Origin: Carboxylicivirga sediminis
GTDB lineage: Bacteria; Bacteroidota; Bacteroidia; Bacteroidales; Marinilabiliaceae
DNA length: 51,280 nt
Direction: 5' to 3'
NCBI RefSeq assembly: GCF_018156225.1
Contig: NZ_JAGTAR010000038.1
Location: forward strand, 1 to 51,280
Made by a program: the position numbers and the translations under genes. The notes beneath the pieces were generated by a model, which was not told the origin of the DNA, did not search any database, and saw only the letters and a list, made by a program, of their open reading frames with translations. Positions 1 through 51,280 of the stretch are shown piece after piece. Positions within the stretch are counted from its first letter, which is position 1. Each line of letters opens with the position of its first letter.

Positions 1-14
1 GGAATATTTGTGAA

Positions 15-137
15 AGCATAGCGAGCTATGGTGAACAGATATGACGATGAAAATGAATATTTATAAGTGAAACTCTAAGCTTTTCCTTAAATAATTGATT
101 TACTGCTTTAAATCTCATCACCACAGCTCGCTACGCT
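15..137. repeat. Imperfect 20-bp inverted repeat, arms 15-34 and 118-137
   Basis: Positions 15-34 and the reverse complement of 118-137 agree at 18 of 20 bases, with 83 bases between them. In a minus-strand transcript, which is the direction of the gene ending at 258, both mismatches become G-U pairs, so the stem would be fully paired. In a plus-strand transcript they are A-C mismatches. I see no coding region in the first 257 bases. The element could be a 3'-end RNA structure or one copy of a dispersed repeat whose other copies lie outside the window. Confidence 0.5.
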
Positions 138-221
138 TCTGAAATTTGCATTGTAAATCAGTTATGTAAGAAATTTTGAGCTCTGTAATTTTAATCGAAC
201 TCAGGTTATTAATTGATAAAT

Positions 222-247
222 CCCGGCAGAGAATATAATACTGCCGG
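222..247 (-). terminator. Probable terminator of the TonB-receptor/TPR-like pair
   Basis: The arms CCGGCAG and CTGCCGG form a 7-bp GC-rich stem with an 11-nt loop, starting 11 bases past the stop of the minus-strand gene at 258. On the minus strand the stem is followed by ATTTATCAATTAA, which is only moderately U-rich. Position and stem fit an intrinsic terminator; the tail is weak. Confidence 0.5.
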
Positions 248-257
248 AATATAAGCT

Positions 258-890
258 TTATTGACTGGCCAGGCATTTGTTCAACATCGCCTTGTTATGA
301 ATCGATCCCCAGGTTGGCCAAAGGTGGTTAGGATGTTTGCTGTGGGCAAATAGTTCTGCCGCTTTTTCGTATAATGGTTGTGCTTTTTCTTTGCCACCAC
401 CAAACATTTTTGGTGTATGGTAGATGTTGTTGGCCTTACAATAGTATATGCGGGGATTAGCGGCATTGAGCTGTTCTGCTTTAGCCAGTGCTTCGTTTGA
501 CAAACTTGAGTACTTGTAGCCACGCATGGGATTTGTTATTCGTAATGAGTAAACCAGGGCTTGTAAGGCATAAATCTCCGATTCGTCACTTTTGCTGCCG
601 ACAAGCTGTTTCAATGCTAGTTGTGCTTTATCGAGTTGTAAATCAATAGAGTCGGCATCTGTGATAAAATGAGTGGAGCGAGCATATGCATAGGCTACGT
701 AATAGAGCGGTAGCCATTCATCCTTTTCCACATCGGCAATGCGCTGAAAGCTGGCTGCAATTTGATTAATAGAACTAACATCTGTTGTTTGATAAAGCTG
801 TGTGATGTTTTGTTGCATGATGGTCTCGTAGTCGTTTGCTTGCATCCATTGCGTTAGGCATAATGCAAAAATGAGTGTTAGTGTTTTCAT
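258..890 (-). CDS. Secreted hypothetical protein, probably helical-repeat (TPR-like)
   Basis: 210 residues. A short signal peptide (about residues 1-18) precedes a mature region of alternating helices. Segments around residues 55-75 and 100-150 have the spacing of TPR-type repeats, including a stretch on being a member of a series of units (NEALAKAEQLNAANPRIYYC). It should lie in the periplasm. The gene starts 17 bases after the stop of the TonB-dependent receptor on the same strand, so the two are probably one transcript and this may be a partner of the receptor. I do not recognise a named family and cannot assign substrate or function. The ATG and signal peptide agree on the start. Confidence 0.75.
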   Translation of the reverse strand: MKTLTLIFALCLTQWMQANDYETIMQQNITQLYQTTDVSSINQIAASFQRIADVEKDEWLPLYYVAYAYARSTHFITDADSIDLQLDKAQLALKQLVGSKSDESEIYALQALVYSLRITNPMRGYKYSSLSNEALAKAEQLNAANPRIYYCKANNIYHTPKMFGGGKEKAQPLYEKAAELFAHSKHPNHLWPTWGSIHNKAMLNKCLASQ

Positions 891-907
891 AGTGAAATGA
901 TTTAATA

Positions 908-3046
908 TTAGTTATTTATTGAAATGAATATCCCTAAGAACAGGAACTGCTTAATGTCGGGTAAAAGAGGTATTTGATAGCTATCACCGCTCTTGTCCGG
1001 GGACGAAACTGTTCGATAGCCCACCAAATGGTTTCGGCCCAACACGTTAGAAAATGAAAAGTGAACAATGGTTTGATGGTCACCCAGGGTTGTGAGATAG
1101 CTTAAGTTTATACTCAGGTCATTGTATACAGGTGCTTTTTGATTCATAAAAGTCGCATCACCGTTACGATGGTATGGGCGGCCTGAGGCCACTGTCCAGG
1201 TGGCACCAACTTGCGTGTTGATGGTGCCCATGAAATATTTTCCCACGGCCGAAAAGGTATGCTCTGCTATAAAGGATGGCATGGCAGACTTTGGGTAATC
1301 CTGATAGTGACGTTGGGTGTCAATGTATGAATAGGAAAGCCAAAAGTCTGTTCGTTTCAGTGTTTGCTTATCTCTGTAAAAAATATCAATGCCTTTAGCA
1401 AAGCCATTGCCTTTATTGGCCAGTTTCTGGAACTGATAATCTGTAAATGAGTTGTAGCTTATGAGTTGTTCGTAGTTTTTGTAATAACCTTCGACACGAA
1501 ACAGACGTTTTGCAAGGGAGCCTGTCTGGTAACCAATTAGATAATGTGTGGCTTTTTCAAATTGTAGCGAGGATGAGTACTTCAGATAATCATTCTGAGG
1601 ACTCTGGAAATAATGGCCCCATGCAGCTGTCAGTAAGCTGTTTTTGCCAGTTTTACAAGCCACAGCAAAGCGGGGCGACAGACTCGATTGGTTCAGATAG
1701 CTTGAGTACTCATACCGCAGGCCCGGCCGCAATGCCAGTTGAGCTGAAAGGTGTATTTCTGATTCAATGAACAAAGCTGCTATATGATCCCTGATATTAG
1801 TGCTGTATTCTGTATCAGTCAGTGTGTTGCTGTAATCTTGCTGATAGTAAGTGAAGGCATCAGCCAATCCGTATTTTAAATCTATACCTTCAGATAGTGG
1901 CTGATGAATGCTCAGGCGTGCTTCAGAATAAACCTCAGTATTCAGTGTGCGATTAGAACTTGCCAATTCACGTCTTCTGTTGATGGTTGTAGCAAGACCT
2001 GATTTAAGGCAACTTGCTGCTGAAATGGGTGTGACATAGCTGATGTTAATATATCCGTTACCACCTTCAGAATCAATGTTGACCTTGTTGCTGCCCACCA
2101 CAGTATTGAATTCCTGAATGCCAAAGTCAAAGGTTGAGAAGCATTTAAACATGGCACCATTCGCTTTTTTCTGTCGATGCATCAGATTGACATTACCTGC
2201 TTCTGCAGGTTTAATCCAATCAAGGCGGTTATTAGTCATGTTGAAGTAGGGAGCAAGGTTGGTGTAACTTAAACCCAATGAGGTTGAGCGATTGGGCGCT
2301 GCCCATGTTTTGGAAGCCTCGAGTCCGATGGACATAAGTGATAGACTGGTTATTTCTTCTACCGCTATGTCATTTGATTCCAGAATAAGTATGGAAGAAA
2401 GAGCTTGTCCGTATTCGGCTGAATAACCGCCTGTGCTGAACACGGTTCCACTAAATAAGCTGGGAGCAAAACGGCCACGGGTGGGTAGATCAGGTACTTT
2501 AGAGTAGTAAGGTTTAGCAGCCAATAATCCATCCACAAGTACTTTTGTTTCTGAAGCCTCACCACCGCGTACCAGCAGTCGGCCGTCGTCAGCAGCAGGC
2601 TGCGTGCCCGGAAGTGTTTTAAGAGCCCCATTAATGTCACCCAATGAGCCAGCTGTGGTATAGATGTCAAGAGGTTCAAGCACGGTTGCCCGTTTTTTGT
2701 CGCCAGCACTAAAAGTTCCGGCAGTGATGGTAACAGCATTCAGGCTGGTAACACTCTCTTTTAGTACGATGGTTAAAAAACGGTTGTGTGGCGGCAATAC
2801 TTCTTTGGTCTTATAGCCAATATAGCTGACAACCAATATTGCCTCCGGATGATTCGTCTCAATTTCGAATTTGCCTGCAGTATTGGTAATCGTGCCATCA
2901 TAGGTGCCTTTTAATGTAATGTTTACGCCTATGAGGGGCGAGTTATCGCTACCAACGACAATGCCCTTGATTATAGGTTCACTCCGCATGTGCTGGGTGA
3001 TACTAACCAGGACGAGAAAAACTGTATAAATTACTTTGCTTACCAT
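908..3046 (-). CDS. TonB-dependent receptor with N-terminal carboxypeptidase-regulatory domain
   Basis: Outer-membrane active transporter of 712 residues when started at the ATG at 3046. The frame stays open to a GTG at 3163, but only the ATG places a signal peptide (about residues 1-21) at the N-terminus. Order: signal peptide; Ig-like regulatory domain (about 23-105, with GVNITLKGTYDGTITNTAG); plug domain (about 110-225, with LVRGGEASETKVLVDG and GGYSAEYGQ); then beta strands rich in aromatic residues to the end. The architecture is that of SusC/receptor-like proteins of Bacteroidota, powered by TonB/ExbBD. No SusD-like lipoprotein lies beside it, so the substrate is open; the compact barrel would suit a small ligand such as a metal chelate or vitamin, which is inference. 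It is followed by a small secreted protein in the same transcript. Confidence 0.9.
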   Translation of the reverse strand: MVSKVIYTVFLVLVSITQHMRSEPIIKGIVVGSDNSPLIGVNITLKGTYDGTITNTAGKFEIETNHPEAILVVSYIGYKTKEVLPPHNRFLTIVLKESVTSLNAVTITAGTFSAGDKKRATVLEPLDIYTTAGSLGDINGALKTLPGTQPAADDGRLLVRGGEASETKVLVDGLLAAKPYYSKVPDLPTRGRFAPSLFSGTVFSTGGYSAEYGQALSSILILESNDIAVEEITSLSLMSIGLEASKTWAAPNRSTSLGLSYTNLAPYFNMTNNRLDWIKPAEAGNVNLMHRQKKANGAMFKCFSTFDFGIQEFNTVVGSNKVNIDSEGGNGYINISYVTPISAASCLKSGLATTINRRRELASSNRTLNTEVYSEARLSIHQPLSEGIDLKYGLADAFTYYQQDYSNTLTDTEYSTNIRDHIAALFIESEIHLSAQLALRPGLRYEYSSYLNQSSLSPRFAVACKTGKNSLLTAAWGHYFQSPQNDYLKYSSSLQFEKATHYLIGYQTGSLAKRLFRVEGYYKNYEQLISYNSFTDYQFQKLANKGNGFAKGIDIFYRDKQTLKRTDFWLSYSYIDTQRHYQDYPKSAMPSFIAEHTFSAVGKYFMGTINTQVGATWTVASGRPYHRNGDATFMNQKAPVYNDLSINLSYLTTLGDHQTIVHFSFSNVLGRNHLVGYRTVSSPDKSGDSYQIPLLPDIKQFLFLGIFISINN

Positions 3047-3072
3047 TGATTGTTTGCATTTAATTGACAGTT

Positions 3073-3103
3073 CAAAAGTGCAGATGCCATCACAACTATT
3101 AAA
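3073..3103 (-). promoter_or_regulatory. Possible promoter of the TonB-dependent receptor
   Basis: Read on the minus strand, TTTA is followed after 19 bases by CACTTTTG, one mismatch from the Bacteroidota -7 consensus TAnnTTTG. It lies 27 bases before the ATG at 3046 and inside the GTG-extended frame, which favours the shorter start. The -33 match is weak. Confidence 0.35.
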
Positions 3104-3250
3104 TTTTAAGATGACGAGCTGTTGAAATACTGCGACCAGTTGTTGAAAGGTGCAGGATGGCACAGTTGATTTTTAAATCATTTATAAATCGTTAATTTCA
3201 CAGCTTGATTGAGGCAGTGCTGTTAATCTGCTTGAATAATTAAATACGAT

Positions 3251-4060
3251 ATGAAGAACAAAGTCATTATAATTACAGGTGCTTCGTCGGGTATTGGTTT
3301 GGCTTGCGCCAGGGAGTTTGCTCAACGTGGCGCTAAGCTGGCGCTGGCAGCTCGCAGTGCCGAAAAACTTGTGGAGATTGAGCATGAACTTAAGACCAAT
3401 GGCACTGAAGTTATTTCAGTAAAAACCGATGTCAGTGTACAGGATGATTGCAGGCATTTAATTAGTGAAACGCTAAAAGCATTCGGACGCATTGATGTGT
3501 TGGTTAATAATGCAGGTATTTCCATGCGTGCGGCCTTTCAGGATGTTGATTTAGAGGTGCTAAAGCAGCTAATGGATGTGAATTTCTGGGGGACAGTATA
3601 TTGCACCAAGTATGCTTTGCCTTCATTATTGGAGAGTAAGGGTTCTGTGGTAGGCGTTTCTTCTATTGCCGGATTTATTGGTTTGCCTGGTCGTACCGGT
3701 TATTCGGCATCCAAGTTTGCCATGCACGGATTCCTTGAAACCATTCGCGTTGAGAACCTGAAAAAAGGACTGCATGTATTGATTGCGGCACCTGGTTTTA
3801 CGGCTTCCAATGTGCGCAAGGCGGCACTTACGGCAGATGGCAGCAACCAGGGAGAAACTCCTCGCAAGGAAGAAAAAATGATGAGTGCTGAAGAAGTGGC
3901 CATGCACATGGCTAAGGCTATTATTAAGCGCAAACGTACGCTCATCCTGACCTTTGTTGAGGGTAAACTAACCGTTTTTCTGAAGAAATTTGTGCCCGGA
4001 TTATTGGATAAATTGTCCTATAATCACATGGCCAAAGAACCGGATAGTCCGATAAAGTAA
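3251..4060 (+). CDS. Short-chain dehydrogenase/reductase (SDR)
   Basis: 269-residue NAD(P)-dependent oxidoreductase of the classical SDR family, cytoplasmic. The Rossmann glycine motif TGASSGIG is at residues 9-16, NNAG at about 86-89, the structural Asn at 111, catalytic Ser138 (VSSIAG), and Tyr151/Lys155 in YSASK. Arg36 after the second strand suggests NADP preference. The C-terminal region (REEK-type basic segment followed by a hydrophobic tail) resembles the DltE/YqjQ-like group that often acts on lipids or ketones; that subgroup call is inference. It is transcribed divergently from the receptor gene and ends at a shared bidirectional terminator. Substrate unknown. Confidence 0.9.
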   Translation: MKNKVIIITGASSGIGLACAREFAQRGAKLALAARSAEKLVEIEHELKTNGTEVISVKTDVSVQDDCRHLISETLKAFGRIDVLVNNAGISMRAAFQDVDLEVLKQLMDVNFWGTVYCTKYALPSLLESKGSVVGVSSIAGFIGLPGRTGYSASKFAMHGFLETIRVENLKKGLHVLIAAPGFTASNVRKAALTADGSNQGETPRKEEKMMSAEEVAMHMAKAIIKRKRTLILTFVEGKLTVFLKKFVPGLLDKLSYNHMAKEPDSPIK

Positions 4061-4143
4061 AGAGGTATTATAAAGTGAAAACAGAATAGTAATAGTTTGG
4101 CTTTGGTGAGCTCAAATTATGAACTAGTTAGATTAAAAGTCAT

Positions 4144-4183
4144 AAAAAAATCCCCGCAGCGTCATTCTGCGGGGATTTCTTTA
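4144..4183. terminator. Bidirectional intrinsic terminator
   Basis: A perfect 9-bp stem, TCCCCGCAG (4151-4159) with CTGCGGGGA (4167-4175), has a 7-nt loop. A run of A on the left (4144-4150) gives the U-tract for the minus-strand dipeptidase gene, or rather lies beyond its stop, and TTTCTTT on the right serves the plus-strand SDR gene. It sits between two convergent genes. Confidence 0.85.
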
Positions 4184-4193
4184 TGCTGTTTTA

Positions 4194-5807
4194 TTAGAAG
4201 CCTAAGCCAAATTTGGCCCAGTATTTCTCTTCCAGTTCTTTCCAACGCAACATGGTTGCTCCGGTAAAATCTTTGGTGTATCGGTTCAATAGTTCTTGTG
4301 CTTTTTCTTTTTCACCCGCTTCAATGAGTTGATTAACGCGAGCTTCCAATTCTTTGGTCTCGGTCAGCCCTTTTTCTTCAAAATAGGCAATTTCCTTGTT
4401 CATCCCTTCTTTAGTGCTTTGCCACTCCAGTGTCGCCAGTTTGTTGGCTTTGCGATATTGCCAGGTAGCTGCATCGTTGCGATAGCGCTTCTGTCCGCAA
4501 AAATTGAAACTTTCGGGTAACTCGGTGGCTCCGCTGTAGATAGGTATGCGAGGTGATTGTGCCGGATTGTCGAAGCTGAACCAGGCAATACCACCAATTT
4601 CATCAGGTAGCCAATCGCGTAGCTGAATAATCTCAGAATATGAACACCACGATACAGCGACTGTTCTTTGAAACTCAACTGCTTCTTCTTTTAACGCATT
4701 GTATAGGTTTCGTTCGTTACGTCCCATCCATGGATTTGCAATAGGTGATTTAAGGGTGTCTACGCCAATTTCTTCCTTTTTATCGTTGTATTTCTTTTTT
4801 GTTACCAGCAGGTTCTGCGTCATATCATACTCGGTTCCTTCGTATGTTTCGCGGTACAGGGCCATCACATCCTGAACCGACACTTTTTTATCGGGCTTCA
4901 CCGAGAAAGGCAGTTCATCAGCTTCAAAATCGAGGTTCAGAGAAGGAGCCAGGGCATTCAAAATGAAATACTCACGAATCATAAATGGTTTCTCAACATC
5001 GCCATAGGCTTTCCAGAATTTAAAGGGCTCTTTACCATCCCAGCGGCCCAGCTTCTTTGCCGCCGAGAAAACATTTTTAGAAGCCATAAAATGGTCTTTA
5101 TCTTTCAGGTTGATTTCGCCAATGCGCGATATATTGGCCGATACACCCACGTGACCATCCGGAATGCGCTGTGCAGCCCATATACCGCCAATGTTATCGG
5201 GTCCTTCGCCAACAATCTCCAGTTGCCATACTTCCTTTTTATCGGCAATTGTAATGCATTCTCCCCAGTCGCCGTAGCCATATTCTTCAATCAGCTCACC
5301 AATCAGTTTAATGGCATCGCGGGCTGTTGAGCAGCGTTCCAGCGCAATGCGTTCCAGCTCTTCGATCAAAAACATTCCATCTTCATTCACCAGCTCTTTA
5401 GGTCCTACAAAGGTGGTTTCGCCAATGGCCAACTGTTTCTCATTCAGGCATGGATAAGCCGTATTCAGGAAACTGTATGTTTGTTTTGCCTGTGGAATTG
5501 TGCCGGCTACTTTAACCTTACGCATATCCCAAGGTGTTTCAGTTTTTAATTTTCCTTTTAAAATAGGTGTTGTGGTATCATTTTTGAATTGCTGGCCCTG
5601 CTCAATAGTCAGCCAGGTGCGATAGCGTCCATCGCAGGTGTGTGATGTAATTACCGAACCATCGGTGGAAGCGCCCTTGCTGACCATGATACTGGTGCAG
5701 GTTTCGCCAAAATAGGGATCGTTAACCTGGTCAAAAATACTTTGTGCAAAAGTGGCTATTGCGCAGATTAAAAGGAGGAAAGCAGTGAGATGTCTTTTCA
5801 TGAGCAT
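4194..5807 (-). CDS. Secreted C69-family (PepD-like) dipeptidase
   Basis: 537 residues. An N-terminal signal peptide (about 1-22, ending ATFAQS) is followed by the conserved region GETCTSIMVSKGASTDGS. Cys37 there is the expected nucleophile of family C69/U34 Ntn hydrolases, exposed after processing. Further family blocks include CDGRYRTW and WGECITIADKKEVWQLE. The C-terminal 90 residues are charged and coiled-coil-like. Such enzymes cleave dipeptides or the N-terminal part of short peptides and are common as secreted proteins in Bacteroidota. The gene stands alone between a convergent SDR gene and a divergent lipoprotein gene. A second ATG two codons downstream (5801) is an equally good start. 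Confidence 0.88.
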   Translation of the reverse strand: MLMKRHLTAFLLLICAIATFAQSIFDQVNDPYFGETCTSIMVSKGASTDGSVITSHTCDGRYRTWLTIEQGQQFKNDTTTPILKGKLKTETPWDMRKVKVAGTIPQAKQTYSFLNTAYPCLNEKQLAIGETTFVGPKELVNEDGMFLIEELERIALERCSTARDAIKLIGELIEEYGYGDWGECITIADKKEVWQLEIVGEGPDNIGGIWAAQRIPDGHVGVSANISRIGEINLKDKDHFMASKNVFSAAKKLGRWDGKEPFKFWKAYGDVEKPFMIREYFILNALAPSLNLDFEADELPFSVKPDKKVSVQDVMALYRETYEGTEYDMTQNLLVTKKKYNDKKEEIGVDTLKSPIANPWMGRNERNLYNALKEEAVEFQRTVAVSWCSYSEIIQLRDWLPDEIGGIAWFSFDNPAQSPRIPIYSGATELPESFNFCGQKRYRNDAATWQYRKANKLATLEWQSTKEGMNKEIAYFEEKGLTETKELEARVNQLIEAGEKEKAQELLNRYTKDFTGATMLRWKELEEKYWAKFGLGF

Positions 5808-5946
5808 TATTTATTACAGTGTTATTTGACGCTAAAATAGTAAAAGCCAAATACTAACTGGCTAACAAACATCATGTGAAAGCATTTAAACAGCGATTTA
5901 ATTAATTGTTTATCTTTAACTATCAACTTAAAGGCTACATTACGCC

Positions 5947-7089
5947 ATGAAAACTAAAATCATAGCAAGTTTGCTGCTAATTACACTATTAAGCAGCTGT
6001 TCATTACTCAAATTCCAACCTCAGTTTGGTACCGAAGCATTATCAAAACAAGATTTGAATACACGAATGGCTGTGCGTTCTTATTATAAATCATTTACCG
6101 GGCAGGTCATTCAAGCGGCTGATTCGATTGTTGCTACTACAGAAGAGCCCAGCATAAAAGCCGAAGCTATTAAGTGGAAGGGAGCGGCTACTTCGGCGTG
6201 TGCTCGTACTGCTTTTCAAAGTGATGCTGAAATAGCACTGGTGGATACCTGGTTACTGGCAAAGCAAATGGATGTCTATCTGCAAGCGAGTGGTTCAGTA
6301 CATTTTGGTGAATTGAGTCAGATAGCTGAAGCATGTGCCAATGAGCTTGTGAATGAAATACAGCAAACGGCCAAACGCAGCAATGATAAAAAGCATTACG
6401 AAGAGCTACTGAGTTTTGTCGAAACCTATCCGCTGACTTCAGAATTATACGAATGGCAATTTTCTAAGTTCGATACGCGACCGCTCTTAATTGAGCACCT
6501 GCAAATACCGGATTCGCTATATACATCTACCATTGGTACTGGAGCCGAAGTGATGAATGATTTTACTGACAGGATGAGTGTTTACAATGAGCAGATTCAG
6601 TCGCAGCTTGCCTGGGAAAAGGACTTGATTTTGTTGACATTGGAAAATGATAGTTTGGCTGAACCCTATTTGGCGCGGATTGATTCATTGTCTCAAATGC
6701 TTAACCGTTTGGCTATAGTGGCACAGGAATCGCCTGAAATGATGGGTATAATAGCCGTTCGTATGCGCGAAGAGTTAACGCCTGTCCTTCATGATTTTAA
6801 CACGGGTATGCGCACAAGTATCTATGAACTATCACAAGAGCGGCAACACCTGCAGAAATATCTGGATGAACAGCGTGTATTGTTGCGTGATGATATTCAG
6901 CAGTCGGGAAAAGTACTGATTGAGGAAACAACCGATAACCTAATTCGTTTTATTCGCAGAATATCCTGGCTGATAGTATTTGTGGTAATTGTGCTGGTAG
7001 GAGTTATTTTTGGTTTACCTTTTACTTTAGGGTATTTACTGGCAAAAGCACGTTTTAAACCACGTTTGACAAATAAAAAAGACGAATAG
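5947..7089 (+). CDS. Lipoprotein with a C-terminal membrane segment, function unknown
   Basis: 380 residues. A signal peptide ends in the lipobox LLSSC (Cys18). The middle is helical, with likely coiled coil at about 280-325 (ERQHLQKYLDEQ). A strongly hydrophobic segment near residues 338-365 is followed by a basic tail. The protein could thus be held both by lipid at the N-terminus and by a transmembrane helix at the C-terminus, which is unusual. It is followed after 11 bases by the lactonase-type lipoprotein gene, so the two are probably co-transcribed. I do not recognise the family. Confidence 0.75.
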   Translation: MKTKIIASLLLITLLSSCSLLKFQPQFGTEALSKQDLNTRMAVRSYYKSFTGQVIQAADSIVATTEEPSIKAEAIKWKGAATSACARTAFQSDAEIALVDTWLLAKQMDVYLQASGSVHFGELSQIAEACANELVNEIQQTAKRSNDKKHYEELLSFVETYPLTSELYEWQFSKFDTRPLLIEHLQIPDSLYTSTIGTGAEVMNDFTDRMSVYNEQIQSQLAWEKDLILLTLENDSLAEPYLARIDSLSQMLNRLAIVAQESPEMMGIIAVRMREELTPVLHDFNTGMRTSIYELSQERQHLQKYLDEQRVLLRDDIQQSGKVLIEETTDNLIRFIRRISWLIVFVVIVLVGVIFGLPFTLGYLLAKARFKPRLTNKKDE

Positions 7090-7100
7090 ATATACAGAAA

Positions 7101-8183
7101 ATGAAAAAAATCTTGCTTATTATGGCCGTAGGCCTGGCATTGGTATCATGTACCAATAAAAAGGAAATAAAAACCTACCCGTTCTTTTTGGGAACCTATA
7201 CAGATGGTGAAAGTGAAGGAATTTATCAGGGAGCTGTCTTTAGTGATGGTTCGTTTGATACTTTGAGGTTGGTGGCTAAAACTGACAATCCCTCTTTTTT
7301 ATGTTTTGCTAATGAGCAACAAACCCTAATTGCTGTTAATGAATTAGATGTTGACGGCACAGGTACTGTTGAAAGTTATGCCATTATAGAAAATGGACTG
7401 GAGAAACGCTCCTCTTCTGAATGCGGAGGGGCACATCCCTGTCATGTTTCAAGCAATGATAAGGGAGATATCCTGGTTGCCAACTATTCTGGTGGTAACA
7501 TCGGGTACCTTCAAGTTGATAAGAGTGGTGAGTTGAGCCCTTTAAAAGAAGTAGCTCAGCATTACGGTGAAGGCGTCACAGATCGTCAGAAAAGTCCTCA
7601 TGCTCATTCTATCTGGTTTTTAGATAATAAACATGCCGTAGCTGTTGACCTTGGAATAGATCAATTGATTTTTTATCAGCTTATTCAGGGTGAACTTCTA
7701 AAAAGCGATAGCCTTAAACTGGACAATGGAGCGGGACCGAGGCACCTTGCTATGCATCCTCAAAAAGAGCAAATGTATGTCATTAATGAGCTTAACAGTA
7801 CCGTAACAGTTGTTGGAAAGGTTTCAGGCTCTTGGCAGGTACTTGGCTCGGTATCTACTTTGCCAGCTGACTTCACCGGTGACAGCTATTGTGCCGACAT
7901 ACATATTTCTGGTGATGGTCGGTTTATTTATGCATCCAACAGAGGGCATAACTCATTGGCCATATTTAAAATAGTCGGTCAGCAATTGGAATTGATTGGG
8001 CACGAATCGGTAAGAGGAGACTGGCCACGTAATTTCGCCTTAACACCTGATGGCGAGTTGCTGGTGGTGGCTAATCAACGATCTAATAACCTGGTGGCTT
8101 TTAAACGCAACAGAGAAACCGGTTTGTTGTCATACGTGAGTGAGCAAAAGGCTGAGATGCCTGTATGTGTGTTGTTTGAGTAA
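7101..8183 (+). CDS. Lactonase-family (6-phosphogluconolactonase-like) propeller lipoprotein
   Basis: 360 residues. Lipobox ALVSC with Cys17, then a seven-bladed beta-propeller with the family signatures GGAHPCHVSSN, VANYSGGNIGYLQ, RQKSPHAHSIWF and YVINELNSTVTV. Members include the YbhE-type 6-phosphogluconolactonase and carboxy-cis,cis-muconate cyclase. The lipoprotein signal puts this copy outside the cytoplasm, so a housekeeping pentose-phosphate role is unlikely even though gnd is in the window about 21 kb away; a sugar lactone from polysaccharide breakdown is a plausible substrate, by inference. It is preceded by another lipoprotein gene and followed by a strong terminator. Confidence 0.85.
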   Translation: MKKILLIMAVGLALVSCTNKKEIKTYPFFLGTYTDGESEGIYQGAVFSDGSFDTLRLVAKTDNPSFLCFANEQQTLIAVNELDVDGTGTVESYAIIENGLEKRSSSECGGAHPCHVSSNDKGDILVANYSGGNIGYLQVDKSGELSPLKEVAQHYGEGVTDRQKSPHAHSIWFLDNKHAVAVDLGIDQLIFYQLIQGELLKSDSLKLDNGAGPRHLAMHPQKEQMYVINELNSTVTVVGKVSGSWQVLGSVSTLPADFTGDSYCADIHISGDGRFIYASNRGHNSLAIFKIVGQQLELIGHESVRGDWPRNFALTPDGELLVVANQRSNNLVAFKRNRETGLLSYVSEQKAEMPVCVLFE

Positions 8184-8204
8184 GTTATAATAAAGAGATT
8201 ATAG

Positions 8205-8251
8205 AAAGAGGAAAGTAGTGCTGTTTGAGGCTGCTTTCCTCTTTGTTTTTT
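8205..8251 (+). terminator. Intrinsic terminator after the lactonase gene
   Basis: A perfect 11-bp stem, AAAGAGGAAAG (8205-8215) with CTTTCCTCTTT (8234-8244), has an 18-nt loop and is followed by GTTTTTT. Confidence 0.85.
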
Positions 8252-8276
8252 AATCACTTCATTAACTTATTATCTG

Positions 8277-8284
8277 TATCTTTG
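8277..8284 (+). promoter_or_regulatory. -7 promoter box of the radical SAM gene
   Basis: TATCTTTG matches the Bacteroidota -7 element TAnnTTTG exactly and lies 20 bases before the ATG. No convincing -33 element is seen at the usual spacing. The 5' leader would be about 14 bases, with GGAG just before the start. Confidence 0.5.
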
Positions 8285-8304
8285 TCGCCCAAAATAAACA
8301 GGAG

Positions 8305-9243
8305 ATGCAATACGATTGGGGAACCAGCAAACGCTACAACGACTATAGTTCATACATTAAACGAACCTTTGGAGAGCGAGTACAAAAAGTATCTGTTAAC
8401 GCAGGTTTTACTTGTCCCAACCGTGATGGTTCGAAAGGAACAGGTGGTTGTGCATTCTGTAACAACAGCACATTTAATCCATCGTATTGTGGACCGGAAT
8501 TGAGTATTGTCGAGCAGATAGATAAGGGCATCTCTTTCTTTCGGCCTAAATATCAAACACAGCAATACCTGGCTTATTTTCAGGCATACAGCAATACCTA
8601 TGGTGAAACAGCCTATCTGTTGGAACAATATCAGCAGGCGCTCAATCATCCAAAAGTTGCGGGTATTGTGTTGGGCACGCGGCCTGATTGTATTTCGGAT
8701 GATTTATTGGTGACTCTGAAAGAGTGGCGCAAAGACTATTATATTGCGATTGAACTGGGTGCAGAATCCACCTCTGATGAGACATTGCTTCAGATTAACC
8801 GGGGGCACAATTATGCCGAAACAGTTGATGCAGCAAAACGTATTGCCGGGGCTGGTATTCCAGTAGGTATGCACTTAATACTGGGTTTGCCGGGTGAGAA
8901 TCGCGAGCAGTTGCTTCAGCATGCGCGTGAAGTAAGTCAACTGCCAATTAGCTTTCTAAAGTTGCATCAGTTGCAAATTGTTAAGGGAAGTTCGTTTGCT
9001 AAAATATATGAAACCACACCTGACTTCTTCAGGCTTTATACAGCCGAGGAGTTTATTGATTTGGTGGTTGATTTTCTAGAGATAATGCATCCCCGTATTG
9101 TAATGGACCGTTTTATTAGTCAGGCACCCCACGATTTACTAATTGCTCCGCGCTGGGGGCTCAAAAATTTTGAGTTTGTTGCCAAAGTAGAAAAGCGTTT
9201 GGCTGAAAAAGATAGCTGGCAGGGAAAGTATTTCCAGCTTTAG
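8305..9243 (+). CDS. TIGR01212-family (YhcC-like) radical SAM protein
   Basis: 312 residues, the usual family length. Cys37, Cys49 and Cys52 (CPNRDGSKGTGGCAFC) give the Cx11CxxC cluster typical of YhcC rather than the standard CxxxCxxC. Family blocks VSVNAGFTCPNRDG, VLGTRPDCI, IELGAESTSD and GMHLILGLPGE are present. These enzymes bind a 4Fe-4S cluster and S-adenosylmethionine; the reaction is not firmly established. The start has GGAG five bases upstream. The 3' end runs into a hairpin shared with the convergent gene. Confidence 0.92.
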   Translation: MQYDWGTSKRYNDYSSYIKRTFGERVQKVSVNAGFTCPNRDGSKGTGGCAFCNNSTFNPSYCGPELSIVEQIDKGISFFRPKYQTQQYLAYFQAYSNTYGETAYLLEQYQQALNHPKVAGIVLGTRPDCISDDLLVTLKEWRKDYYIAIELGAESTSDETLLQINRGHNYAETVDAAKRIAGAGIPVGMHLILGLPGENREQLLQHAREVSQLPISFLKLHQLQIVKGSSFAKIYETTPDFFRLYTAEEFIDLVVDFLEIMHPRIVMDRFISQAPHDLLIAPRWGLKNFEFVAKVEKRLAEKDSWQGKYFQL

Positions 9244-9254
9244 TACTTTCCCTG
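9220..9254. terminator. Hairpin across the stop codon, between convergent genes
   Basis: CAGGGAAAGTA (9220-9230) pairs perfectly with TACTTTCCCTG (9244-9254), an 11-bp stem. The left arm is coding sequence of the radical SAM gene and its TAG stop (9241-9243) ends the loop. There is no good T-run on either side, so termination may be partial. Confidence 0.5.
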
Positions 9255-9263
9255 TGTAAGTGT

Positions 9264-10418
9264 TTATATACCTGAGTTTTTGCGTCTGATCTTAATGCGC
9301 ATGGCACCATCAACTGGCTTTTCGGATACCAATATCAGGTAACCACCACCCCCTGCACCTGCCAGTTTCCAGGCCAGTGCATCTTTTTTATAGGGCTCAA
9401 TGGCAGCCGCCACGTCTTCATCAATCATGGCAGGAAACATGGTTGTTTGCGCTTCAAATGATTTAAGAAATGCTTGTGAGAAACCTTTCAGGTCTTTCGC
9501 CATAATAGCTTCCCATGCCTCTTCAGCGGCTGTGGCTAACGATTTTACATTTTCTTCGTTAATATATGTTTCCTTTAAAAGGTCCAGTCCATTTTTACGT
9601 GGCCAAAGCAAAACCATAAAAATATGTTCTTCAAGCCAGTTGAGGATATCCTCATCGTGAACAGATTCAAAGGATTTAGGCCAGTATGCTGCATCGTAAT
9701 AGTGGCGAACCAGTCCGGGCATGCAAATGCCAATGGCATCTTGTGCGCCGGAAATGAGTTGCGATCCCGGCGAATTTTCGTACTTAAATAGTATTTCGGC
9801 CAGTTTTTCAGGTTTTTCAAGGGGTAAAAAATAGGGCCATATTTTTTTGGCCGCATTACGCGTTGAGGTGGACATGCCACAGCGTTCGTTGTATTCAATT
9901 ATAGGTTCAAGCGACAGGGTGATGGCCCAGCCAGGATGAAATTCAGAAACATAAGGCTGGTCAATCCAGGTGCCGGCTAAATCAATGCGATAGGGAAGCA
10001 GGCAATTATCCGATGTTCTGATGTCGGTTGTAGAACGTTTGGGCAAGCCATCTTCCGGAATGCGCTTCAACACCTTTAATTCGGTGCCAATCTCCTTGCA
10101 TAGCTTCTCTTTGGCCGGCGAAAAGCCATCTTCATTCACCACAAAATAGTCGGGCTTCAATTGCTTAACTTCTTCTTCAAAATCCATTATGCCACCACCT
10201 GAGTTCACAAACGCTTCTTTGACAAACTTAAGCGCCTTAATCATGTATAACCTTTCTTCCTCGCAGTTGATGGTTTCACGGCCTTTTAGTACTCTGATAG
10301 TTCTGTCAGAACCAATTCCAACATGTAAATCACCATATTTGGCAGCCTCTTTGAAAAAGGCTACATGCCCACTGTGTAACATGTCAAAACAACCGGAAAC
10401 AAACACTTTTTTGCTCAT
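9264..10418 (-). CDS. Cytidylyltransferase domain fused to GHMP-kinase-like domain
   Basis: 384 residues in two parts. Residues 1-135 form a nucleotidyltransferase of the glycerol-3-phosphate cytidylyltransferase/HldE type: VFVSGCFDMLHSGH with the HxGH motif at 15-18 and RSTTDIRT near 128-135. Residues 138-384 resemble a GHMP kinase: YRIDLAGTWIDQP is the N-terminal substrate loop and LAGAGGGGYLILV the C-terminal glycine motif. The central ATP loop, usually PxxxGLGSSA, reads SPGSQLISGAQDAIG and is degenerate. The pair of activities would suit making a nucleotide-activated sugar, as in HldE or Fkp but with different domains. Substrate unknown. It is a single gene that starts well with ATG. Confidence 0.8.
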   Translation of the reverse strand: MSKKVFVSGCFDMLHSGHVAFFKEAAKYGDLHVGIGSDRTIRVLKGRETINCEEERLYMIKALKFVKEAFVNSGGGIMDFEEEVKQLKPDYFVVNEDGFSPAKEKLCKEIGTELKVLKRIPEDGLPKRSTTDIRTSDNCLLPYRIDLAGTWIDQPYVSEFHPGWAITLSLEPIIEYNERCGMSTSTRNAAKKIWPYFLPLEKPEKLAEILFKYENSPGSQLISGAQDAIGICMPGLVRHYYDAAYWPKSFESVHDEDILNWLEEHIFMVLLWPRKNGLDLLKETYINEENVKSLATAAEEAWEAIMAKDLKGFSQAFLKSFEAQTTMFPAMIDEDVAAAIEPYKKDALAWKLAGAGGGGYLILVSEKPVDGAMRIKIRRKNSGI

Positions 10419-10498
10419 TTGATATATGCTTAATTAAGGATTTGAAAGCCAAATATAATGGAATGTGTGGGAAGTGAAGAATGCTTTTGCCCGAAATA

Positions 10499-10529
10499 CA
10501 AAAAAAAGAGCACCCAAACGGATGCTCTC
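10499..10529 (-). terminator. Terminator of the pfl-focA transcript
   Basis: On the minus strand AGAGCATCC pairs with GGGTGCTCT (one G-U) around a GTTT loop, followed by eight T (the A-run at 10500-10507). It starts about 30 bases after the focA stop. Confidence 0.85.
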
Positions 10530-10557
10530 TTTAGATTTGAAAGTTAAGCCACTAAAT

Positions 10558-11340
10558 TTATTTCTTTTCGTAAACGAACCAATAGGCTGTTCCTACAAAT
10601 AAAGCACCACCAATAATGTTGCCAATGGTAACTGGAATCAGGTTGTCGGTAAGGAATGAAAACCAGCTTACATCAGCCCCGTAAAAAATGGCTGTTGGGA
10701 TAAAAAACATATTGGCCACACTGTGTTCGAAGCCCATAGCTACAAAGGCCATTATTGGGAACCAGATACCCAGTATTTTACCCGATAAATCTTTTGCCGC
10801 ATAGGCCAGCCACATGGCCAAAGCCACCATCCAGTTACAGGCTATACCTTTGACGAGTGCCTTAAGGAATGGTGCAGCAGTTTTGTATTCGCCAATATTT
10901 ACTGTGCTTGAAAGCCATGGATCTTTGCCAAAAATATCGGTATAATAGGCGAACAGGAAGGCTACTATTAATGAACCAATAAAGTTGCCGGCATACACAA
11001 TACCCCAATTTTTAAATATGGTTTTTAGTTGACGGTTTCCCGATAGCAAGCCCGGAATAAAATAAGCTGTATTGCCGGTAAACAGGTCGGCCCCGGCAAT
11101 GGCGCATAATATAAGCCCCAGCGGGAAAACAGCTCCAAACAGAAACTTTTGTATACCCGGATTGCTGGCACTTAGTCCGGGTAAACCGCCTCCAATAACA
11201 ATGGCTAATAAACCACCCATAGCAATATAGCCACCCGCCAGCAACGCTAAAACAAATGTTTTTGGTACGCTGGTATTGGCTTTAGCTTCAGCCACTTTAT
11301 TAACTTGCTCTACTATTTCTTTTGATGAATAATAGTTCAT
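10558..11340 (-). CDS. Formate/nitrite transporter (FocA type)
   Basis: 260 residues with six hydrophobic segments, the fold of the FNT channel family. Recognisable blocks include FVLALLAGGYIAMGGL near the N-terminus, ADLFTGNTAYFIPG, KGIACNWMVALAMWLA (the conserved NxxV region) and VGNIIGGALFVG near the end. It exports, or at low pH re-imports, formate across the cytoplasmic membrane. It is third in the operon pflB-pflA-focA, 38 bases after pflA, which supports formate over nitrite. In Escherichia coli focA comes first, so the order is reversed here. Confidence 0.93.
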   Translation of the reverse strand: MNYYSSKEIVEQVNKVAEAKANTSVPKTFVLALLAGGYIAMGGLLAIVIGGGLPGLSASNPGIQKFLFGAVFPLGLILCAIAGADLFTGNTAYFIPGLLSGNRQLKTIFKNWGIVYAGNFIGSLIVAFLFAYYTDIFGKDPWLSSTVNIGEYKTAAPFLKALVKGIACNWMVALAMWLAYAAKDLSGKILGIWFPIMAFVAMGFEHSVANMFFIPTAIFYGADVSWFSFLTDNLIPVTIGNIIGGALFVGTAYWFVYEKK

Positions 11341-11378
11341 TCTTTCACTTTTTTAAGGGTTGAATATCAGAGGCAGAA

Positions 11379-12104
11379 TTAGTTAATTACTACTTCTTTA
11401 AAATAGGTCGTCAGGATGTTATAGGCTTCATTCAGTTGTTCCGGTGTATTGGCTTTAACTCCTTTTAGCTTATACTCCCAGCCAAGGTGCTCATATTTGT
11501 GTGCGCCCAGTTCGTGGTATGGCTGTATTTCCAACTTCTCAATGTTGTTATATGCCTGAAAGTGTTTGCCAAGCTGGTGAAGGTGTTCTGGATTATTGCT
11601 ATAACCCGGAACCAGAACATATCTCAGCCAAACAGGCTTGTTTATTTCCTGAAGGTAATCGACAAAAGCAAGTGTCTTGGCATTGCTTTTACCGGTTAGT
11701 AATTGATGTTGGGCTTCGTTTATGTGTTTAATATCGAGCAACACAATGTCAACATATTCCATCACCGCCTTAACATCTTCGTTAAGAATACTGCCGTTGG
11801 TATCAATGCACACATGGAAGCCTTCTTGTTTGAGTGTTTTTACGACAGGAAGCAATTGTTTGGCTTGTACCAGCGGTTCGCCTCCGGAGAAGGTAAGGCC
11901 ACCTTTTTTTCCAAAGAAGGGCTTTTGGTTTTTAGCCATATTTACAATTTCCTCAACTGAGGTTTCTGTACCTCCCTTTAGTTCAATGGTATCGGCATTG
12001 GCACAATACAGGCATTTAAAATTACAGCCCTGCAGAAACACCACCAGACGAATTCCCGGTCCGTCGTAGGTGCCTAATGATTCAAATGAATGTACTCGTA
12101 ACAT
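11379..12104 (-). CDS. Pyruvate formate-lyase activating enzyme
   Basis: 241-residue radical SAM enzyme that puts the glycyl radical on PflB. Cys27, Cys31 and Cys34 in GCNFKCLYC give CxxxCxxC. GGLTFSGGEPLVQ is the GGE motif, and DTNG and LLDIKH are typical of PflA. It lies 85 bases downstream of pflB in the same direction, separated by a strong hairpin that could lower its expression relative to pflB. Confidence 0.95.
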   Translation of the reverse strand: MLRVHSFESLGTYDGPGIRLVVFLQGCNFKCLYCANADTIELKGGTETSVEEIVNMAKNQKPFFGKKGGLTFSGGEPLVQAKQLLPVVKTLKQEGFHVCIDTNGSILNEDVKAVMEYVDIVLLDIKHINEAQHQLLTGKSNAKTLAFVDYLQEINKPVWLRYVLVPGYSNNPEHLHQLGKHFQAYNNIEKLEIQPYHELGAHKYEHLGWEYKLKGVKANTPEQLNEAYNILTTYFKEVVIN

Positions 12105-12132
12105 AAGTATCTAGTTAAGAGTCAGAAGCCAG

Positions 12133-12164
12133 AAGGCAGAAGGATGACATGCACCTTCTGCCTT
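12133..12164 (-). other. Intercistronic hairpin between pflB and pflA
   Basis: AAGGCAGAAGG (12133-12143) pairs perfectly with CCTTCTGCCTT (12154-12164), an 11-bp stem with a 10-nt loop. No T-run follows on the minus strand, so a processing or mRNA-stabilising structure is more likely than a full terminator. The arm is made of the AGAAGGCAGAAG word that also occurs at 49083-49098. Confidence 0.6.
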
Positions 12165-12189
12165 AATTCTTCTGCCTGTATATCTGTTA

Positions 12190-14421
12190 TTACATATTGC
12201 TGTGGAAGCTACGTGAGATAACTTCTAACTGCTGTTCACGCGTCAGGCGAACAAAGTTCACAGCGTAACCTGAAACTCGAATGGTTAGCTGTGGGTATTC
12301 TCCAGGATTTTCCATGGCATCTTCCAATAGTTCACGATTCAGAACGTTCACATTCAAGTGGTGAGCTTCTTTAGAAAAGTAAGCATCCATCATGGTTACC
12401 AGATTTTCAGTACGTGTATCTGAATCAGCACCCAATGACTTAGGAATAATGCTGAAAGTATTTGATATACCATCAAGTGCATTCTTATAGTCCAATTTAG
12501 CTACAGAGTTCAACGAAGCAATTGCGCCGTTCTTGTCACGTCCGTGCATTGGGTTGGCTCCAGGAGCAAATGGTACACCTTGCGCACGTCCGTCAGGAGT
12601 TGCACCTGTTTTCAATCCGTATACCACGTTTGATGTAATGGTAAGGATTGACATAGTAGGCTCGGCGTTTTTGTATGTTGCCAAACCACATAGCAACTGG
12701 TTGAAGTTGTTTGAAATTTCCACAGCCAGGTTATCTACGCGATCATCATCGTTACCATAGCATGGGAATTCTCCTTCGATTTTGAAGTCAGTTGATAAAC
12801 CTTCTTCGTTACGAATAACAGTTACTTTAGCATGCTTGATAGCCGATAATGAGTCAGCAACAATAGATAAACCTGCCATACCATAAGCCAAATTCACTTT
12901 AGGATTGGTGTCAACAAAAGCCATCTGTGCTTTTTCGTAGTAGTATTTATCGTGCATGTAGTGAATGATGTTCATCGACTCGTTGTAAACACGAGCCACA
13001 TCTTTCATAGCCAATTTGTAGTTAGCCATTACCTCGTCAAATTCAAGTACTTCGCTTTTCAAGGCAGGGATACCTTCTACAATGGTCTTACCGCTCATCT
13101 CGCAACGTCCACCGTTTATGGCTAACAGTAATGTTTTAGCCAGGTTGGTACGTGCACCAAAGAACTGGATGTGCTTACCAATTTCCTGGAACGATACACA
13201 ACAAGCAATACCGTAGTCGTCAGAGTTGCGAGTATTGGTCATCAAATCGTCATTCTCATACTGGATAGATGACGTATCGATTGATACCTGAGCACAGAAC
13301 TTCTTGAAGTTTTCTGGTAAATCTTGTGACCAAAGAACTGTCATGTTTGGCTCTGGTGAAGGGCCTAAGTTGTAAAGTGTTTGTAAGAAACGGTATGAAG
13401 TTTTAGTAATTTTATGACGGCCATCCATCAATTTACCACCAATGGCTTCAGTTACCCAGGTTGGGTCGCCTGCAAAAATTTCATTGTAAGCATTCATGCG
13501 TAAGTGACGAACCACGCGTAGTTTCATCACAAACTGATCGATAAACTCCTGCGCTAATTCCTCAGTGATGTTGCCATTAGCCAAATCGTATTCCATGTAA
13601 ATGTCAAGGAATGACGATACGTTACCTAATGACATAGCGGCACCATCCTGCTCTTTTACAGCCGACAGGTAGGCCATGTACACCCACTGAACAGCTTCTT
13701 GTGCAGATTCTGCGGGACGAGAAAGATCTAAACCATATTTGGCACCTAATTCTTTAATGTGGATAAGGGCTTTAATTTGCTCAGCCACTTCTTCGCGTAA
13801 GCGAATTTTATCATCGCTCATAGGACCAACTAATCCAGCTAAATCAGCTTGTTTGGCAGTCACCAGGCGGTCAATCCCATACAATGCTAAACGACGGTAG
13901 TCACCGATAATACGTCCACGCGCGTAGTTATCAGGCAAACCTGTTAAGAAACCTAATGAACGGTACTTGCGAATCTCATCAGTATAAACATCAAAAACAC
14001 CATCGTTATGTGTTTTTGCGTAATTACGGAAAATATCTTTAACACGGTCAGATACTTCTAAACCTTGTTCACTACAAGCTTTCTCAACTACTGCAATACC
14101 ACCATAAGGTTTCATAGCACGTTTTAGTAGTTCATCAGTCTGCAATCCTACGATTAGCTCAAGGTCTTTTTGGATGTATCCCGCTTCGTGAGATGTGATG
14201 GTTGATATCGTTTCAGTATCGATTGAACGAACACCGTTGTTTGCCCGCTCTTCTTTGATTGCATCCAAGCAGATTTCCCAAAGTTTTTTGGTTCTGTCGG
14301 TTGGTCCACACAAGAAAGAGCTATCTCCTTCATAAGGTGTGATGTTTTTCTGAACAAAATCTCTAACGTTTACCTGTTCGTTCCAATTTCCTCTAACGAA
14401 CACTTCATTAATTTTACTCAT
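12190..14421 (-). CDS. Formate C-acetyltransferase (pyruvate formate-lyase)
   Basis: 743 residues (E. coli PflB has 760). Converts pyruvate and CoA to acetyl-CoA and formate in anaerobic metabolism. The adjacent active-site cysteines are in [10 protein letters not shown], and the radical glycine is Gly718 in [11 protein letters not shown] near the C-terminus. The N-terminal PFL domain includes [15 protein letters not shown] and [20 protein letters not shown]. The start is ATG with a 450-base AT-rich upstream region shared with a divergent gene. It heads the operon with pflA and focA. Confidence 0.97.
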
Positions 14422-14872
14422 AATTTGCCTGTTAACCTGTACTAATTATTGTTTGTGCGTATAATGCTTAATTGAGGTGACAAAGAAACATTGTTTTAAT
14501 GTCTTGTGCAATCCTCATTATTAGGGTAAAAGGGGAGTGTTGGGTCTGAAATTAGTTCTGTCAAGAAGTATTAATTATAGAATATGTAGATTAAATATTC
14601 GAATATAAATTGTAATGTCCACATTACAAATGAGATTTAAGAGTGTAATATTTGATAGTCAATATGTGGAAATTTCGAAAACTCTGCTTAATAATTTCAG
14701 TTGTGAAAAGATGTAAATTCTAAAATTTATATATTTTTAACATTTAAGAGTTGATAGAAGAGCATAAAGTTGGACTTTTTTCTTCTAAAGTTGTTGAAAG
14801 AAAATATGGAAAATCGTTTCATGAAGTATCATTATATATACCTTTATAACAGTTTAACCCAATATTAAAACT
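14422..14872. promoter_or_regulatory. Divergent regulatory region, pflB and S9 oligopeptidase
   Basis: 451 bases, AT-rich, no gene. For pflB a weak promoter can be proposed on the minus strand: ATTG, 20 bases, TTTCTTTG (14481-14512). For the oligopeptidase, TTTC (14817-14820), 18 bases, TACCTTTA (14839-14846) is close to TAnnTTTG. A perfect 7-4-7 palindrome lies at 14611-14628. TTGATAGTCAA at 14652-14662 is another short dyad with an FNR-type half site, and ATGTGGA occurs at 14664-14670. Confidence 0.5.
14611..14628. promoter_or_regulatory. Palindrome, possible Crp/Fnr-family operator
   Basis: TGTAATGTCCACATTACA has two perfect 7-base arms around TCCA. Its inner TAATG-n4-CATTA has the 5-4-5 geometry of Fnr sites. 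It lies about 190 bases upstream of the pflB start. A Crp/Fnr-family gene is at 24440 in this window, but no link between them is shown. Confidence 0.45.
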
Positions 14873-17038
14873 ATGAATAAACTTATTTACCTGGTAGGCA
14901 TTGTTTTGTTTGTTGCCTGCAATACTCAATCAAAGAAAACATCATTAGTGCCGGGCGACCTGCCGGATGCGCCCATTGCTGCTAAAAAAGACTCAGTGTT
15001 AAAGATGCACGGACATTCGAGGGTTGATCCTTATTTCTGGATGCGATTAACTGATGAGCAAAAAAATGCAGAATCGCCCGACCTGCAAACGCAAAGTGTG
15101 CTTGATTACCTGAATGCCGAAAATGCCTATACAAAGGCAGTGATGAAAAATACGGAAGCTTTACAGGAAAAGTTGTTTGATGAAATTGTAGGGCGAATTA
15201 AGAAGGACGATGAGTCGGTGCCTTATTATTCCAATGGTTACTGGTATTACTCCAAATTCGAAGATGGTAAAGAATATCGGATTCATTGCCGTAAGAAAGG
15301 AACAATGGAGGCGCCAGAAGAAGTGTTTTTTAATGAAAACGAAAGGGCAAAAGGACAAGCTTATTATGCTCTTGGTAGCTTAAGTGTAAGTCAGGATAAT
15401 AAGCTGCTGGCATTTGCCGAGGACTTTGTAAGTCGTCGTATTTATACAATCCGATTTAAAAATCTGGAGACTGGTGAAATATTATCTGATGAGCTGTCTA
15501 ATGCACAGGCTGGCGGTGCCTGGGCCAATGATAACCAAACATATTTTTATACGACAAAGAACAAAGTTTCGTTATTAAGTGAGAAAATCTGGCGTCATAA
15601 GCTTGGTAACGCAGTTGAGCAGGATGTGATGGTTTATCACGAGACAGATCCTTCGTTTTATATTGGAGTAGGCAAAACCAAGTCTGATAAATACATTGTT
15701 ATCGGTGAAAGCTCAACCTTGGTTAGTGATTACCATATACTGGATGCCAACACGCCGGAAGGAGAGTTTAAATCCTTTACGCCACGTACCGATAATCATG
15801 AATATAGCATTGAGCATTTTCAGGATAAGTGGTTTATATTAACCAACTCTGAAGCAACTAATTTCCGTTTAATGGAAACATCGGTTGATGCCACAGAAAT
15901 GAGTAACTGGAAAGAGCTTATTCCTCATCGCGAGGATGTGCTGCTGGATGGAATGGAAGTGTTTAAAGAACACCTGGTGGTGAGTGAACGTAAAGATGCC
16001 CTGACGCATTTGCGTATTATTAATCAATCGACCAGCGAAGAACACTATATTGATTTTGGCGAAGAGGTATATGTGGCTTATATCTCCACCAACCCTGAGT
16101 TTGACACCAATTTATTGCGCTTTGGCTATAGTTCGATGACTACGCCTGTATCGACCATCGATTATAATATGGATACCAAAGAAAAGGATGTGAAAAAAGT
16201 ACAGGAAGTGGTTGGTGGCCATAACCCAGATGAATATGTTACAGAGCGATTGTGGGCTACCGCTCGTGATGGTGCCAGGGTTCCCATGTCTGTGGTTTAT
16301 AAAAAAGGTGTTCAGAAGGATGGGAATGCCCCGCTGTTGTTATACGCTTATGGCTCATATGGAGCTACAATGGATCCTTGGTTTAGTTCTACTCGTTTGA
16401 GTCTGCTTGACCGCGGGTTCATTTATGTGGTGGCCCATATACGAGGTAGCCAGGCTATGGGACGCCAATGGTACGACGATGGCAAGATGCTGAATAAAAT
16501 CAATACGTTTAATGATTACATTGATTGTAGTAAATACCTTATCGAAAAGAAATATAGCTCTCCAGAGCACTTGTATGCAATGGGAGGAAGTGCCGGTGGA
16601 TTGTTGATGGGTGCTGTTGCAAATATGGCACCTGAGTTGTATAATGGTATGATTGCAGCCGTTCCTTTTGTTGATGTGGTTTCAACCATGCTCGATGAAA
16701 CAATACCATTAACAACTAATGAGTTTGACGAATGGGGGAATCCTAAGAATAAAGAATACTACGATTACATGCTGAGCTATTCACCGTATGATAATGTGGA
16801 GGCAAAAGCGTATCCGAACATGCTGATAACAACCGGCTTGTTTGATTCGCAAGTACAATACTGGGAGCCGGCCAAGTGGTGCGCCAAACTACGCGACAAG
16901 AAAACAGGAGACAATATATTATTGATGCACACGAATATGGAAGCTGGGCACGGTGGTGCATCGGGGCGCTTTAAGCGTTATCGCGAAACTGCATTGGATT
17001 ATGCGTTTATGATGATGCTTGAAGGCATTGATGAGTAA
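14873..17038 (+). CDS. S9 prolyl-oligopeptidase family (oligopeptidase B-like), lipoprotein
   Basis: 721 residues. The signal peptide ends in LFVAC, a lipobox with Cys16, so the enzyme is probably anchored in the envelope. An N-terminal propeller (about 60-430) is followed by an alpha/beta-hydrolase domain. Ser573 in MGGSAGG, Asp658 in LFDSQVQY and His693 in EAGHGGASGR form the triad in the usual order. The order and the block DEWGNPKNKEYYDYM match oligopeptidase B, which cuts after basic residues in short peptides. A strong terminator follows, so the gene is probably transcribed alone. Confidence 0.92.
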   Translation: MNKLIYLVGIVLFVACNTQSKKTSLVPGDLPDAPIAAKKDSVLKMHGHSRVDPYFWMRLTDEQKNAESPDLQTQSVLDYLNAENAYTKAVMKNTEALQEKLFDEIVGRIKKDDESVPYYSNGYWYYSKFEDGKEYRIHCRKKGTMEAPEEVFFNENERAKGQAYYALGSLSVSQDNKLLAFAEDFVSRRIYTIRFKNLETGEILSDELSNAQAGGAWANDNQTYFYTTKNKVSLLSEKIWRHKLGNAVEQDVMVYHETDPSFYIGVGKTKSDKYIVIGESSTLVSDYHILDANTPEGEFKSFTPRTDNHEYSIEHFQDKWFILTNSEATNFRLMETSVDATEMSNWKELIPHREDVLLDGMEVFKEHLVVSERKDALTHLRIINQSTSEEHYIDFGEEVYVAYISTNPEFDTNLLRFGYSSMTTPVSTIDYNMDTKEKDVKKVQEVVGGHNPDEYVTERLWATARDGARVPMSVVYKKGVQKDGNAPLLLYAYGSYGATMDPWFSSTRLSLLDRGFIYVVAHIRGSQAMGRQWYDDGKMLNKINTFNDYIDCSKYLIEKKYSSPEHLYAMGGSAGGLLMGAVANMAPELYNGMIAAVPFVDVVSTMLDETIPLTTNEFDEWGNPKNKEYYDYMLSYSPYDNVEAKAYPNMLITTGLFDSQVQYWEPAKWCAKLRDKKTGDNILLMHTNMEAGHGGASGRFKRYRETALDYAFMMMLEGIDE

Positions 17039-17060
17039 ATATACAATGATGATACATCTG

Positions 17061-17091
17061 ACCCGCCGGTATATACTGGCGGGTTTTTTTT
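17061..17091 (+). terminator. Intrinsic terminator after the oligopeptidase gene
   Basis: ACCCGCCGGT pairs with ACTGGCGGGT (one G-U) around ATAT, followed by eight T. Confidence 0.9.
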
Positions 17092-17250
17092 ATGTCTGAT
17101 TGATGGAGAGGTTTTTTGTGAGGCTTTAATAGGGGATGTATTGAGGTATTGTGTTGTTAAATGTAAATTTATAAATGCCAGTATGATAGATGTATATGGG
17201 GTAGGATGGAGTTTGTGTTAATAAGTGTTAAGGTTTTGGCATGGCGTTTG

Positions 17251-17304
17251 TTTTGTTATGAATAACAAAATTGACATTCTGGCCTGAATGATTGTCTAAC
17301 TTTA
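17251..17304 (+). promoter_or_regulatory. Palindromic operator candidate and promoter of the His/Tyr-rich gene
   Basis: TTTTGTTATGAATAACAAAA (17251-17270) has two perfect 9-base arms around GA. It directly abuts TTGACA (17271-17276); 22 bases after TTGA comes TAACTTTA-like sequence (TA at 17297, TTTA at 17301), one mismatch from TAnnTTTG. A dimeric repressor or activator bound at the palindrome would touch the -33 region. Confidence 0.5.
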
Positions 17305-17316
17305 AAATTAGGAGTC

Positions 17317-17895
17317 ATGAAACGATTACATATATTATCCTCCATACTAATTTTTGCATTGTCTGTTATTAGTTTGTCACTTAGTGCACAAGGTAATAGT
17401 TGGCATAGTCGCAAGAATAATCGCAACAGCAATGATTACAGGGAACACTCAAATGCCAGACATCATAAAAAAGCTAAGCATAATGATACCCATACTTATC
17501 ATCGCCATTATGAACATTCACACAGGTATGAGCGCAATGATTGCAGGGAGGATTATGGATATAGCGACAGATATGCTCATCAGCATAAACGTTATCATAA
17601 GTCAAAACACAAACGTGTTGAAAGTTGTTATGTGAGATGCTTACCTAATCGTTATTACACCAAGGTGTATGTTGGCGGAATGGCCTATTATCACTGCGAT
17701 GGCCAGTTGTATACTTATCACAGGGGTTGTGGATATCAATTGGTTGATATTCATTGTCACACTGTGAGACACTTACCGCAACATTGTGATACGCGTATGT
17801 ATGATGGAAGGCGATATTACTATAAAGATGGCTACTGTTATTTGCCTCAAAGAGGTGGTGGCTATCAGGTATTCAATTTTTCAATAAGATTATAA
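17317..17895 (+). CDS. His/Tyr-rich secreted protein with two DUF6515-like repeats
   Basis: 192 residues. Signal peptide about 1-25 (ending LSAQG). Residues 27-100 are extremely polar, with about 14 His plus many Arg, Lys, Tyr and Asn. Residues 109-145 and 153-189 are two copies of one motif: LP, then a Y/D-rich turn, a YY(x)DG core, and a GYQ(L/V)V ending (GRRYYYKDGYCYLPQRGGGY in the second). This core is like the Tyr/Gly motif of DUF6515 proteins of Bacteroidota. Seven Cys lie mainly in the first copy. The His-rich part could bind metal; that is inference. AGGAG lies just before the start. A palindrome upstream suggests specific regulation. Confidence 0.75.
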   Translation: MKRLHILSSILIFALSVISLSLSAQGNSWHSRKNNRNSNDYREHSNARHHKKAKHNDTHTYHRHYEHSHRYERNDCREDYGYSDRYAHQHKRYHKSKHKRVESCYVRCLPNRYYTKVYVGGMAYYHCDGQLYTYHRGCGYQLVDIHCHTVRHLPQHCDTRMYDGRRYYYKDGYCYLPQRGGGYQVFNFSIRL

Positions 17896-17900
17896 ATGCA

Positions 17901-17928
17901 AAAAGGGGAGCTGAAAGCTCCCCCTTTG
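17901..17928. terminator. Terminator between convergent genes
   Basis: GGGGAGCT pairs with AGCTCCCC around GAA, flanked by AAAA on the left and a C then TTT on the right. It can serve the plus-strand His/Tyr-rich gene and, via the A-run, the minus-strand purC. Confidence 0.7.
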
Positions 17929-17949
17929 CATCGTATATGTAGTGATTAT

Positions 17950-18900
17950 TTACAAAGACTTCAGATATTCAGTCACATTTTTCTCAACACGACCCACTAC
18001 CTCTGAAACATCAGCTTTTACAAATTTATCACCTGTAATGCTTTCGTAAAGCTCTATGTAGCGCTCTGATACCTGCTCAACAAATTCGTCAGTCATTTCA
18101 GGTAATACATCTCCTTCGCGCCCCTGGAAGTTGTTTTCCATCAACCATTCGCGCACAAACTCTTTAGATAGCTGCTTCTGGTTTTCGCCTTTATCAAAAC
18201 GCTCCTGGTAGCCATCAGCATAGAAGTAACGTGATGAATCGGGTGTATGAATTTCGTCAATCAGGTAAATCTGACCATCTTTTTTACCAAATTCATATTT
18301 GGTATCAACGAGGATTAATCCCATTTCTTTGGCGATTTCGCTGCCGCGCTTAAACAGAGCCAGCGAAATACGTTCCAGTTCCTTGTATTCTTCTTCTGAT
18401 ACTAAACCTTGTTTGATGATTTCCTCACGTGTAATGTTTTCGTCGTGGGCACCCTGCTCAGCCTTAGTGGTTGGTGTTAGGATTGGCTCAGGAAAAGCCT
18501 GGTGCTCTTGCATGCCGTCCGGAATAGGTACACCACAAATGTCGCGTCCGCCATCTTTGTATAAACGCCATGAACTACCAGTCAGGTAACCACGCACAAT
18601 CATTTCAACCGGATAGGTTTCGCACATATGACCAACTGTTACGTTTGGGTCTGGCGTGGCAATCTTCCAGTTAGGAACGATGTCGGCAGTAGCATCCAGA
18701 AACTTAGCTGCAATCTGGTTCAAAACCTGCCCTTTGTAGGGAATGCCTTTAGGTAACACCACATCAAATGCTGAAATGCGGTCAGAAACAACCATAACCA
18801 GGTAGTCATCGTTAATATTGTAAACGTCGCGTACTTTTCCTTTGTATACGCTTTTTTGTCCCGGAAAATTGTAATCCGTTTTAACAATCGCTTTACTCAT
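17950..18900 (-). CDS. Phosphoribosylaminoimidazole-succinocarboxamide synthase
   Basis: 316-residue SAICAR synthase of purine biosynthesis: joins CAIR and aspartate using ATP. Family blocks: [58 protein letters not shown] and [11 protein letters not shown]. The length is that of the longer form common in Bacteroidota. It lies 85 bases downstream of phoH on the same strand; co-transcription is possible. Confidence 0.97.
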
Positions 18901-18985
18901 AATTATTAGTTTATAATCAATATTAGTTATTCCTTTAGTTTTGTTTTATACCCGTTTGGCTGTTTCCTTTAGTAAGTTGTCTTGA

Positions 18986-19918
18986 TTATTCTTTATCGTA
19001 TGCTTCAACAATATCCTGAACTAATTTATGTCGAACAATATCTTTGACTGTAAAGTTCACACGTTCTATTCTTTCAATGCCTTTTAATATGCGCATGGCT
19101 TGTACCAGTCCCGACTGCTGCTTGTTGGGCAAATCAATTTGTGTTACGTCTCCTGTGATAATGAATTTGGCAAATTCACCCATGCGCGTCAGGAACATCT
19201 TCATCTGATTATTGGTAGTGTTCTGTGCCTCATCAAGTATAACGCAGGCATTGTTTAGAGTGCGACCCCGCATGAATGCCAGAGGAGCTATTTGTATGGT
19301 ACCATTTTCCATAAACTCTTTTAGCTTCACAGCCGGAATCATATCCTGAAGTGCATCATAAAGAGGCTGTAAATAAGGATCGATTTTTTCTTTCATATCC
19401 CCAGGCAGAAAGCCAAGTTTTTCGCCGGCTTCAACGGCTGGCCGGCTTAATATAATGCGTCGCACCTTCCTGTTTTTAAGAGCCGCCACCGCCAAGGCAA
19501 TGGCTACATATGTTTTACCCGACCCTGCCGGTCCGACGGCAAATAACAGGTCGTTGTGCTTAAAGCTTTTAACCAGTTTCTCCTGGTTTTCAGTACGTGC
19601 TTTAATGGGTTTGCCACTGGTACTGAATAGAATAATATCACTGTCGCTACTGGCTTCGGTGAGCCTGTCGCCCAGCAATATTTCATTTAATGATTTTTCG
19701 CTGAGTACATTGTAATTATTGTAGTGTGTCAGCAGTAAATTCACTTTTTCTTCAAAGTCGGCTACCTCTTCTGCATCGCCAATGGCTTTTAGCCAATTAC
19801 CCCTGGCAACAATATTCAATTTTGGGAAACGATTCTTAATTTGTTCCAGTTTGGCATTTTTAACCCCCAGGAACTCCACTAAATCAACCGATTCGAGGTA
19901 GATTAACTTTTCTATCAT
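18986..19918 (-). CDS. PhoH-family ATPase
   Basis: 310 residues from the ATG at 19918. The frame extends to a TTG at 19987, but the family N-terminus and the MIEKLIYLES start favour the ATG. The P-loop is GPAGSGKT, followed by RPAVEAGEKLGFLPGD, ILDEAQNTTNNQMKMFLTRM and ITGDVTQIDLP, all hallmarks of PhoH/PhoL. The N-terminal part is KH-like. In other bacteria these are linked to RNA metabolism, often with YbeY, which is absent here. Divergent from mazG. Confidence 0.93.
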   Translation of the reverse strand: MIEKLIYLESVDLVEFLGVKNAKLEQIKNRFPKLNIVARGNWLKAIGDAEEVADFEEKVNLLLTHYNNYNVLSEKSLNEILLGDRLTEASSDSDIILFSTSGKPIKARTENQEKLVKSFKHNDLLFAVGPAGSGKTYVAIALAVAALKNRKVRRIILSRPAVEAGEKLGFLPGDMKEKIDPYLQPLYDALQDMIPAVKLKEFMENGTIQIAPLAFMRGRTLNNACVILDEAQNTTNNQMKMFLTRMGEFAKFIITGDVTQIDLPNKQQSGLVQAMRILKGIERIERVNFTVKDIVRHKLVQDIVEAYDKE

Positions 19919-20067
19919 AAAGTGGTATAAATCCTTAATTTTGTATTCTGCAAAGTAACAATATTTTTTGCATTTGAGGGCTGACAAATGTGCGATTCAT
20001 TGCACGATAATTATAAAAAATTCCATAAAATATCTATTCTGATTTTTCAACTAAAACGAAACGCAAA

Positions 20068-20853
20068 ATGAGCCAACATCAACACGAATCGACATTGATT
20101 GTATTTAATGAGTTACTGACAATAATGGACGAGCTGCGTGCAAAATGTCCTTGGGATAAGAAGCAAACGAATGATTCGTTGCGCACTCTCACCATTGAAG
20201 AAACCTATGAGTTGGCCGATGCGATACTGAAGAACGACCCAATGCTGATTAAAAAGGAATTGGGCGACTTGCTGCTGCACATTGTGTTTTATTCCAAAAT
20301 TGCGTCCGAAGCAAAAGACTTTACTATGGCTGACGTCATTAAAGCACTTAACGAGAAGTTGATATACAGGCATCCGCATATATTTGGTGATGTAGAGGCC
20401 AATGATGCGAAAACTGTGGAAGAGAATTGGGAAAAGCTGAAGTTGAAAGAAAAGGACGGCAATAAATCGGTGCTGGAAGGTGTACCTATGTCACTGCCGG
20501 CCATGGTGAAAGCCAATCGCATACAGGATAAGGCTCGTGGCGTAGGTTTTGACTGGGAACACAAAGAACAGGTGTGGGATAAAGTGAAAGAGGAGCTGGA
20601 GGAACTGATTGTTGAGGTGGAAGCCAATGATGAAGATAAGATGGAGGCTGAGTTTGGCGACTTGCTATTTTCAGTGATTAATGCGGCTCGTTTATATGGC
20701 GTTAATCCCGAAAATGCCCTGGAAAGAACCAATCGTAAGTTTATTAAGCGGTTTAATTACCTGGAAGAGAAGACGCTAAAGCAGGGTCGAGATTTGAAAG
20801 CCATGAGCCTGGCCGAAATGGATAAGATATGGGAAGAGGCCAAAAAGTTGTAA
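20068..20853 (+). CDS. Nucleoside triphosphate pyrophosphohydrolase MazG
   Basis: 261 residues with two tandem MazG domains. The first has CPWDKKQTNDSLRTLTIEET and ELGDLLLHIVFYSKIA, the second KVKEELEELIVEVEAND and EFGDLLFSVINAARL; the acidic ExxE...D residues bind Mg. It hydrolyses NTPs to NMPs and pyrophosphate, acting as house-cleaning enzyme. Close relatives in Bacteroidota have the same length. The gene is followed by 1.1 kb without genes. Confidence 0.95.
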   Translation: MSQHQHESTLIVFNELLTIMDELRAKCPWDKKQTNDSLRTLTIEETYELADAILKNDPMLIKKELGDLLLHIVFYSKIASEAKDFTMADVIKALNEKLIYRHPHIFGDVEANDAKTVEENWEKLKLKEKDGNKSVLEGVPMSLPAMVKANRIQDKARGVGFDWEHKEQVWDKVKEELEELIVEVEANDEDKMEAEFGDLLFSVINAARLYGVNPENALERTNRKFIKRFNYLEEKTLKQGRDLKAMSLAEMDKIWEEAKKL

Positions 20854-21049
20854 TTCGATATTTTTGACGAATGACTATATGTTGCTTATTTATTAAACAG
20901 TATTGGTGCTTCAAATAATTGCGCATTTGCTGTACTTAAAATATTCAAATATCTGTATATTCCTGAAATGTAGGTTGTTGATGTTTTGTGGTGTGATTTA
21001 GCCAAATATTAATAGAATTTAAATAAGTAAATTATATCAATTATAATAC

Positions 21050-21285
21050 ACACGTAAGGTTGCTTTGTCAAACAAAAACGCATGTTAGTCATAAAAAATC
21101 AACCATTCGTCAATAACGAATAACATCTGAAGGTAAACCTCAGTAAACGCAAGTGAATTCACAATTCATTTTAAACACTCAAAGAAACTGAAACGGACGG
21201 TTTCTTAAAACACCCAACACTATTCAACATCCTTTTACCTCTGCAGCCAAGTTCTAACCCAAGAGAAACTGCAGAGGTTTTTTTT
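21050..21285 (+). ncRNA. Candidate structured noncoding RNA
   Basis: No gene of this strand is nearby except mazG, which ends about 200 bases upstream. Short stems can be drawn in series: ATTCG/CGAAT (21105-21121), CTGA-GG/CC-TCAG (21127-21143), TGAAT/ATTCA (21154-21168), AAGAAAC/GTTTCTT (21182-21206), and a 10-bp terminator stem (21237-21278) with T8. A TAAGGTTG box at 21055-21062 is one mismatch from TAnnTTTG but lies inside the proposed start, so the 5' end is unsure. A 3' UTR of mazG is an alternative. I do not recognise a known RNA family. Confidence 0.4.
21237..21285 (+). terminator. Strong intrinsic terminator with no nearby gene
   Basis: ACCTCTGCAG (21237-21246) and CTGCAGAGGT (21269-21278) form a perfect 10-bp stem with a 22-nt loop, followed by T8. 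It lies 384 bases beyond the mazG stop and just before the repeat array. Confidence 0.85.
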
Positions 21286-21399
21286 GCCTTTTAAGGCGAA
21301 TACTGCAGAAGGAGCGCTTATGGGGAATCAATTTTTACTTTCCTGCTATACTTCAATGGACTTTTCTTTTACCGGTATCAATGCTGGCTGCTATGCAGG

Positions 21400-21840
21400 G
21401 CTTTTCGCGGTGTCGGTAATGCCTGCCTGCTGCTGTACACCACCATTCCGGTTGCCCCAATGGGTATCTGCAGCAGTTGACATACATGCATGGCGCCCAG
21501 CATGCCCATCTACAGCAGACGGAGGCCTTCCCGGTTGCCCAAACCCGGTTGTTCGTCGCAACAATAGCCTTTCTGGTAACCCGTAAGCACCTGTGCGTGC
21601 CAACAATGGCCTTCGCGGCTGCCCAAAGGCTCATCTACATCAGACGGAGGCCTTCCTGGTTGCCCAAAGCCGGTTGTTTGTTGCAACAATACCCATTCCG
21701 GTAGCCTGGAAGCACCTGTGCGTGTTGACAAAGCCCTTCCCGGCTCCCCAAATGCCCGTCTGCATCTGTAGGAGTCCTTCCTGGTTGCCCAAACCCGGTT
21801 GTTTGTTGCAACAATGGCTATTCTGGTTGCCCGGAAGCTT
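21400..21840. repeat. Phased tandem array, 11 units, 41/42-bp spacing, 125-bp supercycle
   Basis: A degenerate core TTC(C)nGGTTGCCC recurs eleven times. The central GG starts at 21409, 21450, 21492, 21533, 21575, 21617, 21658, 21700, 21742, 21783 and 21825, so the steps are 41, 42, 41, 42, 42, 41, 42, 42, 41, 42. Every third interval repeats: three linker types cycle, giving an exact 125-bp period over most of the array. Linker A holds a palindrome TTGTTGCAACAA, linker B CACCTGTGCGTG, linker C a CATCTACA(G/T)CAGACGGAGG-like sequence. The region is more GC-rich than its surroundings. The first two units are the most decayed. Confidence 0.85.
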
Positions 21841-21861
21841 GTTTGGATTAGGCAGTGTTCA

Positions 21862-21950
21862 GTAGTGAGTAGTTAGAAGGCATAAGGCATAAGGCAATAG
21901 CCAGAAACCCTCAACTTTAAACTCTCAACTCTCAACTTTAAACCCATCAA
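21862..21950. repeat. Low-complexity short-word repeats
   Basis: AAGGCAT occurs three times in tandem (21877-21897, last copy AAGGCAA), then CTCAACTTTAAA, CTCAACT, CTCAACTTTAAA (21910-21942). Similar reduplicated words lie at 12121-12176 and 49083-49226. Confidence 0.7.
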
Positions 21951-21953
21951 CCA

Positions 21954-22586
21954 CTAGTGCATTATATCAATCAATATCGGTTTAAGTCCGCTGAAGAAGA
22001 ACTCAACAGCAATTACCATAACAATGAGTCCCATCAGACGCATCAGAACATTGTTGCCGGTTTCCCCAAGCGCTTTAATAATTCGGCTGGAACTTAATAA
22101 GATGAAGTAGGTGAGTAGCACCACCAACGCTAATGCAGCAATCAGAACGGCAGCTCCAACCATACCACCAGCATCTTCCATCAATACAATGGCATTGGTA
22201 ATGGCGCCCGGCCCGGCTATCATCGGTATAGCCATAGGGGTAATTGAAATGTCATTCACGTATTTCTTTACTTCCGAATCTTTCAGCTTAACCTTGGTCA
22301 GGCGTGCCTGTAGCATATCCATGCCCATAATAAAGAAGATAACCCCGCCAACGATGCGAAAGCTATTTACCGAAATGCCGAAAAACTTAAAAAGCAGCTG
22401 TCCGGATAGGGCAAATGCCACAATGATAATGAAGCCAACCAAAGAGGCTTTTTTAGCAGTACGAGCCCGGTCCTGAGGTGTTAAGTCGGCACTCATGGTC
22501 ATAAATATGGGCATCACGCCCAATGGGTTGATGAGCGTAAAGAAAGAGGTAAACGCTAAAATGCCAAGGGTAATCAGTTCGTTCAT
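21954..22586 (-). CDS. MarC-family integral membrane protein
   Basis: 210 residues from the ATG at 22586; the frame extends to a TTG at 22610 but the family begins at about MNELITLGILAF. Six hydrophobic segments. Family blocks: FFTLINPLGVMPIFM, GGVIFFIMGMDML, and PMAIPMIAGPGAITNAIVLM. MarC proteins sit in the inner membrane; early claims about antibiotic resistance were not upheld and the transported compound is unknown. It lies next to the gene-free repeat region. Confidence 0.92.
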   Translation of the reverse strand: MNELITLGILAFTSFFTLINPLGVMPIFMTMSADLTPQDRARTAKKASLVGFIIIVAFALSGQLLFKFFGISVNSFRIVGGVIFFIMGMDMLQARLTKVKLKDSEVKKYVNDISITPMAIPMIAGPGAITNAIVLMEDAGGMVGAAVLIAALALVVLLTYFILLSSSRIIKALGETGNNVLMRLMGLIVMVIAVEFFFSGLKPILIDIMH

Positions 22587-22774
22587 TGTTTTTAGTGGCA
22601 AATGTATCAACCATTACCCTAACTTTATTTCAATAAGCAACTGATTTTTATCATAGATGAAAATGTTTTAACATGTTCCGATAGGTTAGTAAATGTTCTG
22701 TTATTGAAAAACGTGTGTTCAACATCTAAAAGCATTGCTTACCTTAGGTTCTGCTAAATAAAAATTATAAAATC

Positions 22775-24361
22775 ATGCCCAAGAATTTAGTACATCTATT
22801 TATACTGGTTGTATTGTTTACATCGTGTAACAGAGCTGAACAATCGGAGAATAAGCAGCCCAATATACTGTTTATTATGAGTGATGATCATGCCTATCAG
22901 GCCATCAGTGCCTATGGTCATCAGCTTAATCATACGCCTAATATCGATCGCCTGGCCAGTGAAGGAGCTATTTTCAAACGCGCCTATGTGACGAATTCGA
23001 TATGTGCTCCCAGCCGGGCGGTGATGCTCACAGGTAAGCACAGTTTTGTTAATGGCAAGGTCGATAATATGCAGCCCTTTGACTGGGAGCAGGATAACTT
23101 TGCCAAACAATTGCAGAAGGCTGGTTACACAACTGCTATGATTGGTAAGATTCATCTGCATGGCCTGCCACAAGGGTTCGATTACTCCAATGTTTTGCCA
23201 GGACAGGGACAATATTATAATCCTGATTTTATAGAAAATGGCGTGAAGAAGCAATACCATGGCTATTGCACAACCATAACCACCGAACTGGCGCTTGACT
23301 GGTTACAAAATAAGCGACAGAAGGATAAGCCATTCCTGCTGCTGTATCATCAAAAAGCACCCCACCGCTCATGGATGCCTGAACTTAAGTATTTTGAGTT
23401 ATTTGATGACAAGGAGTTTGCGCCACCCGCTAATTTTTACGATGATTTTAAAGGGCGCCGCGCTGCAGCAACTCACGAAATGGGAATACGTGAACATATG
23501 GATTTGGCATACGACTTGAAGATGTTCGATAAGGAAGGTGAACTGGGTGGGCATTTGAGGCAAAGCGCCGGTTGGGTTACCAACAGGATGGACTCAGTGC
23601 AGCGTGCCCAATGGGATGACTACTATGATCCAATCATTGAGGATTTTAAACAGCATAAGATGGAAGGAGAGGAGCTGGCCCTTTGGAAATACAATCGCTA
23701 CATCAAAGATTATCTGCGCTGCATACAATCGGTTGACGACGGTGTTGGAGAAGTGCTTGATTACCTCAAGGCAGCCGGCTTGGAGGAAAATACCATTGTC
23801 GTTTATACTTCTGATCAAGGTTTTTATCTGGGTGAGCATGGTTGGTTCGATAAGCGGTTTATGTATGAAGAGTCGTTTCGTACGCCTTTATTAGTGCGTT
23901 ACCCTAAAGAGATTAAAGCCGGGACAACCGTCAACAAGTTGGTACAAAACCTCGATTTTGCACCCACCTTCCTGGATTATGCCGGGGTTACAGTATCCGA
24001 TGATATTCAGGGAGAATCGTTTCGAAAACTGGTAACAGGTGATGACAGCAACTGGCGCGATGCCATTTACTATACGTACTATGAGTATCCGGCCGAGCAC
24101 CATGTGAAGCGGCATTATGGTATTTGTACCGAGCGCTATAAGCTTATTCATTTCTATTACGATATTGATGAATGGGAGCTATATGACTTACACAATGATC
24201 CGGGGGAGATGAATAATGTTTACGACCAGGCTGATTATACAGATGTGCAGCAAATGATGCATGTAAAACTGGAGGAGCTTCGCAAGCAGTATGGCGATAG
24301 TGATGAGCTAAACCAAATGCATCTCGACCGCTATCTGCAAAAGCGACAAGTCCGGAAGTGA
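22775..24361 (+). CDS. Type I sulfatase, lipoprotein
   Basis: 528 residues. Lipobox LFTSC with Cys18. The catalytic Cys77 in SICAPSRAVMLTG is the residue that is oxidised to formylglycine. Metal ligands DDH at 37-39 and the later SDQGFYLGEHGWFDKR block complete the active site. The domain order and the block YHQKAPHRSWMP recall sulfatases acting on sulfated glycans (S1 family). Substrate not assigned. No anaerobic sulfatase-maturing enzyme or polysaccharide utilisation genes are near, so maturation must be encoded elsewhere. Confidence 0.93.
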   Translation: MPKNLVHLFILVVLFTSCNRAEQSENKQPNILFIMSDDHAYQAISAYGHQLNHTPNIDRLASEGAIFKRAYVTNSICAPSRAVMLTGKHSFVNGKVDNMQPFDWEQDNFAKQLQKAGYTTAMIGKIHLHGLPQGFDYSNVLPGQGQYYNPDFIENGVKKQYHGYCTTITTELALDWLQNKRQKDKPFLLLYHQKAPHRSWMPELKYFELFDDKEFAPPANFYDDFKGRRAAATHEMGIREHMDLAYDLKMFDKEGELGGHLRQSAGWVTNRMDSVQRAQWDDYYDPIIEDFKQHKMEGEELALWKYNRYIKDYLRCIQSVDDGVGEVLDYLKAAGLEENTIVVYTSDQGFYLGEHGWFDKRFMYEESFRTPLLVRYPKEIKAGTTVNKLVQNLDFAPTFLDYAGVTVSDDIQGESFRKLVTGDDSNWRDAIYYTYYEYPAEHHVKRHYGICTERYKLIHFYYDIDEWELYDLHNDPGEMNNVYDQADYTDVQQMMHVKLEELRKQYGDSDELNQMHLDRYLQKRQVRK

Positions 24362-24439
24362 TAAAAATCTTATGTTCCAGGCTAAGTATCTGAAAAGAAA
24401 TTTGTATGTTGCCCATGCGTTAATAATAAGGAAGCAGAC

Positions 24440-25102
24440 ATGCCATTAAGTAATATCATAAAACATATTCAGGCGAATGAGGAGTTGTGGAATCAGGCCA
24501 TTCAGCAATGCACATACTACAAAAGTGGTGAAGTGGTGTATGAGCAGGATACCAACATGAAACATGCCTATTTCGTCAACAAAGGCTTATTGAAAATATA
24601 CCGTATTGGTTCAAAAGGGGAGCAACAGATAGTGCGCCTGGTGAAGGAAGGCGATTTGTTTGGGTTTCATTCACTTTTAGGTGACGAGCCAGAAGTTACA
24701 GCCTGCGAAAGCTTAACCGATAGTGAAGTGTGCGTTATCCCCGGTGAGGCATTTAAGCGCGCCATTAGTCAGAATAAAGAGCTGGCCGATTTACTGATTA
24801 AGAAGACCTGTGATGAGTTGAAGAACTCATACAATTCGCTGGTTGAACTATCGCAAAGGACCGTACGCGGCCGTTTGGCTAATTTGTTACTTAAGCTGCA
24901 CGAATCGTTTAAGACATCAGCCGATGAGGCCATTCCATTGGTAATTTCGCGGTTGGATATGGCCCGTTGGATTGGCACTTCTAAAGAATCAGTCAGTCGT
25001 TTGATTACCGAATTTAAAAATGACGGTATCATACGTTTTGACAGGCGTGAGCTGATTATTGCCAATAAAGAAAAGCTGGAAAGAATTATTATGCTGTCGT
25101 AA
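24440..25102 (+). CDS. Crp/Fnr-family transcriptional regulator
   Basis: 220 residues: cyclic-nucleotide-binding-type barrel (about 20-120, including YFVNKGLLKIYRIGSKGEQQ and LVKEGDLFGFHSLLGD), a dimerisation helix, and a winged helix-turn-helix at about 165-205 (ISRLDMARWIGTSKESVSRL). It lacks an N-terminal cysteine cluster for an Fe-S sensor, so it is not a direct oxygen sensor of FNR type; the ligand is unknown. It sits 78 bases after the sulfatase and ends in a perfect terminator. Confidence 0.92.
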   Translation: MPLSNIIKHIQANEELWNQAIQQCTYYKSGEVVYEQDTNMKHAYFVNKGLLKIYRIGSKGEQQIVRLVKEGDLFGFHSLLGDEPEVTACESLTDSEVCVIPGEAFKRAISQNKELADLLIKKTCDELKNSYNSLVELSQRTVRGRLANLLLKLHESFKTSADEAIPLVISRLDMARWIGTSKESVSRLITEFKNDGIIRFDRRELIIANKEKLERIIMLS

Positions 25103-25126
25103 TAATTAGGGCTGAAGATATTTTTA

Positions 25127-25160
25127 AAGGATGGTAATCAATTGACTACCATCCTTTTTT
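25127..25160 (+). terminator. Intrinsic terminator after the Crp/Fnr gene
   Basis: AAGGATGGTA pairs perfectly with TACCATCCTT (10 bp, 10-nt loop), with the last two T of the arm extending into a run ending at 25160. Confidence 0.9.
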
Positions 25161-25165
25161 GTATG

Positions 25166-26524
25166 CTATTTTTTGTTGAGCGGTAACTCCACCCCAAAGC
25201 CTTTTTTCTTATCCTCAAATTTAAGCAGCAGGGCAAATATCAAGCCCAATAAGCTAACAGCAGCAAACATTAAAATAGTGGCTGTGTAGTCCGAAATTTC
25301 AGGATTGCCAGGATTTGTTGCATCAAGTATAGCTCCAGCTAATAGAGGAAAAACAAAAAGACCAAGGTTTTGTATCGAGTACATCAAGCCGTATGCCGTT
25401 CCAATTTTGTTTTCATCCACAAGCTTAACCATAGTTGGCCACATGGCAGCAGGCACTAAAGCATAAGCGATGCCTAGCAGTATTATTGGAATTAATGGAG
25501 GCGTATATGTTAATGCAAATAAAAGGTGGGTTATAAGAAGTGTTATTGCTCCGAAAATCATTGCACTTGCACTTTTTCCCTTTCTATCAATCAACGCTCC
25601 AAATATAGGAGTGAATATTAAAGTTCCCATTGGCAGAAACGAGGTTAGGTTACCACTTTCGATAGAGCTAAGCCCGAATTTGTCTGAAATAAAATCGGGT
25701 GCGTAATGGTTAAACGGGAAGATTGCCGAATAAAACGTTACGCATAACAATGCGATATATAAATAAGCTCTATTTTTTAATAAGTCGATAATGTCTCTAA
25801 TAGAGAAGCTATCTGTGGTTGATGCATTATTTACTGGTTGTATTTGTCGGTCAAGTTTGGCATCAAAAAGCATATATACCAGAAAAGCTAACAAGCCTAT
25901 TGAAACTAATATAGCTCCGAACCAAATTGCGCTGCTTAAGTTGGTGCCTTCGTTCGAAATGAAAGGGGATATTCTTAGGGCTGCAAATGAGCCTAAACGA
26001 CCAAAAGCTACTTTTAGACCAAAGGCTAAAGCCAAATCTTTACCATTGAACCATTTAACTAATATTTTACTAACTACAACAATTGTTGTTTCAGCGCCAA
26101 GTCCAAAGAAGAATCTTCCCAATAACATCACTTTAAGCTCTGGTGAGAATCGAGGAAGGAATGAACTCATCAGTTCGTAACCAAAACCACCGTTATTAAA
26201 GTAATCAGAAGCTCCGTAAGCTGTTAAGAAAGCTCCAATTGTCATGAAAAGCACGAAAAGAAAACCAGTTCTTCTAATTCCAATTTTATCCAGAATAATC
26301 CCGCCAATGACAGCCATTAACAAAAAAGTATTTGGCACTGAATAAAAAGATGCAAATAAACCATAATCTGTTCCTGTGAAACCAAATACAGTTCGCATAT
26401 CATCTTTTAATGTTGAAAAGGCATCGTAGAAATAGTAGTTGACTGATAGCACAAAGCCTACCAGCAGGAGAACGCCCCAGCGCATGGCGGCTGATTCGTT
26501 GAGTGCTTTTTTAATTGTATTCAT
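25166..26524 (-). CDS. Major facilitator superfamily transporter
   Basis: 452 residues with about twelve hydrophobic segments in two halves. The loop after helix 2 reads GGIILDKIGIRRTG, the MFS motif A form GxxxDxxGxRR, and FGALIDRKGKSAS is its counterpart in the second half. Substrate is unknown; the protein resembles oxalate/nitrate/sugar-phosphate-like MFS members only in general. It faces the Crp/Fnr gene tail to tail across the terminator. Confidence 0.9.
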   Translation of the reverse strand: MNTIKKALNESAAMRWGVLLLVGFVLSVNYYFYDAFSTLKDDMRTVFGFTGTDYGLFASFYSVPNTFLLMAVIGGIILDKIGIRRTGFLFVLFMTIGAFLTAYGASDYFNNGGFGYELMSSFLPRFSPELKVMLLGRFFFGLGAETTIVVVSKILVKWFNGKDLALAFGLKVAFGRLGSFAALRISPFISNEGTNLSSAIWFGAILVSIGLLAFLVYMLFDAKLDRQIQPVNNASTTDSFSIRDIIDLLKNRAYLYIALLCVTFYSAIFPFNHYAPDFISDKFGLSSIESGNLTSFLPMGTLIFTPIFGALIDRKGKSASAMIFGAITLLITHLLFALTYTPPLIPIILLGIAYALVPAAMWPTMVKLVDENKIGTAYGLMYSIQNLGLFVFPLLAGAILDATNPGNPEISDYTATILMFAAVSLLGLIFALLLKFEDKKKGFGVELPLNKK

Positions 26525-26611
26525 TGATAATGAAGTATTGATTTTGAATTGGGTGGCAAAATAGTGAATTACATTTTTTTATTGTCTGATATTTGATAAG
26601 ATACCCTTATT

Positions 26612-27673
26612 TTAGATGAGCATATCTCTAAATCGTTCAAACTCATGCTCGAAATTGGGCGTGAAAATCCCTTTACCCAATTGCTTGTTGATTTCATCAA
26701 TCGACCAGAAGCGCACCTCATCTACTTCTTGCTCATCAAATCTGAATGGGCCTTTGTGAGCAGTTTTAAATACAAAAACCATTTCTTTTTCAATGGGGCT
26801 CTCCCAAATGTAGCGGGTGATGGCCTGTGCTTTAAAATTCTCCAGTCCTATTTCTTCAAGGGTTTCTCGTTGAAGTGCCAGTTCAATGCTTTCGCCAGTT
26901 GATACATGCCCGCCTACGGCAGTATCCCATTTGCCTGGCTGAACCAGTTTGTGTGCTGGCCGCTTTTGTAATAGTATCTGCTGATTATAAACGACGTGCA
27001 GGTGAACAACAGGGTGCAGCAGAAAGGATTGTTTATGCACATGCGAACGGGGAGCCGAACCAATGATTTGGCCATCTTCACTAATAAGAGGTAGCCATTC
27101 ATCCTGTTTTAGCTGTTTGCTTTCTCTTTTTTTCTGCCACCATTCGAAGGCCAAAAAGATGCCTGCTACTACTATGAAACCGGCACTTGCCAGGAACTTC
27201 CACAGGCGTGTGTCATCTAGAAAGGAAGCCGCTATAGTTGCCAGCGAATAGACCAACAGTAGCCAAAAGATACGTTTCATGCTTTGCTGCATTAACCACA
27301 CCTGATAGGGATTGATGGTTACCTTTTTCATATAGCGCTGGCTCATTTGCAGCATCAGGTTCTGTTTGGTGAAAACAGAGAAGCCTACCAGGCCTGTCAT
27401 AATTAAACTGATAATGCCTGGTTTGAGCATAAAAAAGAGTTCATTGTCCAGCAGAATAGAGACAAGGCCCAAGGCAATAATTAGTCCCACATCAACCAAT
27501 ATAAAGCGTTCAAGTTTTTTACTTTTTGTATACTCAATAAGTAATTCTGAGATTCCGATTATAATGGCCACGATTAAGCCATAAATGGTTCCCCAGATTT
27601 CATCAACAATAATGAAGACGATAATAGGTAGGAAGCCGGGTAGGAGCTGTTTGAGAAGTTGTGCTTTATTCAT
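26612..27673 (-). CDS. Membrane domain fused to Nudix hydrolase
   Basis: 353 residues. Residues 1-185 have about five hydrophobic segments and look like septation protein A/DUF3159-type membrane proteins (LLPGFLPIIVFIIVDEIWG). Residues 200-353 form a Nudix domain; GHVSTGESIELALQRETLEEIGL matches the Nudix box, with PGKWDTAVGG before it as in the isopentenyl-diphosphate isomerase and YfcD group. A Nudix enzyme tethered to the membrane in this way would hydrolyse a nucleotide or polyprenyl diphosphate at the membrane; that is inference. It faces the sugar-1-phosphate transferase divergently. The single ATG start heads a hydrophobic stretch. Confidence 0.85.
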   Translation of the reverse strand: MNKAQLLKQLLPGFLPIIVFIIVDEIWGTIYGLIVAIIIGISELLIEYTKSKKLERFILVDVGLIIALGLVSILLDNELFFMLKPGIISLIMTGLVGFSVFTKQNLMLQMSQRYMKKVTINPYQVWLMQQSMKRIFWLLLVYSLATIAASFLDDTRLWKFLASAGFIVVAGIFLAFEWWQKKRESKQLKQDEWLPLISEDGQIIGSAPRSHVHKQSFLLHPVVHLHVVYNQQILLQKRPAHKLVQPGKWDTAVGGHVSTGESIELALQRETLEEIGLENFKAQAITRYIWESPIEKEMVFVFKTAHKGPFRFDEQEVDEVRFWSIDEINKQLGKGIFTPNFEHEFERFRDMLI

Positions 27674-27776
27674 AATTACATTGACCTGAGCTGCGAAGAT
27701 AACAAACGCAATGCTAATACCGATTGATATGTACTAGTGTATTCATAGAACTCGTTCGCTTGGATAATTGTGATTA

Positions 27777-27810
27777 TCTGGCCCAGCTATCGACCTTTTT
27801 ATTACTTTTG
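27777..27810 (+). promoter_or_regulatory. Promoter of the sugar-1-phosphate transferase gene
   Basis: TACTTTTG (27803-27810) fits TAnnTTTG exactly; TCTG (27777-27780), one mismatch from TTTG, lies 22 bases upstream. The implied transcription start is near 27817, about 20 bases before the ATG at 27838, which argues for that start over the TTG-extended frame. Confidence 0.55.
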
Positions 27811-27837
27811 TGTACTGATTTTACTGAAACATTATTT

Positions 27838-28947
27838 ATGAACGGTTACACAATTCAGTTACTGATCCCATTTGCCTCCTTTTTATCTTTTATGATGGTG
27901 TTTTTATCAATACCAACCATACTTAGGGTGGCGCATTCAAAAAACTTGTTTGATGAACCTAATAAACGCAGTGTTCATCGTATGCGGATTCCTACGCTGG
28001 GCGGATTGGCCATTTTTATTGGTTTCCTGTTTACATATTCGTTGTTTGTCGATTGGTTTCAGTTTATTGAAATTCCATTTCTGATACCGGCTCTACTTAT
28101 AATTTTTGGCATAGGTATAAAAGATGATATATTAGTGACGGCACCAATGGTTAAGTTGGCTGGTCAGCTCATTGCTGTTATAATTGTTGTGGGTTTGGGT
28201 GGTCTGCAAATCACCGATTTTCACGGATTCTTTGGCCTTCATCCTGATCCTTTCTGGGGTACGGTGCTCACGATAGTGGGAATGGTATTTATCATCAATG
28301 GCTTTAACCTGATTGATGGTATCGATGGTTTGGCCGCTATCACTGGTATTATTACATCTTTGTCCTTCTCTGTTTGGTACTTTATTAATGAAGATTACCA
28401 CATACCTACACTTGTGGCAGCATTGGTGGGAGGATTATTGGCTTTTGCCTACTACAACATCTTCTCAAAGCGCCAGAAGATATTTATGGGTGATACCGGT
28501 TCATTGATTTTGGGTTTTCTGATTGCTGTAGTAGCAGTGCATTTTAGCGAGTTTAATCGCCCTGACAATCAGTACAAACTGTTGCACACAATGAATAGTG
28601 CACCAGCTGTTGCCATAGCCATTCTGATAGTTCCTATTATTGATACCTTGAGGGTGTTTATGTTGCGAGTAGCGCAGGGGAATTCACCCTTTGCAGCAGA
28701 CAAAAATCACATTCACCACCGCATGCTGGCTCTCGGTTTTTCACATCTGCAAATCAGTTTAATTATCGGCTCTATTAACATTGCATTTGTGATACTGGCC
28801 TTTTCGTTGCGTAACTGGGGTATGCTAAGGCTAAGTATTCTGATTTTATCTTTAGGCTTTGCTGTGGCTTACATTCCTTCAATAGTACTTTACTATAAGC
28901 GACGTCATTTCATCAGGCGCCTAAATCAGATGAAAAACAAAAAGTAA
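27838..28947 (+). CDS. Polyprenyl-phosphate sugar-1-phosphate transferase (MraY/WecA family)
   Basis: 369 residues from the ATG at 27838 (the frame extends to a TTG at 27724). About ten transmembrane helices. Catalytic and Mg-binding motifs: IKDDILVTAPMVKLAGQ, NGFNLIDGIDGLAA, FMGDTGSLILGF and KNHIHHRMLALG. The absence of MraY-specific context and the HIHHR motif favour a WecA-like enzyme that adds GlcNAc-1-phosphate or a related sugar to undecaprenyl phosphate, at the first step of surface polysaccharide synthesis. No glycosyltransferase cluster is next to it. Confidence 0.92.
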   Translation: MNGYTIQLLIPFASFLSFMMVFLSIPTILRVAHSKNLFDEPNKRSVHRMRIPTLGGLAIFIGFLFTYSLFVDWFQFIEIPFLIPALLIIFGIGIKDDILVTAPMVKLAGQLIAVIIVVGLGGLQITDFHGFFGLHPDPFWGTVLTIVGMVFIINGFNLIDGIDGLAAITGIITSLSFSVWYFINEDYHIPTLVAALVGGLLAFAYYNIFSKRQKIFMGDTGSLILGFLIAVVAVHFSEFNRPDNQYKLLHTMNSAPAVAIAILIVPIIDTLRVFMLRVAQGNSPFAADKNHIHHRMLALGFSHLQISLIIGSINIAFVILAFSLRNWGMLRLSILILSLGFAVAYIPSIVLYYKRRHFIRRLNQMKNKK

Positions 28948-29196
28948 TAGCTGATAATTACTGCTTGTTTGGGCATGAATTTAATATGTGTAAATCGGGC
29001 TGTGTATTTAAACAACTATTGCCGTTTTATGTTATATGTGTTAAGCAACTTGAAGCAATGAAGACGGTTACAGTGCGGTTCTTGGTGCTTAAATTATTTT
29101 CTTAAAGAACATTAACTAAAGAATAAGCTGGTTAATAATCCTGATAATTGATAGTGTTAATTAGCTTTTTCTTATACACCACTTGAAAAGATAATT

Positions 29197-30651
29197 ATGG
29201 AAACATTAGCTGATATAGGCCTGATTGGTTTGGCCGTAATGGGCGAAAATCTGGTACTCAACATGGAAAGTAAAGGGTATCGGGTGGCAGTTTACAACCG
29301 TTCAACCGATAAAGTGGATAACTTTATCAATGGTAGAGGTAAGGATAAAAATATTGTGGGGACCCATTCGATGGAAGAGTTGGTAGCATCAATCGACCGC
29401 CCACGGAAAATAATGATGATGATTAAAGCCGGGACTGCAGTTGATGCAACTATTGATGCTCTTCTGCCTTTGCTGGAACCCGGTGACATTATTATTGATG
29501 GCGGTAATACCCATTATCCCGATACCGACCGACGAGTTAAGTACGTTGAGAGCAAAGGAGTTTATTATATTGGAGCTGGTGTTTCCGGAGGTGAAGAAGG
29601 AGCTTTGTTAGGTCCTTCAATCATGCCCGGAGGTTCAAAAGCTGCCTGGCCATCAGTTAAGCCGGTATTTCAATCTATCGCCGCCAAAGTAGAGGATGGT
29701 TCTCCTTGTTGCGATTGGGTAGGTGAAAATGGAGCCGGTCACTTTGTGAAGATGGTGCATAATGGCATTGAATATGGCGATATGCAGTTGATTACGGAAG
29801 CCTATCATATCATGAAAGATTTATTGGGCTTATCAGCTGATGAGATGCATGAGGTATTCAAAGAGTGGAATGAGCAGGAGCTGGACTCGTACCTGATTGA
29901 AATTACCCGGGATATTATGGCCTACAAAGATGAAGACGGCGAACCTTTGGTTGAAAAGATCCTGGACAAAGCTGGTCAAAAAGGAACCGGTAAATGGACG
30001 GGTATTACAGCGCTTGATTTGGGTGTGCCGCTAACCTTGATTGGAGAAGCTGTATTTTCTCGTTGTTTATCTTCAATAAAAGACGAACGAGTGGAGGCAT
30101 CTCAAATCTTAACCGGACCAAAAACTGTATTTGAAGGTGATAAAAAAGCATTTATTGCAGCTATTAAAGATGCCTTGTATGCCTCGAAAATTGTGTCTTA
30201 TGCACAAGGGTATGCTTTGATGCATGCCGCTGCGCAAGAGTACGGGTGGAACCTGAATTATGGCGGTATTGCCCTAATGTGGCGTGGTGGTTGTATCATC
30301 AGATCGGCATTCCTGGGAAAGATAAAAGAGGCCTTTGATCAGCAGCCTGGGTTAACTAACTTATTGCTCGATCCATATTTTAAAGCAGCGATTGATAAGG
30401 CACAAACTGGCTGGCGCAAGGTGGTAGCAACAGCTGTAATGAATGGTATTCCAACGCCTGCTTTTGCAACAGCCCTGAGCTATTATGATGGTTACCGTTC
30501 GGCCAATTTGCCGGCCAACCTGCTTCAGGCCCAACGCGATTACTTTGGAGCTCATACCTATGAGCGTATCGATAAGCCAAGAGGTGAATTTTTTCACACT
30601 AACTGGACCGGCCGAGGTGGAGATACGGCCAGTACAACTTACAATGTTTAA
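29197..30651 (+). CDS. 6-phosphogluconate dehydrogenase (decarboxylating)
   Basis: 484 residues; oxidises 6-phosphogluconate to ribulose 5-phosphate with NADP in the pentose-phosphate pathway. The cofactor motif is GLIGLAVMGENLVLN, with NRST after strand 2. GVSGGEEGALLGPSIMPGG and GHFVKMVHNGIEYGDMQ (catalytic Lys and Asn) are canonical. The C-terminal tail FHTNWTGRGG is typical. No zwf or cytoplasmic pgl is adjacent. The gene has its own terminator. Confidence 0.97.
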   Translation: METLADIGLIGLAVMGENLVLNMESKGYRVAVYNRSTDKVDNFINGRGKDKNIVGTHSMEELVASIDRPRKIMMMIKAGTAVDATIDALLPLLEPGDIIIDGGNTHYPDTDRRVKYVESKGVYYIGAGVSGGEEGALLGPSIMPGGSKAAWPSVKPVFQSIAAKVEDGSPCCDWVGENGAGHFVKMVHNGIEYGDMQLITEAYHIMKDLLGLSADEMHEVFKEWNEQELDSYLIEITRDIMAYKDEDGEPLVEKILDKAGQKGTGKWTGITALDLGVPLTLIGEAVFSRCLSSIKDERVEASQILTGPKTVFEGDKKAFIAAIKDALYASKIVSYAQGYALMHAAAQEYGWNLNYGGIALMWRGGCIIRSAFLGKIKEAFDQQPGLTNLLLDPYFKAAIDKAQTGWRKVVATAVMNGIPTPAFATALSYYDGYRSANLPANLLQAQRDYFGAHTYERIDKPRGEFFHTNWTGRGGDTASTTYNV

Positions 30652-30674
30652 ATAGCCTGTAATAATATTGAAAT

Positions 30675-30706
30675 AGCCCGATCAAATAGTTGAATCGGGC
30701 TGTTTT
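30675..30706 (+). terminator. Intrinsic terminator after gnd
   Basis: AGCCCGAT and ATCGGGCT form a perfect 8-bp stem with an 11-nt loop, followed by GTTTT. Confidence 0.75.
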
Positions 30707-30830
30707 GTAATTTAGAGGTTTTCAATACACCTGATGTGCGAGATAATACTGCAGGAATTTTTAGTTGCAACATCTTGCAGGCAGCTTCCTCAGATTATGA
30801 CCTAACATTTAGGTGCACTTAACTTATTCA

Positions 30831-31310
30831 TTAGTTCTTTTGAACCTCGGGCCATATAGGCGCTTCTGCTTCGTCGTCCCAATAAGGCCCCCACTGGATC
30901 TCAGTTAAAATATCGTGGTCGAAGAACAGATTGAGGCTAAAATCAGAGTTCGAGGCCAGGCTTTGGTTGGGAATTACATCTGTTGATAAATCCTCTAGTT
31001 CAAAGTCGCCCAGATTGAAAACCTCCATCTGTTCCATTACTTCACCCTGACTAAGACCAATCAGGTCGATGCCTTCGAAAAGAACTTCCGGTGAGGCGGT
31101 TGTGATGGATGTCAAGCGCCAGTTACAGTCTTCTTCAAACGACAAGGATAGGTGATGATCATCATAGTGCCAGGCTTCCATGGCTCCTGAATTATTGTCG
31201 CCATCCATTGGTTCTACTTCGCTGGGTTCACCGAGTAGCTGAATGACTTCTGGTCGGCTTAAGCCAAATGTAATATTGTCCAGCCCTTGTCCTAAGGTGA
31301 TCTCTTTCAT
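30831..31310 (-). CDS. Acidic hypothetical protein
   Basis: 159 residues from the ATG at 31310; the frame opens upstream at a GTG but that would overlap the arfB end. Very acidic, with no signal peptide or membrane segment. The N-terminal block ITFGLSRPEVIQLLGEPSEV has the form of the helix-turn-strand unit of OmlA/SmpA-like (BLIP-like) folds, and a central beta-rich part follows. I do not recognise the family. It lies 41 bases after arfB on the same strand, so a shared transcript is likely. Confidence 0.7.
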   Translation of the reverse strand: MKEITLGQGLDNITFGLSRPEVIQLLGEPSEVEPMDGDNNSGAMEAWHYDDHHLSLSFEEDCNWRLTSITTASPEVLFEGIDLIGLSQGEVMEQMEVFNLGDFELEDLSTDVIPNQSLASNSDFSLNLFFDHDILTEIQWGPYWDDEAEAPIWPEVQKN

Positions 31311-31351
31311 TGTGTTGTGTTTAAATGTATTTCTGCAAAAGTAGCTATTTG

Positions 31352-31762
31352 TCACATGTCTTTGAGCCGTCTGGTAGCTTTTTTTAATGCTTGTTGCTTT
31401 TTTGTCTTGAGCCTTCTTTCAATCGATGCTTTGGTAGGTTTTGTTCTCAGGCGCTTTTTTGCTGGCTTAAGGGCATCAGATAGCAGGTTGTAAAACTGCT
31501 CAATTGCTGCTGCTTTGTTATGTATTTGCGAACGACTCTCCTGGTTGCTGATAATTAGCTCATTATCGGAAGTCAATTTGTTATTTAGTTTTCTTAGTAA
31601 TACCTGCTTTTCATTATCAGACAGCAAGACGGAGGCTTCAATGCTAAAGCGTAGAATAACCTTTGTATTTACTTTATTAACATTTTGCCCGCCTGGACCA
31701 CTACTTCTGGTTGCATGAAAAGTTAATTCAGGCAGAAAATCTCGCTCCCTAATTGTTTTCAT
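31352..31762 (-). CDS. Alternative ribosome-rescue factor ArfB (YaeJ-type)
   Basis: 136 residues. Contains the GGQ motif in SSGPGGQNVNKVNTKV, which places a catalytic loop in the peptidyl-transferase centre, and a basic C-terminal tail (KTKKQQALKKATRRLK) that inserts into the empty mRNA channel. Lacks the codon-recognition domain of RF1/RF2. It releases nascent chains from ribosomes stalled without a stop codon. Complete at both ends and of normal family length. Confidence 0.95.
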   Translation of the reverse strand: MKTIRERDFLPELTFHATRSSGPGGQNVNKVNTKVILRFSIEASVLLSDNEKQVLLRKLNNKLTSDNELIISNQESRSQIHNKAAAIEQFYNLLSDALKPAKKRLRTKPTKASIERRLKTKKQQALKKATRRLKDM

Positions 31763-31844
31763 CGCATAAAATATTGCATAAAGATATTCATTATGAAATC
31801 AGAATGCCGTAATTTGGTTTATTTTGCAGACTCATTCAAATTTT

Positions 31845-33200
31845 ATGAAACAATTATTCATAACCCTATATTTCACACTTCTGTTGATTGGTTTATCTGC
31901 ACAGGAATATACCGGTGTGCATAATAGCCCTTATTTGCCGTTTGTTGGCATTGTTCATCAACCGGCCGATTTAACACGCCATCCGGCAAAGTGGAATATT
32001 AACCTGTTATCTACCAATGTAGGGTTACTACATAATCAGAATTTTGCCTCCCAGGACATTTGGGATGTGCTTGGAAAGGTTGGCTTTGGTGATTTAAAAT
32101 TCTTTTTGGCTTCAGAAGAATCATTGTTGTATGTAAAAGGTCATATGATGGTGCCTTCTATCACTTATAAGCTGAATGATAAACATTCATTTGGTGTTAC
32201 CGTAAGTGTGCGTGCCGATGGTATTTATAACTCGTCTAATGATGATTTTATCAATATATTCAAAGGCATCCATAATCCTGAAGGCTTAAAGGATATTAAA
32301 GACGAGTATTTTCGTTCACTCCTTAATAGTTGGGTTGAATATGGATTTGTATGGTCATCAACTTTGGTAAAGGATGAAAACAGATGGCTAAGCGGTGGTC
32401 TGGTGTTTAAGGTACTGCAGGGGTCTGGTGCCGGATATCTTGAAATGGATGGAATTGATGTCATGTTTGACAAGGAACATATTGCTTACTTTAACATGGA
32501 CATGTCATATGGTTTTAATGAAAGTCTTAGCAAAACAGTTGATGGTGGTGATATTGTTGAGCAATCTGGTGATTTGGGATTTGGTTTGGATTTAGGTGTG
32601 AGTTACTCTTATTTACCCGAACATCTTGTTGGTGTGAAGGGAATCCCTTATCGATATAAATTAGGTTTAGTGGTGGCTGATATTGGTCAGATTCATCATC
32701 GGGACATTAAAGATCAGGCTTCGTATAATGTTAAAATGGAGGATGTGCCTTATAGCCGATTTAGTGGAATAACAACTATTGAGGCGCTTAAGGATTCGAT
32801 TGAAAAATCGATAGATGTAGAAGAAAGACTTGGTGGTAGTTTTAGGACTAATCTGCCCCTTACAGTGAGGGCTGATGCAGACTATTGTATAGCTCCTAAC
32901 TGGTTTGTTAGTGGCAATTTAGTTTTGAAGCCCAACTACTATAATTCATTGGTTAATATTGTATCAAAAACAGCATGGCGCGGCAATATAACCGGTCGCT
33001 ATGAGTCGCCTAAATGGGGTGTTTATCTGCCAGTTACTTATTCAAATATATTAAAATGGGATATCGGTCTGTCTGCCAGGTATCGGAATTTTTTCGTTGG
33101 TTCGTCAACGGTTATTGGCAACCTGCTTAATATTGCCGACAAGCAGACGCTCATATATATAGGGGTGTCAATCCCAATTGGTTCAATGGCTAGTAATTAA
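31845..33200 (+). CDS. DUF5723-like outer-membrane/porin-like protein
   Basis: 451 residues from the ATG at 31845; a TTG start 21 bases upstream is less likely as the signal peptide (MKQLFITLYFTLLLIGLSAQ) begins at the ATG. The mature protein alternates hydrophobic and polar residues with many aromatic girdle residues, like a beta barrel. The opening NSPYLPFVGIVHQPADLTRHPAKWNIN resembles DUF5723 proteins of Bacteroidota, which are surface or secreted of unknown role. The last 18 bases overlap the end of the convergent phosphatase gene. Confidence 0.7.
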   Translation: MKQLFITLYFTLLLIGLSAQEYTGVHNSPYLPFVGIVHQPADLTRHPAKWNINLLSTNVGLLHNQNFASQDIWDVLGKVGFGDLKFFLASEESLLYVKGHMMVPSITYKLNDKHSFGVTVSVRADGIYNSSNDDFINIFKGIHNPEGLKDIKDEYFRSLLNSWVEYGFVWSSTLVKDENRWLSGGLVFKVLQGSGAGYLEMDGIDVMFDKEHIAYFNMDMSYGFNESLSKTVDGGDIVEQSGDLGFGLDLGVSYSYLPEHLVGVKGIPYRYKLGLVVADIGQIHHRDIKDQASYNVKMEDVPYSRFSGITTIEALKDSIEKSIDVEERLGGSFRTNLPLTVRADADYCIAPNWFVSGNLVLKPNYYNSLVNIVSKTAWRGNITGRYESPKWGVYLPVTYSNILKWDIGLSARYRNFFVGSSTVIGNLLNIADKQTLIYIGVSIPIGSMASN

Positions 33201-34046
33201 GTTTTGGATGTCAAGTGCTAATTGCCGGCTGGAGCAATAGCATATCCCTTTATGATTCATAAAAGTGGAATCGGTTCGGTTGAGGTCTAGATCTTCCTTG
33301 TTGAAGCTGGCAGCATATGCGCCTATTTCATTAAAGATACAGGCCGATGCGGCATAATCCCACAAGCTGCCTCCTCCATCTTCTTTTTTGGGGAATTTAA
33401 AATAAGCTGCAAGTGAATTCTCCAGTACCCACATAGCATTCATAGCAGCTCCGCCATGGCAGATGATGTTTAGTTTATGATGACTAAACTGCCTAAGTTT
33501 ACTGATAATCGTATTGTATGCTTTGTACTTTTTAAAACTGCGATCGCAAACTAGTGTTAATGACTCAGATGGGTGACTGATTGCCCATGGCTGCTGATTT
33601 TTATAGGCACCTTGTCCTTTTATGGCATGGTAAAGCGTTGAATCAACCGGATTGTAGATCACTCCAATATGAGGAATACCCAGCTTGTCAACCAATGCAA
33701 TGGAAACTGCATAACCATCGGTTTGCTCAATAAACGGCAGCGTACCATCCAATGGGTCGATGCACCAGAAATAGTCCTTCTCAAAGCGGCTGCCGTCATC
33801 AGCTGTTTCTTCGCTAAGCAGTGCCAGATCATATTTTTCAATGGATGGCTGTAAGGCTTTCAGAATGATTTGTTCACTTGCCAAATCAACTTCTGTAAAT
33901 ACCTGTGATGCTAAACTATCACCACCTTCTTTCTTATGAATAGCTAACTTTTCCAGGCTACGTCGTTTAATCAGCTCACCGGCTTGTGTGGCAGCCTGTA
34001 TGGCGCAAGAGCCTAATTCGTTTAATTGCAGGGGGGATAATAACAT
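33183..34046 (-). CDS. Inositol-monophosphatase-family phosphatase
   Basis: 287 residues with the family metal-binding motifs: a Glu in LLSEETADDG, CIDPLDGTLPFI (DPLDGT) and the later SLWDYAA. Members act on inositol monophosphate, 3'-phosphoadenosine 5'-phosphate (CysQ) or fructose 1,6-bisphosphate; residues around the motifs do not single one out. It starts 1 base from the end of the kinase gene before it, in a clear operon with the kinase and the fused ligase. Confidence 0.85.
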   Translation of the reverse strand: MLLSPLQLNELGSCAIQAATQAGELIKRRSLEKLAIHKKEGGDSLASQVFTEVDLASEQIILKALQPSIEKYDLALLSEETADDGSRFEKDYFWCIDPLDGTLPFIEQTDGYAVSIALVDKLGIPHIGVIYNPVDSTLYHAIKGQGAYKNQQPWAISHPSESLTLVCDRSFKKYKAYNTIISKLRQFSHHKLNIICHGGAAMNAMWVLENSLAAYFKFPKKEDGGGSLWDYAASACIFNEIGAYAASFNKEDLDLNRTDSTFMNHKGICYCSSRQLALDIQNLITSH

Positions 34047-34047
34047 C

Positions 34048-35031
34048 TTATTGGGCTTTGTTTAATCGCGCCATCACTTCGCGGGCCAGGCGCTCGCTAT
34101 AGCTGTTGATTTTCCAGTGGTCCGGGCTCCAGCCTTTCAGGAAACGGTGAAAATCGGTCCAGGCAAGCGGGTATAGCTCACGCCATTCCAGTTCAAGTTC
34201 TTCGAAGTCAATATCCGGATGTTTTTCAGATACAGCAGCTCTTAAAGCATCGAAGTAGAAGTCAAGAATCTGTTTCTCCATGCTTTCGCAATCATCCTCA
34301 TACAAACAGCTGCCCACAAAATAGGCTACATCCTTCATGCCGCAGCCGCCACCCACATATTGAAAATCCACTGCCGCCACTTTCTTGCCATCTTCGGAAA
34401 AGCAAAAGTTGGCCAGCTTGGCGTCGCCATGTACAAATGTTTGATATTGGCAGTTGTTCAGTAGCTGGTCGATAGCCGGTGCTGCAGCTTTCAGCTTGGT
34501 ATCATCCATGATGTTCAGTTCATCCGGTCGCGTATCCAAATGCCAGTATGTACCTACTTCCCAAAGTTTATCAGGTGTTTGTTTTAAATAGGTAGCATGG
34601 AAATTTGCCAGCCAACGTAAGCAGGTTTTGATTTCTGTCCAGCCAACACTATTCATTCGCCTGGAGAAACCTGACGCGTTTAAGTCCTCCATTACCATTA
34701 CTACTTCTTCACCAACGTGATTTAACGCCAGGATGTGAGGAGTACGGCAATTATCGTCACAATCCCTATTCCAGAATTCATACCAGGCCGTTTCTACTTG
34801 ATAGGATTTCAACTTGCGCTGATGTGAGAGGTTTGTATTCCAGCCTCTTGGGTGCTTAGTAGTATCCGGTAGTTTAACGTGCTTCACCACAACGCTATTG
34901 TGCTCACCTCCATGCAGCTTTACTCGTATTATCTGTCCATAACCGCTCCATAGGTTCTGGATGATTTCTGTATGGCCAATACCTTGTGCACCGGTGGCTT
35001 GTAATATAATGTCTGTCAACTGTTGATTCAT
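34048..35031 (-). CDS. Choline-kinase-like / aminoglycoside-phosphotransferase-fold kinase
   Basis: 327 residues. [13 protein letters not shown] contains the catalytic HGDxxxxN block and [17 protein letters not shown] the Mg-binding D(F)Q segment of the protein-kinase-like fold. VVVKHVKL supplies the ATP-binding Lys and EVVMVMEDL the hinge. It resembles CHK/EcKinase-like (DUF1679) enzymes that phosphorylate small alcohols such as choline, ethanolamine or ecdysteroids. The place in a phospholipid-related operon suggests a lipid head-group precursor as substrate, by inference. Confidence 0.8.
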
Positions 35032-35076
35032 GTCTGCCCTTGATAATTGAGGCGCAAAGATACTATTTTTGCTTTT

Positions 35077-37755
35077 TTATGTTTCAAGCATTGCCTTAAG
35101 CACCTTGTAATCGGTTTTGCCGGTGCCCAATACAGGTATCTCATCAATGCTGATCACTTCGCGAAGTTTCGCAATGGGAGCCACACCGTTTTTGAGTAAG
35201 TGCTCATTGGCTTCTTTCAGGTCAATGTTATCTTTTGTAAACAATGCGATACGCGGTGGCTGGCTCTTGTCGCTGCCCTCCACTGCCAGTACTTGCTCAT
35301 CATCTCTGCCGTATTTGTCGAGTAGTATTTTTTCGATGAATGGCAGGCTTATCATCTCACCGGCAATTTTTATAAACCGCTTGAGACGCCCTGTAATAAA
35401 CAGGTAGCCTTCCTCATCCAGATATCCCAGGTCGCCTGTTTTGTAATAGCATTTCCCATCAATGGTCTCAAACGGATGCAGTTCCGGTTGGTTCAAATAG
35501 CCATCAAACACATTTGGGCCACTTACATATATCATTCCTGGTTGCCCGACAGGCAGTGCTTCGTTGGTTTCTAAATTCAATATCTTAGCTTCAATGCCTG
35601 GCAGAAACCGGCCAACGCTGTTGAGCTTTTGTTTGACCTGAGGATTGAGCGTTAGCACAGGAGAACATTCGGTAATGCCGTAGCCTTCGAGGATGAGTCC
35701 GCTATCGGTGACTGCTTCAAAATGTTCTTTTAAGGATATAGGCATAGCTTCGGCACCCGATATAGCAAATTTCACCGATTTAAATGCATAGGCAGCACTG
35801 GTGCCCTCGGCCAGTAAAAGCTTCAGGAAGCCTGGTGTGCCAACCAATACATTGGCTTTGATGTGTTTCAGAATGCGCAGCACTTCACGTGAATCAGTTG
35901 GGTTGGGTGTATAGCCCACTTTTATAGCTGTTAGCAAGGGCATAATGTTGAGTACCGTAAAGCCAAAGCTGTGAAATGGTGGCAGAAACGATAGAAATAC
36001 CTGGTTATTATCGATATCAACCAGCTGAAATGCTGCGGACAGGTTGCTGACGATATTGTTGTGTGATAATGGCACCGCTTTGGGCATGGCCTCGCTACCC
36101 GATGTAAACAGGATAACTGCGGTGTCCGGTTTGTTTTTAGTATTTATTAAAAGCTGTGGGAATTTAGCTTTTAAGGCTCCTTTAAGCTTTGTGATCAGTG
36201 ATATCTGAGGTACTTTCTTCTCGAGTAGAATGATCTTATTCTTTATCTCCTCAGGAAGCTGTTCATCAATCTTATCAACAAATGCTCCCGCTGAAAGTAT
36301 AGTCTGAACGCCTGTCGTTGCCAGGCAGTGCAAAAGCACTTTTTTGCCAACGGTCCAGTTAAGCATCACCGGCACTTTTCCGGCCAGATAACAGGCTGCA
36401 ATCAGCAAAGTGGTGCTTTGTAAGGCGGGTAGCAATATACCCACATGCTGCTCTTTGCTCTCTTTTTTTAGCAACTCGGCTACTACGCATGCTTTTAAAA
36501 AGAACTCTTTACGGGTAGTGGAGCCTAGCATGGCATCGTAACAAAACGGATCATTTCCATGTTTGGAAAAGGTGTTGATGAACTGCTGAAGTATGGTGCC
36601 GTCATTGCTAATAGTCAGTCGCTTTACCTCGCTAAGAGGACGCTGCAGTGTCGAAGGTTTCAGATCACTCTCACTTTTAAATTGCCCCATTGCTACCAGG
36701 CATAAATCTTCAACGGTCTTTATGTCATTGATTTGAGGAGCCGAAAAGCTAGGAAACTGATTCTCCACTTCAGATATGATTTCCACAATATTGAGCGAGT
36801 CTGCACCTAAATCCAATTGTAAGTAGCTTTTTTGCTCAATGGTTTGTGCATCTATTTCCAGGATGGATGCTATACAGGCTTGTACCTTTGAAAAAACAGC
36901 ACTAGGTATTGTTACATTGGATGCTGATGATTGCTTTTTTAATACTTTATCTGAACCTGCAATCTTTTCTGGCAGTTCTCTTTTTACTGGAGGTGATATG
37001 AAGTGATAGCGGATGTAGGATACTGCTTCTTCTCCTTTTATATTATAAATACTCTCCAGGTAACGGTTAAACTCCGCTTTGCCCTCACGACTTTTGGCTC
37101 TTGATTCAGCTGTAATATTAACGAATTCAATGTTAATCGTTCTTCGAGGCATAAAGAACAATAGGTTTGACAACACAAGCCCAACTGATTTAAACAGAGT
37201 AGGGAAGAATGAAGGAGATTGCCCCATCCATGCCTTTGACCAGCGGCTGCCCCACAGTCCTGAAATGCGAACGGCTATTACTTCTGCACCATCTGGCATG
37301 TTTTGAACGCTTAATTGTGCGCTTTGTTTATTGATAATGCGCTCAAAGCCCTGAGCTGCAATCTGACCACTTGGGTATAGAACGATGTTTTTGTTCATCA
37401 TCAGTCCTTTGTCAACCGATGATACAATTTGTTTCAACACATTGGTGTTGCGGCTGCCGCCTTCGAGGTCACTTACACGTACAGCTCCCCATGCTTTGAA
37501 CAGCCATTTGGCAACAGGGATATCAAAGTAGGAGGCTAGCATAACGGGCACTGCTGTTGTGTATTTGTACAAATAGGCAAACAGCAGAATGGGATCCATA
37601 ATGGCCTGGTGATTCGGCAGAATCAGTTTGGGTGATTGACTGTTTAGCGTTTCCCGCCCCTTTACGTTTACCTTGTATCGAGCTCCAAGAATAAAACGCA
37701 GGAGGGCAAACAGCCCTTTAGCTAAGCCTATTATGATTGGGTGATGTTGTTTCAT
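35077..37755 (-). CDS. Three-domain acyltransferase-ACP-acyl ligase (Aas-like)
   Basis: 892 residues from the ATG at 37755 (an upstream TTG start is unlikely). Residues 1-250: PlsC-type 1-acylglycerol-phosphate acyltransferase with NHQAIMD (His49, Asp54; HX4D). Residues 280-355: acyl carrier protein with LGADSLNIVEI, Ser320 being the phosphopantetheine site. Residues 385-892: acyl-AMP ligase with LFTSGSEAMPKAVPLSHNN and EGYGITECSPV. E. coli Aas has the first and last parts (about 719 residues) and uses separate ACP; here ACP is built in. It follows an LplT-like transporter gene by 91 bases. The likely role is re-acylation of lysophospholipid taken up from outside. Confidence 0.88.
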   Translation of the reverse strand: MKQHHPIIIGLAKGLFALLRFILGARYKVNVKGRETLNSQSPKLILPNHQAIMDPILLFAYLYKYTTAVPVMLASYFDIPVAKWLFKAWGAVRVSDLEGGSRNTNVLKQIVSSVDKGLMMNKNIVLYPSGQIAAQGFERIINKQSAQLSVQNMPDGAEVIAVRISGLWGSRWSKAWMGQSPSFFPTLFKSVGLVLSNLLFFMPRRTINIEFVNITAESRAKSREGKAEFNRYLESIYNIKGEEAVSYIRYHFISPPVKRELPEKIAGSDKVLKKQSSASNVTIPSAVFSKVQACIASILEIDAQTIEQKSYLQLDLGADSLNIVEIISEVENQFPSFSAPQINDIKTVEDLCLVAMGQFKSESDLKPSTLQRPLSEVKRLTISNDGTILQQFINTFSKHGNDPFCYDAMLGSTTRKEFFLKACVVAELLKKESKEQHVGILLPALQSTTLLIAACYLAGKVPVMLNWTVGKKVLLHCLATTGVQTILSAGAFVDKIDEQLPEEIKNKIILLEKKVPQISLITKLKGALKAKFPQLLINTKNKPDTAVILFTSGSEAMPKAVPLSHNNIVSNLSAAFQLVDIDNNQVFLSFLPPFHSFGFTVLNIMPLLTAIKVGYTPNPTDSREVLRILKHIKANVLVGTPGFLKLLLAEGTSAAYAFKSVKFAISGAEAMPISLKEHFEAVTDSGLILEGYGITECSPVLTLNPQVKQKLNSVGRFLPGIEAKILNLETNEALPVGQPGMIYVSGPNVFDGYLNQPELHPFETIDGKCYYKTGDLGYLDEEGYLFITGRLKRFIKIAGEMISLPFIEKILLDKYGRDDEQVLAVEGSDKSQPPRIALFTKDNIDLKEANEHLLKNGVAPIAKLREVISIDEIPVLGTGKTDYKVLKAMLET

Positions 37756-37846
37756 GCTTATGAAATTAATGCTAGTCAAATGTTTGTATATCTAGTCTTA
37801 TACAACGTTGAATAGTTGTTATGATTTTCCGTCCTTTGTTTAACAA

Positions 37847-39088
37847 CTACAGCGCCTTCAGTTTGTTGGCACCTGGAATTCGCAGCCATGCGACAATTGT
37901 GATGATAAGCGTAATAACTGCAACGGCTGCAAACACCATAAGTGAGTTGGCCATTGTTTCAACCAATCCAAAGATGCCTGCTGATACCAGGATAAAGGTA
38001 AACAGCATTAGGTTGTTATAAGCAAGTATTAGTCCCAGCTTACGCCCGTGCACGCGATCCTGAATAAATGAATTTAAAGGTATTTTAAAAATACCGGCAA
38101 AAAAGGCTGTCAGTACAATTAATACAGTGAACAATATGGTGGAAGGATTGACGATGAAGATGGTGGAAACACACAGTAGCATGCCTGTTCCGCCAATTGG
38201 CACCAGGTACATCTTCAGTTTCTTGTTGGAGATAACACCAGTCAAATAGCAGCCTGCTCCAATGCCAACAGCAACCAATGCCATAATGGTGCTGGTGGCT
38301 GTATCTGATAGTTGAAGCATATTGCGACAGTGCACTGTGATGTTCATCTGTAGTAAAGAACCAATGGCCCAAAAAGTAGCCAGACCAATAATCACAATAT
38401 TCAAACCCTTAATTTGCTTGCTCCATTTATAAGAGCGAATGAGGAAAAGAATCGGATTGAGCGTTGTTTCATCTTCATCATCAGGTACCGTTTCTTTTGG
38501 AGCGATTTTTAAGCTGAAAAGCCAACCTAATACAGCAAAGAAAATAAGGGCAGCACATACGATGAGGGTTCTGTATGGCGATAAGGACTCAATCAGGCTG
38601 ATATCAGATGTAACACCGGCAATGTATGTCCCAATAAGTACGCCCATAAACGTAAGCATTTCCATAGCACCGGTACCGAATGGAATCCCTTCTTTACCAC
38701 CAATATCACGAATGATGCCGTATTTGGCCGGTGAGAACAAGCAGCTTTGCAAGCCCATCAGAAAAATGGCAAACATGGTAATGGTTACATTTTGGAGGAT
38801 GAATCCCACCGATGCAATGGCCATGATGGGAATTTCGTATAGCTTCGCCCGCTGGATAATTTTAGACTTGGCATGATCGCGCGCCAGCTTACCGGCAATG
38901 GGCGAAAAAGCTATATATGGAAGTACAAACAAGGCTGATGCCAGCATGATGACGATGGACTCCTGATCTTTCATCATCCAGGTGGTGGAGATGAAAAATA
39001 CCAGGTATTTAAGGTAGTTATCGTTCAGTACACCTAAAAAGTTGGTGATGAAAAGCGGGAGCCAGCTTGTTTTAACTGATTTATTCAT
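37847..39088 (-). CDS. LplT-like lysophospholipid transporter (MFS)
   Basis: 413 residues with twelve hydrophobic segments. N-terminal ITNFLGVLNDNYLKYLVFF and the SPAKYGIIRDIGGKEGIPFGTGAM block are characteristic of LplT, the inner-membrane lysophospholipid flippase that works with Aas. Its gene sits just upstream of the Aas-like fusion, as in E. coli where the two are adjacent or fused. A 9-bp inverted repeat (TAGTTGTTA, arms 37813-37821 and 37841-37849) overlaps its stop but has no T-run. Confidence 0.87.
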   Translation of the reverse strand: MNKSVKTSWLPLFITNFLGVLNDNYLKYLVFFISTTWMMKDQESIVIMLASALFVLPYIAFSPIAGKLARDHAKSKIIQRAKLYEIPIMAIASVGFILQNVTITMFAIFLMGLQSCLFSPAKYGIIRDIGGKEGIPFGTGAMEMLTFMGVLIGTYIAGVTSDISLIESLSPYRTLIVCAALIFFAVLGWLFSLKIAPKETVPDDEDETTLNPILFLIRSYKWSKQIKGLNIVIIGLATFWAIGSLLQMNITVHCRNMLQLSDTATSTIMALVAVGIGAGCYLTGVISNKKLKMYLVPIGGTGMLLCVSTIFIVNPSTILFTVLIVLTAFFAGIFKIPLNSFIQDRVHGRKLGLILAYNNLMLFTFILVSAGIFGLVETMANSLMVFAAVAVITLIITIVAWLRIPGANKLKAL

Positions 39089-39106
39089 AGCAAATGGTTT
39101 AATTAA

Positions 39107-39135
39107 GGGGTAAGTACAGTGATGTGACTTACCCC
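39107..39135 (-). terminator. Hairpin after the DUF2339-like gene
   Basis: GGGGTAAGT (39107-39115) pairs perfectly with ACTTACCCC (39127-39135). On the minus strand it is followed by TTAATTAAA, a weak U-tract. It separates the DUF2339-like gene from the lplT transcript. Confidence 0.6.
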
Positions 39136-39192
39136 TGCAAATATAAACGATGCAAACTTTATCTTCACGTTATGGCTGAATATTAAAGCAGC

Positions 39193-40782
39193 CTAGTCGT
39201 GTTCAGGTGTGAATGGCTGTTTGTTAGCCTCCGCTTCAGCCTTCTCTTTATCAAGCCAGTATTTGTTGATACGGGCAATACCTAAAGTCAGCAGGCCAAT
39301 GATGGAAAGAAACAACATTTTGCTGATGCTGGCATCTCCTGATATATCCCAGAAAAACACCTTTGCTGTCGTGATGATTAATACCAGTGAGCCCATAACT
39401 CTGAAGGCTGCTGCCCTCGTATGTGCTCCCCATGCAAAAATAAACAGAGCATAAATGATGTATGAGAAAGAAATTGCTAAAGAACGACTCATAAAAGTGA
39501 TGTCGTAGGCTATCCAAAGATTTTTAATCTGAATAGTAACCAAACCGGCAACAATGATATTGGCAGCTATAGCCATCATTGTACTCAGGTTGGGACTTTT
39601 TGCCTGCTCAACTTTTGATCCATAAAAGCCAAAGGCCGCCAAAGCCATCCAGGTAAGAGCACCAGCATTAAAAAATGGCAGGTATTTTACACCAAATAAT
39701 TCTATCCATTGTACATCCCAGGCTACTGTAAACCAGTAGATGATAAGCATCAGCCAGGCTGCGTAACTCACGTAAATCAATTCAAATGTTTTGGTGAATC
39801 GGCCAATGGAATAGGTGCTGATGACTACCAATAACCATAGCAAGGTGGTGAATACATACTCAAGACCATAAATACTCATTGGCTGGATGTTGGATGCAGA
39901 AATAGCAAACAGCAGCAAGCCCAGGCATGTGTAAATAATGGCAGGGAATGGCTTTTTATCCGATAGATAATAGATAAATGAGGATGTTGCCATGAAGCCT
40001 AGCCCAACAATTAACAATGGAATTGTGAATGTAATCTCGAAGCTTCCCAGAATGTATATCGACCAAAAGATAAACAGCATGGCATTAATAAGGCTCAGGT
40101 AAAGATTCGATCCGGTGAAGCGATCTTTTTCGTAATACGAGGCGAAAATAATGCCGCCCATATAGGTAGCAAAAAGTGATGCCGCATAAAAGAATGGTCG
40201 GCCCCATGTCAATGGATCGAAATAAATAAAGTAGGTGGCGTAGATGAGCACCGTAATGGCGAATGCCATGGCGCGTAATTCAATCCAACGCTTAGATATG
40301 CTGACATATAGAGCGCCAACGTTGAGGATTAACACGTAGGCAAACAACAGCCAGTCGTGATGAGGCTCTGCTTTCATAAACAGTGGCGAAAGTAAACCAC
40401 CCATGATGCTGATGAATATGAGGCCTCTCAGGTCGTAGCGGTAACTCATAAAGGTGGTGAGTGCCGTCAGGCTGAGCACGGAAATAAATGTGATGTTGTA
40501 AGGCCAGTTAAGGCTGGTGCTGAATGCTACATAAGAGAATGTGGCATACACAACGCTCATGCCGGTTCCGGCCAGCAACTGACAAGTGTTTAACTGGTTC
40601 TTGCGGTAATTGCTGAATCCGGCAAACAGCAAGGTTAAGCCGATGGTAAAGCCCGAAAGAACTCTTAATTCTGCAGGAAACCAATTGTTTTCAAATACAA
40701 TTTTTAAAAAGTAGGTGAATGATGAAAACAAGAACAGAATGCCCAATGTGGTTATCCAATGTTTCTTAATTAATTCAATCAT
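39193..40782 (-). CDS. DUF2339-like polytopic membrane protein
   Basis: 529 residues from the ATG at 40782 (a GTG start lies 36 bases upstream). About fifteen to seventeen hydrophobic segments separated by very short loops, with YRYDLRGLIFISIMGGLLSP resembling the conserved core of DUF2339. The C-terminal 20 residues are charged. Function unknown. It lies 104 bases upstream of lplT on the same strand, with a hairpin between. Confidence 0.75.
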   Translation of the reverse strand: MIELIKKHWITTLGILFLFSSFTYFLKIVFENNWFPAELRVLSGFTIGLTLLFAGFSNYRKNQLNTCQLLAGTGMSVVYATFSYVAFSTSLNWPYNITFISVLSLTALTTFMSYRYDLRGLIFISIMGGLLSPLFMKAEPHHDWLLFAYVLILNVGALYVSISKRWIELRAMAFAITVLIYATYFIYFDPLTWGRPFFYAASLFATYMGGIIFASYYEKDRFTGSNLYLSLINAMLFIFWSIYILGSFEITFTIPLLIVGLGFMATSSFIYYLSDKKPFPAIIYTCLGLLLFAISASNIQPMSIYGLEYVFTTLLWLLVVISTYSIGRFTKTFELIYVSYAAWLMLIIYWFTVAWDVQWIELFGVKYLPFFNAGALTWMALAAFGFYGSKVEQAKSPNLSTMMAIAANIIVAGLVTIQIKNLWIAYDITFMSRSLAISFSYIIYALFIFAWGAHTRAAAFRVMGSLVLIITTAKVFFWDISGDASISKMLFLSIIGLLTLGIARINKYWLDKEKAEAEANKQPFTPEHD

Positions 40783-40957
40783 GATCGTCAAATTTGGGTT
40801 ATACTTTAATTTGTTCACGGTGTAAACTTACGGCACAGCCAGAGTCTAAAGCAAACCATAAATTGATAAGAAAGGACATTTAAAAATGTTTATATAGTGT
40901 GATTAAGGTCATAAAATAAGTAACTTAGGGTTTAAATAAAGGACTTTAAATAATGCT

Positions 40958-42466
40958 ATGGATGCCCTTGTTGATATCATAAATACCCTTTCAAAACCGG
41001 AAGTCAGTGAATTTGCTTCATTCATAAATCGTCAAAAGCAGAAGACGAATCGAAAAGATTTGGATCTTTTCTGGTTGTTGTATAAAGAAGGCGAGTTGAG
41101 CTCCGAGGATGCTGTCAGTCGACTCTATCCTGATGGCAATCAGGTGGCTTATCATGCTTTGCGTAAAAAGCTAATGAAGCATCTGACGGACTTCATATAC
41201 TTTAAGCAGTTGCGAAATGATTATACGGCTGAAGCACAGGTTTCGGCACAAGTGGCTATGGCCCGATATCTCAAGGAGTTTGACATCGTTCATCTCGCCT
41301 GGAAGAAGTTAAAGAAAGCGGAGCAGCTGGCTGTGAATAATGAGCAGTATGCATTGGCCAATCAGATTTGTCGACTTCAATTGGAAATGCCTCTGGATAA
41401 GCTTAATGAGCGAATTGATGTGGTTTTGTCCAAAAAGAAGCGTTACCTGCGTCTGGCCATTGAAGATGACAAGATTGATACAGCCTATAAGGTGATTCAG
41501 CATCATTTACAAAAATCCAAAGTGCAAGGTGAAATAGTTGATTTGCAACACATCATTGAACAAACATTGGAGGAGTTTGAACTCACACAGGCTATTTCCA
41601 ACAGACCGTCGGTGGTGTATCGCCTGATGTCCATCGTACGAAGTGCCGCCAAATCACGTAAAGCCTATTATGAGTTTGAGCCTGTTTTGTTACATTTTTA
41701 TCGCAACATGGAGGTGTTACCCAGTGCATCGGCCAATGATATAGTCTATGTGGCCCGTCTGCAATATATGGTGGCCCATACGCTTTTCCGTAATAAGAAG
41801 TTTAGTTTATCGCTCGATTACATTTACCTGTTAAGAGAACAAATGCGCAAGGTAGCCCGGAGCGAATACACGCGTCTGCTACCCCGTTTTACACAGCTGT
41901 ATTGTGCATTACGCTTTTTTACAGGGCATATCAATGAAGCAATTCGTATGGTTGATGCTGCCTTTATGCAAAAATTGCGATTAAAGCCTGAAGAGGTGCT
42001 AAACCTGAAGCTAAACAAAGCTATCTATCATTTCTATAATACTGAATACAAAGTGGCACTGCAGGAGTTAATGAGTATTGAGCATAGTAATGCCTGGTGT
42101 TCCAAAATTGCGGGTGTTGAGTGGGTGATAAAAAAGGAATTTCTGGAAATATATATACAGTTCGAATTAGGTAAGTTCGATATTGCAGCTAACAAGATTC
42201 GTGGCTTGCTAAGGCAGAAAGAGTTATTTGAGAAACGGCCGCAAATGGAGCGTGTAAAGGTATTTTTGCAGTTGGTGAATCAAATAGTTGATGACCCTGC
42301 AGTTGCAGAAACAAGTGAATTTTACCAAGCAGTAGAAACGGCTTTTGACTGGATACCCATTGAACAGGAAGATTTGCATGCATCGGTGTATTACGCCTGG
42401 CTGAAGTCTAAATTTGTAGGTGAGCAGGCCTATAAGGTTCTGCTTGACCTGATACTAATCGAATGA
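40958..42466 (+). CDS. Helical hypothetical protein of Bacteroidota type
   Basis: 502 residues, no signal peptide, almost wholly alpha-helical and rich in Leu, Lys, Glu and Gln. The N-terminal part (DLFWLLYKEGELSSEDAV) is followed by helix pairs spaced as in TPR proteins (for example 150-330). I do not recognise a named family; proteins of this kind are conserved across Bacteroidota without assigned function. It is divergent from the DUF2339-like gene, 175 bases away. Confidence 0.75.
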   Translation: MDALVDIINTLSKPEVSEFASFINRQKQKTNRKDLDLFWLLYKEGELSSEDAVSRLYPDGNQVAYHALRKKLMKHLTDFIYFKQLRNDYTAEAQVSAQVAMARYLKEFDIVHLAWKKLKKAEQLAVNNEQYALANQICRLQLEMPLDKLNERIDVVLSKKKRYLRLAIEDDKIDTAYKVIQHHLQKSKVQGEIVDLQHIIEQTLEEFELTQAISNRPSVVYRLMSIVRSAAKSRKAYYEFEPVLLHFYRNMEVLPSASANDIVYVARLQYMVAHTLFRNKKFSLSLDYIYLLREQMRKVARSEYTRLLPRFTQLYCALRFFTGHINEAIRMVDAAFMQKLRLKPEEVLNLKLNKAIYHFYNTEYKVALQELMSIEHSNAWCSKIAGVEWVIKKEFLEIYIQFELGKFDIAANKIRGLLRQKELFEKRPQMERVKVFLQLVNQIVDDPAVAETSEFYQAVETAFDWIPIEQEDLHASVYYAWLKSKFVGEQAYKVLLDLILIE

Positions 42467-42504
42467 TTTCAACCGTCAGCAACGAGCTATACAAGGAAAA
42501 GTCC

Positions 42505-42512
42505 TAATTTTG
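42505..42512 (+). promoter_or_regulatory. -7 promoter box of the cupin operon
   Basis: TAATTTTG matches TAnnTTTG and lies 31 bases before the cupin ATG. No clear -33 element. Confidence 0.45.
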
Positions 42513-42543
42513 TTCAATTAATTTGAATAGCAACTAAACTTAT

Positions 42544-42882
42544 ATGATTGAAAAGATACCGATAATTGATGAGCACCCTTCAGCCGAAATACCCATTGAT
42601 GGGTTGGTGTCACGATTGATACAGGCTGGCGAACAGCAGTTTGTTTTTATGGAATTTGAAACGGATACGGAAGTAGCCCTTCATTCGCACGAAGCACAAT
42701 GGGGCGTGGTACTGGATGGAGAAATGGAGCTGACAATCGGTAAACAGGTTTTGTTTTTGAAAAAGGGGGATACCTATTACATAAACAAAGGAGAACTGCA
42801 CTCGGCAAAAATTAAAGCAGGCTATAAGGATCTGACCTTATTTAACCAAAAAGACAGGTATAAAACACAAAGTGATACGTAG
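42544..42882 (+). CDS. Cupin-domain protein
   Basis: 112 residues. Motif 1, HSHEAQWGVVLDGEMELTIG, supplies two His and a Glu for a metal; motif 2, GDTYYINKGELHSAKI, supplies the third His. Single small beta barrel. Role unknown; it may sense or bind a small molecule. First gene of a tight trio (2-base gap, then a 10-base overlap). Confidence 0.88.
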   Translation: MIEKIPIIDEHPSAEIPIDGLVSRLIQAGEQQFVFMEFETDTEVALHSHEAQWGVVLDGEMELTIGKQVLFLKKGDTYYINKGELHSAKIKAGYKDLTLFNQKDRYKTQSDT

Positions 42883-42884
42883 TC

Positions 42885-43145
42885 ATGGAAACTGTAATCT
42901 TATCAGCCAAAAACCGCAATGAGTATGTTGAACTGACCACCGGAGTGAAATTGGTAACTATTGAAGTATCGCGACAAAATTGTAAAGATGTGTTGCTCGA
43001 AGTGGTGGATGAACAAGGTCAATCAAAGGGAAAACCACTCGAAAAATGGTTGCCGCAGATAAAAGCTAAAAACATTGCAGGTTTGCGATTTATGATGAAT
43101 GACTTTAGTACAAAACCAATTGAAATTAAGCTGACATGGAAATAA
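42885..43145 (+). CDS. Small hypothetical protein
   Basis: 86 residues, no signal peptide, predicted mainly beta. Two bases separate it from the cupin gene, and its last ten bases overlap the start of the YiiX-like gene, which makes translational coupling likely. Not recognised. Confidence 0.7.
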   Translation: METVILSAKNRNEYVELTTGVKLVTIEVSRQNCKDVLLEVVDEQGQSKGKPLEKWLPQIKAKNIAGLRFMMNDFSTKPIEIKLTWK

Positions 43146-43810
43146 ACAGTTTGGTAAAGTGGTTGTTTCTTGCTCAAATAGTAGTCTTAATGAGTTGTCA
43201 GCCAGCAATAGAAAATAATCATTATCAATCGGGAGATATTCTTTTCAGAGGATATCTAAATAGTACATTATCGCAGGCCATTGATGCAGTAACGCAAACT
43301 GGTAAGGAGCATCACTACACGCACATGGGCCTGGTGGAGGTAGATAGAGATACGGTTTGGGTATTGCACGCAGCTCCAGGTAAAGGAGTTTGTAAAGAGT
43401 TGCTCGAAGATTTTTGCCTGTCAGATTCCGATTCTGTTGTTGTGGGTCATTATCGGGTAAAAGGCCTGAATACAGAGAGTGTTGACACTGCTTTGGCATT
43501 TGCCAATAAGCAATTGGGGCAGCCATATAATTATTCCTACATCCTCGAAGATGAGGGTTTTTACTGCTCCGAGTTTGTTTACGAAGCCTTCGCCTTTGAT
43601 TCGCTCTTTAAACTCAACCCCATGACTTTTATTGATCCGCAAACTGGTGATTTCCATCGAGGCTGGATCAAGCATTATAACGAGCTTGGGATTGCAGTGC
43701 CCGAGGGTGAGATAGGTTGCAATCCCAATGGTATGGCTGCCAATCAGCGATTGGAGTTTTTGGGAATGGTGAAACAGGGGCAAAGAGATGATAAACATCG
43801 GAGCAAGTAA
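43136..43810 (+). CDS. YiiX/YebB-like papain-fold (permuted NlpC/P60) lipoprotein
   Basis: 224 residues. Lipobox LMSC gives a lipidated Cys near residue 22. SGDILFRGY is the family N-terminal block; HYTHMGLVEV holds the catalytic His and FYCSEFVYEAF the catalytic Cys in the permuted order. Such proteins may cut peptidoglycan-type or other amide bonds, or act on lipids. It overlaps the previous gene by ten bases, so its ATG lies inside the preceding coding end. Confidence 0.82.
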   Translation: MEINSLVKWLFLAQIVVLMSCQPAIENNHYQSGDILFRGYLNSTLSQAIDAVTQTGKEHHYTHMGLVEVDRDTVWVLHAAPGKGVCKELLEDFCLSDSDSVVVGHYRVKGLNTESVDTALAFANKQLGQPYNYSYILEDEGFYCSEFVYEAFAFDSLFKLNPMTFIDPQTGDFHRGWIKHYNELGIAVPEGEIGCNPNGMAANQRLEFLGMVKQGQRDDKHRSK

Positions 43811-43849
43811 CAAATTATCAATTCAAGTAGTCAATAATTAAAGTAAGAA

Positions 43850-44107
43850 ATGGGAATTCTAAGAAACATAAAAAGTGATTACGAGATTTATGAGAATGTA
43901 AGTCTTGAGTGCGTAGTGGCTATTGAGCGTAACGATTGTAAGAAAATAAAAGCATACCGAAAAAAATATAAGGGCAAAGAGCCATTACCCAGTGAAACGG
44001 TTGAAGGCTATCAGTTTATTATGGATGAGGAGTTTGGTTCATTGAAGATAGATTTTTCGAAGAAATTGAATTTCGAAATCAGGGATTTAGTGAATGTTAA
44101 GGGCTAA
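43850..44107 (+). CDS. Small basic/acidic mixed hypothetical protein
   Basis: 85 residues, cytoplasmic, rich in Lys and Glu, with no motif I recognise. It starts 39 bases after the YiiX-like gene and may be last in that transcript. Confidence 0.55.
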   Translation: MGILRNIKSDYEIYENVSLECVVAIERNDCKKIKAYRKKYKGKEPLPSETVEGYQFIMDEEFGSLKIDFSKKLNFEIRDLVNVKG

Positions 44108-44157
44108 ACCTTTTATAAAACTACCTGTTAAACGGAAGTAATATTTAATATATTGAA

Positions 44158-44541
44158 ATGAAACAGATTGTACTGGTATTTGGTAGTATTTATGGCGCAT
44201 TGTCTGTAACACTTGGTGCGCTTGGTGCACATGCCTTAAAAAAAGTATTAACCGAAACTCAGCTACAAAGCTTTGAGGTTGGCGTAAAATACCAGATGTA
44301 TCACGCCATTGTGCTTCTGGTTATAGGTTTCTTCTTTACTTTCGAAACACGCTTGCAGCAGATGATGGGCTGGAGCTTCATTTCAGGCACCCTTTTGTTC
44401 TCATTCAGTATATACTTCTTAAGTTTATCGTCACTAATTGGGGCTAACCTTAAGGTATTAGGTCCGGTAACTCCATTGGGCGGTCTATTGATGATATTGG
44501 GGTGGTGTTTGTTGTTGGTACAGGTTGTGCGCAGTTTCTAA
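44158..44541 (+). CDS. DUF423 membrane protein
   Basis: 127 residues with four hydrophobic segments. TLGALGAHALKK near the N-terminus, then VGVKYQMYHAIVLLVIG and GPVTPLGGLLMILGW, are the DUF423 (YgdD-like) signatures. Function unknown. It converges on the NqrF-like gene. Confidence 0.9.
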   Translation: MKQIVLVFGSIYGALSVTLGALGAHALKKVLTETQLQSFEVGVKYQMYHAIVLLVIGFFFTFETRLQQMMGWSFISGTLLFSFSIYFLSLSSLIGANLKVLGPVTPLGGLLMILGWCLLLVQVVRSF

Positions 44542-44635
44542 AGCATCATTGGTTAGTCATATTTAAAGTAATGTATGCCCATTTGTTGGTGCTTCAATAT
44601 TAACTTGTTGAAGATGGTGTATGATGATAAGCTTT

Positions 44636-45886
44636 TTAACTGAACTCATCAAATGAGATATTGCTGTCTGGTACTCCCAGGTTATACAGCATGGCCATTG
44701 TTGCCTCATGCATTTTGGGAGGGCCACAAATATAATACTCAATCTCTTCAGGCTCCTCGTGTTTACTCAAATACTCCTTATAGATGACGTCGGAGATAAA
44801 ACCGCAGTGGCCGCTCCAGTTATCATCACCTTTGGGTTCAGATAAGGCTATTTCGAATCGGAAGTTCTGATATTGTTTCTCCAGGTTTCTAAAGTCTTCT
44901 TCGTAGTATATCTCAATTTTTGAACGCGCACCATACCAATAGCTAACTTTACTGATGTATTGACGAGTAATTAGCAGATCAAATATTTGAGAGCGCAGCG
45001 GAGCCATGCCGGCCCCGCCACCAATAAACATAAGCTCTTTGGCCTGGCCTTTCACATAAAACTCGCCATAAGGACCGGATATTATAACTTTATCACCAGC
45101 CTTACGAGAAAAGATAAAAGAGGAGCAAATACCCGGGTTTACCTTCTTGAAATTATTTAGCTTCGTTATTGGTGGGGCAGCAATGCGTACGTTTAATGTT
45201 ACTGTTTCTCCTTCGCCGGGATAATTAGCCATTGAATAAACCCTGTAGGTCTCTTCCCGGTTAGTCATTTGCAAATCCCACATGCCCATTTGTGTCCATT
45301 CACTTTTGTATGGCTCATCAATGGCAATGTCAGAATAATTAATGCTGACTTTAGGGACATATATCTGTATATAAGCACCGGCCCTAAAATCTAACCTTTC
45401 CTGTTGAGGAAGCTTGATAATACATTCTTTAATAAAGGCGGCCACATTGCGATTAGAAATCACCTCACATACCCATTTTTTGATCTCCATTACTTCAGGT
45501 GGTATTTCTATGCTAACATTTTCCTGCACCTTGGTTTGACAAGCCAGGCGCCAGTTATTGAGTCTTTCTTTGCGGTTGAAAAAAATAGTCTCGGAAGGAA
45601 GTATGCTTCCGCCACCTTCTACCACTCTGCATTTGCACATGCCGCAAGTGCCTTTACCTCCGCAAGCCGATGGCAATAATATATCTAAGGTGCTTAAACT
45701 ATTGAGAACAGTCTGTCCTGCTGCTACCTGCCATTGTTTATCGTCGTTAATGGTCAGGGTCACCATTCCTTGAGTTGTTAGTTTAGCTTTGGCAATAAGC
45801 AGCATTACAACAAACAGCATAATAATGATAAAGAACACCATCATACTAAGCCATATAACAGACAATAATGTAAAAGCCGGTGTCAT
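44636..45886 (-). CDS. NqrF-like subunit of a Na+-translocating NADH:quinone reductase, alone
   Basis: 416 residues. An N-terminal membrane helix (about 8-32); a 2Fe-2S ferredoxin domain with Cys75, Cys81, Cys84 and Cys116, the spacing of NqrF; an FAD domain with RVYSMANYP; and an NADH domain with GGGAGMAPLRS and CGPPKMHEA. The end DEFS is like the NqrF tail. NqrF accepts electrons from NADH. Here no other nqr gene is adjacent, so it is either a second copy or a relocated one. Cys86 is additional to the usual four. Confidence 0.88.
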   Translation of the reverse strand: MTPAFTLLSVIWLSMMVFFIIIMLFVVMLLIAKAKLTTQGMVTLTINDDKQWQVAAGQTVLNSLSTLDILLPSACGGKGTCGMCKCRVVEGGGSILPSETIFFNRKERLNNWRLACQTKVQENVSIEIPPEVMEIKKWVCEVISNRNVAAFIKECIIKLPQQERLDFRAGAYIQIYVPKVSINYSDIAIDEPYKSEWTQMGMWDLQMTNREETYRVYSMANYPGEGETVTLNVRIAAPPITKLNNFKKVNPGICSSFIFSRKAGDKVIISGPYGEFYVKGQAKELMFIGGGAGMAPLRSQIFDLLITRQYISKVSYWYGARSKIEIYYEEDFRNLEKQYQNFRFEIALSEPKGDDNWSGHCGFISDVIYKEYLSKHEEPEEIEYYICGPPKMHEATMAMLYNLGVPDSNISFDEFS

Positions 45887-45939
45887 TGTACCTCGAATTG
45901 TTTCCCTTCTTACTAATTACGCAAAAAAAAGGCGGTTGT

Positions 45940-45956
45940 CAATAGGTAAGCTATTG
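45940..45956. promoter_or_regulatory. Short dyad between divergent genes
   Basis: CAATAG-GTAAG-CTATTG, with perfect 6-base arms, lies 54 bases upstream of the NqrF-like gene and 142 upstream of the PAP2 gene. A binding site is possible; nothing more can be said. Confidence 0.3.
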
Positions 45957-46097
45957 TGACCACTTATCTTCTTACTGCCGACAGGTATGAATTCTCTTGT
46001 TATATACATCCTGAAAATTTAAGGAAAATCCGCTTATATTGGTTAACTTAAACCTCTCGCTTGCAACCGGTTTTTTGTCAGAAATAAAGTTGTTATT

Positions 46098-46883
46098 ATG
46101 ATCTTGCGTATTCGATTATTGCTTTTAATTTCATTTATTTGCCTGCTTATCCTTTCAAGTACCTTTTTTTTACCATATGGATTTTCAGTTATTCACGAAG
46201 GGTGGTTGGCAACTTTCTGGCTCTTAATTTCCAATACAGGTGGAACAATAGGAGTGCCTCTTATCACCATTTTGTTTTGTATACTCATCAGTATGCACTA
46301 TAAAGGTTGGAAAAGCAAACTACTGGTAATAACAGGTGCTTTGGTGGTGTTTTCACTTGTGCTTGGTGTCTTTGCCCGCGTAAATGAGTATTTTATTAAG
46401 GAACAGCTGAAAGTAGAACGCCCAAATATTATTTTTCTTCATGAGTCGATGGGTTTTGATAGCGAAGCTTTTTATAACATTGAATCCAAGGATGAACGGC
46501 GTGCATTCATTGAGGATTTTTTTAACGGGCAGTTGTCTCAGGTAATTATGTTTGATGATGAACCTTTGCATCCCAAAGTCATCACGCATTGGCTGCATGA
46601 AACAGGCTATTCCTTTCCTTCGGGTCATTCGGTGAATGCTTTTTTGATGGCTACGCTAATGGCCTATATCATCCTGTTCATTTATTCCGATTTCAGGCGT
46701 CGTCTGTTTTTCATACTGCCTTTTGCCTGGGCGACATTGGTTGCTCTATCGCGGGTATTGTTAGGCGTGCATACGGCCCTTGATATCAGCCTGGGGGCAG
46801 CCATAGGGTGTTTGGTGGCTTTCTTAATTATCAGTACCCGGCTTATCGATAGGCACCTGATGCCAAAGAGTGTTGATGCTTAA
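46098..46883 (+). CDS. PAP2-family phosphatase
   Basis: 261 residues with about six transmembrane helices. Active-site motifs are complete: KEQLKVERP (KX6RP), FPSGHS (PSGH) and SRVLLGVHTALD (SRX5HX3D). Enzymes of this family remove phosphate from phosphatidic acid, undecaprenyl diphosphate or related lipids on the outer face of the membrane. It stands alone. Confidence 0.92.
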   Translation: MILRIRLLLLISFICLLILSSTFFLPYGFSVIHEGWLATFWLLISNTGGTIGVPLITILFCILISMHYKGWKSKLLVITGALVVFSLVLGVFARVNEYFIKEQLKVERPNIIFLHESMGFDSEAFYNIESKDERRAFIEDFFNGQLSQVIMFDDEPLHPKVITHWLHETGYSFPSGHSVNAFLMATLMAYIILFIYSDFRRRLFFILPFAWATLVALSRVLLGVHTALDISLGAAIGCLVAFLIISTRLIDRHLMPKSVDA

Positions 46884-47305
46884 AACAGAATTTCAAAAAA
46901 AAATCTTTCTCGAGTGGAAGCGCTTTTTGTGAGGATTATTGCAGGCTTGATAAAGATTCAATAGTAAATATGTGACAGATAATTTATCAGGTTTAAAAAA
47001 TCCACATACATAAGGATATGTGTTAAGTATATAACACCTGAACTTTGTAAATCACAAAATTTCATATATCCACATTTTAAGCCCATTACAGTAATTTCTT
47101 TTAAATTAAAACTTGAGTGTTTTTGTAGTAGACTATTTGTAAAAAAATCGACAAAATCAGCTCGTATTTTTTTATTAAAGAAAAAAATCGTGAATTTTCA
47201 TTTTTTTAACATTTATATGGTCAACTTATCAGGACTAGTATATATTTTTGGCAGCATAAAAGACAATTAAAGAATTTTTGGTGTAATTGTAAACTATCTG
47301 TATTT
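46884..47305. promoter_or_regulatory. Regulatory region of the carboxyltransferase operon
   Basis: 422 bases, AT-rich, no gene. TATTTTTG (47243-47250) is an exact TAnnTTTG box 55 bases before the ATG, with no clear -33 partner. Dyads overlap at 47003-47022 (CACATA/TATGTG) and 47020-47037 (GTGTTA/TAACAC, 6-6-6). TCCACAT occurs at 47001-47007 and 47069-47075, the same word as in the pflB upstream region. Confidence 0.5.
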
Positions 47306-48862
47306 ATGAAAGTATCTGAAAAGATTGAGCTACTTAAAAAGAAGCGTGAAGAAGTCCGAAAAATGGGGGGTGATGCACGTGTGGCTAAACATCACGAAAA
47401 GGGCAAACTTTCAGCTCGCGAGCGTTTAGATTATCTTTTTGACGAAGGTAGCTTTAGGGAGGTAGACATGTTTGTTGAGCATCGCTCAGTCAACTTTGGT
47501 CTTGAAAAAGTTGAAATACCTTCTGACGGTGTAATTATCGGTCACGGTTTAGTAAATGGTCGTCCGGTTTTTGCTTACTCACAAGATTTTACTTCACGTG
47601 GCGGTTCACTAGGTGAAATGCATGCTGCTAAGATTTGTAAAATTATGGACTTAGCGGTTAAAGCTGGTGCACCAGTTGTTGGGCTTAACGATTCAGGTGG
47701 TGCTCGTGTTGAAGAAGGCGTTGATGCTTTGAAAGGTTACGGTGAGATTTTCATGCGTAACTCACGTGCATCGGGTGTTATTCCGCAAATCTCAGCTATC
47801 ATGGGACCTTGTGCCGGCGGTGCAGTATATTCTCCTGCTATGACCGACTTTATCTTTATGGTAAAGAAAAAAAGTCACATGTTTATTACAGGTCCTAATG
47901 TAATTAAAACCGTGACAGGTGAGGAAACTACTTTGGAAGATCTTGGTGGAGCTATGGTTCACAATACCAAGAGTGGTAATGCTCACTTTGCCTGCGATAG
48001 CGACGAAGATACAATAGATGCCATCAAAGAGTTGTTGGAGTTTTTACCAAACAACAATCTTGAAGAGGCACCGCAAATACCTATGGGTGATGACCCAACT
48101 CGTCAGTGTGAAGAGTTAGATACAATTATACCAGATGATCCAAAAACACCATATAACATGGTGGATGTTATTGAGTCGGTACTTGATAACGGTGAGTTTA
48201 TGCAGGTGCATGAGCACTATGCTGAAAATGCTATTGTAGGTTTTGGTCACTTAAACAACCGTTCCGTAGGTATCATTGCCAATCAGCCAATGATTCAGGC
48301 AGGTTGTTTAGATATCGATGCTTCCGATAAAATTTCACGCTTCGTTCGTACTTGTGATGCTTACAATATTCCAATGATTACATTTGTTGACGTACCAGGA
48401 TACTTGCCAGGTGTTCAGCAGGAGTGGGATGGCATTATTCGTCACGGTGCTAAATTACTTTGGTCATACGCCGAAGCTACTGTGCCTAAGTTCACTGTTG
48501 TTACACGTAAAGACTATGGAGGTGCCTATTTAGCCATGTGTTCGAAGCCATTGGGTGCTGATATGGTATTTGCATGGCCATCGGCCGAGATTGCAGTAAT
48601 GGGTGCTAAAGGAGCTGTTGAGATTATTTCAACATACCGTAAGCAGATTGCTGAAGCAGAAGACAAGCAAGCGATGACAGATGCTAAAATCAGCGAGTAC
48701 GAAGAGGCATTTAGTGTACCTTACTTAGCAGCTAAGCGCGGTTATATCGATGATGTTATTCTGCCAAGCGAAACAAGGCAGCGCCTAATCGACGCCATGG
48801 AAGTGATGTCGACTAAAACAGAGGTGTTACCTCCTAAAAAGCACGGAAACATTCCATTGTAA
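47306..48862 (+). CDS. Acyl-CoA carboxylase beta / methylmalonyl-CoA carboxyltransferase 12S-like subunit
   Basis: 518 residues of the carboxyltransferase family that includes MmdA, PccB and the transcarboxylase 12S subunit (about 524 residues). GDARVAKHHEKGKLSARERL, GGSLGEMHAAKI, GGAVYSPAMTDF and PGYLPGVQQEWDGIIRHGAK are conserved. It moves CO2 between propionyl-/methylmalonyl-CoA and biotin. First gene of the operon with a 61-residue protein and a carboxyltransferase-biotin fusion. The codons look biased as in highly expressed genes (for example CGT for Arg, GGT for Gly). No biotin carboxylase or membrane decarboxylase subunit follows. Confidence 0.9.
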   Translation: MKVSEKIELLKKKREEVRKMGGDARVAKHHEKGKLSARERLDYLFDEGSFREVDMFVEHRSVNFGLEKVEIPSDGVIIGHGLVNGRPVFAYSQDFTSRGGSLGEMHAAKICKIMDLAVKAGAPVVGLNDSGGARVEEGVDALKGYGEIFMRNSRASGVIPQISAIMGPCAGGAVYSPAMTDFIFMVKKKSHMFITGPNVIKTVTGEETTLEDLGGAMVHNTKSGNAHFACDSDEDTIDAIKELLEFLPNNNLEEAPQIPMGDDPTRQCEELDTIIPDDPKTPYNMVDVIESVLDNGEFMQVHEHYAENAIVGFGHLNNRSVGIIANQPMIQAGCLDIDASDKISRFVRTCDAYNIPMITFVDVPGYLPGVQQEWDGIIRHGAKLLWSYAEATVPKFTVVTRKDYGGAYLAMCSKPLGADMVFAWPSAEIAVMGAKGAVEIISTYRKQIAEAEDKQAMTDAKISEYEEAFSVPYLAAKRGYIDDVILPSETRQRLIDAMEVMSTKTEVLPPKKHGNIPL

Positions 48863-48876
48863 AAAACGATTGTACT

Positions 48877-49062
48877 ATGACAGCAAGAGAAAAAAGAAGA
48901 AGAGCGGCAATGATCGCTGTAGCTTATTACCTGGAGCAGGAAGCAGCTAAAAATAACGAAGTTAAAGCTGTTAACTCATGGAAAGCTGCCGGTAAAGAAG
49001 TGATTATGAGTAACCGAGCAATGGTACAACGTCGTGGTCGTTTATTACGTTCTCGCGCTTAA
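48877..49062 (+). CDS. Small basic protein in the carboxyltransferase operon
   Basis: 61 residues, strongly basic at both ends (MTAREKRRRAAM and QRRGRLLRSR), with a helical middle VAYYLEQEAAKNNEVKAV and a SWKAAGKEVIM stretch. No membrane segment. It begins 14 bases after the stop of the large subunit. It may be an accessory or assembly subunit; the SWKxAG pattern recalls small subunits in other biotin-dependent carboxylase/decarboxylase operons. That comparison is from memory. Confidence 0.65.
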   Translation: MTAREKRRRAAMIAVAYYLEQEAAKNNEVKAVNSWKAAGKEVIMSNRAMVQRRGRLLRSRA

Positions 49063-49082
49063 GGTAAGTAAAGTAGTTTAAC

Positions 49083-49226
49083 AGGCAGAAGGCAGAAGTG
49101 GGATAGAGCATGAAGAAAGAGAAGAGAGGTGCGAAGTGAGAGATGAGAATCTTACAGTTCGACAATTAAATAAATCACCAAATCGACTTTTTTACTTACA
49201 GGCACTAAGCACTTTGCACTAAGCAC
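49083..49226. repeat. Low-complexity short-word repeats inside the operon
   Basis: GGCAGAA occurs twice in tandem (49084-49097). GCACTAAGCAC is repeated at 49202-49212 and 49216-49226 with TTT between. The 180-base gap between the small protein and the biotin-fusion gene consists largely of such words. Confidence 0.65.
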
Positions 49227-49242
49227 TTAAAAAAGAAAAAAG

Positions 49243-51153
49243 ATGAATTTCGATAAGCACGGAGTATTAGAAATGGCTCCACTAGAGTTTGGCGCTGACC
49301 GTCCAAAGGCAGCCAATCCAATTAAAATTAATGACGTTAGTTTACGTGACGGACACCAGTCTTTATTTGCAACTCGCGGACGTACTGAAGATATGTTACC
49401 AGTTGCTGAAATGATCGACAACGCTGGTTACAACGCTGTTGAAACATGGGGTGGTGCTACTTTTGATACCATGCACCGTTTTCTGGCTGAGGATCCATGG
49501 GAGCGTTTACGCACCTTGAAGAAGCACATGCCAAAAACTCCTTTCTCAATGTTGCTACGTGGTCAGAATGTTGTGGGTTACCGTAATTACGCTGATGATG
49601 TAGTAAAAGCATTCGTTCAGCGTTCAATCGATAACGGTATGGATATCTTCCGTTGTTTCGATGCTTTGAATGACTACCGTAACTTCGAAACGGCTGCTCA
49701 GGTTATCAAAGACAATGGTAAGCACTTCCAGGGTGTAGTATGTTACACATTGAACCAGCCTCGTTTAGGTGGTGATGTTTATAACATGGACTACTACATC
49801 AACAAAGTAAAAGACTTAGTTGAGTTTGGTGTTGACTCTATCTGTATCAAAGATATGGCTGGTTTGGTTGCACCTTACGATATCTATAACTTGATTCGCG
49901 AAATCAAGAAATTCACTGATATTCCATTGAACCTGCACACTCACTTTACTTCTGGTATGGCTGACTTAGCTATCTTCAAAGCAATTGAGGCTGGTGTGGA
50001 TATCGTTGATACTTGTATCGGGCCTTACGCTTACCGTACATCACATGCTGCTGTTGAGCCATTAATCATGTCGTTGTTAGGTACTAACCGCGATTCTGGT
50101 ATGGACATCAATAAAATTACTGCTATTGCAGAAGAGATGGAGAAATACATACCTAAGTACAAGCACCTGGATAACAATCCTAACTACGCTACTACTGATA
50201 TCAATGTATTGCTTCACCAAACACCAGGTGGTATGTTATCTAACCTGGTGAACCAGTTGAAAGCCATGAATGCTTTAGATAAGTTACCTGAAGTATTCCG
50301 TTTATTGCCAAAAGTTCGTAAAGACTTAGGTAACATTCCTTTGGTAACGCCTACGTCACAAATTGTTGGTGTACAAACAGTAAACAACGTATTGTTTGAC
50401 TCGTACGAAGGAGAATACGCTCAGATTACTAAAGAGGTAAAAGACCTTTGTTACGGATTGTACGGTAAAACTACTGATCCTATCAATCCTGAAGTTCAGA
50501 AGAAAGCCTTGAAGGATTACCCACGTGGAGAGGAGCCTATTACTGTTCGTCCTGGTTCAATTTTAGAGCCTGAAATGGATGCCGTTAAAGAGGAGTTCAA
50601 AGACTTTACTCAAGACATCGACGACGAAGTATTGTGTGCTTTATACCCTGTAACAGGTAAGCGCTTCCTGAAGTGGAAATACGGTAAGGAAGAAGTACCA
50701 GCTGAGTTCCAGGCGAAGACTATGGAGCAGGTTGAGAAAGAAGAAGAGTTGGTGCGTAAGGCATTATCTGGCGAATTAACTTCTAAAGGTAACGGTGGTG
50801 CTACCCGTGAGTTGGAAGTTAAAGTTGATGGCGAAGTATTCACTGTTGAAATCAACGATCCAAATGCAACAGGTGCAGTGGCTCCTCGCGCTCGTCGTGC
50901 TAAGGGTGGTGCTAAAGAAGTTGAAGCTACAGGTAGCTTGTTAGCTCCAATCCCAGGTATGATTGTAGAGTTCAAGAAGAAAGTTGGCGAAGAAGTAAAA
51001 GCTGGTGAAACAGTGGTTGTGCTTGAAGCCATGAAGATGATGAATAACCTTGATGCTGCTGTTGACGGCGTGGTTACAGAAATCAAATTCGATTCTGGTG
51101 ACTCTGTTGCTAAAGGAGATGTTCTGATGGTGATTGAACCAAAAGAGGCTTAA
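49243..51153 (+). CDS. Pyruvate/oxaloacetate carboxyltransferase fused to biotin carrier (5S-1.3S type)
   Basis: 636 residues. Residues 1-480 form the carboxyltransferase of PycB, OadA and transcarboxylase 5S: NDVSLRDGHQSL (metal), DSICIKDMAGL (the Lys that becomes carboxylated) and LHTHFTSGMADL (metal His). After a linker, residues 565-636 are a biotinyl domain with EAMKM, biotin on Lys598. Together 5S (505) plus 1.3S (123) in Propionibacterium are near this length. It transfers CO2 between biotin and pyruvate. The gene ends at a terminator with no OadB/MmdB gene following. Preceded by a 180-base gap. Confidence 0.92.
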   Translation: MNFDKHGVLEMAPLEFGADRPKAANPIKINDVSLRDGHQSLFATRGRTEDMLPVAEMIDNAGYNAVETWGGATFDTMHRFLAEDPWERLRTLKKHMPKTPFSMLLRGQNVVGYRNYADDVVKAFVQRSIDNGMDIFRCFDALNDYRNFETAAQVIKDNGKHFQGVVCYTLNQPRLGGDVYNMDYYINKVKDLVEFGVDSICIKDMAGLVAPYDIYNLIREIKKFTDIPLNLHTHFTSGMADLAIFKAIEAGVDIVDTCIGPYAYRTSHAAVEPLIMSLLGTNRDSGMDINKITAIAEEMEKYIPKYKHLDNNPNYATTDINVLLHQTPGGMLSNLVNQLKAMNALDKLPEVFRLLPKVRKDLGNIPLVTPTSQIVGVQTVNNVLFDSYEGEYAQITKEVKDLCYGLYGKTTDPINPEVQKKALKDYPRGEEPITVRPGSILEPEMDAVKEEFKDFTQDIDDEVLCALYPVTGKRFLKWKYGKEEVPAEFQAKTMEQVEKEEELVRKALSGELTSKGNGGATRELEVKVDGEVFTVEINDPNATGAVAPRARRAKGGAKEVEATGSLLAPIPGMIVEFKKKVGEEVKAGETVVVLEAMKMMNNLDAAVDGVVTEIKFDSGDSVAKGDVLMVIEPKEA

Positions 51154-51185
51154 GCAACTTCGAAATACAATATACTCCAAAAATC

Positions 51186-51218
51186 GAGGGTGTCCAAAAT
51201 TGAGACATCCTCTTTTTT
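51186..51218 (+). terminator. Terminator of the carboxyltransferase operon
   Basis: GAGGGTGTC (51186-51194) pairs with GACATCCTC (51204-51212), one G-U, followed by T6. Confidence 0.85.
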
Positions 51219-51280
51219 GTGTTTTAAAATAGATTTGCTTTTGCATTATTGCTATGCTGCTATGAAGTTGTGCACGGGCT

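Follow-up and report, generated by a model that had tools for sequence, protein, structure and literature searches.

Intergenic tandem arrays with 41-42-bp units and unlike sequences in the Carboxylicivirga lineage

Bacterial tandem repeats of constant size and variable sequence were described by Subirana and Messeguer with unit sizes of 20-21 (20-23) and 52 nt (PMC8161180, PMC6749651, PMC8625621); the 20-21 nt units correspond to two helical turns according to PMC8161180, and for neither size is an agreed explanation given in the accessible literature. As far as the accessible parts of these publications go, such repeats are non-coding, mostly comprise 4-10 units, occur as several sequence families of one length per genome, carry species-specific sequences with short sequences common to different arrays, and are seldom conserved in array length between strains. 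These properties are shared by the arrays reported here, common short sequences being seen in some of the groups, and the arrays represent a variant of this type that matches the description except for size, with units of 41-42 bp and a 125-bp supercycle instead of 20-21 (20-23) or 52 nt. A word search of PMC8161180 for "bacteroid", "42 nt" and "41-42" returned no hit. In the literature searched, judging by titles and the beginnings of abstracts and with a J Bacteriol 2020 survey outside the scope, no 42-bp class was described in Bacteroidetes.

Tandem non-coding units are also found in the BrickBuilt minisatellite/MITE of Porphyromonas gingivalis (PMC4596501), a member of the same phylum. According to the accessible part of that publication, BrickBuilt consists of a 23-nt unit with a leader and a tail carrying small inverted-repeat ends, none of which surround the array studied here. 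Tandem repeats of Borgs, as described in the accessible part of PMC9879509, are partly intergenic, arise independently, and evolve fast, similar to the arrays considered below. Their units of 18, 20, and 21 nt, for which that part states no single length, are perfect, A-enriched, and located in reading frames in about half of the cases, whereas the units considered here have diverged from each other, are rich in GC, and keep a single length.

The window, i.e., the complete stretch of 51,280 nt from Carboxylicivirga sediminis that was analysed (contig NZ_JAGTAR010000038.1 of the genome referred to as G000), contains a non-coding tandem array at positions 21404-21838 (+ strand). It is situated in the intergenic region between mazG, encoding a nucleotide pyrophosphohydrolase (20068..20853, + strand; Pfam MazG, 3.9e-37), and marC, encoding an integral membrane protein family member (21954..22610, - strand; Pfam MarC, 1.1e-54). 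In a comparison of mazG with named relatives, the best hits are 82-90% identical and assign the genome to Carboxylicivirga or its immediate neighbourhood. The GG dinucleotides of the cores are located at positions 21409, 21450, 21492, 21533, 21575, 21617, 21658, 21700, 21742, 21783, and 21825, corresponding to steps of 41, 42, 41, 42, 42, 41, 42, 42, 41, and 42 bp, and cores three apart are separated by 125 bp in seven out of eight comparisons and by 124 bp in the remaining one. Upon re-measurement, the eleven positions, the ten steps between them, and the register of 125 bp given in the original prediction were reproduced exactly, with two of the cores being weak, and the convergent orientation of the flanking genes as well as the non-coding character of the array were confirmed. 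Since none of the three overlapping ORFs of 90-100 aa matches a Pfam family and the 125-bp period is not divisible by three, a coding origin was rejected. The proposed phasing by four helical turns fits as well, with 125/12 equalling 10.4.

Tandem Repeats Finder (TRF) reported a period of 125 with 2.7 copies, 83% match, and 0% indels at 21504-21838. The self-match of the array at lag 125 reaches 0.69, whereas 500 shuffles did not exceed 0.37 at any lag from 20 to 199, and self-match peaks occur at lags 125, 83, 42, 41, and 84. Adjacent units are strongly diverged, with a self-match of 0.39-0.44 at lags 41-42. The GC content of the array amounts to 57%, versus 40% in the flanks. For nine out of the eleven cores, at most one of the 50,802 positions in the rest of the window reaches the same score, the exceptions being the cores at 21409 and 21492, which are equalled by 446 and 484 positions elsewhere in the window, respectively. 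The array is thus more safely described as nine clear and two degenerate cores than as eleven units. A CRISPR array was rejected, as the whole unit repeats and the linkers recur every 125 bp, versus the unique spacers between near-identical repeats of CRISPR loci.

Among the 59 other genomes searched, a strong match to the window array was observed in G011 only (86% identity over 476 bases, E 1.8e-160); the remaining seven matches in the 60 genomes including its own are 23-38 bases long with E values of 0.0016 or worse. The G011 orthologue (C5) occupies the same place in the same register, with 57 mismatches in 435 positions and no indel. In detail, a left degenerate part with a weak, a strong, and a weak core at 21409, 21450, and 21492 (21404..21503, + strand) is followed by a first 125-bp supercycle with 95% identity to the orthologous unit of G011 (21504..21628, + strand), a second with 84% identity to the first and 76% to the G011 orthologue (21629..21753, + strand), and a third, partial one of 0.7 copy with 82% identity to the G011 orthologue (21754..21838, + strand). 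At the same place in G013, a different array with a period of 41 runs off the contig.

The occurrence of further arrays was surveyed by TRF (at least 2.5 copies, unit of at least 15 bp), covering 748,495 bases of G000 including the window. The eight non-coding, non-tRNA arrays of G000 have periods of 22, 22, 23, 41, 42, 42, 42, and 125, i.e., five out of eight arrays found without period bias show a period of 41, 42, or 125 and the other three one of 22-23; under a null proportional to 1/length, the share of the 41/42/125 class, which was picked post hoc, corresponds to P ~4e-7. Four of these arrays lie beyond the window and have other sequences. Three first-order Markov resamplings of the sampled G000 DNA yielded zero TRF rows. 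An unbiased 352 kb of G011 contains periods of 22, 44, and 63 and none of 41-42 (44 and 63 being the arrays with units of at least 30, tRNA cluster aside); the four 41-42 arrays of G011 were found through similarity, outside this sample. No 41-42 array was detected in 400 kb of G002, which carry one array of 20, and no array at all in 200 kb of G021, and arrays of 16 and 21 were found in 200 kb of G015.

The census over all Bacteroidota samples comprises 46 rows with at least 2.5 copies, of which 12 coding ones (ORF of at least 130 aa) and four tRNA clusters (periods 138, 110, 130, and 112, recognized by sequence inspection rather than by a tRNA scan) were set aside. Of the remaining 30, 27 fall into classes of 20-23, 41-44, 62-66, or 125, which were chosen post hoc, and the other three have units of 16, 25, and 69. 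At least two 21-bp arrays (L128 and L131) look like triplets of 7-mers, and without them 25 out of 28 fit. At 80 Bacteroidota mazG loci (L098-L177), a unit of 21-22 bp was found for 12 out of the 16 tandem repeats that are neither coding nor tRNA clusters, and one of 42 bp for two.

BLAST searches starting from individual arrays or regions contributed C77 and C56 in G000, C9, C16, and C22 in G011, and nine arrays in G013, one of which (C419) had first been found by TRF. Besides the window array and its G011 orthologue, this amounts to 18 arrays in at least five groups. At least four of these groups occur in G000, namely the window array, L080/L187, L083 together with (by its core only) C56, and L090/C77, and one more in G013. 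Since no group was hit from another one in G000 when the regions of the window, L187, L083, and L090 served as BLAST queries, at least four groups of this genome and that of G013 share a unit length without general similarity. Several unrelated sequence families of one unit length are thus present within one genome, and the window array is not unique, a point missed in the original prediction: it belongs to a set of unlike sequences with the same unit length. Short sequences shared among arrays were observed for the CCTGCAACYTGCAGG and CATCC..GGATG groups. A 10-base string, CCCCAAATGC, spotted by eye in both the window array and L080, may be another such sequence.

Measurements in 15 of the 18 arrays yielded 82 steps, of which 52 are 42 bp, 29 are 41 bp, and one is 64 bp long; the latter results from a false anchor in the flank of L080 and is dropped by a 30-55 filter. 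In the remaining three arrays, 10 out of 10 steps are 41 or 42 bp. The spacing is regular to +/-1 nt over at least four units, except for L059, which shows three units at a contig end. Adjacent units in the 15 measured arrays differ at about 15% of positions (446/2,911). Because anchor placement relied on TRF periods of 39-44 and similarity guided the choice of some arrays, the unbiased case rests on the census and not on the steps.

Flanking sequence or location identifies four pairs of arrays in G000 and G011 as orthologous. Their unit numbers are 11 and 11 (window array and C5), 6 and 6 (C50 and C9), 5 and 13 (L083 and C16), and 4 and 15 (C56 and C22), respectively. Unit number therefore changes freely between the two species and unit length stays at 41-42. 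The latter two pairs support the unequal expansion proposed in the original prediction. Its proposal that spacing outlasts sequence agrees with the indel-free register shared with G011 and with 81 out of 82 steps of 41-42 bp elsewhere. Free variation of both unit number and spacing, which the prediction had set against itself, was observed for unit number and not for spacing. The palindromic 15-bp core CCTGCAACYTGCAGG is identical at 12 or 15 out of 15 positions across six arrays; the linkers of this family agree at 9-15 out of 26 positions between sub-families and at 21-23 out of 26 within them, and the total unit length is 41 in G013 and 42 in G000 and G011. These arrays were found by similarity, so that sharing as such is expected and the uneven sharing between core and linker is the point. 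Natural controls, namely an orthologous pair with 4 and 15 units and a single core combined with differing linkers, make the question of what measures the unit testable.

Taken together, we assign the window array to a set of non-coding "size-locked" satellites in intergenic DNA of the Carboxylicivirga lineage, and favour phased binding of an architectural protein as the explanation, with a probability of roughly 0.4. An architectural (nucleoid-type) DNA-binding protein, or a small set of such proteins, would contact each unit, and neighbouring contacts would have to share a helix face, so that only four-turn units (~41.7 bp) would be retained. Unequal exchange or slippage would add and remove units, and the 125-bp supercycle would then be the natural outcome of copying three diverged 41-42-bp units as a block. 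The constant length of 41/42 bp across unlike sequences hints that the cell measures DNA length or phase and not sequence. Phased binding is consistent with this constancy, with the change in copy number, and with a palindromic core that is kept as its linker varies; as groups within one genome share no sequence, one sequence-specific protein cannot bind all of them. Several further observations speak against it: four core-like patterns occur at chance-level frequency outside arrays, the arrays show no orientation preference and are lineage-restricted (G011 alone among 59 other genomes carries the window array, and the 400 kb of G002 are devoid of 41-42-bp units), the unbiased G011 sample lacks a 41-42 array, and the accompanying 22-bp arrays correspond to 2.1 turns. 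Concerning orientation, crude ORF calling placed genes on both sides of 12 of the 18 arrays, two of them in convergent, four in divergent, and six in tandem arrangement, and the convergent setting of the window array is thus not typical.

Nearly as likely as phased binding is a mutational length ruler, by which functionless arrays originate from a fixed-step duplication that makes units of ~41-42 bp from any local sequence and are expanded by slippage. The step could be set, for example, if a protein of fixed footprint or phase occupied the DNA during a polymerase or recombination event. Unlike sequences of one length, copy numbers of 5/13 and 4/15 between two species, the lack of an orientation preference, the confinement of arrays to some species, and core patterns that are not enriched outside arrays are all in good agreement with such a ruler; it leaves unexplained the steps of 41-42 bp where adjacent units have diverged as strongly as in the window array, and the conservation of a core with turnover of its linkers.

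Divergence data bear on both explanations. Between G000 and G011, the window array is less diverged (57/435) than the 4-fold sites of the two adjacent genes (72/189, P 9e-12), in favour of phased binding, and pooled 4-fold sites (467/2239) lie above it as well. Compared to other intergenic DNA of this pair (204/2282), the array is slightly more diverged (P 0.01) and hence not slower-evolving, which counts against phased binding. Constancy within one array is no evidence, since expansion copies the unit length. For the history of the window array, about 11 indels are expected from an indel-to-substitution ratio of 14/204 = 0.069, versus at most two one-base changes needed, again in favour of phased binding; the estimate is rough, since this ratio was counted by hand and so were the substitutions separating the three sub-units and the supercycles, and with a neutral indel ratio of 0.03 the deficit is not significant (P 0.13), which likewise weakens the case for phased binding.

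The sizes 20.8, 41.7, and 52 are 2, 4, and 5 times 10.4, an observation of our own that was not found in print in the literature searched (the J Bacteriol 2020 survey outside the scope). Units of 41-42 bp, with their 125-bp supercycle, form a third class that conforms to a simple rule of whole turns of ~10.4 bp, the fit being inexact for 22-bp arrays with 2.1 rather than 2.0 turns. One might speculate, although we consider this rather doubtful, that a sequence-independent bacterial ruler counts whole helical turns in making or keeping arrays, four here and two and five in the published classes; arrays might then form from any sequence, provided that the phase is an allowed one. As regards a possible origin of the 42-bp unit as a dimer of 21 bp, the self-similarity at half the period has a high rank in G000 arrays (2 of 38 for the window array, 1 of 39 for L080 and L083, 3 of 39 for L187, and 6 of 38 for L090) but ranks of 6 to 27 in five G013 arrays. 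A palindrome test, applied to five arrays of G013 among others, was nominally significant (uncorrected) for three of these and for L083; due to the lack of significance in the window units, a general palindrome rule was rejected as a defining feature.

Related arrays at several sites of one genome, i.e., on seven contigs of G013 and as the pairs L080/L187 and L090/C77 in G000, the latter with part of the flank duplicated too, would be expected from a MITE-like mobile element that, as BrickBuilt in P. gingivalis, carries tandem units to new places. We consider this very improbable, since the window array is not flanked by terminal inverted repeats, on which ground a BrickBuilt-like MITE with minisatellite was rejected, and since recent transposition would not be expected to leave a shared core with differing linkers. 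Furthermore, the plasmid and phage collections searched contain no match to the window array, and an origin from either was rejected. A dispersed repeat of about 40 bp adjoins the L187 array (L187:17359-17402) and recurs in G000, G011, and several genomes of the same genus. An 82-bp dispersed repeat at L090:14723-14804 occurs in many places in G000 and G002 and in few in G001.

A conserved small-RNA-like element (21148..21284, approximate ends, + strand), separate from the adjacent array, is situated between mazG and the array. It comprises the hairpin GAAACYGAAACGGACGGTTTC, the near-invariant CCCAACACTATTCAACATCC, and a terminator-like stem, and shows both-sided changes at 4 out of 16 predicted pairs over 11 sequences, a wrongly cut sequence (G009b) being left out. 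Matches were obtained in eight out of 13 other genomes of the genus, in the family member G022, and in G050 (26 bases), sometimes as two tandem copies. Rfam gave no match at gathering score on the window, and its weak matches, far under gathering scores, lie in this element. Since the array follows this small-RNA-like element, it might be transcribed and serve as a repetitive RNA sponge or antisense RNA, a reading to which we assign a low probability. Bacillus coagulans satellites are reported as transcribed in the accessible parts of PMC8161180 and PMC8625621, and the - strand of the window array folds slightly better than most shuffles (z -1.74; 4 out of 100 shuffles equal). No clear excess of folding was seen on the + strand (z -0.56) or in four other arrays analysed on one strand each (z between -1.50 and +0.87), so that the structured RNA suggested in the original prediction received no support from five arrays, the - strand of the window array being borderline, and a structured RNA family was rejected on these grounds together with the Rfam result. 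Moreover, the terminator-like stem with its T run, which a simple scan with a loop limit of 8 did not list, separates the RNA element from the array, five genomes (G004, G006, G008, G010, and G012) carry the element but lack a tandem array downstream within the stretches analysed, and the other arrays lie elsewhere. On the opposite side, 7-bp tandem repeats of AAGGCAT and AACTCTC directly follow the array at 21877-21937, and a different heptamer run occupies this place in G011.
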